NCBI GenBank assembly: GCA_002245135.1
Contig: NGBS01000312.1
Span: 1-64,000, forward strand
Direction: 5' to 3'
Origin: Proteromonas lacertae
Taxonomy: Eukaryota > Sar > Bigyra > Opalinata > Proteromonadidae
Length of the DNA stretch: 64,000 nt
Shown: positions 1 through 64,000 of the stretch, piece by piece
How positions within the stretch are numbered: the first letter of the stretch is position 1
Layout of the letters: every line of letters begins with the position of its first letter
The notes under the pieces: model-generated
Told to the model about the DNA's origin: nothing
The model's input: only the letters and a program-made list of their open reading frames with translations
Databases searched by the model: none
Position numbers and translations under genes: made by a program

Positions 1-414
1 ATAATACTTTAGGATAGCAAGGAGAAACATTGGCTAAGAAAATTTACTAGTGATTCGAATTCATCTGATTGTTGACTTGGATTTAATCGAAAATATTTCT
101 AATTGTGTTTGAAAGTGTCGATACTATCATATTAGAATAATATAAATACTTGTTGAAGAAAATCATCGTGGTAGGCTTTAGGATCACGTTTAATTTGGTT
201 CTAAATTGTATAAAAATGACTAAATACTTGAAGTTTTGGCAAATTCCCAACTAAAAGATCTGTCATTAGGAAATGATGAAAAAAATAATTATACAAATTA
301 ATACAAATGAAAAATACAATTAAAAGTGTATTTCTAGTTTCATTTTAATTTTTTGTATAGATATTTATCATATTATTAATCGTTTATAGATTATTTATTT
401 AATTTTTTCTAATT
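1..414. other. Gene-free upstream stretch
   Basis: No reading frame of convincing composition is visible on either strand. The stretch is AT-rich and probably holds the promoter and 5' leader of the Asn-rich gene that begins near 415; the far left could include the end of a gene lying outside the window. Confidence 0.4.
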
Positions 415-2398
415 ATGATGAATCGTGACCATCAAAATAACAATAGATACATCCCTAAATCTCCAATATCCTATATTACCAAGCCAAAGAAGTATAAAAT
501 TATTTAATATATATTTATAGGAGATAAGAATATGAATAGAAATAATATTAAACGAGCAACCTGCACCCAAACTAGTAATTCCTGTTCCTGTGTCAATACC
601 TAGTGAGAAAAAGATGGCTGAAGAAGAGAAAAATAAAAAGGTTAAAAATGGAACATGATAAAGAAGAAGCAGAGAAAAAAACAACAACTCAACCAACAGT
701 AACCGAGTGTTCAGAGAGTTTACCATGGTCAAGTGTCTTAGCAAAAGGATTGGTCCAACCTACCGAAGAAGAAGAAAATAAATCTGATGAAGATGAAAAT
801 GTAAAAGAGGAAAACTACAAATTATATACTAGAAAGGATAAAAATCGAAGATATAATAAAATAATAATGCAAATTCAGATGAATATAATGTGGAAGATGA
901 AGAGTATGAAGATGAAGATGAATATTATGAAAACCAATCAAACCCATCTCAATCCAACCAAAGACCTTATCATCAATCTTCCCATTCACATTATTCCAAC
1001 TATCGAAACAACAATAATAATAATTACAACAACAGAAAACCTCAATCGGAAGAGCAAGAGATATAAAAGAGAGGTATACAGAGAAATGCAAAAAAGCAGC
1101 AGAAAAGGAAAGAAAATTATCAGAAATAGATGAATACAATAAGAAATTAAGAGAAATGGAATATATGAAAAGTTTACAACCGAAACAATCGCAACAACCG
1201 ATACAACAATCGAGAAAACAAGAATATAGGCAATACAACAACAACAACAATAATAATAATAATAGAAACCAACGTTATAGCAATAATAATCGATATAATA
1301 ATAATCGATATAATAATCAACAACCACCTCCACCTGCAACTACTACTACTTCATCATCATCATCATCTACACCTCCTCCTCCTTTACCTGTACCAAATGC
1401 CAAAATATTAATCGATAAATATGAAAATGATAAAATGATGAAAGAAAAAGAATCAAAGAATTTAGAAATACGTAAAGAAGAACAAGCTGCTGAAGAATTA
1501 CAGAGATTATTGTCATCCACTGAAATTAGGAGAGTAACAGTAAACATAAAGAAACAGCAACAACAACAACTACTACTACTACAACTACACCTTCTAATGA
1601 TAAAACGAATAATAAAAATGGTGGGAAATATAATAATAATAAACAATATAATAATAATAAACAATATCAGAAATATAATGATTATGATTATTATTATTAT
1701 TATAACAATAAGAAATATAATAATAATAATAATAAATCAAATTATTATTATAAAAGGCAATAATAAGAAAAGTGAAGGAATAAAAGAGGAAATTAATCAA
1801 CCACCACCTCCATCTACATCTACATCTATATTATCTACATCAACAACTAATAATACAATATCATCAACTACTACAACTCCACAACAACAACAATATAATA
1901 CAAACAACAACAATAAGAAATATAATAATAAAAGAAATTATAATAAGAAATATAGCAATTACTATAACAATAATTATTATGATTATAGATATAACGACAA
2001 GAATTATAATTATAATTATAAATCAACAAATGCAAATACAAATACAACAACAACAAATACTAATACTGCTGCTACATCAACTGCTCCTGGTAATAATACT
2101 GCTACAGCTGTAAATACTGAAACAGATGGTAATAAATAGAATGAAGAGAAGAATGAGAGGTGGAAAATCAGTCAATAATGTTGGTAGAACGAATTGTAGT
2201 GAAATAAAATATGTCACTGTTGAAAGCTTACCTCAAGGTGATAAAATTACTGTAGAAGATTCAAAGATCCCAAACCCAATAGGTCCATCCAAGAAAACAG
2301 AAGCTTCTTCAAATAGTGGAAAGTATGAGTTGTTTGGAATTGATAATTCTATTACTAGAACACAAAATACAGTAAATCCCAGTGATACAACTCAATAA
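415..2398 (+). CDS. Asn/Gln-rich low-complexity protein, frame-disrupted
   Basis: I do not recognise this gene. A start at 415 opens an Asn-rich N-terminus. After a probable GTAT...TAG intron near 508-535 the frame continues with a Pro/Val stretch, an acidic/Lys-rich region with the segment SLPWSSVLAKGLVQP, Asn/Tyr-rich repeats, a charged helix (about 1060-1180), poly-Asn, Pro-rich and poly-Thr/Ser blocks, and a more ordinary C-terminus ending at 2398. The plausible frame changes near 550, 650, 862, 1058, 1560 and 2135, mostly beside A-runs or triplet repeats. That fits indel errors in a low-complexity gene, or a decaying gene. Composition resembles prion-like RNA-associated proteins, but no RNA-binding domain is seen. 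The antisense frames here are repeat shadows. Confidence 0.45.
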
Positions 2399-2745
2399 AT
2401 GTGTTTTAGTAAGAAGAGTAAATTTTTATTATCTTTATATTGTCTTATTGTGTTGAGAAAAATAAAATAATGACTAACGAATAAAATTGGGGTTGATCCA
2501 AAAAAAATGATAGTATTTTTCATTAACCGAATTCTGATATTTTCGGTTATAGAGTGTTTTTGTAGTTCTTTTAAATTGATACAGAATTTAAATGATGACT
2601 TCGTATGATCCTGTAGAAAGAATTCACAGTATTCTTTTTTTAAATAACGAAATGTAGGTGAGAGTGCCAAAGTGTTCCCTAGTATAAATGATGATAAACC
2701 TATAACTTCCATTGAACAGAACAGACATAGTATTATTTTATTCAT
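2392..2745 (-). CDS. Small hypothetical membrane protein (117 aa)
   Basis: An uninterrupted ATG-to-stop frame runs leftward from 2745, only 22 bp from the start of the divergent RGS gene. It begins with a hydrophobic, Cys-containing stretch that could be a signal peptide or anchor (MNKIILCLFCSMEVIGL), then a basic middle, then a second hydrophobic segment (IIFFGSTPILFVSHYFIFL). Residue composition is less repetitive than in the shadow frames nearby. No family is recognised. The frame overlaps the stop of the upstream Asn-rich gene by a few bases on the other strand. It could instead be untranslated sequence between two genes. Confidence 0.3.
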   Translation of the reverse strand: MNKIILCLFCSMEVIGLSSFILGNTLALSPTFRYLKKEYCEFFLQDHTKSSFKFCINLKELQKHSITENIRIRLMKNTIIFFGSTPILFVSHYFIFLNTIRQYKDNKNLLFLLKHIY

Positions 2746-2766
2746 TTTTCACTCTCTTCAGGTGAT

Positions 2767-4837
2767 ATGTCAGTGATTAGACCTAAGAATGACATGAGTA
2801 TAGTAACAAGAACGAAATCAAAGATGGTAAAGAAAAATCATCGATTATCAAGGCAAGGAGTTAGAAGATTATCAAATATTGTTCAGCAGTTAGATGAAAG
2901 TTCAAAGAATAACAAAACATATGAAGAAGCTAAACCTTCTTGTTGTGTAATTAAGACTCGACAAAACCCAAAAATTACCCGATTACTCAATAGTAAAATA
3001 TACAACATCGTTTATGTAATATTTATAATTCTTTCTATAATTTTACATGATATAAACATTATGCTTTTACCTAAACAAGCAGATATCGCAATAGCTATCA
3101 TTTTGTTACTAATAACAGTGATGTTTATTGTTGATTTAACATTAAGATCGTTGTATAAGTTCCAATACTGTTTATCAAACCTATTTTGGCTTGATATACT
3201 TGGTACATTGTCATTAATTCCAGATTTCATCGATTTATTCAGATCATTAGCTGTATATATTATATATTTAGTATTTTTAATTATAGTCTGGATTTGGTGA
3301 ATATGAAATCAGTGGAAATGGAACATCTGCAGAATTACCTTACAGAATCCCATCCTTTTTCCTACTTCAGTTATTATCTGCAGTAAGAACAATACGTGTA
3401 TTTCGATTGGCTAATTTATTCCATTTTTATTCTCCACATAAAAAGTATCGTTGATATTAATTTATTAAAATAGAGAGGAAGTCTATACAAATATTTATTC
3501 AAAGCCATCCAAGTTAGGGAAACACTTATCAGACTTAATAACTAGTAAAATGATAGTAATAATGTTTTTTATGTCATTATTCTTACCACTTTTTACATCT
3601 GCATCATATGATAGTCAAATGAATTTAAAAGTGAATTATCAATTCTAGAACAATCCTATGCAAAGAGTAAAAATGATTTATATCCAATTATTTATAAACA
3701 ATTTGTTGAGAATGGTGATAGTGAGATAATATATTTGAATATAGGTGGTGAAGTAATGATTCATAACCATAATAAATTAAAATCTTTAAGAGTATATAAT
3801 ATATATATTATTGTTATTATTATTTATTATTTATAGCTAATACAAATGATGGATGCTTCTACCTCCAAAAGTACCGTTTATATCAATGTCAAACATAGTT
3901 TGACTGAAATATATGGTTTACAACTAGCGATGAGTGTAATAGTAATATTAATCCTTATCTTAGGATGTTTTATCATCAATAAAAGCGCTTATAATCTCGT
4001 AGTTAAACCAATTGAAAGAATGACATCTATGATCTCCAAATTAGCTGGAACAATTTGTATTTTAGCAGATGAAAACTTAAGTGATGATGGTTCAGAAGAT
4101 ACTGAAGCAGATGAAGATGAAGATGAAACTAAACTCTTAGAAACTGTAGTCTCTAAGATGGCTGAATTATTTGACGTTCAATCTACAAAGACTGGTGCTA
4201 AAGCTGATAGATTATTGACTGGTTCAAGAACTACTGAGATTAGATCAAGAGGTGCTGTATATAAAGTGAATGTGATTGAATCTACTGATATTGGAGGACC
4301 ACAAGATTTGAATAATTTATATCATGGAATTATTAGTGATGAGATAAAGAAAACTGCCAAACAAGCACAGATTGATTTAGAACGTATATATATATATATT
4401 TATTTATTTATTTGTATATAGAAAACCCTGAATTATCATCAATGCAATCTGTTTTATCACATCCAGTAGCAACTCAAGCATTTAAGATATTTTTAGCCAA
4501 AAAGTTGAACTTAGAGAATTATATGTTTTGGAATGAAGTTGAGAAATTCAGAACAAGTACATTACAATATGCTAACAGAATCAGCGATAATTTTATTATC
4601 AGTGGAGCAACAAATCAAGTTAATGTTAGTTCATTGGATAGAGATACTGTACTACAAGCCTTAGAAACGAGACAATTTCCTGTTACTGTATTTGACCATT
4701 GCCAAGCTATTGCATTTCAACTTCTGGATACTAATAATTTCAGAGATTTCTTGTTAAGTGTTGAATGTAGGAATTATGTTGAGAAAAAGAAGGAAGATGA
4801 AATACATATTGTTGTAAACACACCTTTGAATCACTAG
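2767..4837 (+). CDS. Voltage-sensor-like membrane protein with C-terminal RGS domain
   Basis: The basic N-terminus leads into four putative membrane segments that look like a voltage sensor: S1 (VYVIFIILSIIL), S2 (IAIILLLITVMFIVDLTLR), S3 with FWLDILGTLSLIPDF, and S4 with spaced arginines (SAVRTIRVFRLANLF). A fifth segment (MIVIMFFMSLFLPLF), an outward-facing region of about 80 residues and a sixth segment (LAMSVIVILILILGCFI) follow. Next is a HAMP-like linker (VVKPIERMTSMISKLAG), an acidic stretch, and an RGS domain near the end containing ENYMFWNEVEKFR. RGS domains speed GTP hydrolysis by G-alpha subunits. Introns: 3253-3286, 3445-3473, 3792-3836, 4384-4421. The frame needs a one-base change near 3620. 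The gene stops at a TAG at 4835. Domain calls are by eye; the RGS call is the surest. Confidence 0.75.
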
Positions 4838-5121
4838 AAAGTAAAAGGATAATAATTTTTCATAATTTAAATCTATTATACACATATCTTAACTATTTTC
4901 TATTTTTGTTATGTAAAATTAGATGTATATGAAGTGTAACTGAGGATTAAGTCTTTTATATTGGTTAATGTATTGAAAACCAACCTATGGATTAATATGG
5001 TAAATAATTAATCTGCACTTAGCAAATGTTTTCAACATATTTACTAATTGAATTTCAGTTAATATGAAAAATTCAACTGTGGATCTAGCCGTTTCTTTTT
5101 TCATTTTATCATTTTTACCTC

Positions 5122-8100
5122 ATGAACACGGCTTTGGCTGTTCTTATAACACTTTTGATTATATCATCAGCTGCTGCATACAAATTGCCAGAAAATAAAG
5201 TGCTGAAAGAATCCCTTTGTCCATCACACATCGCAGTATAGAAAATTGGCTATATTTATCTAGGGAGCAGAAAGATTGGTCTTTAATTCACTGATGCATG
5301 GAGTCGGAAGTGAAGAAGAGTTTAAAAAGACAATCATAAACAAATTGATTAATGATTCGAAGAGCATAAATTATGATTTTCCAGATGGAGTACTTGATAT
5401 TTTAAAAGATGTTTGGGATCAACGGAATATATTTCCTGTGAATGCAGCTATTGTATTTTTAAATTATCTACTTTACACTAGAATATAGTCGTTTTATTAG
5501 TGCTCATGATATTATTCATGCTATATATATGTCTACTAAACCCATTTTGTTGGTGTTGTTGTAGTTGTTGTTGTATGAAGAATTATGAAAATGAAGTAGA
5601 TGATGAATATATTGAAGAAATGGAGAAATTACCTAAAGGAGTTGATCCTCCTCCATTCAAAACTCTTCCAAGTCGAGATTCCTCTCGAGATGACTGTTGT
5701 AGTTGTTGTTGCTGCTGTTGTGGTCGAAAATGTGGCTATTGTTGTTTAACATTTGCCTTTTTATGTTGTTTGGTGGCAATATTCTTTGGTTTTTACGCAT
5801 TTGCAAGTGTATTATATATAATTATTTTATATTTATTATTTCTATATAGCATCCACTCTCTAATCTTCCTTCTAAATTAGTTGGTGATGTTGATACAAAT
5901 GAAGAAAAAGGTATTTTAAGAATGGTAGATATATTTGGTAAAACTGTAAAAACTAGTTTAGTACCTATCTTGAGAGAAACTGTACTTAAAGATATACTAG
6001 CTGATTTAGTATTGAATGATACAGTGAGTAGTATAGCAGAGAATGTGTTAAATGATGTGAATTTAACAGTAATATCATCTAGTTTTAAAAGTGTAGTAAA
6101 AACTGTTGATGGCGTAGTTACTCCTGATGAATTACAAGCTGAAATTGATAAAGTAAATACTGCAAAGAATAAATTTCCTAATGAAACATTTGTAAATGAT
6201 CAACTAGGTAGTTTTAATGAATCTATAAAGAATATAACTGATAGTATAAGTGATACTACTACTAGTGTTGACAGTGTAAAAACTGCAGCAATTGGAATTG
6301 ATGCTTTAGTAGAAAGTGTATTGAAAGATATTAATGACATTGATAAATTAATTTATGTTGCTAAAACACCTCTACATGATGTATATAAAAAATATGAAAA
6401 ATTGTCTGATAATGATATATCGACGTATTGTTTTACTAATAAAAAATATACTGAAGCATCTAGTAATAAAGATTGTAAAAAGATAATTGCATTTGGAGAT
6501 AGTCTAAGTGAAGCAAAATATGAAAAAGATGATTTAAAAACATATGGTTTAGCTTTAGTTAAATCAACAGGTGATAAAGCTTTGACACAATTTAAAGCCA
6601 TCAGTGGTATAAAAACAAGTGGAATGAGAATGTTAGTTGATGATAATACTGTTGAAGTTGCAAACACTACTAAAGAATTACAAGAAAAAGTTGATAAAAT
6701 ATTACTAACTGATGTAATTAGTAATGTATAAATAAATAATTTATATAATTCTAATATATTTTATAGTTGACAGCTTTGAGTAATACATTGAATTATTTTA
6801 GTACAAATGGTGGAGATAGTCTTATAGCTATAATTGACCAGATTAATAACACATTATCAAGTTTACCTAACTTTACAGCTTTAGCAGGTAAAATAGAAGG
6901 ACTATTGGCTGTAGAAAGTGTTGTTGGTAATATTCAGGATGTAATTAATGAATTAGATAAAGCGATGAATAGTATTGTTAGTATAGATGGATTAGGTAGT
7001 ATAAATGAAACATTTAGCCAAATTACAGATATATTTAGTCAAGTAAAAGATAAATTATCACTAGTAACTGATCCAATTAAAACAGTTGATAAAGAAATAG
7101 CAAATATAAATATTCAAAGTTTTTACGATATTATTAGTGATAATGTTACTGTATAATTATATATATTGTTATATTCTATAGGGACAAATAACCAATGTAA
7201 TGGGTAAAGTAGAGTTGGGTAAAATAATAGATGATTTAAGTAAAGCGAATGAGAATGTCACTGATTACATATTTGATATTGATAATGTTACTAATGAAAT
7301 TATTGATAAATTAAAACCATTTACAGATAGTATTACACTAAATACTGGTAGACTTCTGGAAGGTATAGATATATCTAAATTTGATGAAATAATTAATGAT
7401 TTTTATAAGTCTTCAGATAGTAAAAAAACCTATAAAGAATGTTACAATGAATGGAAAGAAGGTAAAAAAGAAGATACTGGATGTACATTATCTACTTATT
7501 TCAGTAGTAATGATTTAAAACCTACTAATTATAAAGATGTTATAACAAAATTTAACAGCTTATATGCTGAAGTCAATAGAACTTCAGATAATCCAGCTCC
7601 TTATTCTGTTTATAAAGTATATTTGTTTATTTGTAATTATATATTATAGGAAGTTGTTATTCAATTAGCAAAAAATGTAGAAGATATTAAAATTGAAGCA
7701 CTTAGTGAAGCAAGTATACAAATTGAAGCTGCAAAAGGTCAAATGGAAGGAATAACTGGTCAGCTGGAAGGACCTAGGAATATATTAAACAATAGTGTAA
7801 AAATAGATGAATTTTCAGATTACATTAAGGATTACAGAGAATATCGTCAATACTTGGATAATACAACAGCATTATTTGAAAATATAGGAATTAAAAAACC
7901 AGAGAAAAATGAATATGATAATAATACGTGTATAAATATAATATTTATATATATTCTTATTAGTTGATGGGAAAATAATGAATTTATTTATGAATCCAGT
8001 AACAGATTATTTAGAAACAATGGACAATATGACTGATTTATTAGATAATGTTATGAAACTAATTACTGATCTTCCTAAATTATTGTCAGAAGTAAAAGAT

Positions 8101-8615
8101 TTCGATTATAAGCAATTTGAAAATATTATTAAAGGATATGAAAGTTGGATATTAAAGGCTATTGGTTAGTATATTATACATTTGTAATATTTAATATTTT
8201 AGTGTATTTCCTAATGATCCATCATTTGAACAATTCTTAAAAACTGATGTAGATTATCTTGATTATAAAAATGTAATTGATAGTATTGATAAGGATCATG
8301 ATAAATTCAATGAAGGAGGCTATTATCTTGTTTATTTAGCTACATTAGGAGGGAAATTGAAGATGATTGATATGTTAGAAAATGCTTTAAGCAATACAAC
8401 TGGTTATCTATTTGCTGAAAATTCAACAGATCTTATATGTGTAACTAATCGATGTATTAAAGAAACTGTTAATGAAGTATGGAATACTGCTAAATTGAGT
8501 TTATTTACAGGTAAACCTGAAGATGATAAAAGTGATAATGCAAAATATTTAAAATATGCTGGAATAGGAATAGGAGTTGTTCAGACTATAGTGTATATAT
8601 ATATATATATATATA

Positions 8616-8651
<36 letters not shown>

Positions 8652-9643
8652 GTATTGTTTTCCCATTATTCTTATTCTTAATTCAGTTGATGTATGTTGG
8701 TTTTAGATTGAAAGGTCATAATTGTTGTTGTGAATGTCAATTCTCATTAGTTTCTTGTTGCTGTAGTTGTGTATTGTTGTTATTCGCCTTTTTTGGAATA
8801 TTTGGTATTTTCCCAATGGTATTATGTAATATGGTTCCAGATATAGCTGATATAGTAGTTCAAATTGATACTGTTACCAACCAAATAGATGGTAAAAGTG
8901 TAGGTGATATTAATATGTCTTATTATAAAGATGGAAGAATAATTAATTTGAATGGTACTGTATCTGATACAAATATTAATGCAAATATTTCAATCGAACA
9001 AATTGTAAGTGGATATTTAGGAGGTAATTGTAAAGAATATCCAGCTCCATTGTATTTAATTTATTATATTATTAATAGTCAAAATACAGTTGATTCAATT
9101 TTTGATACAGTAAAGAAGACATTGAAAGAAAATGTCTTTAAAAGTATAAAAGAAAATTTTGAGAATAATGAGAAGATGCAAGCAGGAATTAAAGATCCTA
9201 TAATAGATCTTCTGGATAATAAAATATTTGATGGAATAAAATCAGTTATGGATAGTGTATTTGCTGAAGATGGAGTATTGTCGTGTAATATTGTTAATGA
9301 TATGTTAACATCTTTGGGTGATTTTGCATGTTGTGATTTAATGAATGATGCAATTGCATTATCAGCTGCTTCTGTATTGATTGGAATATTTATGTTTGTT
9401 TCAACATGTAGTATTCCATGTGCTAATGTGTGTTTGGGTGAAGGAGATCTAACAGAGTTTAAAACTCCTTCGAAAGAATTTGAAAAGAAACAAAAAGAAG
9501 AAAAGAAGAAAGGCAAAGAAGATGAAAAAGAACGAAAGAAGCGAGAAAGGGAAGATAAGAAATCTAAGAAGTTAGAAAAGAAAGAAAGTAACACAGCACC
9601 AGAAGATAATGGAGCATTTCAAATGAGAAAGAAGAAGAAGTAA
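5122..9643 (+). CDS. Prominin-like pentaspan membrane glycoprotein
   Basis: The start at 5122 gives a signal peptide (MNTALAVLITLLIISSAAA). Removing about ten introns (for example 5236-5263 and 5453-5481) leaves one long frame. Topology matches prominins: an N-terminal ectodomain, TM1 followed by a Cys-rich cytosolic loop (PFCWCCCSCCC), TM2, a large Asn/Thr-rich extracellular loop, TM3, a second Cys-rich loop (CCCECQFSLVSCCCS), TM4, a second extracellular loop, TM5, then a Lys-rich tail. Prominins mark plasma-membrane protrusions and cilia and bind cholesterol. The first large loop, roughly 830 residues, is much longer than the roughly 300 residues usual in animals. The assignment rests on topology and Cys pattern, not on a sequence match. 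It ends tail to tail with the surface-protein gene at 9781. Confidence 0.6.
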
Positions 9644-9780
9644 TAAGAAAATATCATTAAAAATTATTATTATTATAAATATAAGCACTTCATTCTATAG
9701 AAATTGTGTAATTGAGGAAAATTTGTTAATTTTCAAATCTCATTAATATATATTATATATTCAAAATTAGTTATTATCAA

Positions 9781-11992
9781 TTAGTTATTAGATGCATCTA
9801 GAAAGTGTTCAGCTTCTTCTGGATCTTGAACTACTGAAACATATTCATTTTCATCTTCTTCATGATTGGCTTTTCGATAAAGACAGTATAAGATGATTAT
9901 TAATAACAAAATACCACATATAAATATTATAAATTGTTTCATTCCAGAATATTTGGGAATTGGATCATTTGATTCAGTTGGTTTTATTGTAACACTCTCA
10001 CTTGGTTTAACTGTTATTGGATTAGTTGGTTTTACATTATCATTAACTATTGTTATTCTTTCTATCGGTTTATGATGTGTTGAACATGATATAGAAAATT
10101 TGATTTTCATATTTATTTTATCTCCACCATTTAACCAGATACTAAATTCTATATTTTCATTGGCATTGATTTCTAATTCATATAGTTTAAAATCCAAATT
10201 ATGCCATTCATTTGTTATTACTATAGAATCAGATAGATTCAATATTCGTGATGGATTTTGTTTTATTTTCAAAGTTATTGATTCGTTTATACTTTTTAAA
10301 CTCATTCGACTTTGTAATAATAAATCTGATTTACAGTCTATTTCGTTTATATTATTTTCATAGATTTCAAGATTTGATAAAATTATTATATTATCATTGG
10401 GAATAAATGAATTAATATTATCTTCATATATCATGTTTTTATTTATTAATAAGTTTCTAGAATTAGAATATTCAAAATCTGTTAAATTATTATTTTTCTT
10501 AAATTCTTCATAACTTGAAGGATTTAAAATGTTTTTATATTTATGAATCATTATATTGGAATTATTACTGATTACATAGAATTTCTTTATTGATAAATGT
10601 TTTATATTTCCTACATGATCTCCAAATGCTTTTATTTCTAATGGTTTATTTTTGTTTTGATAATTACTCTTTATATATATATAATCATTATTTACATATA
10701 ATTTATCCTCATCAGTCATTGCACCAGTTATATATCCTATTCTTTGTGGAAGTATATAATTTCTGTTATTAACATGATTTGGTAGTGTAATAATAAAGTA
10801 ACTGCCAATAATATATAATTCAATAAGAAATTCATTATTATTTGTCATATCTCCTACAATTCCCATATATTCTTCATCTTTCATATTTAATCTATCAAAA
10901 TTCATTTCTACCCACGTGTTATTAATAATCATTTTAGATGCAGATCTTCCAATAATATATCCAAATACTGAAACTGGTTCAACCATCTGTATTTTCTTTA
11001 TATCTACAAAACATTTATCAATAACAACGTTTCTGATTGGCGATACAAATATCCCAACAAATCCACCTACACTAAAATTATCTGCTTTTGTTGTATTAAA
11101 AACTAATTCTGAAATACTCACAAATGAATTTGTTATATATAAACTATTATCATTAAACTTAAATCTATCATCTTCATCATCATCATCATCATCATCAAGA
11201 TAATAATAATCGAATATTTTAATTATTCCACCAAATAATAAACCTAACGATGTAGGGGTAAGTTTGATACTTTCATCATCACTACTATTATATGATTCTA
11301 TTGTTAACTTTTTCCCTTTTAAATATACTCCATTTATATACTGTAAATTATCACTACCATAATTTGTATATTCTACTATACTACTTATTATTCCTATAGA
11401 TACTTCAGATATACTTCTCATTATCATATTGTTGAATATTATACCAACATTTAATAGAGTTGTATTATACAAACTACCAGCTAAAATACCACTAACAGAT
11501 TCAATTGTTATATCATTGGCTATTTCGATTATTACATCATTTAAGACTGCATTTGAAAGTGAATACATAAGACTTCCTTTCAATACTGTATTGGGTAAGG
11601 CAAGTATTCTAAAATGAACATGATGTATTTCTAAGTTTTCACATTTACCAAGAACATGTAGAAATTCACTATTTCTGTAGGTAATATTAATTGTCCTAAA
11701 TGGATAATCACCTATTATCTTCTTTCCTGTCATATTAAATTTTATTGCAAATTGTCTTGTTTTACTACCAATTTGATAATCTTCATGAACATGAACAACA
11801 TCTTTGTGTTTTAAATCATTTAAAAATCCAAAAATACTTAGACTTCTCAAATGTGATTTGCTTTCTTCTTTCTCTATTTCTAGATCAACTTCTTTTGGAT
11901 TAATACAACAAATATTTGCAAAATCTAATACAGTAAAATAAATTAAATATACACAAACTAAATAAGCAAACCAAAATGAATAGATGATTCAT
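9781..11992 (-). CDS. Single-pass surface protein with beta-helix-like ectodomain
   Basis: No ATG opens the long frame itself. A 28-nt intron (11925-11952) joins it to an ATG at 11992 and creates a clean signal peptide (MNHLFILVCLFSLYFANICC). The ectodomain, about 640 residues, has irregular repeats rich in Asn and Ile with Gly-Gly-Phe-Val-Gly-type turns (VGGFVGIF; FGYIIGRS; GIVGDM) that recall GLUG or right-handed beta-helix proteins. A poly-Asp run is coded near 11170-11200. A Ser/Thr/Pro stalk precedes one transmembrane helix (MKQFIIFICGILLLIIILYC) and an acidic cytosolic tail. The likely role is adhesion or recognition at the cell surface, which is inference. No enzyme motif is seen. Confidence 0.7.
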
Positions 11993-12150
11993 TTAATTGA
12001 TTAGAAAAAATGAGAAGAAAACTTGGCTTGATGTAAATTTTCATTTCACATTTATAAAAATATATACACATACAATACAAAATGAAAATAATATATTTAA
12101 ATAAATTATTATTAATCTACACTTTTTTTGAATATTTATTTAATCTTTTT

Positions 12151-14279
12151 TTACATAAACTCATTATCATCTTCAAAATCATCTCCAGAATCTTCTTTCT
12201 TTTCTTCTTCCTTGGCATTTTCTTCGCTCTTCTTCTTCTCTTCAAAATCATCAAAACTTTCTTCAACATCATTCTCAGTAACAGTGTTTTGAATAATACT
12301 ATTTTTCATTTGTTCATTTTCATTATTATTATTTATCATTAAATCATTCAAGCTCCTATGACTTCTACCAGATGAATTTCTACCTGATGCATTTCGTGAT
12401 GATATATTTCTAGATGATATTCTTGAGGATGTTCGTGAATCTGTTAAATCAGAGGCAACTTCATGGTTTGCTTCATCAACTATGTTATTCACATAATCAT
12501 CATAATAAGTATTCATCTCACTATTGGTACTTATGGATGATTGATAATGGATAAATGATTCTTTTTGATGTTCTTTTTCCTCTTCTTTTGTATTTTCTTG
12601 TTGTTGTTCTGGTTCTAGTTCTTCAGTAAAATCTTGTAATTGAGTTTCATCTTCATCTTCTTTCACATTATTATTATTAATATTATTATTATTACTATCT
12701 CTATTCTCAACATTACCTGGTGCAGTTTTTGGCTTTACATTCTCTTCTCTTTCTTCTTCTTCATTATTACTCTCAAAATGATTATCTTTCAATGGTGATG
12801 AAGATGGTTCACTATTTCTCCTTACTGGTCTAATATAATCATCATCACTATAACTATCACTATATTCATCAGCAACATCATTACATATTTCATTCACTAA
12901 TTGATCCACTACGAAATTATTCAAAGTAGCTTCAGTAACACTTGTATCTTCAGAAGAAGCGAAGGATTCACGTAAATAATCCTGAGGTTTAACACTCTTT
13001 CGATTCTTATGATGACGATGTAAATGTGGTTTGGATCTACGTAATGGATGTAAATCTAATAATTTAGGAGATGTAAATTCTTTAGTCACTTTTGTAAAAG
13101 GTGATTTTCCTTTACTTTGATCTGGTGATTTACCTTTTGTTGAATTTGGTGAATAATTAACACCTGTATTATTATTATTATTATTACTAGTAACTGATCC
13201 TCTACCAGCTGGTGCATATAATTGATTATTCATTTCTGATTCATTAATTGTTCCATACATTACATTCTCATCATTTTCATCATCTAAATCTACTTGTAAT
13301 GCAATATCACACATATTTTCACGATTATAATAATCTTCTAATTCATTATCTTCCATTTCATCATCTCCTTCTTCATCATCTTCTTCTTCTTCATGTTTAA
13401 TTGGATAATGTTGAGGTTCTGATTGTTTTGTAGATTTCTGTTGTTTGTATTGCTGTACTGGTTGTTGTACTGTTTGGATATTACTCTCTTCATTATTCTT
13501 TTGACTGATACTTTTAGCTGGTTCATATAATTTCTTCTCTACTCTTTGTTGATTTTGTTGTTGTTGTTGTAACTTCTGTAATTCCTCTTTTCTTTGTCTT
13601 TCTTCTATTTCTGATTCATCTAAGAATGCTTCTCTTGGAGGTCTATTTTTAGGATCTAAAGGAGGTAAACGACGTGGTTTACTGCCATTTGGAACTGATC
13701 CATAATAAATATCACCATCTGAAGTTGATCTATCCACTATTTGACGAGGTGCCTTTCTTGATGCAGTTTGTTGTTGTCTTCGTTTTTTCTTACTGTCAAC
13801 TGGTGTAGCTAATGCTAAATGTGAATGAATTACTTCTTGATTTCTGGCATGATCTTTTTCCCATTGTGCTACTGAGTATACACCTCTTGTATTTTGTAAT
13901 CTAACATATAATTTCTATTTATTTTATAAGATTAAATGAATACTAAGTTTTCATCATTTATTTTACTGATTTCTGTAACACGAGCCGGAACTGGCCTTTT
14001 GTTCCATGTTTTTGGATTTATTGGAGCTGGTATATATGTTGGACATGTAATAATTCTTTCTAATAATACTCTATTTTCATAATCAATCTGTGTACATCGA
14101 ACTATATGGAAATTTATAACGAAAATAATACCTCTCTTCTGTTTCAATGAAGCTTTTGGTCTTTTCTTCCAAGATTCAGGTTCAGTGCAATCAATCATAC
14201 AACGAGTATTTTGAAGTCTTTGCTTGTGGCGTTTCAAACACTCTTTCGCCCACCACTTATTCGAACCACCCATTGGCAT
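12151..14279 (-). CDS. CFAP97/hemingway-like ciliary protein with acidic tail
   Basis: Two introns (14102-14131 and 13915-13943) join three exons. The N-terminal part holds WAKECLKRHKQRLQNTR, then IDYENRVLLERI, a pattern like the CFAP97 (KIAA1430/hemingway) domain, where a basic helix is followed by an EN-x-x-LL-x-R-I helix. A second copy of RLQNTR lies in the third exon (LYVRLQNTRGVYSVAQW). The rest, about 540 residues, is low complexity: Gln-rich, Ser-rich and strongly acidic, ending in FEDDNEFM. CFAP97 members act in axoneme and sperm-tail assembly. The family call is moderate; the gene structure is strong. CEP19, another ciliary gene, lies about 1 kb away on the other strand. Confidence 0.6.
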
Positions 14280-14355
14280 TTTGATTAACTAGAAAATCAA
14301 AAAAATAAAATAACGAATAAAAGCTTGATAAGGAATCAAACTCTTTTTTATTTAA

Positions 14356-15149
14356 ATGTCAAAAGAACACCACAAGCATGAAAAGAAGCATAAATCTAAA
14401 GAGAAAAAAAAGAAATCCTTGCCTTTTGGAGCATTACTAAAGAAAAAACATCATCATAAAAAAGAAGAAATCAAAGTAAATATAAAAGAAGTCACTTTAT
14501 CAGGTAATAATATTATTTATTAATTTTATTAGCTCTTGATGAAAAAATAAAAGAATTAGAAAAAGAGTTACAAGAAACTCCAGAAATAGAACCACCACCA
14601 CTATCAGAATCAGAATCATCAGAGTATTTATAATCATTCATGTTTATATAATTCAGGGAAGAGAAAGAAATTGAAAAAGAAATTAAAGAAATAGAAACAC
14701 AAGTTGAATCAAATATTTATGCAAAATGTCATATATGTCTTCAAGACTTCAAAACTAGGAAGGAAATACATGTATAGAATTGAATTAATTGTATTTATAC
14801 ATAGAATCATGGATTGAGTAATACACACACGAAGAAATTAAGAGAGTTTTTTGATAGTGATAAAAACTTCAGTAAAGGAATTGAACTGTTTTGTCCAACT
14901 TGTCAAATTCAATTTTATTCATTAGACTCATTTAAAGACCATAGAGAATCTGTAGAACACTCAAATTCTGAGAATTTGAGAAAAAGAATGTTGTATTGTT
15001 CTTTGTGTAAGAAACAGTTTACTAGTAAAAATCAATTACTTGAACATATATCCCTTTTTTTTTACATCAATATTAATTGATGTTTAGATTCTTTAATTGA
15101 AATGTAAGAAAAAGGTAAATGGCATAAACAGAGAGTTTCAAGACAATGA
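14356..15149 (+). CDS. C2H2 zinc-finger protein
   Basis: The Lys/His-rich start (MSKEHHKHEKKHKSKEKKKK) is followed by an acidic linker and three zinc-finger-like units: CHICLQDF...HNH, a classical C-x2-C-x12-H-x5-H (CPTCQIQF...DHRESVEH), and CSLCKKQF...LLEH. Introns at 14504-14532, 14624-14656 and 14772-14804 are ordinary. The third finger is cut after its first His. Its missing part (GKWHKQR) is found 60 bp on, at 15113-15149, across a stretch without a GT donor, so either the protein ends at 15080 or an unusual intron lies there. Fingers of this spacing often bind double-stranded RNA or splicing complexes. No specific orthologue is assigned. Confidence 0.65.
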
Positions 15150-15314
15150 TCATTGTTTTTATAATTTATTTTATTTTATTTATATAAATATTCTTGTTAT
15201 AACTGTTTTGTTAAGCTTATACAATGTTTTTAAATAATTCGGTGTGTGAAAAAAATAAATGGGTGTTTGAAATTAATCAAAACAGTTTGAATTTTTTAAT
15301 TTAAATTTTCATCA

Positions 15315-15882
15315 ATGAGCGGTAGAAAGGTATATTTATAAACATTTCAATTAATTCATTATCATCAATCTAATCTTAATAGCCAAAAAGATTTGCTCTA
15401 AAGTATGACCCACCAGCAATAGTGTTAGAATATGAAGATTTAGCTACAAAAAAGTTAAATCTACTAACGATGCATCTCAATGCTTTGACTGCAACATCAG
15501 TATAAATATCTGCTCTCTATTTGCGTAGAATCCAATAGAAGTTGCAACCAAAGTGAAAGACCATTTTGGTAGAAGAGTACCATTAACAGATAAAACAGAT
15601 AAGCAAGTATATTACTAATAATATGGTTTTTATTAAATAGCTCGATAGATTGGTGAAGAAACTAATAGATAGTTGTTCAGGTATTTTTATTTATTTAATG
15701 TTATATTATGCATAGTTGATTTGAATAAAGTAGATCCAGAAGACCTCAATAAAGCAAAAGCAGAAATGAATAATGTATTTGAGATGAATCGTCTGAAACC
15801 TGGTGATCCAGGATATGTTTATGAAATAGAAAAAGAATTTGTTCCAACAGAAGAATGCGATTGGGATGACGACGATGATTAA
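15315..15882 (+). CDS. CEP19: Centrosomal protein CEP19 homologue
   Basis: Five exons (introns 15330-15382, 15500-15528, 15607-15640, 15681-15715) splice to a protein of about 139 residues. The N-terminus has the CEP19 hallmark PPAIVLEYE after a short basic leader. The C-terminal half has LNKVDPEDLNKAKAEMNNVF, then DPGYVYEIEKEFVPTEECDW and an acidic end, matching the family's LNK-x-D / DP-x-(F/Y)VYD-I-E pattern. CEP19 sits at the distal mother centriole, recruits RABL2 and promotes ciliogenesis with IFT-B. The length is close to the human protein (about 163 residues). Splice phases all agree, so the gene model is well supported. Confidence 0.88.
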
Positions 15883-16047
15883 ACAATTTTCTTTATAATT
15901 TATCATAGTGTATTTATCCATTTCAATTATACATATTTATTTAACAATCTGTTAGTTCATTTATTATTTTGTTGTTGTTATTGTTTTATTCCGGAAGAAA
16001 ATTCGAAAAAGAAAACAAGAATAATTTAAACGAAGATTTTGTTCTTT

Positions 16048-16954
16048 ATGTATTTATGTTTATTGCTTTTATTCATCATATTGTATAATCGGATTATATA
16101 ATATATCTAAATAGTGTGAATGGTGAGAAAAAAGGGTTGAGGATAGCTAACACAGTAACATTGAATGTATTCCTTTATTATTCACTTTTATACAATTTAA
16201 TAGAAAGAAATTAAAGAACCTAAGCTAGAAAAGCTAAAAATAATATTACAAAATGAAGACATGGAATCTAGTTGTTATAAAGAAAGAAAAGGTGTAAGAT
16301 GTATTGTCTATTTTGATTATGAAGAAAACTATAAAGAAGCAAATTCTGAGGAAATAAAACAGCTTTGTGAGAATAATAAGATGACTAAACCATGTACACC
16401 TTATTTTTACTTTAACAATAGTATATATAAAACAACAATGATACATTGAAATAGCTAATAAACCATTCTTATATATTAAACAAATCAAACACCATAATAA
16501 AGATGATATAAAGTATGTTGAGAGTTATATTAGTTTAAAACCAGAAGATTATGAATCAAAAATGATTGAATTTCTTATTCCAAAGCCAAAAAGATCATGG
16601 GGAGGTAAATTATCAAATGAAGAGAATGATAATTTTGATGATAATTTTATAGAAATATCAATAGTTCCAACTGTTTATCAATATAATGAGAATTTGATAT
16701 TAAATGTTAATGAATCAGCTTTTTTCTCTCACATTATTAAGTTTATAATATTAGTTATGATATTATATATCACTTACAAAACATTTGAAGTTGAAAAATT
16801 TGATAAAACAATTTACAGAGATATTTGTGAATATGATGGAGATGTTTTGATAGATAATGAAATGAATAAATCATCATTACCTGTTAGAAATGAAAGTATA
16901 GATGTTAACAATGAAGAGAATGAAGGTGAAACGAAAGAAGATTTACCAATTTAA
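16048..16954 (+). CDS. Type I membrane protein, unknown family (267 aa)
   Basis: Four exons with introns 16083-16114, 16167-16203 and 16421-16454 give a continuous protein. The first exon codes a signal peptide (MYLCLLLLFIIFVNG). The lumenal part, about 180 residues, has a few cysteines (SSCYKERKGVRCIVYFDY; LCENNKMTKPC) and ends in an all-beta-looking segment (IEISIVPTVYQYNENLIL). One transmembrane helix follows (IIKFIILVMILYITYK), then an acidic cytosolic tail. The shape resembles ER-lumenal accessory subunits with a C-terminal anchor, but I do not recognise the family and assign no function. Confidence 0.65.
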
Positions 16955-17021
16955 AAGAAGAAATAGGTATAAAAAATATTTAAATTATTATTCTTTTAAA
17001 AACTATTTATTCTTTATATTA

Positions 17022-17229
17022 TTATTGTTTCTTTTTAAATTCAGTAGCTAAATGTTTAGGAGATCCTTTTAATGATACTTTTTCATAAATATCAAATCCA
17101 CTCTTTTCATAACCTAAACCACTTCCTAAAAACCTTGATCCACTTTCCATCAATCTATTTGCATTTTTCTGTGGTTTTGTTTTCTTCATTTTCTTCTTTA
17201 CACAACTCAACTATAAAAATAACATTATT

Positions 17230-17264
<35 letters not shown>

Positions 17265-19391
17265 TGGTTCACTCTTTGAAATATTAAATGATGATGTATT
17301 AAACGAAGATAGAGTAGGATTTCCAGCGATTGAAACTGCATTACTAATACTCTCAATATATCTTTCACATTTATAATTCTGCCTTGTATATGGTCTATAT
17401 AAATCAATATCTCTTTTATCCGATCTTTGTGGAATTCCTTTTCCTAAACCATTCCAATTTCTTTCTTTCTGTTCAATTTCTTCTTTTGGTTTTAAATCTT
17501 GAATTCTATAACCTATCATTCCATCATCATTAACATTTTCAAAATCTTTTATTTCTTCAGAAATATCTTTCTTTACTCTTTCTGTCTCTTTTAATCTACT
17601 AAACAACATATCACCTTCTTCAGCAGTTTTCTAATTAAAATAAAATATAATATAAAACATATATACTTCCATTAGCTTTTCTTGATGATTCTTTTCTCTT
17701 TCAATATCATTCAAATTCTCTTTAATTTGTTTAATTCTATCCATTATCATCTCTTTTTCTTCCATAAATGTATTGATTCTTTCTGTTACATCAGCGATTC
17801 TACAACCATACTCTCTTATTATCCCTTCTTGCTCTTCCTTTGTTTTCATTCTTCCGATATGATTTCTATATGCTTTTTGGATCTTTAATGCAGCTTTATC
17901 TTCAGATACTTGTAATTTCAAAGCATAAGGATCTTTCTTCGTCTTTGTAGCTTTTGCTAGTGTTTTTCTTATATTCAAAGCTCTATTTAATCCTCTATAT
18001 TTTATCCAATCATTGATTGCTTCTTCTTTTAATGATTCAGCTCTGTTTATATCTAATTGTACATTATCAGCTGCTTCATTTAATTCATTCAATTTTTGGT
18101 ATAATGCAATTCGATCTTCTTCTAATTCATTCTGTCTTTCATCTAATGTTTGTACAGTTTTGACAGTTTTCTATAATTAATAATAATAAAATAAATAACC
18201 ATACATCAACTAAATATTTACCTTGTTGTATTTGAACTTCAATTTCCATCTCTTTTGCCTTAATATCTTTACCTCTATTTCTCATTATTGAATTCTGTGT
18301 TGGAGTAATATAATGAGCTGGAGTCTCTGTACCTTTCAACCATAATTGAGTTGATAAAGGCTTGACTAACAAGCCTTCATTATTGGAAATTGCATTTAAT
18401 TTATCACTTTGTCTTACTGATCCAATTAATAACTCTCTTTCCGCTCTGAATAGACGTTTTTGCATTTGTGAATTTTGTTCATTTAAATCGATCATAGCTT
18501 TCTCTAATTTCTTATATTTTTCTTTCCAATCACTTAGTTGATTACTTAGAATATAAATTTTCATATCTTTTGACTCTAATACATTATCTTGATTCTATTA
18601 AATATATTAATAAATATATAATAATAATAATATACTTGTTCAATCTGTTGATGTGCTAATATCAATTTATTCAATACTTCTATTTTTTTTTCTAAACTTT
18701 CTTTCTCATTTCTCACTTTATCTACTATTGGAGGTAAGATTTTTGCAGCTTTTGCATCATTTCTTAATTCATTCATTTCTACTCTGGCATTGTGAAGATT
18801 TAATAAACTATTTGAATATAATACTAATAATAAATATATTATACTGTTCTTCTCTTTCTTTTTCTAATGCTGTTTGCATCAAATCAAACTTCTTTTGTAA
18901 TTCTTCTCTTATTCGATGTTCAATTCTTAATTCGTTTTGTGTATTGGTTAATTCTTCTTTATATTCACTATAATATATTGTTCATGATTAAAATCAATAT
19001 AAATACTTTATTTTCTTTACAGCTCCACTTCTTGCTTTCACTTCAATGTCTAGATCACTCTTTGTTTTTGAATATTGTTTTTCTATAATTTTATAATCCT
19101 TTTTTAGTTGGATAATTTCATTTCTATGATCTATTTCTGTTTTCTGTAAGGATTCATTTTGTCCTTTTAAATAAGCCAGCTCTTTATTTTGTTGATCTGA
19201 TATTTGTTGAAGCATAGACAATTTATTATTTAAATCATAAACATCATTGACTTTAGCCTGTTCATTTAAAATATAGATAATCTGTAGACAAATACTCTCA
19301 AATCTTGGTTCTGTTGTCGTATATCTTCTGTATCTTCGATCTGCTTTTTTAAATCTTCTATTGTTTTCAACAGAGTCTGTACAGCAGCCAT
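17022..19391 (-). CDS. Long coiled-coil protein with an IQ motif
   Basis: At least seven short introns separate exons starting at the ATG at 19391 (MAAVQTLLKTIEDLKKQIED). Nearly the whole product is heptad-rich coiled coil (Glu/Lys/Gln/Leu). An IQ-like calmodulin-binding motif, ALKIQKAYRNHIGR, lies near 17860-17910. The C-terminus is basic and Ser/Gly-rich (LMESGSRFLGSGLGY). Total length is roughly 670-700 residues. It is likely cytoskeletal or axonemal given its composition and the ciliary genes beside it, but no named family is recognised. Shadow frames on the opposite strand are hydrophobic mirror images and were discarded. Confidence 0.7.
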
Positions 19392-19455
19392 TTTAAAAAA
19401 GTGAAACGAACAAAACGATCAAAAATTCTGTAATTGTTCCAATTTTTCATTTTCA

Positions 19456-20777
<1,322 letters not shown>

Positions 20778-20850
20778 TAGTTATGGAGATTTTGATAATT
20801 AATGATAATTGAAACGGTTCTATTTTCATTTTCATTTGGGATTTTTTTTG

Positions 20851-21479
20851 ATGTTATCTCGTTTATCTCCAGCTTTAAGACTTTCATCTCGTCGTTTTAT
20901 TGCAGCTTCTCCAATTTTATTCAAGCACAGCGATGTTGAAATTATTCACAGTGATGCAGCACCAGAATATAAATTAGGTCTTCCAAGGTATATTTTTCAT
21001 TATTTATTGCTTTAGATTACAAGCTGTTATTGTATTAAATCACTCATTTATTTTTAGGTACCTTCTAACGCTGATATTATTTATACTTCAGGTCTATATG
21101 GAATTGACAAGAATGGTATGTTGATTAGTGATGACATATCGAAACAAACCAAACAAATCTTCGAAAATCTCAAAATTATCTTAGCTGATGCAGATTCAGA
21201 CTTAGACCATGTTTTTAAAACAACTTTGTTCTTAGAAAACATCAAAGATTTCCCAGCTGTTAATGAAATTTATAAGCAATGTATAATTTATAGTGTTATT
21301 TTGTAGATTTCAGTGAAATACCTCCAACTCGTGATTGTTGTAGTGTTCATGACTTACCATTAGGTGCAAAAGTATCAATGAGTGCGATAGCTATGCCACG
21401 TAAGAGATTAGAGAAAATGAGAAAATATATTGGTAATACTTATTCAAAACTACGTAGTACAGTAACAAGAAATGATTAA
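20851..21479 (+). CDS. RidA/YjgF-family protein, probably mitochondrial
   Basis: The ATG at 20851 gives a basic, Arg/Ser-rich leader (MLSRLSPALRLSSRRFIAAS) typical of mitochondrial import. Three introns are removed to give the fold: LQAVIVPSNADIIYTSGLYG, then DHVFKTTLFLENIKDFPAVNEIYKQYF and PPTRDCCSVHDLPLGAKVSM. RidA deaminates reactive enamine/imine intermediates from amino-acid metabolism. The PPTR arginine that binds the carboxylate is kept. The usual glutamate in the IEIE(A/C)VA strand is replaced (VSMSAIA), so activity may differ from classic RidA. It starts about 130 bp downstream of KRR1 on the same strand. Confidence 0.85.
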
Positions 21480-21567
21480 ATGTAAAAATATTAAATTAAA
21501 AAAAAAATAGAACTTCTATTTCACTCTCTTTATTCACAATCATTTTTATTGGGTTAATGAAACAACG

Positions 21568-22555
21568 CTATTGTTGATCATCATTATCTTCATGTTCAAA
21601 ATTTGGATCTTTCACTGATCCATCACAAAGAATAGTCAATCTAGACGTTAAAAATGGACCATCCACATTTAATCTTCTATATACTCAATATATAACATAT
21701 AAATATATCATACAAACATATATTATTTGCTTTATCTTCATAAGATAGATCAGTTATACTAACTTGAGCTTGTTCATAACAAATTAAAGAGATTTCTTTT
21801 GGATTAGACTTACCTTCATCAAATCCAAGATGTTCTTGTCTTTTCAACTCATTCTCTATTTCAGAACTCATTTTATCTTTTTCTTCATTTGCTTTATTCG
21901 TTCCTTCTTGATTATTTGATTTATTTTCATATTCTAACAATCTCTGTTGACAATCGGTTATTGCATCAGTACATTCTGATCTACACTGTAATAATTCATG
22001 ATTACAGGTTTGATAACTTCGAGTTATATCTATATTCTTATCTGTTAATGTGTCAATTTCTATTTCTAATTCTTCTATTCTACTGTTATATTGGAATGTG
22101 GAGGAAGATGATGAAGAGGATTGAATGGTGTTATTGGAAGGAGTTAATATAGATTTCTATGAATATAATGATTATTATTGTTATACATAATATGTTAATG
22201 ATGAATTGAGTAAATTCATTCGAAATATGCAATTATCCTTTTCAAATATTATTTTTGATAAATCCATTGACAAATTTGACAGTTTCTTTTGACAATTTGA
22301 TTCTGAGTAAGGCGTATTGACTATTTGAGAGATTAAATTTTCAATTTTTTCTATTCTACTATGCACATCTTGTTGATATATTCGTGTAATATCATTCAAT
22401 TTTAGTTCTAACTCTGATATTCGTTTTTCTGCTTTATAATACAAATCTTTATAATCAGGGATTGTTTCACAATTTGATTGGATAAAAAATGCAATCAATA
22501 ATATAAATAAACTATAATTACAGTATAATATTGAATTAGTGTGAAGAAAAAGCAT
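21568..22555 (-). CDS. Secretory coiled-coil protein, unknown
   Basis: The ATG at 22555 begins a hydrophobic leader (MLFLHTNSILYCNYSLFILL) followed by a Glu/Lys-rich coiled coil with several cysteines (TCNHELLQCRSECTDAITDC) and a Ser/Thr-rich linker. Introns near 22144-22190 and 21680-21720 join the third exon, whose end (RLNVDGPFLTSRLTILCDG) may be a small beta unit. The leader may be a cleaved signal or a type II anchor. No family is recognised. An ER-lumenal or surface protein is likely. The splice junctions are in phase, which supports a real gene. Confidence 0.55.
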
Positions 22556-22771
22556 TATATTTGAAAAAAACTTCAAACCAGAATCAAATTTAATCCAATT
22601 ACTTTTCTTTTTTTAAAAACAACCCAAAACAAGCAATATATTACGATTACGATTTAACGATACGACTTATTAACGACAAAATAATATAAAAGGTTCTTAT
22701 TAACCAAAAAGTAGAAGATCAAAAAAAAAAGGACACAAGAGGGGTATCTAAGGAGTGTCTTTTTGGTTTCA

Positions 22772-23647
22772 CTAGAAATAATATGCATCATCATCATATC
22801 TACGTCTTTTGCAGATATTACGTTGATAGTAATTCTTCTTTCTCTCACTACATACTTTACATGTTCTGGTTCTTTCACCAGTTCTTTTAGTAGTAAATTC
22901 TTTATAAGGTTTGGTTTGACTACAAGTTGAACAAACTAAGAATTGAGCTTTTGGAGTTACATGTCTTCTTTTTTGTCTTGGTAGTGGTGGAGGAGGTTGT
23001 TGCTGTTGTTGTTGTTGCTGCTGCTCTTGTTGTTGTTGATCTACCATCATTGCTGGAGTATTACTAACTGCATCTGAAGAAACACTAACAGATGAAGTAT
23101 TTGTAGATGTAAAACTCTCATTCTGTGGTTGATTCTGTTGAGTATTTACGTTTTCTTGTTGATGCTGTTCATCTACTGGTGTTGATGACTCTGAAGCAAC
23201 TGCTGAAAGAATATCTAAAGCGCTGGTGTCTTCATTCTGTGTTGTATTACTGACAGGATTGAACATTGAGTTGCTAGATCTTAAATCATCTTCAACTTTC
23301 TTATCAATTGTTGTTCTAATCGGGATTGGTTTAATGGGAGTAATTTTAAAAGGGCCACCAACAGTTTTCGCTTTTTTATTCGGTTGTATGTATTGCTGAG
23401 TAGGAACTGGTAAATCTACCTTTCTATTAAACATTTGTTCGAAGCATGTGGGGCAAATACCTACTAAAGCTGGGTAACTGTCATATTTAGATGATATGGG
23501 TATAGGATTATGACAAACTGTACATATTTGGTGTTGGACAAATTTTGGAGCTATATACTGAGGATACGCTCTTTCATAACGATAACGAATAGGTTGTTGT
23601 GGTTGTTGGTAAAAAACTGTGTCTGGGGAGTAAGAATTGTAATTCAT
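22772..23647 (-). CDS. Gln-rich protein with two zinc-binding Cys clusters
   Basis: A single uninterrupted exon, unusual here, codes 291 residues. Near residue 42 a CxxC pair (ICTVCHNPIP) and a second (GICPTCFEQMF) could form one zinc site. The middle is Ser/Asn/Gln-rich with a poly-Gln and Pro run. The C-terminus carries VCSTCSQTKPYKEFTTK, then RTCKVCSERKKNYYQRN, a CxxC-x-KP-x3-F ... CxxC pattern seen in Stc1-like and other small zinc ribbons linked to nucleic acids. The end is strongly basic (CKRRRY). It is probably a nuclear factor. The precise role is unknown. Confidence 0.75.
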   Translation of the reverse strand: MNYNSYSPDTVFYQQPQQPIRYRYERAYPQYIAPKFVQHQICTVCHNPIPISSKYDSYPALVGICPTCFEQMFNRKVDLPVPTQQYIQPNKKAKTVGGPFKITPIKPIPIRTTIDKKVEDDLRSSNSMFNPVSNTTQNEDTSALDILSAVASESSTPVDEQHQQENVNTQQNQPQNESFTSTNTSSVSVSSDAVSNTPAMMVDQQQQEQQQQQQQQQPPPPLPRQKRRHVTPKAQFLVCSTCSQTKPYKEFTTKRTGERTRTCKVCSERKKNYYQRNICKRRRYDDDAYYF

Positions 23648-24097
23648 TTAAAAGAAAACTGAATTATAAAAAAAACGAAATTCATCCAATAGAATTTCAT
23701 GCAAGCCTCAAATTAATCTTTAGAATAAATGGTTGTTTTTCTTTTGTTACTTCTCTACTGCCACTTTTGTTGAGATTTGGTGGCTGATCGATATATTAAG
23801 GTTAGTTTTTTATTTTCAATTTTGTCATTTTCTTTACTCTTTCTCTCGCATTTTAGTTATTTTCTATAAGAAGTTAATCTATTTTCTCATCAAGAAGTAT
23901 GAGAAGGAAGAATAAAAACTGCATCCTCTCATAAAAGTGATTTTTATCTTAAATAAGCTTGAATTATGGTTTGTGTTTCATTCCATTTTATTCTATTGAT
24001 AATCAAAAATAATGATAACTATCACCTAGTTTTATTTGCTTATCCCAAAATATATGCAATTAATAATAAAAAAAAGTAATGAATACTATAGATCTTC
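23648..24097. other. Gene-free stretch between a zinc-protein start and SELENOK 3' end
   Basis: No convincing exon is seen. The right edge is the distal 3' untranslated region of the leftward selenoprotein K gene. The left edge is presumably the promoter and leader of the leftward zinc-binding protein starting at 23647. Confidence 0.4.
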
Positions 24098-24142
24098 ATC
24101 AAATATTATCCACCAAAAGATGGTTTACGATAATATCATCAT
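24098..24142 (-). promoter_or_regulatory. Candidate SECIS element (selenocysteine insertion)
   Basis: On the minus strand the segment folds into the eukaryotic SECIS core. The 5' quartet side ATGAT (24142-24138) faces 3' TGAT (24101-24098), giving the tandem sheared G.A/A.G pairs. Helix II is a G-T wobble plus eight Watson-Crick pairs (ATATTATC with GATAATAT). Twelve bases after the quartet TGA an AAA sits in an apical bulge, topped by a short ACC/GGT mini-helix, as in type II elements. It lies about 40 nt beyond the final stop and about 50 nt beyond the in-frame TGA of SELENOK. The fold was drawn by hand. Confidence 0.75.
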
Positions 24143-24182
24143 CAAATAAGTTCTAAATATTCATTCTAAAAGATATTCACTT

Positions 24183-24646
24183 CTACTTACCTCAGCTACC
24201 TCCACCACAAGCTATAAACAACAATTAATAAAATAGTATACAGAGATTACCGAATCTATTTGACAATCCAGCTGTCCTAGGACCTCTTGGCTCACTGAAA
24301 CTTGGATTATTATTACCACGATCGTGCATTTTGGGAAATCTTTTACTGTTTTCATAATCGAATCTTCCTTCACCACCTGGTCTTTCTATAACTCCACTTG
24401 TTACACTCGAAGTTTTACCAGTTCCCTGAAAGAAGAATAAAAAAAATGCTGACTATACATAGAACAAAGTACGGAAACTATATAATTAAAATTAAAATAA
24501 AACATACAAGAAAGTTATGAAGTTTATAACAGACCATAAAGTGTCTGTAATAATTGAAAGTCTCCAAGGGGATCTTTCACCTTCTACAACTTTGCCTAAA
24601 CAAATAAATGATGTGAAATAATCATACCATTAACTATATAAGTCAT
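24183..24646 (-). CDS. SELENOK: Selenoprotein K with in-frame TGA (Sec) codon
   Basis: Five exons (24628-24646, 24508-24595, 24459-24477, 24251-24425, 24183-24211) code 109 residues. The N-terminus MTYIVNGKVVEGERSPWRLS matches SelK's start, with the conserved SPWRLS before a single transmembrane helix (SVINFITFFFRTLFYG). The tail is Gly/Arg/Pro/Ser-rich, as in the family. The last exon reads ACGGGS, TGA (24192-24194), Gly, Lys, TAG, so reading TGA as selenocysteine gives a GGxUGK end like the family's GGUGR. SelK is an ER membrane protein that partners DHHC6 in palmitoylation and acts in ER-associated degradation. A candidate SECIS lies just downstream. Confidence 0.9.
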
Positions 24647-24714
24647 TTGATATAAAAAGAAGAAAAATAAAGAATCACTACTGTTTATCCAGACATATGT
24701 TGAGTTTTATATAA

Positions 24715-24799
24715 GCACGTTTGCCCGAGTGGTCTAAGGGGGTAGACTCAAGTTCTACTGTTGCAATGTGACTCGTGGGTTCAAATCCCACAGCGTGCA
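24715..24799 (+). tRNA. tRNA-Leu (anticodon CAA)
   Basis: A full cloverleaf can be drawn. The acceptor stem GCACGTT pairs with AGCGTGC before the discriminator A. The anticodon stem GTAGA/TCTAC encloses CTCAAGT, with CAA at positions 34-36. A long variable arm marks a class II tRNA, and the T arm has GGTTCAAAT. No intron. A T-rich run downstream (atcttttttc) serves as the Pol III terminator. It sits in the gap between SELENOK and the Tudor-like gene. Confidence 0.95.
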
Positions 24800-24861
24800 A
24801 ATCTTTTTTCTTTTTTTATCTTCTTCCCAAAGAAACACTTTTTTTATAATAATATTTGGAA

Positions 24862-27613
24862 TTATTGCAAAGGAAGAAAACAATCTTGTAGTTTACTCTC
24901 ATCAACTATTTTTGTAGTAAATTGATATTTGATTTTATATTTCTTCACTCCATTATTATATTCATCACATGATAATACAAGACATGGCTCATCTATCCTT
25001 AATTCTTCATCAACATAGAATCTGGATATAGTTGGAATATAGTCTTCATGATTAATAATTCTTCTTTTTTCATCTTTACATTTTCTCACATTTTCTGGTT
25101 TAATTCCATATCTAATCACACTTCCTACTTTTAAACTAAATTCATTTTTGAGATTATCATAATCATTTATTGTTGCTTTAACCCATTGTTCTTTTCTATC
25201 ATACATTAAATATACTTCTACCTCTTCACCTATATAATATTCTATCATTTCTTCTTTACTATCTTCTGCTTTCTTTTCTTCTTCTTCTTCTAACTTTTTT
25301 AAAAAATACTCTCTTATATCTTTAGCATAGTAAAACTTATCTCCATTTTCAATGTATATTATATATGTTTTATCACCTGTTATTGAATGAATAAATCCAT
25401 TTTGATTTTGATATTTTATTCTATCATTTATTTCATATTTATGGTTTATTATTGTTTTAGGTGATAATTCTTCTTCTTTCACTTTATAAGATACTGAAGG
25501 ATTTTTACTATAAATCTCTATATCATATAAATTGTTATTATAATGCACAAATATCACTTTATAAGTTGTTCTATCTTTTATAACAACATCCCCAATATTA
25601 TATTTGTTAGTCATTCTCAATGAATCTCTTCTTATTCTTTCCAATAACACATTTTCTTCATATCTTTTATCATCACATAATATTGAATAATATTTATCTT
25701 CTTCTTGTACTTTTGTTATTATTCCTTTTTCTCCTTTTATATCTATTATTCTATCACCTACAACGAATAATGTATTTGAATCATTATATGGATGAATATT
25801 ATCCTCATTCACATATTTATAATCATTATCATCATATAAAACTCCATAATATAATTCATATTGAGATTGATCATTTAGCTTATATCTTATCTCATTTATT
25901 TTACCTTTATATAAATTCTTTTTATAATTTGCTGAGACTGTCATTCCAATTCTATAATTATTATCTTTACATAACAGTAGATTATCATGTAATATATTTT
26001 CATAACATTGTTTATTATCTGTAATTGAGTAAGTCCTATTTTCATTAATTGATGTAATATTTCCTATTGTTATTAATTTTCCATCAAGAATTAACATTAC
26101 TTCATCATTTTTCTTTAATTTTGACATACTAATCATATATTCAGGAATATTATTAAGAAAATATTTATTTAACAATAATATATCATATGTATTATTTCGA
26201 CTATAAGATAATACAATTCCTGGTAAGATACAATTCTCATTGAAATGAATATTCACTTTAGTAAAAATACTATAACTCTTATTTAAATATGGATGAATAT
26301 TTAAGTAATCCACCAATTTATCACTTGAATAATCTGATGAAACAGACAATGAACTATTATTTACTTCACTAATCACACCTTTATTCCATTTATATTTTCC
26401 ATCTATATTCTCTCCGTATAACACTTCATCTCCTTTTTGATATTGATTTTCATATAATACATCTTTAATATCCATTCTCTTTATATACTCAATTTCTATT
26501 ATTGGAATATTCAATTTTTCATTATAACCAATAATATATCCATTCTGTTTTGCATTACTATATATTACATTACAAGGAAGTGATATTATATCTTTAGTTT
26601 CATCTACTTCTACAATATCCATTATTTTGTATTTGGTTTTAAATAAAGGATTATATTCACTTTTTTTTAAATCTAATTTATCAATATCATTGAATATATA
26701 TTGATTGTTATAATTTACACTAATTTTATCTTCAACTCTTACTATTTGAACATCACATTCCCTATTATCAAATTTTAATTTATAATAATCACCAATTATA
26801 ACTGTCTTACCAAATAGAAAATACTGTTTTGAAGATTCTTTCTTAAGATTTGTCTTTTGATCTTTTGCCATTTCAATATTATTTTCTTTTACATTGAAAT
26901 CATATCCACCATCTTCATATGTAATATTATAACTCCCATCTTCATTTATTCCATTAATTATTCCTTTTCTCTTGTTTAGACTTTGACTTAATAAATCTCT
27001 TTTATTTATTCCTTGATTTATTGTATTAGTCTTAAAAGAATATATATCACACCTATAAAAAATAATAAATAATTATACATTCCATTTTTGTCACTTTCAT
27101 CTAGTATTGTTCCATAACTATTATTTTTCTTTTCATACACTACATCACCTATTCCTTTATGTATACAATTATACTTCAAGCAAAGATGTATATGCTATTC
27201 AGTTTAAAAAATGAATATGAAATAAATAATACCTCTATTTTATCTTGTATTTCTTTGTATTGAAAATAATGTAATGAAGATTCTATTAATATTAATTCAT
27301 ATTCTTTTAAGTCATGTTTTAATTCCTCATCAATTAAGTCTTTGTAAGTATTAAATAACATTCTAATGGTTTTCAATGACTTTATAGACACATATTTAGT
27401 ATATTCTAAATCCAATTCTTCCAATCCTTTTATCATATCATACATATTTATATTTTCTCTTATTATTCTTTCATATTTACTAGTATTTATTTCTAATTTG
27501 GACTGTTTGCATTTGCTTCTATTTTTATAAAACTATAAATAATAATATATACATAAATATGTTCATTAATATTTTTGTATTTTTATATATTGTATTAATT
27601 GACTCCTCCATAA
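24862..27613 (-). CDS. Tudor/SH3-like repeat array protein
   Basis: One long exon (24862 to about 27050) plus two or three upstream exons code a protein of more than 800 residues. After an N-terminal helical region (NMYDMIKGLEELDLEYTKY) the rest is some eleven repeats of about 50-60 residues. Each starts with a (G/N)D-x-V-like strand and a Gly turn (GDEVLYGENIDGKYKWNKG; VGDRIIDIKGEKGIITKV; EINDRIKYQNQNGFIHSI), the look of small Tudor/SH3-like barrels. The last two units, YIGEEVEV...GIKPENVRK and YVDEELRIDEPCLVLSCDEY, are nearly shared with the divergent Hsp110-like gene at 28134. The 5' end is unresolved: an ATG at 27613 needs a frame fix. Function unknown. Confidence 0.65.
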
Positions 27614-27755
27614 TAATGATGTTTACAGTAGATTAATTTGTTTTATATTTACGTTTATTTTATAAATCTATTTAATATATGCTGTTATTAAATAACAAAA
27701 ATAAACTATATTCTTTATTTGAAGTGTGTAAATGAAAAAAATAAATTCTAACAAT

Positions 27756-27803
27756 CAAGCTCTGCTTGAATATAAAATGCTCTTTTTCTCATGCATTTTA
27801 TAT
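27756..27803. repeat. Two adjacent inverted repeats in a divergent promoter region
   Basis: The gap from about 27614 to 28133 between two divergent genes holds no convincing exon. Inside it lie CAAGC-TCT-GCTTG (27756-27768) and, two bases on, an 11-bp perfect inverted repeat ATATAAAATGC/GCATTTTATAT (27770-27780 and 27793-27803) around a 12-nt pyrimidine-rich loop. It could form a hairpin in DNA or RNA, or serve as a shared operator. No promoter motif is certain. Confidence 0.5.
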
Positions 27804-28133
27804 CTAATAGATCTGAAAATGAGTTTTTGAGTATATAAAAATTATATTTAATAGGTTTATAGAATCTTAACATCAAATTATTCGCATTTAACTAAATACT
27901 GTGTATGGATTAATTGAGTATTATAATTTTTAGAATAGGATATTAATGATTATACTATTCAAAATATATAAAAATAGTCTATATTATATGTTTATCGAAA
28001 ATATCTCAATTTAAGCAAAGATGAACAGAAAAATATTAGCAGTTATTTATTTAATAGTCTATACACTTGTGATTGATACAAATATCTAGTTGAAATACTC
28101 TACTGTAAAATTGTGAGTATTTTTTATTAAATC

Positions 28134-30872
28134 ATGTCTGCAAAGATTGAAAAGGTATATGGTGTTGATTTTGGTGGATATAAAATCACAACCACATCAT
28201 ATTCACCTACTGAGGGATATAAACTATATGAAACTGATTTAGGTGAAAAATCTCTGCCGTATTTTTATTCGATATAAATAATAGATGTAGGATTGTATTT
28301 TTAGAAGGCAATTTAGGTAAGAGGATGATTGGTCAAAAAGCTTTTACTCCTGTATTTGATTTTTGGTATCTATTGACATAGTCTCGACGAAATGTTAAAT
28401 TCTCAATAACGAGTATAAAGGATTTAATGGGAAAGAAATATGATGATCTGGACTTTGAAAATGACTTGAGATTAAAAAAGAAGAATGTAGAGAGAATGGA
28501 AGGAAATGGAATAATATTTAATGTATGAATATATTATTAATGATATGTTGTTGAATAGATAAACAATAATAAACTGAGTGTAGAACATTTATATATGATG
28601 TTTTTATCTAAAATTCAAGAGATATATAAAGAAGAAGAATTAAGTAAAGAAGAAGAGAAAGATCCAATGCCGATAATAATAGCAGTTCCAAATAGTTATG
28701 GTGAATTAGAGAAAGATATAATAAAGATATTATGTAATCGATTAAATATGAATTTATTGAGTATAATACCAGAGAATTTGAGTGTGAGTGTCTGTTATGG
28801 ATATGAAAATAACAACTCATTTTTATTAGAAGAAAAAGAGGTAGAATATTTATTAATAATCGATATTGGATATTTATATATGAATCTGACAATTAGTAAA
28901 TATGAAAAGGATAAATGTGAAATTATCAATGATTTATGTAATGATGAAATAAATGGAAAGAAAATTGATGAATTATTATTTAAACATTATGAAAATGAAA
29001 TAAAGAAAGACTTTCCAGAAATAAATACAAAAGATGAAGTAATAATAAACAAGATAATGAATGAATTAATCAAATGTAAATGTAAATTAAGTGCTGATGG
29101 AGCAAGTTCAATCAATTTATCCATCGATTTGACAGAAGATGAAACCTATGATGGTGTTTTAACAGTTAATGAATTAAACTCTATAATTACTCCATTAGGT
29201 GAAAGATTAAAAGAAATATTAAGAGAATTTATAAAAGATAGTCATTTAAATGAAGAAATGAAAAAGAATCTAAAGATATTACCAGTTGGTGGAACAATGA
29301 GAATTCCTTATTTACAGAGTATGGTGATAGAAGAAACACAAGAAATGTTAAACCCAGTAATAAAGATGATAAAGACTCTGAATATGGATGAATGTATCTC
29401 AAGTGGAAATAGTTATTATGGATCAATATTAAGTGGAAAATGGAAATATGAAGTAAATTATAAAAGAATAGAAAATGATAGAAAGAATTTAACCAAAGAT
29501 CATATTCTGTGTTTAAAAAGATTGTATATTTAATATGTTTTACTGAAATAGTAATGAACTTCAAAATGAGATGATAAATAAAAGAATGGAATTAAAAGAC
29601 TTTCTAGACTTATATGACTATTTGGAATTGAATCTGAGTGAAATTGAAATGAAAATGATTGAAAATGATTGTGATGACAGTAAAATGAAATCAGAATTAA
29701 ACTATTTAATTAAGTTCTTCTATGTATAATTGATATTTTATATAATGAATTAGTATTGTAAAGATAGTGTTGTTAATATAAAAGAAGAAGAGAAATATGA
29801 AAGTGGTTATTCTCCATTTGCTCAGTATTTCAGTGATAAATATTTAAACAAAGCGAAGAAATTAGAAAAATGTGATAAAGATCTTTCCATAATTGAAGAG
29901 TTAATAAATGCAATGAAAGATGAGAGATTGAATAAAGAAAATGAAAAACTAAACATTCAAATCAAATCAATAATAAAAGTTCAAAAAGAAGTGATGATGA
30001 ATGAAATGATCGAAAGATTAATGAGAATAAACAATATTAAAGATGAAAAATACAAAGATGTTATTAAAACTACACAATTAGATGAAAAATCAATCATTCA
30101 AACATTAATGTATATAACAGATTATTCTAAGATGAGTGGAGAAGAGAATGGAAAATCAGCTGAATCATGCTATTCAAAATTGTATATTTATTGCTTATTA
30201 TTCTAAAATAGTCATGTAATTATAAAGATTATAAAAGATATAGTTGAAAGAAATGAAAAAATCAATATTTTACCAGTTTTAGAAGAGGTGATTGATTTAT
30301 TTGATGATTATGTGAATAAAAGATATGAAGAAAAGATTATAAAATCAAAAATAGAAAATATTGAAAGAAAAATAGATTATTATAGTAATTATTCATCATA
30401 TAATAATAAAGTAAAATATCTGATATATGGATATTATAATGAAATATTCAAATATGAAAATGAGATTATAAAAGAGAATCAAAGAATTAATGAAAAAGAA
30501 TATCCAATAGGTGAAGAAGTAGAAACATTGTTAATATCTAATGGAAAAGAGAAATGGATAAAAGGAATAGTAAATGATTTTGATTATGACAGAAAGGAAT
30601 TTAGTATAAAAGTAGAATTAACAGGAATAAAGCCAGAGAATATAAGAAGAATAAATCGAAGAAGAAAAAGAAAAATCGTTAAACACATAGAATACAATCC
30701 ACCTTTATCTAAGTATTATGTAGATGAGGAATTAGGAATTGATCAACCATGTCTAATATTATCTTGTGATGAATATGATAATGGAGAAAAGAACTATAAT
30801 ATAAAATATCAAGGTATGGTAAAGATAGTTGAAGGAAATACAATTGAATCAGCTTATTTACCTGTTCAATGA
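28134..30872 (+). CDS. Divergent Hsp70/Hsp110-like ATPase fused to Tudor-like module
   Basis: Seven exons splice in phase (introns near 28262-28287, 28351-28380, 28525-28559, 29525-29552, 29727-29753, 30183-30209). The start MSAKIEKVYGVDFGGYKITT is a degenerate phosphate-1 loop of the Hsp70 fold. IIIAVPNSYGELEK, LLIIDIGYLYMNLTI and ILPVGGTMRIPYLQSMV mark the connect, phosphate-2 and adenosine regions. The glycine-rich loops are weakened, so ATPase activity is uncertain. A helical region follows, then YPIGEEVETLLISN...GIKPENIRR and YYVDEELGIDQPCLILSCDE, closely related to the end of the divergent gene at 24862. Such a fusion is not a standard Hsp110 layout. Stop is TGA. Confidence 0.7.
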
Positions 30873-31037
30873 AAATTATAATATTTATGTTTTATTTCTT
30901 TAACTTTTGAATATATTCGTAAAAATATCACTCATACAACATGCATATTGTATATGTTATCGCATATTTCATCTCCATATTTCATTCACAAATTACATGT
31001 CATTTATGTAATTTTGACCAAGATTATTTTTTTCAAA

Positions 31038-32029
31038 ATGATTGAAGAAGAAGATCATTTCAATAATCTGCTAAGTTTTGAAGGTGAAGAAAGCAGGCAA
31101 GATTCAATAAAAAGGAAACTGGATGGTTTACAACAATATTTTGGTGTATATTCTCAATTCTATTAATTTATAATAGTATATATTAATCATATGTGTTATT
31201 TTATTATCTCTACTACTAATTTTTACTAAATGTGACCAACCGTGGAAAATGTATTTAATTTCAATTTATTTACATTAGTTTACTCTCTGTTGAAATAGCC
31301 GTTTATGCAGTATATGCAATACTATTTTCAATTCGTTCATATCTGAAGAATTGGACAGAGAATATGTCATTTATCGTTTTAATTGTTGGTACATTAATTC
31401 ATTGTCTTGGTTACTTAGGTCCAATTATAGCAATAGTATATAAAGAATACAAAAATCCCTTTGCATTCTCTCTAATATTAATAATAAACTTAATAACCTG
31501 TCTAATTCCATGTATTGTTCCAGTTTCAATGTTATTGGATTTTTATCCAAATAATGAAGATGAATTAGCAATATTCCAATATTTAAGATGTCACTGTATC
31601 CCTGTCATTCAAAGGAAATTATTTATTATATTTAATTTTATGTTTATAAGTGGTTTTACAATTAGTTCATTTATTGTTGTAAATTCATCAAAAAATGATG
31701 AAAAATGTGAATCTGTACAGACATTTTATATTATATTACTTGCGCTTAGTTTGTTACAAATGATATTGATGATGATTGGAGTGTTAATATATCAAATACA
31801 CAAATATATAAGATTAACATTTATAATTTCTACTTTAGTTGCTGGAATAGGTTATGGTTTGTTTGTGTGTATAGAATACTCACAAACTAGATGTACTGGA
31901 ATTATGTATATTAATATTTATTAAATTTATAGTAAGAATTACTTTTTAGCAAGTGGTATTATCGATTTGGTTGTATCCTTCATTGGAATATTGATTTGTA
32001 TAGTGTTTCAGATTGAACTGTTCTTGTAA
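31038..32029 (+). CDS. Polytopic membrane protein (about eight spans), unknown
   Basis: Four exons (introns near 31146-31176, 31250-31277 and 31905-31931) code about 300 residues. After an acidic, charged N-terminus come roughly eight hydrophobic segments, including IIAIVYKEYK, LILIINLITCLIPCIVPVSM, FIISGF-type helices and a C-terminal SGIIDLVVSFIGILIC. A Cys-containing loop (YLRCHCIP) lies mid-protein. The pattern suggests a seven- or eight-span receptor or transporter, but no signature such as a DRY or transporter motif is seen, and I do not assign a family. Confidence 0.6.
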
Positions 32030-32099
32030 TGCATTTAAACAAGTAAAAAACAATAAATTCATAAATTAATTAATAGATATTTTCTATTTATATTGGATT

Positions 32100-32381
32100 T
32101 TATTTGTAACGACTAAGAGATCTAGATATACGTAGTTTTCCAAATTGATTGTTGATTCTTCTATCATTTCTAGAATTTGGTGGATGTAAAGGAATTTGAT
32201 TTTCTTTTTCAGCAAATAATGTTACAATACTATAAAATATATGTCACAATTCTATACAACAAGTATATTGAATAAAAGATAGTGAAAATAAACATAAAAA
32301 ATTTGGTTATAAATAAACTAGTATCATGATTATCTAGGTTTGGAATAAAATATCAGTAATACTCTCATTAGATTTAGACAT
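32100..32381 (-). CDS. Small single-span membrane protein (74 aa)
   Basis: Too small and split for simple frame detection. Three exons (32363-32381, 32258-32333, 32100-32229) with 29- and 28-nt introns of the usual GTAT...TAG type give an in-phase protein of 74 residues. It starts MSKSNENNHDTS, has one membrane helix (FFMFIFTIFYSIYLFIVTLF), and ends in a basic, Ser-rich tail (RISRSLSRYK). It sits between two larger genes. The consistent phases argue for a real gene. Function unknown. Confidence 0.6.
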
Positions 32382-32464
32382 TTTAAGAAAAATAGAAAAC
32401 CAAAACGATTATATTTTTAAAATTATTCAAACTTTGCTTGATTTGATTTTTAAATTCAAATTTT

Positions 32465-33937
32465 ATGAGTGAAATTGAAGAGATTAGAAAACAATTAAAA
32501 AGTGCTGGTATATCTGATAATCTACCGGATGATGTTTTGATTGAATTGCTTAAGGAACTAAAAGTAGAAGACAATGAAAGAAGTGAAAATGAGGAAGAAG
32601 AAGATAATGAAAATGAAAACAGTGTAAATGAAAGTACAGATTATAGTACAGATGTTGGTACTCCAATGAAGACAATACAAGAAGAGAGTGACTGTGATAC
32701 AGAAGATACACCACCGCCAATTGTATTTACATCACCATCTAGACCAAATCCGTTTTATATGAGTCCTAATTCTACAATAGATTCTAGAATAGATAATTCA
32801 GTCAATTATACTAAACCAGCAACAGAGACTCCTTCAAAGCTTAAAAGTACTGAAGAATCCGCTTCTCCAATGAATATATCATCAACATTACAAGAAGAAA
32901 GTGATGATGATGATAATTATACAAAATCAGCAGAACTAAATAATACATATGAAGAGGAAGAAAGCAATGAACAAGAACAGTCATTTATATATTCATCAGC
33001 ATCATCGACAGTTACATCTCCCTTAAACACATCAAATATTATAAAATCAGCAAAATCAACACCAATTCCAATAAATAAATCCATTTCAAAACCAAATCTA
33101 ACTAACAACAGTGATAATATCCCCTCTTGCCCATCTGTTTCTAATACTATCCCTCAATTAAGTCAATCACCTCCTTCTCAACCTCCACCACTATCAACAT
33201 CATATTATAGTAATGATATAAGTAGTGACAGTGATAATGATGAAGATTATTCAGGATTTATACTTGGTACTTCCAATATAATAACAAATCAACCAAATCA
33301 TAAAACTACCAATATTAAACAGTCTAAAGTAATACATGAAATACCATCAGTAATACCAAAAAATACAAATCATTCTATAACTAATTATAACAACAAAGAA
33401 AATAGAAATATAACAAAATCATTAAGTTTAAAGTCAAACTCAATCAAGCCAAAGAGTAGTAGAATAACCTCTACATCACCAATACAAGACCAATCACAAA
33501 CACTACATTTACATCAGCATAATAATAAGCCAAAAGTATTACAATGCCATTGTCAGAATAAACCATCAGTACCATATATTGTACCTATTACATCATCATC
33601 ATCCTCTTATTCAACACCATCATTTATAAAGAAAAATTATAAGAATGAGATAAATACAGGAAGATGTTATAAACACGATCCTGTAAATAATTATAAGAAG
33701 ATAAATAACGAATGGAAGAAAGTATCAGTATTACAGAATAAGAAGAATATGCCCAAATCATATAATAAAGTGAAAGTGATAAAAAGATCACATCCTGAAA
33801 TACCTTCAAACTATGTTCCTGGTCCAATGAAGAAGAGAGATAAGTTAGTGTTTAAGTTGAGAGAGAAGATGATGAATTATGAGATGATAACTCCAGATAG
33901 AAACTTGGATTTAGATCAATCTGCTTTTTATTTGTAA
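32465..33937 (+). CDS. HYLS1: HYLS1 centriolar protein homologue
   Basis: One intronless frame of 490 residues. The N-terminus, EEIRKQLKSAGISDNLPDDV, resembles the conserved HYLS1 N-terminal helix. A long Ser/Asn/acidic linker follows. Near the C-terminus come KHDPVNNYKKINNEWKK, then IPSNYVPGPMKKRDKLVFKL, which line up with the HYLS1 box of animals (DxVxxYxxYKxxW; P-NY-VP-x3-KR). HYLS1 binds SAS-4 at the outer centriole and is needed for transition-zone and cilium formation. The linker is longer than in the human protein (about 299 residues in all). Good confidence from two separate conserved boxes. Confidence 0.85.
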   Translation: MSEIEEIRKQLKSAGISDNLPDDVLIELLKELKVEDNERSENEEEEDNENENSVNESTDYSTDVGTPMKTIQEESDCDTEDTPPPIVFTSPSRPNPFYMSPNSTIDSRIDNSVNYTKPATETPSKLKSTEESASPMNISSTLQEESDDDDNYTKSAELNNTYEEEESNEQEQSFIYSSASSTVTSPLNTSNIIKSAKSTPIPINKSISKPNLTNNSDNIPSCPSVSNTIPQLSQSPPSQPPPLSTSYYSNDISSDSDNDEDYSGFILGTSNIITNQPNHKTTNIKQSKVIHEIPSVIPKNTNHSITNYNNKENRNITKSLSLKSNSIKPKSSRITSTSPIQDQSQTLHLHQHNNKPKVLQCHCQNKPSVPYIVPITSSSSSYSTPSFIKKNYKNEINTGRCYKHDPVNNYKKINNEWKKVSVLQNKKNMPKSYNKVKVIKRSHPEIPSNYVPGPMKKRDKLVFKLREKMMNYEMITPDRNLDLDQSAFYL

Positions 33938-33979
33938 ATTAATTGTGACAAAAATATTCAAAAATTAAATAAATATATA

Positions 33980-34896
33980 TTATTCCTTTTTTATTTTCTT
34001 AAAATAATTAGAAATATCTTTATTATTTTCACTACTATTCCTTTTCTTTTTAAACTTACTTTCTTCTTCTTTTTCAGTTTTATTTTCTTCTTTCACTTCT
34101 TCTTTAACATCCTCTTTCTTTATTGGAGTGAAAAATGAATGTAAAGATGGAATATTTACCTTCTCAATATTAGAAGGTTCATTTACATCATAATTATTAT
34201 TTATTTTTGATGATACTTGATACCATGATAGATTATCTTCATTTGGAATTAAACACTTTTTATAATCAGTAAAAATAGGATTTATCCATTTATTAATTTC
34301 TTCTTCATTCTTTAATATTATTGGAATACGAGGATGGATTTTAGAGAATTTAGATGGAGATTTACCTGTACAAATAGTGAATGTGTATAGTGATTCACCA
34401 TTTTCAGATTTAATATTTGTATATAAACCTGCTAAATAAATTAGATCAGATTTTTCTGATTTTATGAAGAAAGGATGTTTATCTATTGATTCATTTTTCC
34501 ATTCATAGAATCTATATACAATATAAGTTAATTGTGTATATATATACCCTTGAACAACAACTACACATCTTTTATTCTGAACTAAATGCTTGAAAGATAG
34601 AGTAGTATCTAGAGTTTCACTTCTTGCATTGAACATTTTAAAATGATCTAACTTCTTTTCTTTGTCAACTGAGGTGATTAATCCCCATTTCATTGTATGA
34701 AGACATTTTCCATCTTTTCCATCGTATTTTATTACCGTAACATCACTTCCAGGATGAATATTATAATTTATTGAATCTATAAATCATAAAGAGACGAATT
34801 TGTACACTTATCTTTACAGACCCATTTATTAATATCAATTCCTAAGAATTTTGCTAATAGAACTGGATCCAAAGCACAAACCATTCTGATACACAT
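33980..34896 (-). CDS. HMCES: HMCES/SRAP-domain abasic-site protein
   Basis: The start was set at 34896 because it gives MCIR, putting the catalytic Cys directly after Met as in MCGR of the SRAP family; a later ATG would leave the Cys inside. Introns (near 34790-34830 and 34520-34555) are removed to give MKWGLI, NARSET-like FNARSETL, the GFYEWK motif and HPRIPIIL, so Cys2, Asn, Glu and His of the active site are all present. HMCES crosslinks to abasic sites in single-stranded DNA at forks. The C-terminal tail carries two degenerate PCNA-binding-like boxes (PSLHSFFTP; KDISNYFKK) lacking the usual Gln. Confidence 0.93.
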
Positions 34897-34996
34897 TGTA
34901 TAAAGAGAAAAAAAGAAAAAAAAGAATATTGTTGTCAAGCTAGTTGGCTTGAGCAAATAAAAAAATAAAAATCATTTTTGTTTTTCTCATAAAATA

Positions 34997-37900
34997 ATGA
35001 ACAATGAAAATGATTCTTTCGATGATGGCTTAAATCATACGCTCGGGGGTGAAGATGAAGACTTTGATCTATTAAATAACGAACAAATCACATCTTGTAT
35101 TGTTTTTTGATTTCTTTATACAAACAGATGAAAATTCAAACGATATATGCGCATTTTGCAAACAAGAAGTATTTTCTACGTTTTTTATTTTTAAAAGGAT
35201 AAAGAATACATACAACCCATACAACTGCGAAATAGAACTATCAATGTATATTTAAATATGTTATAGAATAGGTACATCCTGCTTGTCTTGATTTATCTCC
35301 AACAATTAAGGAAGATTTCTCAAATATCGAAGCCGTATTAAATATAATTGATGAACAGGTATATATTGTATTGAATAATTTATTAGAAATGTGTATGTTG
35401 TGATAAAGTAGGAGCATCCTTGACATGTTCAGTTTGTTTCGATACATATCATGTAACATGTGCAGGAAATAAAAAATGTGGTTTAAAAATAGAAAATTAC
35501 AGAAATAACGATCAAAAAGAAAACGCCTTTGTTTGTTACAAACATCTTCCAGATCACGTATCTTATATGATTGGAACACCAGAAGAATGGTTACAAGCAT
35601 TAAGAGCATCAATATATACACATCCATGCAGTGTTTGTGGGTTTAATACTCAAAATGGTAGTGATTGGATTATATGTTCCCAATGTAAGATGGCTGGTCA
35701 TAAACAATGCTTTATATCTTTTTTTTAATTAATAAAAATGTGATTATATAATTTATATTTCTTTAATTTATAAAGGGAGTAGTTCCAGAGACAAATACCC
35801 AATCATTTATATGTAAAAATTGTCAAATCTTTAATCAATGTCAAAATCAAAACCAACCAGTAAACTTTACATGTGAATTGTGTAAAATTAATAATCCCTG
35901 TTTACCTGTAATTTTATCCAATAATAACAAAATATACCATACAATATGTAGTTTATGTCTACCCAATGCAACTATCAATGATATAACCAATATCAATGGT
36001 TTTGTTTGTCCAGATGAAATTCAAATGAACAATTCAAATATAAAATGTGATTATTGTCAATCATCTGAAGGATATATAATGAAATGCTCATTTCCAGAAT
36101 GTCAATGTTGTTGTCATCCATCCTGTGGTATATTGAATAATCAAAATGTCAGTTTTTGCACTCCAACAAGTGCTGTTTATTTTTGTACAATCCATTGTCC
36201 ATTAGATTTATGGTGTTGTTGTAGAAAGCATAATACTGATATATTTATGATAGAATGTGATGAATGTCACGAATGGTTTCATGGAGAATGCGTTTGTATT
36301 GGTTCAAATCAATTAAATGAAGATGAACAGTATGTTTGTGATAAATGTAAAAGTGGAAATGAAGTAAGTAGTCCAATTCAAGATTTTAATGAAAATAAAG
36401 TATATTATTATTATATATCTATTTGTTATATAGGATGATACTGTAAATGATAATAGACATGTTTTACAGCAAAATGGAATGGTATTTGATGAAAATAATT
36501 TGTTGTATAATCAATTAATGGTATGTTATAAAAAAAGAATTGATATTACATTATTATATATATATATACAAAAATACATAGAAACAAATAATAAAAAAAT
36601 AGATTTTTGAATTAAAATAATCGAAAATAATTGTAATTACAACAAAAACAGATTTGTATTAAAAGTGATATATATATATCATTTCTACTCTTACTTTTCA
36701 TTATATATATATATTATTTTGTCATATATTTATTATGTATATAGATCACATGTCAGTTTATGAATAATCTACATATGTATGAAACCAAGAGATCTCAAAG
36801 TGTCTATCGAAAATTAAATTCACAATTTCCATACGTTTACCTGCCACTATATATTAATATTCCATTATATAAAGAACTGATTAAAGTATTAGAGAAAGAC
36901 AATGAAGAAACAGAAGATAATAAATTGATGAATGAAAATATTTATGATACAGATGTATGAATAATTTTTTTTTTATTTATAAAATTTTATTAATAGGTAA
37001 GTGGATGGTGTAGTAAAGCCAATAAATTGTCAGTTATTCCAGGAATTTACTCATATTCCTATAGAAAATCATCAATTCAAGATGCTATAGATCATTTACT
37101 AATTGGTGAACAAAATGAAAAGATTTTACACTGTAAAGAATATAACAGATTGAAAGATTGTGTGGATAAAACAAAACAACAAATCAATAAATTGACCAAT
37201 TATTTACAAACAGCTAGAAATGTAACGGATGATTTGATAGTTAACGTTGAAACTGACTATGATAATTTACAATATAGTGATAAGAATTTCATTAAGTTAT
37301 TAAATCAATATAAATTAAATATTTGGTTAGAAAAAGCTCAGTATGAGTTATTATCAGAAATTAATTTTGTTAATGCAAAAAAACTGATAAGAAAAGCAAA
37401 TACATTAGGAATTCAAAGTAATAATAATATATTTATATAATAATTAATAGATTTGGTTGGAGAAGCATTGAATGTTTATTATCAACTAAACAAATTCGTT
37501 CAACAGGTTGAAGATTGGCAAAAATCAGCTAAAATATTGAAGAATCAAATGGATTTAGGAAATAGAGTAACATATGAAGAATTGAATAAATTATTGAAAC
37601 AAGATATATGTGAATCAATTCCAATCAAACAAAAAGTATATAAATTCTTTCTAATTTGTTATTTTTATAGTCTTTTTTCACTAGTATTTTAGAAAAATAT
37701 GAAAAATGGCATAATAGAAGTAAAAAATGGATTGAAATACTTCAAAATTACAGTAATACAAAAACCATTCCAGAAGTTTCCAATGAAGAAGTTACTGAAT
37801 TTAAAGACTTATACAATGAAAGTTTACAGTTGAAATTAGATTCTCAAGAATTAATACTCTTTGAAATATATGGAAAAATATTATGTTGGATATTTAGAGT

Positions 37901-40706
37901 AATGAATGTAGTGAAAAATGGAATGTCATACAATGAGTTAGTTGAATTACAAAATCAATATACACAATTCCCAACTCTCTATTTACCAGATAAGAAGTAT
38001 ATTGATGAAGTTGAATTATTATTAAATAAAGTGAAAAATTGGGTAAATGAAGCAAAATCTGTTATAGAAAATAGTGAAACACCACTTGAACAATTGGAGA
38101 AATTGTATAATGAATATAAAGAATTAGGATGTAAATATGATATTGGAACTTATATAACTGCACAAATTGAATGGTTGAAAGAAATTAAACCAAGTTTTGG
38201 TAATAAACAATATACAGATATAAAAGTATATATAATATATATATTATTATATTATATTAATTATTTAGCTTGGTTGTTATTGTTGGGCTAAAATCGGTTG
38301 TTATCCTTGGTGGCCAGGATTTGTACCTGATTCAACACCTAATCAATTGGATATAAACATGCAACCAATTGAAGGAAGTCAATTGGTTTATTTATTTGGA
38401 ATTAAGGGTTATAGATATATAGTAGAAAGAGTGAATTGGGATGATAGAATAAAGTATAATTCTACCAATATATTTACTGACTTTTATACTCAAGCTTTGA
38501 AAGAGGTTTGTGATTTTAGTAGTTTAAAAGAACAGAATAGTATGAATTATATTTATTATTATTATTGTATAAATAGATAAAATTAAACACAATTTATCAT
38601 CTTATCCAAAGATACAATGTAGAAGTCCCAACTGCCATATGCCTTTGTTCAATTTATCACAATATTGCTGTTTTGATTGTATGGAATCTGATATTGAGAG
38701 AAAAATGAATGGATTATTTAACTACAAATTAGTATCTTCTACAGCTCCACTACCCAAATCAATACTTCCTGAAAATACAAAATTAGAAACAATTCATATA
38801 GTGAATGAAAGAAGAGCAACAAGATCATCATCTTCTATATTGAATTTACCATCTCCAACATTATTTAGTAAGAAAAATAGAATGATGGAAAGAGGAATTA
38901 ATTATGGAATTGATAGTAGAACTAGAGAAAAAGTGAGAGAGAATTTGTTTAATGGTTTGAAAATTGTCAATGAAAATGAACAGACAAAAACTGATGAAAT
39001 ATCATTTTGAAAATTTAGTTCGTTTTATTATTTTTCTTTAATTTATTTTTTACCATTTATTAAGGAATTTAGCAAAGAATATGGAAGAAGTATTGTATAG
39101 AGAATGTCAGAATTATACAGATCATATCAGAGTAATATTACATCATTTGAAAGATAAGAAGAATCAAGAATTTAGATTGAAACTGATTAATAGTATTTAA
39201 TTATTTTATTGTTATATATATATAGAAGAAATATTATTATCAAAATTACCAACATTATCAACAGATGAAATGTTATCAAGTGTCGAATATGAGAAATTAA
39301 AGAAAGAAAGAGAAGAACATATGAAAGCCAATGTAGTGAAAATGGATATAGGCGAACAATTTGTAGCAAAGAAGACAGATTCAGGTGTAGAATTAGTAAA
39401 AGTTGGTGGAAATAATAATAACAATAGTAATAACAGCAACAATGATAATGAAAATGGTGAAGATAGTAATTCTAATGAGAATAAAAGGAAATTAGTGGAT
39501 GAATTGGATAAAGAAGAAAAAGAGAAAAGAGAATTACAAAAGGAAGAAGAAGAAATGAGAAATACTGAGATTGATATCTCTTTATTACCTACTTCATCAT
39601 CATTATCTGGAGGACCAATTGATATTAAATCACGTATATATATATATATATATATATATTTTAATATTAATATAGTTCCTTCATTATCAGCTCCTGCTTT
39701 ACCTGCTATAACAATTGTTGATCCAAAAGAGATAGAAAATGACAAAATGGAAGAAGAAGGAGAAGAAGATAACAGTGAAAATGAGAATGATAAAGGTAGC
39801 GAAAGTGATAATAATAATAACAATGAAAATGATTCACCATTGAATAAGTCAAATGAAAAGACAAATGAAGATGAATCAAAAGATTTATTCTCAGAATTTT
39901 TAGATGATTCAACAACAGAACCAAAAATCAAAACAGATTCAATTTTACCATCCAAATCCAAACAACAAAAAACACCAACACCAACAAAAGTCAAATCAAT
40001 ATTAGAACCAAAATGGGATAATACATTTACATATAAGAAATTTAAATATTATATAACACCCAAATTACTATTTGGACCTGATATGAAGAATATATTACCA
40101 AGTCCAGTAAGTTGTATAGGAAGAGTCGATTTTAAGATGTTAGAAAACCATATAGAAGCAAGTGTAGCCAAAGGAAAAGGTGTTAGTTTATATGCAATAG
40201 AACCTGAACCAAATGTAAGAGATAAATTTTATGAATTATCTGAACAACTTAGAGGAAAAGAACGAGCTGCAATTGCTGAAGGTGATTATAGAGATCATAA
40301 ATTGACTGTTTATATTGTACCAAAACTGACTGATAAAATGCTGAGGGAAATACCAATAATCTATAGAAAAGGAGAGAAAGATTCAGTTCATTTACTTTTA
40401 ATACACAATGAAACTGAGAGAAGTAAAGAGAATATTAGCTTGATTATTAAGAAAGTAGAAGATGTATATTTTATATTATTATTATTATATGTATAGAATA
40501 GTGAATTGTTAATGTTAATTGATGATATAGCGTATTTTATTGCTCAAGATCCACGAAGAGAGCCATGGGAGATATTGAAGAGAAAAGATGATAAGACGTT
40601 TGGATTCTTAGAAGCTGGAAATGAGTTTTATGAACAATATCAAAAAGCATTATTACATTATTCATCGTATTTTCATCCACCCTTTCAACAGATAATCCCT
40701 CATTAG
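34997..40706 (+). CDS. Multidomain chromatin/transcription regulator: ePHD, PHD, PLU-1-like, PWWP, TFIIS-M, SPOC
   Basis: One gene of about 1,600 residues with some fifteen introns. In order: an extended PHD (DICAFCKQE...VHPACLDLS...KCVCCDKVGASLTCS), a second Cys/His-rich ePHD-like unit, a PHD finger (CCCRKHNTD...DECHEWFHGECV), a PLU-1-like helical region with spaced W-x3-A/S helices, a PWWP domain (CWAKIGCYPWWPGFV), a Cys knuckle, a TFIIS middle domain (RTREKVRENLFNGL ... HHLKDKKNQEFR), an Asn/Glu-rich linker, and a SPOC domain (PSPVSCIGRVDFKM). TFIIS-M plus SPOC is the PHF3/DIDO/Bye1 pairing that binds RNA polymerase II. The exon junction near 39005-39065 is unresolved: the TFIIS domain spans it, so a base change or odd intron is needed. 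Confidence 0.85.
36522..36744 (+). other. Unusually long intron within the PHD/SPOC gene
   Basis: From GTATGT after the codon for Met at LYNQLM to GTATATAG before ITCQFMNN. About 223 nt, five times the local norm. It contains AT hairpins (gatatatatatatc; repeated tatatatata) and no long open frame. Both borders and phase fit one intron. Confidence 0.7.
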
Positions 40707-40763
40707 TTATTTTAATTGTTTTTAAATATTTGTTTTTAATCAAAAAAAAAGAAAAAAAGAAAA

Positions 40764-40835
40764 TGGAGACTACGGGAATTGAACCCGTGACCTTTTGCGT
40801 GCAAAGCAAACGTGATACCACTACACCAAATCCCC
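40764..40835 (-). tRNA. tRNA-Ala (anticodon TGC)
   Basis: On the minus strand GGGGATT pairs with AGTCTCC plus discriminator A. This includes a G-T pair at position 3-70, the alanine identity mark. The D arm (GGTGTAGTGGTATCAC), anticodon stem TTTGC/GCAAA around TTTGCAC with TGC at 34-36, and T arm (ACGGGTTCAATTCCCGT) are complete. No intron. A T-rich run follows the 3' end as terminator. It lies just past the 3' end of the SPOC gene. Confidence 0.97.
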
Positions 40836-40894
40836 AATTAAAATTTAAACCTTTTTCAAAAATATAAACTCTGTTATTGTTCGTTTTTTTTTTG

Positions 40895-41510
40895 ATGGAA
40901 GAGAAAGAAACACCGAAGAAACCTGCTGAGAAGTTGGTGAACTATAATAGTGAGTGGTGCAATTATATTGACCCTCCCATATTTACTGTATTACTTGATT
41001 TTAATTATTTTCTATTAGAGTCTTGATCCTTTAAATCCAAAACCAATAGAAATTGTATGATAATCATTATAAGTGTAATAGGGAGTTCCATCCACAATTG
41101 CATATGTATCTTTTTAATTGATTGATATAGAAACGAAATTTTCGTTATTATATAAAGCCAAAACCATCACATTTATATGTACAGAAGAATATTCTATCTA
41201 GAAAGACCAATTGCTCTAGTGTTCCTTCTTCAATTTTTATCACAGAATCCAGAGTATCTCCTATGTCCACAGTCGTATCATTTCTATTGTTATAGTTTTA
41301 GATATTACAATCAGAAGACATACCTGAAGATCAAGCTGTATTTATAATTATATATTTTTTTAGATTCCAGAATCAACCAAACTAAACCCTACATTCAAAC
41401 CACTCAAAAAATATGCATCCAAGAAGTTATATCACATTTTAAGGAGTGATAGTAGATATCCTGTAGAATCTCATCCAGATTTAGTAGCAGATTATAAATA
41501 CTCATCTTAG
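40895..41510 (+). CDS. Small basic protein, unknown (about 155 aa)
   Basis: Seven or so exons with 25-31-nt introns give one in-phase protein from MEEKETPKKPAEKLV to ADYKYSS. It is Pro/Lys/Ser-rich and lacks a signal peptide or membrane span. Segments such as IDPPIFTSLDPLNPKPIE and RYYIKPKPSHLY suggest an extended, filament-hugging protein of the kind found among axonemal inner-junction or microtubule-inner proteins. That is only an impression; no family is recognised. High intron density and kept phase support a real gene. Confidence 0.6.
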
Positions 41511-41609
41511 TTATATATTTATACATTTCCTTTAATAATAAAATAGACAAAAATGGTATTATAAGATTAAAAATGTTTTTTATTTTATTTTTATTTTTTT
41601 CTTATATTT

Positions 41610-42560
41610 CTATTTATGAACTAATGTGCAAAATGTAGTATAATCTTTTCTCATCACAGTATCATTAGATATCTTTGCAAATAGTACTGTTTCTAATGAT
41701 TCTGGGAATTTTTGTTGAATTTCTGTCTTTATTGTATCTTTAGTTAATAAACCTAAATAACATTTAAATGTGTGTTTCAATGTTCTTGTACATATAGCAG
41801 AGTTAGGATCAAGGGAATTTGTTATATTAGCTAAGGCATTTACAACTATATCAAATTAAATTTATAAAATTGAGTTTATACGACTTGTTACTATTTCTTG
41901 TTTTTGACTAATTAATTCCAAACATTCTGGATTGTTAACAAACTGTTGAAGAATAAATAAAGCAATCTATTAAATATAATTCTCTCTATAAATACTATTT
42001 TACTCATTTTTCTTGGTTTTTCTAATATATTAATACATATATCGATTAGTTCTGTGGATAAAAACATTTTCAATGTATCTGTGTCTGTATTTTTCACTAA
42101 TTCACCCAAAAACTCAAGACTCATTAGTTGCACATATTTAATAGGTGCAGAATCAGATTTACTGTGAAATAGTGGGAAGATATAGTAATATATATCACCT
42201 AGTTAATAGATAATTAAGAAAATCGATACCTTCTATTATTCCATGCCTTGCATCTTTGTCTTTTGCCATAATTTGTAGAAGGGCTATAGAACAACACACT
42301 CTTTGTGCAATTCTAGGTGAAATTGTGATGCATGATAAATATGGATAAAATGAAGTGATTTCATGCAAGAGCACTGCTGATATTCCAAAAGAGTACCATA
42401 GAGTAGATCCTAGATCAGGAATTTGATCTTTTTGATCACATAAAACTATAAACTAAAAATTATAATAAAAACATTTAAGAGAGAATTCTCTTGCATCTGG
42501 AATGATCATTTTCTTGATTGAATTAGTAACCTGTTCTTTTGGTATGATGTTTTTATTCAT
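41610..42560 (-). CDS. CNOT9: CNOT9/RCD1 (CAF40) subunit of CCR4-NOT
   Basis: The start at 42560 (MNKNIIPKEQ) leads, after introns, to DLGSTLWYSFGISAVLLHEI, IAQRVCCSIALLQIMAKDKD, and YVQLMSLEFLGELVKN, all matching the armadillo-repeat core of CNOT9. The C-terminus holds the conserved region near LLTKDTIKTEIQQKFPESL. CNOT9 joins the CNOT1 scaffold and binds Trp-containing silencing factors in mRNA deadenylation. The family is normally about 300 residues, as here. One of several RNA-metabolism genes in the window. Confidence 0.92.
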
Positions 42561-42593
42561 TGAAAACTTGAAAATTGTTTGAGTTTGGCTTGA

Positions 42594-43637
42594 ATGGATA
42601 AGAAGAGTTTTTTGGAATTAAGGCCAAGTAAAGCCATAACATTCCAAGGTAATAACATAAATATTATATTATAGTCGAATCAAAAAAGAATTCTGAATCA
42701 AAACTGGTTATTAAGAACATTTCTGGATCAAATGTGTGATATTGTATTTGTTATAGTGTAGGTGATTTTTAAAATAAAGACTACAAATCAAAAAAGATAT
42801 CATGTTAAACCGATAAGTGGATACATCAAAATAAATAAAGAAGTGATAATAAATAGTATGTATAATATCGATTTAATCGTATTAGTATCGATTCATCAAG
42901 AGGATATTGACGAGATAATAGATGATCTAAAAGCAAATAGAGATGAAAGACCGTATTTTATTTTATTATTATCTTTTATTTAATTGTTGTTGTATAGTGA
43001 TAGATTCAGAGTAATATCATTAATTGTACCAGATGAAGATCAACTCAAACGGTTTGACATTCCTGATCCTTCTAAACCAATTAATGATATGGTATAAATA
43101 GTTAATAATAATAATAATAATAATAATATAATAGTTGGCAAATACATCAAAAGATAAACAACAAATTGAGAATTTAGTTGTGAATTTTGGTATATATTAT
43201 ATTATATATATATAGATCGAAGTAATAGTTTATCATCAGATGTTGTATATACAATAATTACTTTTATTTCATTAGTCAGGTTCAATTCTTAAAAATGCTG
43301 AAGCAAAACAAATGATTCAGAATTACAACGATTGTGCAGTATTCTATATAGAAGAAGCTAATGATCATATTAATAATATGCTGAAGAGCTTTAAATGTGA
43401 TGAAGAATTATATGAAATTACTTTAAAAAGTTATGATTATAAACAAGAGAAAGTGACTAAAAATATCATATAATGGTATTTAATAAGTATAAAAGTATAT
43501 TGTAGTTTTTGAAAATACCTATACAGTTATTAAGATCATTGTTTAAACCTAGGTTTCCATTACCTATTTTAATAATAGGATGTATATTATCACTCTTTGG
43601 TGGTAGATTAGCTGAAGGTTTTATTTATTCTCATTAA
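42594..43637 (+). CDS. VAMP-associated protein (VAP), MSP domain and tail anchor
   Basis: Exons join across about seven introns. The N-terminus has LELRPSKAITFQ, then KLVIKNISGSNVIFKIKTTN and YHVKPISGYIKI, the major-sperm-protein fold that binds FFAT motifs on lipid-transfer proteins. A coiled region follows, then a C-terminal membrane anchor (PLPILIIGCILSLFGG) ending in EGFIYSH. VAPs sit in the ER and make membrane contact sites. Just before the anchor the frame breaks: a TAA near 43470 stops the direct reading and one base must change to reach the tail exon. Family call is strong; the tail junction is provisional. Confidence 0.88.
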
Positions 43638-43835
43638 TTAATTTATTTATATGTAATGATTAATGTTTTTGTTTTATTTTGTCAATATATCCATTTTAAC
43701 AAGAATAAGAAGCATTCAAACTATCAAGCTTTTTAGTTTTTTATTTTCATCTTAATTGATTTTGTAGGATGTTTATGACATTTATAATATATGTAGTATA
43801 TTATACCGCATGGTCAGAATAAAATAATCAAAATT

Positions 43836-45337
43836 ATGGGAATGAATAACAAAGTGATCTCAATTTCAGACATTTCTTATGAAAAGTTGGCAGAAATCAT
43901 TTCATATATCAAAATAATCAATGAAACGCGTTATGAACATATTGTTGTGTACTATATAGTAGATTTGAATAATTCAAAATTAATTTTGGCAAAAGACGAA
44001 TATCCATATTCTATTAACAGTTTTACAGATAAAATGTATATGAAAAGTAATTTGAACAACATTTTAATAGAAATTATTCAATCATTACATTATCTTCATC
44101 TTTTATCTATATTCAGCTGTAATATTAATCCAAACAATATATTGATTGATGATTCAAATAGTGTTTATTTATCAGATTATCTTATAAATAGTATAAGACC
44201 ATTTAATGATATTCCATTATCATCGTTAATATATCTAAGTCCAGAGGAAATAGAGGATAAAGAATTAAATGAAAAATCTGATATATGGAGTATGGGATGT
44301 TTAATATACTATATTCTAACAGAAGTAGATTTATTCACGAATTCATTCAATTTATTTATTCATAAATACTATAAAATCATATGAATATTCAATACATACT
44401 ATTGATATATCTATGGAATTTGAGCAAATTATCTCAAAGTGTATAAGAAGTAAATCAGAGGATAGAATGAGTCTTAGGGAATTATATACTGAAATAAGTT
44501 GTTGTAATGATGAACAACTTGAGATATCATTGATTATTGATAATGATGTGGAGATAAGAGACTGTGATATGAATGATGAATTACTGATAAATCAACTTAT
44601 TGATAGTTATCATCATTATAGTAATTCAAAATATCTATACTATATAACAAACATGTTATTATTAAATTACAATGAATCAAAGAAAGTCAAAATAATGAAA
44701 GAAATAGAAGTATTTAATACAGAACATCAATTGAATTGGCTTGAAAATGCAGATGAAAATTTGTTAGTATCAGTCCATCCAGATTATAATATAATATATT
44801 TATCTCAATTATCACAAGAAGAATTATCATATTTAGTAGACTCATTTAAATATTTGAAAACAATCAGAACATTGAAAATACATTCCTTTGAGAATAATGA
44901 TATTTATCTATATCAAAAATTGTGTGATAATTTATCATTGTTATGTAATTTGGAATTATTATCATTGCAATATATTGGTGATGATGGAATAAAGATATTA
45001 TCAAACTATTTATCTCTATTAACAACATTAACAATAAGCAATCAGATTTGTCTTGATCTATCATACAAGGGAATTGGTGATGATGGTTTTTATGAATTAT
45101 CTTCTAAATTATTCAATCTACCAAATCTAGAGTCTTTATTACTTAAAGGAAATGATTTCAACACGCATTCCAAATATATTTTATGATAATGTCAATAATC
45201 ATTTAACAAAATTAGAATGTTTGGATATTAGCTGTTGTAACTTAGAAGAAGATATTATTGTAAAACTGAAAAATAGTCTTACTTCACTGAAATGGCGTTA
45301 TTTAGATCAAACATCGAACAAACAACAAAACAATTAA
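43836..45337 (+). CDS. Pseudokinase-LRR protein
   Basis: An N-terminal kinase-like lobe: the usual HRD loop reads SCNINPNNILID (Asn kept, Arg and Asp lost) and the DFG site reads SDY, followed by YLSPEEIEDKELNEKSDIWS and MGCLIYYIL, a normal APE/DxWS region. It is therefore probably a pseudokinase. After it come leucine-rich repeats (LCNLELLSLQYIGDDGIKIL; NLPNLESLLLKGNDF; KLECLDISCCNL). The frame breaks near 44375 and 45165, each fixed by a one-base change, so this is either an assembly-damaged gene or a decaying one. No signal peptide. A cytosolic signalling scaffold is a guess. Confidence 0.6.
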
Positions 45338-45446
45338 ACAGATTTGATAATTTACTGGGTTAAAACGTATTTATATATGCTGGAAAAGGTATTATCAATA
45401 TACGCTATAAGTGTGTGTCTAAACGAAAATGTACAAATTAAAGGGA

Positions 45447-46129
45447 TTAAGTCAATTTTGAGTGTTTTTTTGGTGTTGTAGGTGTAGTATCAAATATTGA
45501 ACCTTCAGAATAGGTTTCACTAAGCGATAAAAAAGGATCACTGGAACTGTTTACTGAACGAACTCTATCAATATATTTCTTTTGTTCATGTCTTACTGCC
45601 TCACTAGATTCTAGTGTTTTTTCAAGACATTTATTCTCTCTTAGAAGTTGCTTATTGTCTTCTTCTATGTGTTGATATTTATTTAATTTTAATTTAAGTA
45701 TTTTGTTTTCTTTTCTAAGTAATTTCACTTTTTCTTTATTTTCTCGATTTTCATTGACAACTTTTCTGTACTTGTCATACAAATCTGAAAACGGATACTT
45801 TGCATCAAAATCTGAGGAATCACTACTTCTAGAACTGCCCATTTTGTGTTCCGGCGATAGAGATATATCTAATAGTTTATAAATATATCAACATACGAGT
45901 TTTTTTCTCAGATTTACCTTTATATGGGGATAGTGCGTAATTATCTATAAATACATGACAAGCATCAATACCAATCATTTTACTGAAGTCTCTTACTTGT
46001 TTTCTAATAAAATGAAGCTGTTCTTTGTTATAATCTGGTGAATCGGAAGTGGGAGATGATGAAGGTCTTGTTTTGTTAGTTTTTTTTGAATGTGTTGTTT
46101 TACATATTTTTTTCCTCTCCACTAATCAT
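45447..46129 (-). CDS. Coiled-coil protein, unknown
   Basis: Two exons joined by a 28-nt intron near 45870-45897. The first is basic and Ser/Thr-rich (TTHSKKTNKTRPSSSPTSD), then holds VRDFSKMIGIDACHVFID. The second has a Lys/Glu/Leu coiled coil (KVKLLRKENKILKLKLNKY) and a Ser/Thr tail with TTPTTPKK, possible proline-directed phosphosites. A start at 46129 needs one base changed in an A7 run near 46108; otherwise the start is unclear. No DNA-binding basic region of a clear bZIP is present. Confidence 0.5.
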
Positions 46130-46592
46130 AGCCTATTTGATTTTGTTTGAGATGATTATCTTCAAAAATAAGATTTCAATTAAAAAAGCTTGAGTGAGTG
46201 ACAAATTTTTTATTAAATTGTTGAACATAACACATTTTAACAGGAGTTAAATAGCTTCTTTGGCACTATATATTTATTTATATATTCATATCACTTGTCC
46301 TTTAACGGTATTTTTTATCGTAATCGGCAGCTGTTATTAAAATTATTATCATCAGTCAAATTTTAATACTTTTTGATCAATATATTGATATGATGAATTA
46401 ATTTCAACTGTTCATGACTTGTCTGTTCAAATTTAAATCATTGATGTAAGGATATCATAAAGCAATAATTTGAATATATTTTACTATCAATATATTTTAT
46501 TGCTGAATTAGTGAATTGTGCGTATGTAATTGTCAATTAGTTTTTTTTACTATGGAAGGACCAAATTTTGAATAACAAACCTGTTTGAATTA
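46130..46592. other. Intergenic AT-rich stretch between divergent genes
   Basis: About 460 bp without a convincing exon separate a leftward coiled-coil gene and the rightward NDUFAF7 gene. Presumably it holds both promoters. No recognisable motif beyond general AT-richness. Confidence 0.5.
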
Positions 46593-48104
46593 ATGATTTC
46601 TTTTTTAAAGAGTTATAAGCAATTAACTAAAAATATTTATAGCATTACTAGATGCTTTGCATCTGATATACCTAAAGATCCAAGTATAAATCCTTTAACT
46701 GAGTCGTTGGTTAAAAATACTACTAAGCACGAGACTCCGCTTGAAAAAGAAATAAAAACCAAAATACTAGTAAATGGACCTTATACTATGGCAAGATTTA
46801 TGTCAGAATGTCTTACTCACCCAATATATGGTTTTTATAACAAAAAGAATGCAATAGGAAGAGAAGGTCATTTTGTAACATCTCCAGAATTAACACCTGT
46901 ATTTGGTGAGCTAATTGGTTTGTGGTGCTATATGCAGTGGGAAAAGCTAGGCAAACCATCAGAAGTATGTCTAGCAGAAATAGGACCAGGAAAAGGAACA
47001 TTAATGAAAGATCTATTATCAGCAGCCAAGGTATTTCACGATTTTTATGAAAGTATAACTTGTCATTTAGTAGAATCAAGTCAACACATGATTAAAAGGC
47101 AACAATACACTTTAAACTGTGTGTATGAATATATATTATATTATATATATAGATTACCACCAGGGAAAGATCATAAACCAAATGAAATATCCTATGAAAT
47201 GAAATTACCAAATAGAGGACCATCAATTTATTGGCATAAAGATTATGAAGAATTACCTCATTTACCAATGATTATAATAGGTCATGAATTCTTAGATGCA
47301 TTACCAATACATCAATTTGAATATCATGAGAATCAGTGGTTAGAAAGATATGTAGATGTTGATCCAAAGACAAAGGAATTGTATGTGAGATTATCTCAAC
47401 AAGTAACACCAGCTGCTGATATATTATTAAATCCACATCAAAATAAAATGAAAATTCGTAGTAGTAGTGCCAATATTGATATTAATAATAGTAATACATT
47501 AGGTAATGATAGAATTCTGAATTATTCACAACTACAATCATTGTCGCCATGTAAAATATTCAATCCACAATATGAACAAAAACTAATAAATGATAAACCA
47601 ATCAAAGAAGGTTTAATAATTGAAGCATCACCTGATGTATGTGCTTTTATGCAAAAAGTTGCTTTAACTTTAGATAGAGAGAGTGGAAGTGCATTATTTA
47701 TAGATTATGGTCATAATCACATTAACTATCAAACAATCAGAGGTATATATCATCATAAGTTTGTTGATATTTTGACTGAACCTGGTAATGTTGATTTAAG
47801 TGGAGATATTGATTGGAGTTCAATCACTCGATCTATGAATATGTTACCATTAGAAAATGTAAAAACATATGGTCCAATTCCACAAGGTTATTTCTTATGT
47901 GGAATGGGAATTGAAGAAAGAGTGAAGATATTGTTGAAACAAATAAAAAATGAAAAGGATCAAGAAAACTTGATGAAAGCTGCACAGAGGTTGGTGTTGA
48001 AAGAACATATGGGTCAGATTTATAAAGCTTATTGTATGAGTACTACTGGATTACCTGCTGCTTTTGAAGGAGGTGAACAATTTTGGAATGATTCTAATCA
48101 ATAA
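46593..48104 (+). CDS. NDUFAF7: NDUFAF7 complex I assembly arginine methyltransferase
   Basis: A mitochondrial-type N-terminus (SYKQLTKNIYSITRCFAS) precedes the MidA/NDUFAF7 core: GREGHFVTSPELTPVFGELI, the SAM-binding EIGPGKGTLMKDLL, then GHEFLDALPIHQFE and SALFIDYGH. A 30-nt stop-free intron near 47123-47152 is inside the frame and adds residues (YEYILYYIY) if unspliced. The enzyme dimethylates NDUFS2 on arginine in early complex I assembly. Total length is near 490 residues once spliced. Implies a respiratory complex I in this organism. Confidence 0.95.
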   Translation: MISFLKSYKQLTKNIYSITRCFASDIPKDPSINPLTESLVKNTTKHETPLEKEIKTKILVNGPYTMARFMSECLTHPIYGFYNKKNAIGREGHFVTSPELTPVFGELIGLWCYMQWEKLGKPSEVCLAEIGPGKGTLMKDLLSAAKVFHDFYESITCHLVESSQHMIKRQQYTLNCVYEYILYYIYRLPPGKDHKPNEISYEMKLPNRGPSIYWHKDYEELPHLPMIIIGHEFLDALPIHQFEYHENQWLERYVDVDPKTKELYVRLSQQVTPAADILLNPHQNKMKIRSSSANIDINNSNTLGNDRILNYSQLQSLSPCKIFNPQYEQKLINDKPIKEGLIIEASPDVCAFMQKVALTLDRESGSALFIDYGHNHINYQTIRGIYHHKFVDILTEPGNVDLSGDIDWSSITRSMNMLPLENVKTYGPIPQGYFLCGMGIEERVKILLKQIKNEKDQENLMKAAQRLVLKEHMGQIYKAYCMSTTGLPAAFEGGEQFWNDSNQ

Positions 48105-48274
48105 TGTTGTGTTTATGATTGTTATTTTATTTTTCAAAGTAATATACTATATGTCATAATAAATATTATAATAATATTTAAATAATAATTGTTGAACTAT
48201 GTGATGAAATAAATTAAAATATAAAATGATTGGATGTTGTTGAAACGAATCTATTTTATTTATTGTGTTTTGAA

Positions 48275-48540
48275 ATGGTTTGATTTCTTATCGCTTATAC
48301 TTCTATAGGCAAGACTAATTACATTCATTGGTTTATGTGGTGTAGCATGGGCTGGATTAGTATGTTCAAACATCGTCAGACAACGTAGTGCAATGAATGC
48401 TGTATACAAAGCAGGTGTATGATTTTAATTATTATAATTTTGCTTAGTTAGCTCCGTCAGAAGTAATAGCCAAGAAAATGCCAAAGAAGAACTGTGCTTT
48501 ATGTGAAAAGCTAAATGGTGAGTCAAATGAATCATTCTAG
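48275..48540 (+). CDS. Small membrane protein (about 66 aa) whose first exon is only ATG
   Basis: Exon 1 is just the ATG (48275-48277), followed by a 31-nt intron ending CTATAG. Exon 2 begins GCAAGACTA and codes RLITFIGLCGVAWAGLVC, one small-residue-rich membrane helix. After a second intron (48417-48447) exon 3 adds a Lys/Cys segment (IAKKMPKKNCALCEKLNG) and a stop at 48540. The CxxC may bind metal. A small mitochondrial or ER protein is likely; family unknown. The absence of any other in-frame ATG favours this start. Confidence 0.55.
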
Positions 48541-48713
48541 ACTTTTTCTTATTAATATTATGTAAAGCTAATTATTATTCATTGTATATTGGTTATAAGA
48601 TCCTCCAAAAACATTATAAAAAGAAAATGATTTTATAACGATATTGAAAATTAATATATACACTATTTTTGTTTTTAAAAAATATCTAACTGATTGATCC
48701 ATCTAAAATGTTA

Positions 48714-49664
48714 TTAGAACTTGCTATTATCTTCAGGAGGTAAATATGGTTTGAGATATGGTAGTATATTAGGCGATGTAGTTGCACTAATAATACCGTT
48801 ACTAACTTCCTGTTCATGTAATGTCTTTAATTGATCTGGTAAAAGAGAATCAGGATGTTTCAAATAATAATACACCTTAGTTTTAGAGTTGTATCTATTC
48901 TTTATGGAGTTTTCAGATCTACCTGGTAATACTCTTGTTAATTCACTCCATTTATTTCCAATGATACGATGAATTTCAAATAATATCATATCTTCTCTTT
49001 CAGTCCAGGAATCTTTTCTCAGATTCTTTTGTAAATAATTCAAATATCTTTCTCTACATTGCTTACCTATTCTTCCTTGTAAATGACTGGCAATATTACT
49101 CCATCTTATATTTCTAGGGTCTTGTTCTTCGCCAACAAGTTTTAAAATCATTTCATCTTCTTCTTTTGTCCATGGACCTTTTATAAGACCAGGGGCAATG
49201 ACTTTACGCCATCTATGAAGACATTGAACATCTGTTCTATTGTTACCTAGCTCGGATGCTACTCTTTTCCAGTTTTTAGCACCTGCCATATTGATAATAT
49301 CTCTTAAACGATCATCTTCTTCTTGAGTCCATTTTTTATTCACTACACTTCGTGGTTTTCTTAGTTTAGAAGGTGCTCCTGTTGAAGGCTTTTCAGGTTC
49401 AAACACTGGAATGTTGTTAACAGGAGCGGTAGTAGTAACTTCCTTAGTTTCAGGCTTTGGTATTTCAGGATGGGGAATTGGTGGTGCTGCCATGGTAGCT
49501 AGTGCTGGGGTATAATAAACACCAAGTGGCTCGAGGTTGACTAACGTATCAAGAGGATAGGTTGGATATGAAGCGATACTATAAGAAACTGGTGTAAATG
49601 CTGTAGATGGGTAGGTACGGTACTCAACATAGGTTTGATATTGTTGTGGATTACCTTGAATCAT
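48714..49664 (-). CDS. Three-repeat (R1R2R3) MYB transcription factor
   Basis: A single exon of 316 residues. The start was set at 49664 (MIQGNPQQYQTYVEYR) because it is the first in-frame ATG. After a Pro/Tyr-rich N-terminus come three SANT/MYB repeats with the expected tryptophans: KKWTQEEDDRLRDIINM, KGPWTKEEDEMILKLVGE and KDSWTEREDMILFEIHRI, each closing with a W-x-R-Y/W or NSIKNRYNS turn. Animal c-MYB and plant 3R-MYB proteins share this layout and control cell-cycle genes. The tail is short, without a known activation module. Confidence 0.95.
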   Translation of the reverse strand: MIQGNPQQYQTYVEYRTYPSTAFTPVSYSIASYPTYPLDTLVNLEPLGVYYTPALATMAAPPIPHPEIPKPETKEVTTTAPVNNIPVFEPEKPSTGAPSKLRKPRSVVNKKWTQEEDDRLRDIINMAGAKNWKRVASELGNNRTDVQCLHRWRKVIAPGLIKGPWTKEEDEMILKLVGEEQDPRNIRWSNIASHLQGRIGKQCRERYLNYLQKNLRKDSWTEREDMILFEIHRIIGNKWSELTRVLPGRSENSIKNRYNSKTKVYYYLKHPDSLLPDQLKTLHEQEVSNGIISATTSPNILPYLKPYLPPEDNSKF

Positions 49665-49924
49665 TTTAAAATAATAATTAAGAATGAAACCAACCGAATT
49701 CAACGAAATTAATTCTTATGTTTTTGAATCGACTAGGTACCTCTTGAAATGGCATTTCAAAAACAAAAATACACTGCTTTCGTATCTATTTGTTTATTAC
49801 TGTCATTTTACAGACTTTAGAATATATGAACATAAATTATTCAAATCAACCAAAATATACAAAAATAAAATAATATAAATCATCAATTATTATGATCTTT
49901 CTAATACGTTACTTGATACATATT

Positions 49925-51654
49925 TTAATCTTCAGCTGGCTCTATTTCATCAAGATTCTTCTTACCCATATCTTTACCAGCTCTCATTACTTCATCTACT
50001 AACAATAATTGAGATGCAATGACAGTGCTCAATTGCAAAAATTGTCTCTTTACAATGGTATTATCCCAAATACCCTCATCTTCAGGAATCAAGCAATTTC
50101 CAGTCTCAATATTAATTCCAACAGCTTTTTCACACTTCACTCTTTCTTCTTGTACTTTTAATAAAGTATCCATCATATCTAAACCACTATTTTCTATCAA
50201 AGTCTTAGGAATTACCAAGATTGACTCAGCGAATGATTTTACACCTAATTTGACTTTACCAGTTAATGTATTAGCATATTCCATTAAGTGATCATATAAA
50301 GCTAATTCAAAAGCACCTGCACCTGGTATAACACTACTATCTTCAATTGTATTCTTGACACTTTCTAAACCATCATGAATAGCTTCTTTAATTTGTACAA
50401 TAGAGTGTGGATTTGGTCCTTTAATCAAGATTGTACAACTTGTTGGATTTTTTACATCTTCTACAAATGTAAATTTATCATCTCCTAAAGTTTCTTCATA
50501 AACTAATCCAGCATATCCTAATACATCAGGTGTTAAGTCATCTACACTGTTCATAGCTATACCTCCACAAGCTAATGTCAATCTTTCCATATTTCTACGT
50601 TTAGCTCTTCTTAAAGCGACTATTCCTTCCTTTGCGAATAAATCTAATGATAATGGATCAATACCTTTCTCATTTATTACAACAAATGATTTACCATTTT
50701 CTTTTGTACAGACTTTGTGTTTTAATTCGATGATTTTCATTACCTTCTCATCTGTGAATTTTCTTTCTGCTGATACTAATTTGTCTCTTTCATCTGCATT
50801 GGAATATACGAAATTACTAGTAACTTCACTCTTTTCATACTCTAAAGAAACATTACAAGTGAATATATAAGCATCTTTTACCATCTTAGGCATATCAGGA
50901 TGACGAGCACCGTGGTCTAATACCAACCCTCTTACTAGACGTGTGGCTGTCACTAACTGATTCTCCATATTAATCTGCTCAACCATGTCTAAGTCAATAG
51001 GTTGGTCTGGCTTTGCGACAATTAATATTGCATCTGTTACTATATCTGTAATTTGATCAGCTAACTATTTAAGATTATAAATTAACTTCATTAAATTTAT
51101 ACTTCTGGTTGGAGTTTTGTACGTAAAGATGTACGAGCTACTTGTGATAATAATTCTCTGTTTTGTAGTACGTTTTCTTTCTTTTGGGCAAATTTATCTA
51201 AAAATTTATCGGATTCTTCTTTGGCAAGATTAAATCCATCTGTAATAATACGTGGATGTATTCCCTATTCATTTTATTAATTCACTAAATATACTTGTTG
51301 AATATAATTGAAAGCAACTCTTAATAATTCACCTGTGAATAAAACAACTGATGTAGTTCCATCACCTGTCATATCATCTTGTGCTGTGGCAGTTCTTGCT
51401 ATTAATGCGGCTGTTGGATGTTGTATTTGCATTTCATGAAGCAACACACCACCATCCTTTGTTAATTTTATTTGACCAGCTCCACCAACTAACATCTTAA
51501 GTGTTCCCTTTGGACCTACATGCATTACATATAAATTAATACCAAGATTGGTTTTCAAAACGCCTTGAATACCAATTGCTGCACTTATATTGACGGCTAA
51601 AGCTTCTGTCTTTTCAATAGTTTCAGCTTTTGGATTTAATGATGCTAAAGACAT
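49925..51654 (-). CDS. CCT6: CCT6 (TRiC zeta) chaperonin subunit
   Basis: Exons splice to roughly 530 residues. The N-terminal [20 protein letters not shown] followed by [20 protein letters not shown] and [16 protein letters not shown] is typical of the zeta subunit; [12 protein letters not shown] is the ATP-binding loop. An in-frame intron splits the LG-PKG motif and adds INLYVMHV if retained. The apical and equatorial parts follow ([36 protein letters not shown]). CCT folds tubulin and actin as part of an eight-subunit double ring. Confidence 0.96.
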
Positions 51655-51766
51655 TTTTATAATTTATAATTAATTTTTGAATGTTTGAGGCTTATTTAAG
51701 TATACATTGTCTATTTGTTACTGGTGCCAAGCAAAGCTTGATCTTTTTATATTTTATTCTGTTTTT

Positions 51767-52760
51767 ATGGAGTCTGAAGACAATGACCGGGATAATGCAG
51801 GTGAAGATGATATAGAACAAGGTATTTTCTTTTGGTTTAAGATGTAGAAGAACAAGCAACTCATGGCGATCCTCCAGTAGTTACTTTAGTCAATAGATTA
51901 TTAGAATCAATGAATATTAAAGAATATAGTCCAACTGTTCCGTCACTTCTAATAGAATATTATCAATGTACTAGAACATATTTACATATTTTATAGATCT
52001 GGTCACTGTCATGGCAGAAAATATCCATAAAGTCAACCAGCATACCAATAATTACACAAATTCAGAACCAACTGCTCCATCCATTGAAACTGTCAATTTT
52101 GTGTTTGAACAACTACGTTCTACCATGAGAACTGTTATGGATCCTGTATTTATATTTTAATAATTTGAATTATACAATTAATAATAAATAGAGTTTGGTA
52201 GAACTAGCAAAAGAAAGAAATTCAAAACCTTTACCATTTGATATAGCAGAATATGGTATATTATTACCTTCTGAAGGTATTATAACATATGAGGAAGATA
52301 ATAATAATTATAATGACAATTTCAATGAAAGTCTTACAGATAATACATTTTCCTCAGAACAACAGCCAATGGTAGAACGTATATATAAATATTATTTATT
52401 CTAATAGCTCATTATTGTGTAAAAAGACGTAAAATCGATTTTACTCTTCCCAATTTAGAAATACCAATTCATCAACAACAACAACAACAACAATCACAAC
52501 CACCAATAAATCTTCAACAACCACCACCAACACAACAACCACAACAGTATCCACCTCATCCTCAATCATACTTAGATCCAAATATAAATCCCAACATAGT
52601 TAATAATAATTCTGTAAATATAAATATAAATAATAATAATAATAATAATCCCCAAATGAATAATTCAATGTATAATGCAGATATTTATGGTGCAAATATT
52701 AGTAATAGTGATATGGGTAATTCTAATACATATGATGAAGATTTTAATTCATTTTTCTAA
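51767..52760 (+). CDS. TAF9: TAF9-like histone-fold subunit of TFIID/SAGA
   Basis: Five exons. After an acidic leader the histone fold reads LESMNIKEYSPTVPSLLIEY, then YLVTVMAENIHKVNQHTNN and PSIETVNFVFEQL. The conserved downstream motif follows (SLVELAKERNSKPLPF ... ILLPSE ... HYCVKRRKIDF), as in TAF9's PLPxIK / LP-x-Y region. The intron before HYCVKRRK has the usual GTATAT donor. The tail is Gln/Pro/Asn-rich, likely disordered. TAF9 pairs with TAF6 in TFIID and SAGA. The low-complexity tail is longer than in yeast. Confidence 0.88.
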
Positions 52761-52856
52761 TTATTTTATGTTTAATTATGTTTGTGGTGTGAATTATAAA
52801 ACAATCAATAAAAAGAGAGTTATATATAATTATTAATAAATAAGATATATACATTA

Positions 52857-53249
52857 CTAACTGTATTTTGTATTTATAGTGTAATTTGGAACAGTTAACA
52901 GTATTTTCATCCAATCTTTCAATTCACCATCAGAACCAGCTTGTAATGTTACAGTTTTAGGATATGCATATATAGTGAACAAGAAGTCTTGAGCTGATGA
53001 ACTTTTCTCACAAAAATAACTGTGTAAATGGATTATACCGATTGGATTACCTCCTGATTCATATGCATGTTGATTTTCATAATAATATAAATTGGTCTTT
53101 AGCACAAAATAATATTTTTGAGTTGATTGTTTGTTACTAGTTGAATGGTCTGTTAGATGGAGAACAAGGAATCCAGATTTTCTAACTGGTCCTTCTTTAG
53201 TAAAGGATGGTAACTCAACGTTTTGTGATTCTCTTTCGCTTCTTGACAT
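52857..53249 (-). CDS. Small PH-domain protein (130 aa)
   Basis: A single exon; the start at 53249 (MSRSERESQNVELPSF) was chosen as the first ATG before the domain. It reads as little more than a pleckstrin-homology fold: EGPVRKSGFLVLHL as strand 1, QKYYFVLKTNLYYYENQHA with the typical basic-aromatic strands 3-4, and GSDGELKDWMKILLTV with the invariant C-terminal Trp. It may bind phosphoinositides or proteins. No further domain is present. Confidence 0.8.
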   Translation of the reverse strand: MSRSERESQNVELPSFTKEGPVRKSGFLVLHLTDHSTSNKQSTQKYYFVLKTNLYYYENQHAYESGGNPIGIIHLHSYFCEKSSSAQDFLFTIYAYPKTVTLQAGSDGELKDWMKILLTVPNYTINTKYS

Positions 53250-53365
53250 AAAGATATTAACAAAAAATAAAAATACACAAAAATACAAATCAATACACTT
53301 AACATGTATTTAAATAAGAAAAAGATTAAATGACTATTAAATATAAGAGTATACATCTATCAACA

Positions 53366-54236
53366 CTATACACACGAAATATCAGGTAAATATCCTCTAC
53401 ATTTTGAAGACCCACAAAAACATTTATGTAAATTCTTTTTCTTATCATCTTCATCACACTTAACTATTAAAAAAACAATAACCAACCATAATATACAATC
53501 TGGAGAATAATCAAAAGTCAATTCTTCATTAATCTCAATATCTCTACAAGCAAAGAAAGCAATGACTGGAGTAATAGTTTCTATTCTAACAGCATGAACT
53601 TCTAAATTTGGATCACATGAATGATTTATATATCTACCAATACAATCAATTGTATTTGTTGAATCAATTATTATTTCATTTATTTCATTTTTTATACTAT
53701 TTTTTAATAACAATTAACATACTTAATTTCTCGATATAATAATATATAGTTCAATCCTTCTTTATCATATATTTCCCATCTTTTATTTGCTTCATCTCGT
53801 GTTATATATTCTCCTTCATACTTACAAACAAAACTTCCTTTTCTGATGCTTTCTACAGCTTTTAAGCCTATTCCTTCATTTTCTGTGCGAAATATTTCAT
53901 ATTTTACTCCAACATTAGATTTTCCAACTAGTCTATTCATGCAATTCATACCACATCTACATTTTGAATTACATTCTATAATTGGTTTTGTAATAGCTAT
54001 TTGTCTGTCTTTATTGCTATTTTCTATATTGAGCAATCCATTACTGTGATTCATACCTATTAATACGAAGGGATGAAAGTAAAAATAATATCAATACCTT
54101 TGTATATATCTCCACTAGCCATTACACATGGACAGCTTTCAAAACATATAAAGCAATCACATCCATCTATTTCATCCATTTGCTCTATTGGCGGTAAAAA
54201 TGTATTTTTGTGTAATTGAAAATATACTCGTTTCAT
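53366..54236 (-). CDS. SUV39-type SET-domain histone H3K9 methyltransferase
   Basis: A Cys-rich pre-SET (GCDCFICFESCPC; CNSKCRCGMNCMNRLV) leads into the SET domain (GIGLKAVESIRKGSFVCKY, then YINHSCDPNLEV and EELTFDY) and a post-SET CxCxxxxC (CFCGSSKCRGYLP). All cofactor and zinc residues expected of the SUV39/Clr4 class are visible. No chromodomain is seen, and the protein is short (about 270 residues), so targeting must come from partners. Two or three small introns. Suggests H3K9-based heterochromatin. Confidence 0.9.
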
Positions 54237-54256
54237 AATTATTCATCTCTAAATTT

Positions 54257-57200
54257 ATGGACCAAGCTGTTTACAAAACACTTTTACAAGCTATTTATAC
54301 ATTATATGGTCCACAATTTTCCCCAGCACAGAAGAATGAAGCTGATAAATACTTGACTCAGTTTATTAATCATCCACAAGCGTTTGACTATGCAAAATTT
54401 ATAATAGAAAATGCCATTCCAGGTATTTATGTCATTTTAATTTGCAGAACACACAAATGAGGCGAAGTATTTTGCATTTATTTTAATTCAAAAACTGATG
54501 GAACAAAATTGGAATAAAATAAACACCGAACAAAAGCAGGTGTATTTCAATCTAGTTATACAGATTATATCAGGAACTGTATAGTTTCTTTTAATTTTTC
54601 ATAGATACTGCCGAATTGTGAAATTTTTATTGAAGAAAAGATGGCATCTATTGTAAATGAACTATTAAAGAGAGAATGGCCACAGCATTGGCCAAATTTT
54701 CACGAAATTTACATCAAATGTCTTCAAGACAATATGTTTTCCTTTGATGTTTGTTGTAGATCATTAAAACTATTATCAGATGATTGTGGATCCAGTGAAT
54801 TCAGTTCCAATCTACCTACAGCCAGAAGAAAAGAGATAATAACAGGATTGACTCAGATCTTGCCTGGAATAATCGAAATATTGATTAAACGATTTGATGA
54901 GTTTTTCAATATATATAAATATAAGAGTGAAGAGATGATAATTCCATTAAATACAATATTAATTACTATAAGTTCATTATATGAATGGGTATATATATAT
55001 ATATAATGTTTTTAATTTATTACTCTATTTTAGATGCCTTATAATATATGTTTTTCTGAAACAGGAATTTCACTCATCACTCTATTAATAGAATTATTAA
55101 AAGAATCACAATTCCAATATAGATCAATAGAATGTTTATTAATATTAGCAAGGTATATATATATATATATATATTTTTTAATACTATATATATATAGTCG
55201 ACGTTGTACTGCAGATTCAATCGATGGATATCGTTTATTTGGTTCAAAGTTATTATACAATATATATCCCTACAATAATCAACCAATAGTAATAGATACA
55301 ACTACAATTGATAATTATAAATACACTCAAAAATTATGTTTAACGTTAGTGCAAATATCACAAACAATATTTATACCAACTACTATTCAAATGACTGATG
55401 AATTATTAAAGATGTTTATGAAGTTTGTGGAAGTAATGTTGGAGTATATGAAACATCCAAGTATATTGTTATCATCACTAACTTTTGAGTTTTGGAATAT
55501 GATTATAAAGAATGATAATAATTATTGGAAACTGTATATAAATATTCATATTCTTCTTCATTTTCATTTCTTCATTTCTTCTTCTTCTTCTTCTTCTTCT
55601 TCTTCTTCTTCTTCTTCTTCTTCTTCTTCTGCTTCTTCTTCTTCCATTTATTAATATATATTTATAGTGATTGTATTTCATCAATTGTCACACAAATCGC
55701 AATGACATTATCTCAGAAATTACTCAAACTTTATACTCCAGAGAAAGATACTGTTTATAGTGCCAATGATTTTGATGATTTGAATGATTATTTCATGTTT
55801 TATGGTGCTTTTAGAAGTAGAATTAGAGATATATTGTCATTATTTGCATTAAAATTTCCTGCGCAAATGATGAATGTGTTTAAAGAAAAGTATATTTCAA
55901 TTATTATGTTGTCTATAGTTTTGTTCAATTTAATCAGAAATATAAAACTCCCACAGATCATTTAGAAAATGGATTTGCTACTTATGATTCAATAGAATAT
56001 GTATATATATATATTGTTATAATAATAATTATTATTAAATAGATATATTATGAAGGAATGACTGTTTATTTATCATCAATATTTCATGGTAATAATATTG
56101 ACTTATTTGCAGTATATAATTATCATATATATATATATATATATATAATTTAGACCTCTCCTACTGACAAGATGATGGAAGAAATCCTAACAATCATCTT
56201 AACACCTCCTTATCCATCAGATTCATTAATCTTATCCTGTTCAATATCAATACTACATATAATATCACCATATATTTATTTTAAACCAATGTTTTTCATT
56301 CCAACATTCCAATTGTTATTGACAGCTTCAAAACATAGAAAACCATTTGAAATGGGATTAAAGTATATATTATAAATCTATTTATTCATTATTAGTCCAT
56401 CTACACTAAGTTCAACTACAATCAATTGTCGACAACATGCACTGAAAGTCATCACATTAATCATCAGAATATTACCAGAACAAGTTAAAATCAAATGATA
56501 GTTTATTCAACGAATTACACTCATATATCTCTTTACCAGAATATTCAAATAGTGAAAAGACTTTATTAATAGAATCAATAGTATCAATTAGTAATTATTT
56601 CCCTAATCAAATCGATTTTATTAAAACAATATGTTATCCATTAGTTTCATCTTGGAATAATAATCCTGAATTAAACAACGCATTTTCTTCATTAGAATCT
56701 TTTATTGATTATATAAATATCAATAATATTAAAGTAATAAATACTTCTCAGATATTACCATCAGAATCTATGGATTTATTATATCAAATATTATCTTCAT
56801 TTTATATTATATCAAAGAATACTTTAGGAAATGAAAGTAATAAAGACTTATTAGCTAATTATTGGCCTTCTATTTTACCTACAACTTTCAAACTAATAGA
56901 ATATTTCCACTTATTATGGAATCCAGTAAAACAACAAGAGTTAAAGAGTCAAAATAATAATAATTACATTTATCTAATTGGATATTCACAGAAAGAAATA
57001 TTACATTATCTACAACAAGACACTGTTAATATTAATAAAGTACCTCAAGATACATTGCTCAATTGGATGGATAAGATGAGAGAAATGTTATATAGTATTA
57101 TAGCAGCGTGTATATGTGATAGTAGTGAATATTTTTATAATATTCCAAATTTACCAAATATAATGGTTGTATATATATATATAATTCTAACATCTTTATT

Positions 57201-58283
57201 TATTTTAATAGAATTCTTGTTTTTCAAATATTGAATATTTCGAAATAAGACATTTAATTCTTCTCATTGAAACAGTCATTATTCCATTCACTTTAATCTG
57301 TCCATCTAATCGTTATAATGAGATGCTAACACCAATCAGTAAGATAATAGAATATAGTTTAAACATATTAGAATTGTCCAAACAACAGCAATATCATGTA
57401 GCTAATCTCCCTGAATTAAGTGAAGAATTAATAGAAATAATCAATGAAACTCTGATTGTTAAACTATCTCATTGTTTAATAGATTATTACTGTTATATTA
57501 GCGGTTTAAAATGGAGTGGATTAAGTGGTAAAAGAAAGAAAATAAACTATGAAGCAACAGAAGAACAATTCAAAGCAGAATCAATCAATAAACAAAATGA
57601 ATTTCAAAATAGATCGAAGTTAGTTAATACAATTTATATTTAGTAATAGTAATATGGAAATTGAAAAGATATATTTGAATGGATTATTTCAATTATTACA
57701 CTTATCAGATAACTCCATTTCAACCAAAATCATTCAAATAATTGAGAAACTTATTCCTGTAGCAAGGAAATAACTTGTTATTCTGTGAATTGATATTTAA
57801 GCAGTTATTAAATGAATATGTAATGGGAAGTCATTCCATTCAAAGATTTACTGAAATATGCAATATTCTTACAACAATGATATTTTGGTATTGTCTAGGC
57901 TATTCAACCACCAACTAAAACTCCTGATCCTATAAAGCAATACAATAATACGAATAATGTTATTGATAGTATATTGATAACTAACTGTAAAGTTGAAAGT
58001 ATATATATATATATATATATATTATTATATTTTAGAAGATGAATTTGATAAATTTAAAAAGAATTTATCAGTTTCAACATCTGAGAAACAGTATAAAGAT
58101 TTATCTAAAGATTTCTTCAGTAAGTTAAAGATAAGAATTGTGAAAGAAAACAATATCAAAATCAACAATAATGTTGTTGATAATTCAATCAAAAATCTTC
58201 CAGAGAAATTGATTATTCAAAAGAATAATGAAAAAACTGTCAATTCACCTCCATCATTAACTAGATTATTTGATGATTTATAA
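54257..58283 (+). CDS. XPO5: Exportin-5 (XPO5) homologue
   Basis: A large gene of many exons. The N-terminal HEAT repeats contain VNELLKREWPQHWPNF, LKLLSDDCGSSEF, RRKEIITGLTQIL and HPSILLSSLTFEFWNM, in line with XPO5. The DSIDGYRLFGSKL and SIIAACICDSSEYF regions continue the superhelix. Exportin-5 carries tRNA, pre-miRNA and other structured RNA from the nucleus with Ran-GTP. Frame breaks near 56487 and 57768, both at A-runs, need one-base changes; otherwise introns restore frame. One intron carries a long TTC repeat. The C-terminus is provisional. Confidence 0.85.
55577..55643 (+). repeat. (TTC)n microsatellite inside an XPO5 intron
   Basis: A near-perfect TTC run of about twenty units, with one GC interruption, fills most of an intron that otherwise has GTATAT and TATAG borders (about 55532-55668). 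It codes poly-Ser or poly-Arg in shadow frames, which were rejected as genes. Confidence 0.9.
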
Positions 58284-58384
58284 GAAATTCAATTTTTTTC
58301 TCTTTTGTTTTATTGTTTTTTTTTTAATGGTTAAAAAGAAAGTATTAAAAAATAAGAAATTAGTTTATTATTTAATATTTATTA

Positions 58385-60048
58385 CTATAATTGTCTATAA
58401 ACTTTCAATACACCATCAGCACAACAAAGTATAATATAAGCCATATCAGTCACAAATCCCATCGCTTTTATACTTTCAGGTCCTTTATATCTACAACTAT
58501 CAATATAACAATGAATAATTTTATTTTCATTAATATCATAAAAATTAATTGTTCTATTATTCGATGTAAGTATTAATAATGAATTATTATAAAAACTACA
58601 AGAAGTTAACATTGCATCTTTATATATAACAGTTCTATGTAATAATACATTCTTTTCCCAATCATTTATTAATAAAACTCCATTCTCATAACCACAATAA
58701 GAGTATTTATTAGTCCTTAAACAGGAACAATACACTGTTTTACCTTTCTCTTCCTTTGGCTGATATTCTCCTAATAGTTTATGGTAAGGACCATCATAAT
58801 AGATTAATCTACCGGATTTAGTACCTATTAAATAAAAACCACAACTATCTGTAGCTACAGTGCTGATTGGTTCTTTTAAATCAGTTGCTATATATATATA
58901 TATAATAATAATAATAATAATATACAGTCTACAATAACATCTGCATCATTCTCACAATCCAAATTCCACAGTCTCACAAAACCATCATCATAACATACTA
59001 ATAGGATATGAAACGAATAGTTTACTAATGGAACTGGTTTTAAACCATATATAATAGGATTTTGTGTATCTGGAGCAGGATCAATTACTCTGTTACTATA
59101 TATATATATATATACATATAAATAAATACGCAAAATAAAAAGTACTATCAAAATTACCTAAATCTTCAGGCGGTGGCTTTTTGAATATTCGTATTTTACC
59201 ATCAGCACCACCACTGATATAAGTATCTTTATCTAATATTAAACATGCATAAATTGGACCAATATTACCTCTATAAGATATCACTGGTTTGACTGTATAT
59301 TTACTATTAAAAAGATAAAAATAATAAACTATATATACGCATCTAATTCTTGAAAATTCCATAGTTTCAATATTCCACTTTCATCGCCTGTTAATACATA
59401 AAACGCATTGGATGGTTTGTACAATGTGTCAATACAATTAATACTGTCTAAATGGCTAAATCCTAACTTGTATTCTTGGAAAAAATCAGGGCTTTTATCA
59501 TCATTTTTACTGTATAAGTCTTTATCATTATATCTTGGATGACGACTTGCTATTTGTTCTATTCATATATATAATTTGATGATGAATTATACTTTGATGT
59601 GAACCAATGTATGATTTTCTTCTTCTTTCAGTTGTACTTGGTGTTAATATTGTGTTGGTTTGACGTTTACCGGCTATGATTGTATTAGGATGTTATTAAA
59701 ATAATACGATGGTCGATATCTAACGGATCAAACTGATATCTCTCTATGTAAAATTAATAAATGTATATTTATATCATACTATCATCACGTGTTTGTAATA
59801 TTCTTTTCATTCTAGCGCTTGAGTTGTTTGTTTTATATATTCTATAATTGAGTATATTTTATTATTTATACCCTATATCATTTAATATTTCTGCTAGATG
59901 ATCTCTTTGATGAAATATTTGTTCATTTCTATTGACAATTAGTTCAAATATACTGTTTTTCGGATAACAATCTTGTTGAAAGTGCGAATCTCTAGAATTT
60001 AAAAATTTATAAACATACAGAAGCAGCTAGACTACTAGGTGAAGACAT
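58385..60048 (-). CDS. WD40-repeat protein, unknown
   Basis: Several exons give a helical, basic N-terminal region (FELIVNRNEQIFHQRDHLAE; RRRKSYIGSHQS) and then about seven WD-like units, such as FYVLTGDESGILKLWNFQE, TYISGGADGKIRIFKK, LLVCYDDGFVRLWNLD and ILCCADGVLKVYRQL at the end. These would form one beta-propeller. The first exon is uncertain: an ATG at 60048 (MSSPSSLAAS) does not join the next exon in phase without a base change. No specific WDR family is recognised. Confidence 0.7.
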
Positions 60049-60197
60049 AAAAAAAGGATTTAAAATATGAACTAGGTGTTTGGAAATTTTGCAATACCCC
60101 AATTTACCAAATGTATAGGTATTCTTTATAATAATTAATGTAAAGCAATTACTAAAGATAAAGTAAATTACGTGTAATTTTATTTTATTTTACGTTG

Positions 60198-62148
60198 ATG
60201 AAGGCTATTCTTATATTTTTAGCTTCGTTAATAACAGTTTACTGTGTAGGATGTGCTAATGGATGTTCTGGGCATGGCACGTGCTCTGCAGATAGAGAAT
60301 GTCTGTGTTTTCGTCAACAAGGTCTTGGTTTAAATGATGGTGATTTCGAAGACTTTGGATGGACAGGTGCAGATTGTTCAATACGTATTTTTCTATATTC
60401 TCAGTTGCATCACTCCCATTTCCTTCTCCGCTACGTTCTTTGAGCTTCAATCTTATTCTATTTAAATTATATTTTATTAATATAATTTTTAGGTATGTGT
60501 CCTCAAGGATTATCATATGCTCCTCAAACTTCACAAAATACAATTCCATGGTTTAACACTGGAACTGAGATTTATAAAGCAGATATAGCTGGTCCTGACT
60601 CTTATTATTCTAGTTTAAATGACAAGTTATACAAAATGATTGAGATAAAAGAAGTGATTAGTGAACTAATTGAAGCTGGTGCAGGTGGAAGAGCAATCTG
60701 TTATGATGGTAATATGAGTTTCATTGCAAATATTGATGTATTTTCAGCAGAACTGTCAGAGAAAAACACTAAAATATATGGAATTCCAACTAGTTTTAGT
60801 AATGAAATAACATCTGAAGAGATAGAAGTAGAATTAAAGAAAATAGAGAATTGTCGTATTCCTTATATTCGTAAGGATCTTTCCATGTTTACATTCTTTA
60901 CATTGAAAATATCTGACGAAGATAATAAAGCTGAAGGAACAACATGGACTAGAACATTGACTGGAAAAGCAATAGAAGATATAATAGCTTATATTAAAAT
61001 ATCTACATCTACAGATATGGATATAGCATGTCGAAATGCCAAAACAATTGATACTAAAGCTCAATATATAACAGTTCATACTGTTAAAGTGGAAAGAAAA
61101 GATGTTACTAAAAATGATGAACTTACAATAACGATAGATAAAACTGATCAGATATCTGGTAGTTGTTCATTTTTATATTCACCATTTACTGGTGGTAATA
61201 TTAGATTAAAGGAAAGTGAATTGCATAATTTAATAGGAACTGAAGACTACTTTGGATATCAAATAGAAGATGGTGTTTTATTATGGGATAATAATTATAG
61301 TAATGAAACAACAACAGATTATAGTGTTACAGATAGTAACTTTACATTAACATCAAAGACATTTATTAATGTTGATTTTAGTAAAAATACAAATGATAGA
61401 CCATCTAAATCAGAAGGTGAGATTAGACAAATATTACAGAAAGGTAAAGAAGTAGCAATTATATCATTTGGAGTATCAAAACCAGAAGAACAAAATAATA
61501 CAAATAATGTTATAAAATGTGATTATGTAACTGAAATGGCATTTGCAACTTTAACTAATGTAGCAGAGGGTAAACCAAGTGAAGATACTGGTAGAATTGA
61601 TTATACAATAACTGTTACTCCAACACCCTATATTGATAGAAATAATACATTTATTGATGATAAGCATTTCCTTCCGGTTGGTTTGTTAATCAGTAATGTT
61701 GGTCCTCACAGTTATGTAGAATGTAGTGGCGCAGGTACATGTAATAGAAACACTGGCAAATGTGAATGTTATGAAGGTTATTTCGGCTCGGCTTGTCAAA
61801 GAGTGAAATGTCCAAATGATTGTAGTAAGAGAGGTAAATGTATAACTGCTAAAGAATATTTTAATGATAAAGATGAAACATATTATGGTAATAGTATATT
61901 GCCTGTTTGTAAGTGTGATGGAGGATATCGAGGAATAGACTGCTCACAGAGTATATATATTATGTATATTATTGTAAATAGTCGAATGTCCTTCTGATAC
62001 TGATCCTAATGGTGCTACTAATATTGATATAGAACATGAATATAGAGATTGTAGCGGAAGAGGAGTATGTGATTATTCTAGTGGTAAATGTGAATGTTTT
62101 AAAGGATATGCTGGTGAAGCATGTAATACTCTCTTGTCTACTTATTAG
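60198..62148 (+). CDS. Secreted EGF-module protein with a large cysteine-poor core
   Basis: The ATG at 60198 gives a signal peptide (MKAILIFLASLITVYCVG). An EGF-like start (CANGCSGHGTCSADRECLCF) is followed, across an intron of about 110 nt, by some 390 residues poor in cysteine and without known motif (YSSLNDKLYKMIEIKEVIS onward). Three EGF-like units end the protein: ECSGAGTCNRNTGKCECYEG, CPNDCSKRGKCI...CKCDGGYRGIDC, and DCSGRGVCDYSSGKCECFKG. No transmembrane anchor is seen. Likely a secreted matrix or adhesion protein. The core could be a new domain. Confidence 0.75.
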
Positions 62149-62283
62149 TTATAATGTTTTTATTTTTTATATATATATGTATTATTATTATTACCACTAT
62201 TTATGTTTTGTAATTATATACCAATATAAACACACACATCAATATATTTATTATTATATATAAATCATACAGACGATTAACAA

Positions 62284-62983
62284 CTATAAGTTTCCTATTG
62301 GGAATCCAGCATCATTAGACTGAATAATTCCTACAATTACTCCAAAAATACCTAATGCACTAGCAAAAATTTCTACAATTAACATTTTCACAAACATTCC
62401 TTTATCTAAAGCATCGCTCATAGCACAACTACTGCCACTTACTCCAATACATACTCCACTAGCTACATTAGTTAGACCAACGGAGAGACCTGCTGCAAAT
62501 ACACCATACCCAGCAAATTGAAACATATTCCAATCAAAATCATCAGGAAACATGCCGTGATTGCTTCTAGCTACTTCAATCTATTAGAGAAACAATAATT
62601 TATATAATTATACCTTTTTCTTCAATATAATGGCAATAATAACACCATAAATTGCTGTTGCTTCACAAAAAATAACACTATAAATGGATTAAAAAACAAA
62701 CAAACAATACCTAATCAAGTTCTTTGATCTAATACGAGGAGCTTTAACTGATGCTCCGGCAATTGTTGATCCAGTAATCCAAATACCCCTAGATAAATTA
62801 TATTACATTCCAATTATTATTCATACCATGCAGCTCCAATAACAGAAAGTGCAATACCAAACGAAGCTCCTAGAAATCCCATCATATAAGGATCCACATG
62901 ATTTAATATATCCCACCAGTCTAAAATGTAAACTAAATACAAATACCTGAGTTATGAAATGCTTCTTCTGTTATATTGTTCAT
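62284..62983 (-). CDS. ATP6V0B: V-ATPase proteolipid subunit c'' (ATP6V0B/VMA16)
   Basis: Five or six exons from the ATG at 62983 (MNNITEEAFHNS). Four hydrophobic hairpin helices carry the proteolipid signatures: PYMMGFLGASFGIALSVIGA, GIWITGSTIAGASVKAPRI, SVIFCEATAIYGVIIAIIL with the transport glutamate, and MLIVEIFASALGIFGVIVG with the second glutamate. The glycine-rich spacing matches subunit c'' rather than c. It forms part of the membrane ring that moves protons in acidic organelles. Splice phases are consistent. Confidence 0.92.
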
Positions 62984-63067
62984 TATATGAAGAGAAATTC
63001 AACAATCAAAAAATTCAAAAACTTGAAAAAGGTTTGATTGATAAAATTATATCTTTCTTTTTTGAGA

Positions 63068-64000
63068 ATGTCACAACCTGTAGAGGATCAACCTTTCCAT
63101 TTATTGCTTAAAAATGTAATGTTTTATATGATCTGATATTCATAGAGATCAATTCGTCATTTGAAAGAGATAATCGTTAGAAACCTAAATGGTCCATCCA
63201 AAGAATCATTATATAGCGCTTACTATAAAATCACATTAGGTATACTTGTATTTGTGGTTATATTCTTAGATCTTTCTTCTCAATCTCAATTATGTCCAAA
63301 GCCAAACGAAGGTGAAGCTGTAATTTATCAAAGTGAAGTTAGTGAAAATACATTAAACCCATCATGGAAGAATGTATCACTTGATTTACCACCAAATTCT
63401 TCGTCCTGTGATAGTATAATTAGAAGGATAATATAAATATATTTAGAATTTACATTAACAATATTCAATAATAAAGATAACAGTGAATTATATAAAGAAA
63501 TGATAAATATGAAAGATCTTAAATTCTTAGGTAATTATAAACCCAAATTTTTGGCTAACCTAAAAATACCATTAGCTTTTCCTTATAATACATTATTTAT
63601 CCACTTATTAGATGGATATTACACAATTCCATCATTATATGAGTTTTTACACACTCAAATTCCATTATCACTTTTACAACCAGAACCTCCAGAGAAATTC
63701 CCAGTAAATCCTATAGAATTTATTAAAAACATAACTTTATTAGAAAATAATAAGAAAAAAGTACTTGAATTAAGGCAGAAAAAGTATAATGATATTTTTT
63801 TATTATATTTTATTATAGAAAAGAATTGGTAGAGAAATTCAATCAAAAAACAAAGGAATTAGACGAAGTAAATAAGAAATCAAATGAAATTTTACATTTA
63901 AATAAGAAATTAGAGAGTTATATTGAACAAAAGAATCGTGAAAAATCATTACTAGAAAAAGAGAAAGAAGAAACTCAGAAATGTGAAAATGAAATAGAAT
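63068..64000 (+). CDS. UVRAG: UVRAG/VPS38 homologue, truncated by window end
   Basis: The start at 63068 (MSQPVEDQPFHLLLKN) splices into RSIRHLKEIIVRNL, then a C2-like domain with AVIYQSEVSENTLNPSW, FLGNYKPKFLANLKIPL and LFIHLLDGYYTIPS. These match UVRAG's RRLRHL, YRSE-x4-SLNP-W and LNDGYY marks in order. A coiled coil begins (ELVEKFNQKTKELDEVNKK) and runs off the right edge. UVRAG is part of the class III PI3-kinase complex II (VPS34/VPS15/Beclin) in endosome and autophagosome maturation. The C-terminal BARA-like part lies beyond the window. Confidence 0.8.

Follow-up and report, generated by a model that had tools for sequence, protein, structure and literature searches.

A SELENOK gene with an in-frame TGA near its end

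We identified a gene of five exons (19, 88, 19, 175 and 29 nt) on the minus strand, running from 24646 to 24183 of the window, the 64-kb stretch of DNA analysed here (Table 1). Its spliced product of 109 residues, MTYIVNGKVVEGERSPWRLSIITDTLWSVINFITFFFRTLFYGTGKTSSVTSGVIERPGGEGRFDYENSKRFPKMHDRGNNNPSFSEPRGPRTAGLSNRFACGGGS-U-GK, matches the Pfam family SelK_SelG over residues 2-62 with 49.4 bits (cut-off 23.3, E 7.1e-13). Proteins of the SELENOK family have an SPWRLSxITD N-terminal segment, one hydrophobic segment and a Gly/Arg/Pro-rich tail; selenocysteine (Sec) is the third-last residue, with Gly and then a basic residue after it, and a SECIS element lies behind the stop. The window protein resembles the family (PF10961) in having an SPWRLSxITD-type segment, a segment that we judged by eye to be hydrophobic (TLWSVINFITFFFRTLFYG), a Gly/Arg/Pro tail and a U-G-basic end. 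However, it differs in its terminus (GGGSUGK versus GGUGR in vertebrates), in a 19-nt microexon and in a spacing of 49 nt between TGA and SECIS.

Table 1. Positions of the SELENOK exons, terminal codons and SECIS element in the window.
Feature	Position	Strand	Remarks
Exon 1	24628..24646	-	MTYIVN plus base 1 of the following codon; GT donor at 24627, AG acceptor ending at 24596
Exon 2	24508..24595	-	GKVVEGERSPWRLSIITDTLWSVINFITF...; carries the SelK_SelG match
Exon 3	24459..24477	-	19-nt microexon, F-FRTLFY, between GT-AG introns
Exon 4	24251..24425	-	Gly/Arg/Pro-rich tail
Exon 5, coding end	24183..24211	-	CGGGS-U-GK-stop
In-frame TGA	24192..24194	-	predicted Sec codon
Stop codon TAG	24185-24183	-	two codons past the TGA
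TGA-to-SECIS spacer	24143..24191	-	49 nt
Type II SECIS core	24098..24142	-	ATGA quartet, 9-bp helix, AAA, mini-helix, TGAT
Whole Rfam SECIS_1 match with flanks	24085..24150	-	31.3 bits, gathering cut-off 35

The coding sequence closes with ...ACGGGS-TGA-GGT-AAG-TAG, so that the end GGGS-TGA-Gly-Lys-TAG given in a preliminary description of this DNA holds in the spliced frame; the extent given there, from the ATG at 24646 to a 3' TGAT ending at 24098 on the minus strand, was exact. We take this TGA to stand at the known Sec place of the family, which is that of the vertebrate end GGUGR. In a search of the genome, exon 2 reached 22.2 bits against SelK_SelG on its own and 25.5 bits with its neighbours (E 0.0085), and no second SELENOK locus was reported in that search of the 50.2-Mb assembly. 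Comparison with solved structures gave no useful match, with two hits at chance level. The microexon (24477-24459), which was absent from the preliminary description, sits in the hydrophobic segment of the protein. The frame stays open with these 19 nt and runs into stops without them. A tRNA-Leu(CAA) gene lies at 24715-24799 on the plus strand, divergent from SELENOK and 68 nt from its start codon.

With three candidates scored, a single relative of SelK was recovered, P0121 (E 2.3e-33; identity of 60% across 83% of the query), which seems to be DNA of another species translated without splicing. Of the 24 bases that make up the window microexon and its donor, 23 fit the P0121 reading, as do 29 of the 30 bases compared in the last exon, and the unspliced reading is also compatible with the SELENOK introns of the window. 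Read back from protein, its Sec codon is NGA, with T as one of the possible first bases.

The SECIS element behind SELENOK

Since only two codons follow the TGA, the open frame by itself proves little, and the same fact speaks for an ordinary stop, with SelK ending in ...CGGGS and the hairpin behind it a chance structure or a relic. The core of the SECIS element begins 40 nt past the TAG (24182-24143), and the element has a single unpaired base between the ATGA quartet and the 9-bp helix and an AAA located 12 nt after the quartet. The form reported in the preliminary description (ATGA facing TGAT, nine pairs, AAA twelve bases on and a mini-helix) was borne out, and the distance from the TGA, put there at about 50 nt, measures 49 nt. 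These features are those of a type II SECIS (RF00031), from which the window element differs in its A+T-rich helix, in its score (31.3 versus a gathering cut-off of 35 bits) and in lying very near the UGA.

The gathering cut-off is a scoring convention rather than a structural feature, and was reached by none of the six SECIS_1 matches reported from the genome, SPS2's included. Searching 1.3 kb against 4227 Rfam families returned the SELENOK element with E 6.4e-4. Over the genome of about 50 Mb, SECIS_1 gave zero matches at its default threshold; at E 10, with 132 of 947 first-look candidates scored, it reported SELENOK (E 0.006, second among the six), an MSP-like gene, three SPS2 copies and a sixth locus, L016, which showed no recognisable selenoprotein frame by eye and was left aside. 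The folding energy of the SELENOK element was not unusual compared with shuffled sequences (z -0.25, with 71 of 200 shuffles at least as low), and hence gives the element no support, a point in favour of the ordinary stop. A pattern scanner found further, weaker SECIS-like rows in the window, 7 on the plus and 11 on the minus strand, where one site may yield several rows; the SELENOK element was its most stable site at -9.1 kcal/mol, the next being -7.2.

We also built models from elements of this genome. Model R2 comprised five elements (MSP-like, SPS2, TrxR1, TrxR2 and SelT), SELENOK's being left out, and on both strands of the window it ranked the SELENOK element first of 15 matches with 31.6 bits (E 3.3e-4). 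Recovery by two separately built models, Rfam's and R2, argues against a chance hairpin. The R2 runner-up at 39555-39600 on the minus strand (E 0.023) has UCAU in place of UGAU and three non-standard pairs, and is probably a chance match. Model R1 (SELENOK, MSP-like, SPS2, TrxR1 and TrxR2) was built before the SelT gene was found; applied to nine loci, it placed an element 40 nt past the stop of SelT (E 0.0014), a gene that had been located by protein alone. The alignments were N-padded to keep the helices in register, MAFFT having misaligned the unpadded elements; the E-values from R1 and R2 are rough.

In one five-element alignment, 96.9% of 65 cells were paired and two-sided changes occurred in 12 of 13 pairs, compared with pairing of at most 50.8% in slid controls. 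In the five-element alignment without SELENOK the figures were 96.9% of 65 cells and 13 of 13 pairs, with slid partners at 53.1% or less. The covariation count is partly selected, since the scanner that supplied the TrxR1 and TrxR2 elements accepted only candidates with 8 or more pairs.

Selenocysteine machinery and other selenoprotein genes

Genes for tRNA-Sec, SepSecS, eEFSec, SPS2 and a probable SBP2 were all present when the genome was searched for the machinery of Sec insertion, as the preliminary description had proposed; the lack of this machinery, which that description named as speaking against its reading, was not observed. The tRNA-Sec gene, with a UCA anticodon, lies on contig C279 (C279:10777-10863) and scored 71.7 bits (cut-off 47). 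ARAGORN did not call this copy, and called its near-duplicate on C675, which is three homopolymer bases shorter, as tRNA-SeC(tca). SepSecS was found with E 9.2e-85 and had 3bc8 as its best PDB match. eEFSec occurs on C146 as ORF pieces, whose best PDB matches are 7zjw_E and 5izk_A (7.6e-51); an eEFSec piece falls below the cut-off of the selB family and is the fourth of 25 selB matches. The top selB match was rejected as eEFSec, as it reads as mitochondrial EF-Tu.

The SBP2 candidate (C573:261591) was found with E 0.037 in the genome search and scored 22.6 bits against the L7Ae family (cut-off 22.1). In the PDB its best match was SBP2 (7zjw_B, 7.9e-7) versus 0.023 for eL30 and 0.023 or worse for other L7Ae/L30 proteins; by this best match the gene is probably SBP2. 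A search with the L7Ae family yielded nine matches; six loci, each from a different contig, were translated and recognised by eye as SNU13, NHP2, eL30 (on two contigs), eL8 and eS12 and none as SBP2, and the remaining three matches adjoin three of these six. A locus on C139 (C139:82554-83246) with three weak collinear pieces (E 0.35, 0.018 and 0.0026) is a weak candidate for PSTK; the top KTI12 match was rejected for that role, as it reads as KTI12 itself.

Besides SELENOK, we found five genes that combine in-frame TGA with a SECIS element: SPS2, two thioredoxin reductases (TrxR), SelT and a membrane protein with two TGAs. SPS2 on C624 carries its TGA within KRKG-U-GCK at the catalytic site, with the SECIS behind, and has SPS1 as its best PDB match. 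TrxR1 on C49 (near-duplicate on C621) ends in GGC-U-G and TrxR2 on C994 in NC-U-G, and SelT on C932 has LYCTS-U-SMK and a SECIS-like element. The in-frame TGAs of TrxR, SelT and SPS2 are presumably the known Sec sites of these proteins. The MSP-like membrane protein (L011, in the region of C573:168950) has two in-frame TGAs, in GGA-U-GKK and IGG-U-CWP, and a SECIS. In six of its 18 matches in a protein collection, the second site is Trp in two and Arg in one, and three start past the site. Its two TGAs and SECIS liken it by description to the MSP of Dictyostelium and green algae, where a protein with two Sec residues is known according to the available part of PMC2375036.

Near-duplicate contigs recur in this assembly (loci L001/L002, L013-L015 and L039/L041), with the tRNA-Sec and SPS2 copies differing in homopolymer length. 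The near-duplicate contigs are haplotype or error copies in the assembly.

In a CCT6 chaperonin tree of 24 rows, the window sequence grouped with two other sequences, and this group was joined by three sequences from Blastocystis together with an MMETSP transcript (97/96 support); based on this one gene, the host is probably a stramenopile near Blastocystis. In the Blastocystis genome paper, two thioredoxin reductases were already predicted to contain Sec (PMC3129679). The C-terminal Sec predicted there resembles the GC-U-G and NC-U-G ends of the two TrxR found here. However, in the available part of that paper Sec use is inferred from TrxR alone and SelK is unnamed. In the accessible portions of other studies, SPS2 is described as scattered across stramenopiles (PMC4561486), and SelK as among the most widespread eukaryotic selenoproteins (PMC2375036) and as among the least widely distributed selenoproteins in algae (PMC7539508). 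A search of titles and abstracts found no literature on Sec in opalinids, which is weak evidence since most subscription papers fell outside it.

UGA as a probable selenocysteine codon and as stop

The distance from the Sec UGA to the ATGA quartet is 49 nt in SELENOK, 50 nt in TrxR2 and 109 nt in TrxR1. A vertebrate selenoproteome study, in its available part, quotes a minimum of 51-111 nt for Dio1 and a mammalian range of 207-5207 nt (PMC3316567). The spacing of 49-50 nt in SELENOK and TrxR2 would thus be unusual, at or under the quoted Dio1 minimum, and that of SELENOK is far below the shortest mammalian case in this study, 207 nt. Our search of the literature on UGA-SECIS distance found vertebrate studies and reviews and no protist survey.

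SPS2 presents a related case, as its frame ends on a second TGA that lies 107 nt before the core of its own SECIS in all three assembled copies (L013, L014 and L015), about as near as the Sec UGA of TrxR1 (107 versus 109 nt). Reading through this codon would append UVNRKEKKKKRK. SPS1, the best solved match, extends 17 residues beyond the end of SPS2 (chain of 392, match to 375). Most simply, the terminal UGA is a stop. It is conceivable, and on balance rather unlikely, that a SECIS works over very short distances in this lineage, serving UGAs just 49-50 nt upstream in SELENOK and TrxR2, and that partial read-through of this UGA adds a second, C-terminal Sec and the basic tail.

The preliminary description had also held that TGA is an ordinary stop elsewhere in this genome. 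TGA does end some genes, but the claim holds thinly: of the 41 ORF ends in the window whose coding score sufficed for inclusion, 6 were TGA. The tails of two of these (30870 and 39008) resemble coding sequence, and one of the two tails contains a possible donor. Among ATG-started window ORFs of at least 180 aa, 3 of 21 end in TGA. In conserved genes, named by eye, a stop was located in 14 of 17 tried, and 13 were TAA or TAG, the one TGA being that of SPS2. The two window TGAs with coding-like tails are probably gene ends, which argues against the view that TGA is never a stop here. Several window ORFs run into ...YIYIYIY (for example with ends near 4419 and 17211), apparently at introns opening with GTATATATA repeats.

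These TGA ends, two likely ones in the window and that of SPS2, lend some weight to an ordinary stop at the SELENOK TGA. The Rfam score below the cut-off, the short distance to the SECIS, the weakness of the PSTK candidate and the NGA of P0121 also count against decoding as Sec. We nevertheless consider an ordinary stop improbable, as the genome contains the Sec machinery and like SECIS elements accompany five further genes whose frames hold TGA, at the known Sec sites in TrxR, SelT and SPS2. A pseudogene or assembly artefact is more improbable still: the homopolymer differences between near-duplicate contigs mean that single-base errors exist, but the frame is open across five exons, a single SelK locus was reported, and the P0121 reading is compatible with the exons, the microexon and the C-terminal DNA frame. 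The gene is ordinary but real-looking, and judging from its sequence the TGA very probably inserts Sec.

By analogy with the known eukaryotic pathway, SBP2 would bind the kink-turn core (ATGA/TGAT) of the SECIS in a SELENOK mRNA whose UGA lies three codons from the end (U-G-K-stop), with the SECIS 49 nt on, and would bring eEFSec with Sec-tRNA(Sec) to that mRNA. The UGA would then be decoded as Sec and translation would continue, so that a membrane SelK carrying a selenol at its C-terminus is made; its membrane placement and role are likewise those expected from the known pathway.

In conclusion, the locus is very probably the SELENOK of a Blastocystis-related stramenopile, with its UGA decoded as Sec through the type II SECIS. 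The earlier proposal that this lineage reads UGA as Sec is supported by the genes for Sec machinery and by the other SECIS-bearing selenoprotein genes. As a Sec-type TrxR had already been predicted in Blastocystis, SELENOK here would be a further case of a known system. The two UGAs in one SPS2 mRNA allow a direct test of the choice between Sec and stop, and the natural short spacings allow a direct test of the minimum-distance rule. Overall, the sequence points to a Sec system, with six or more selenoprotein genes, retained in a Blastocystis-related stramenopile.
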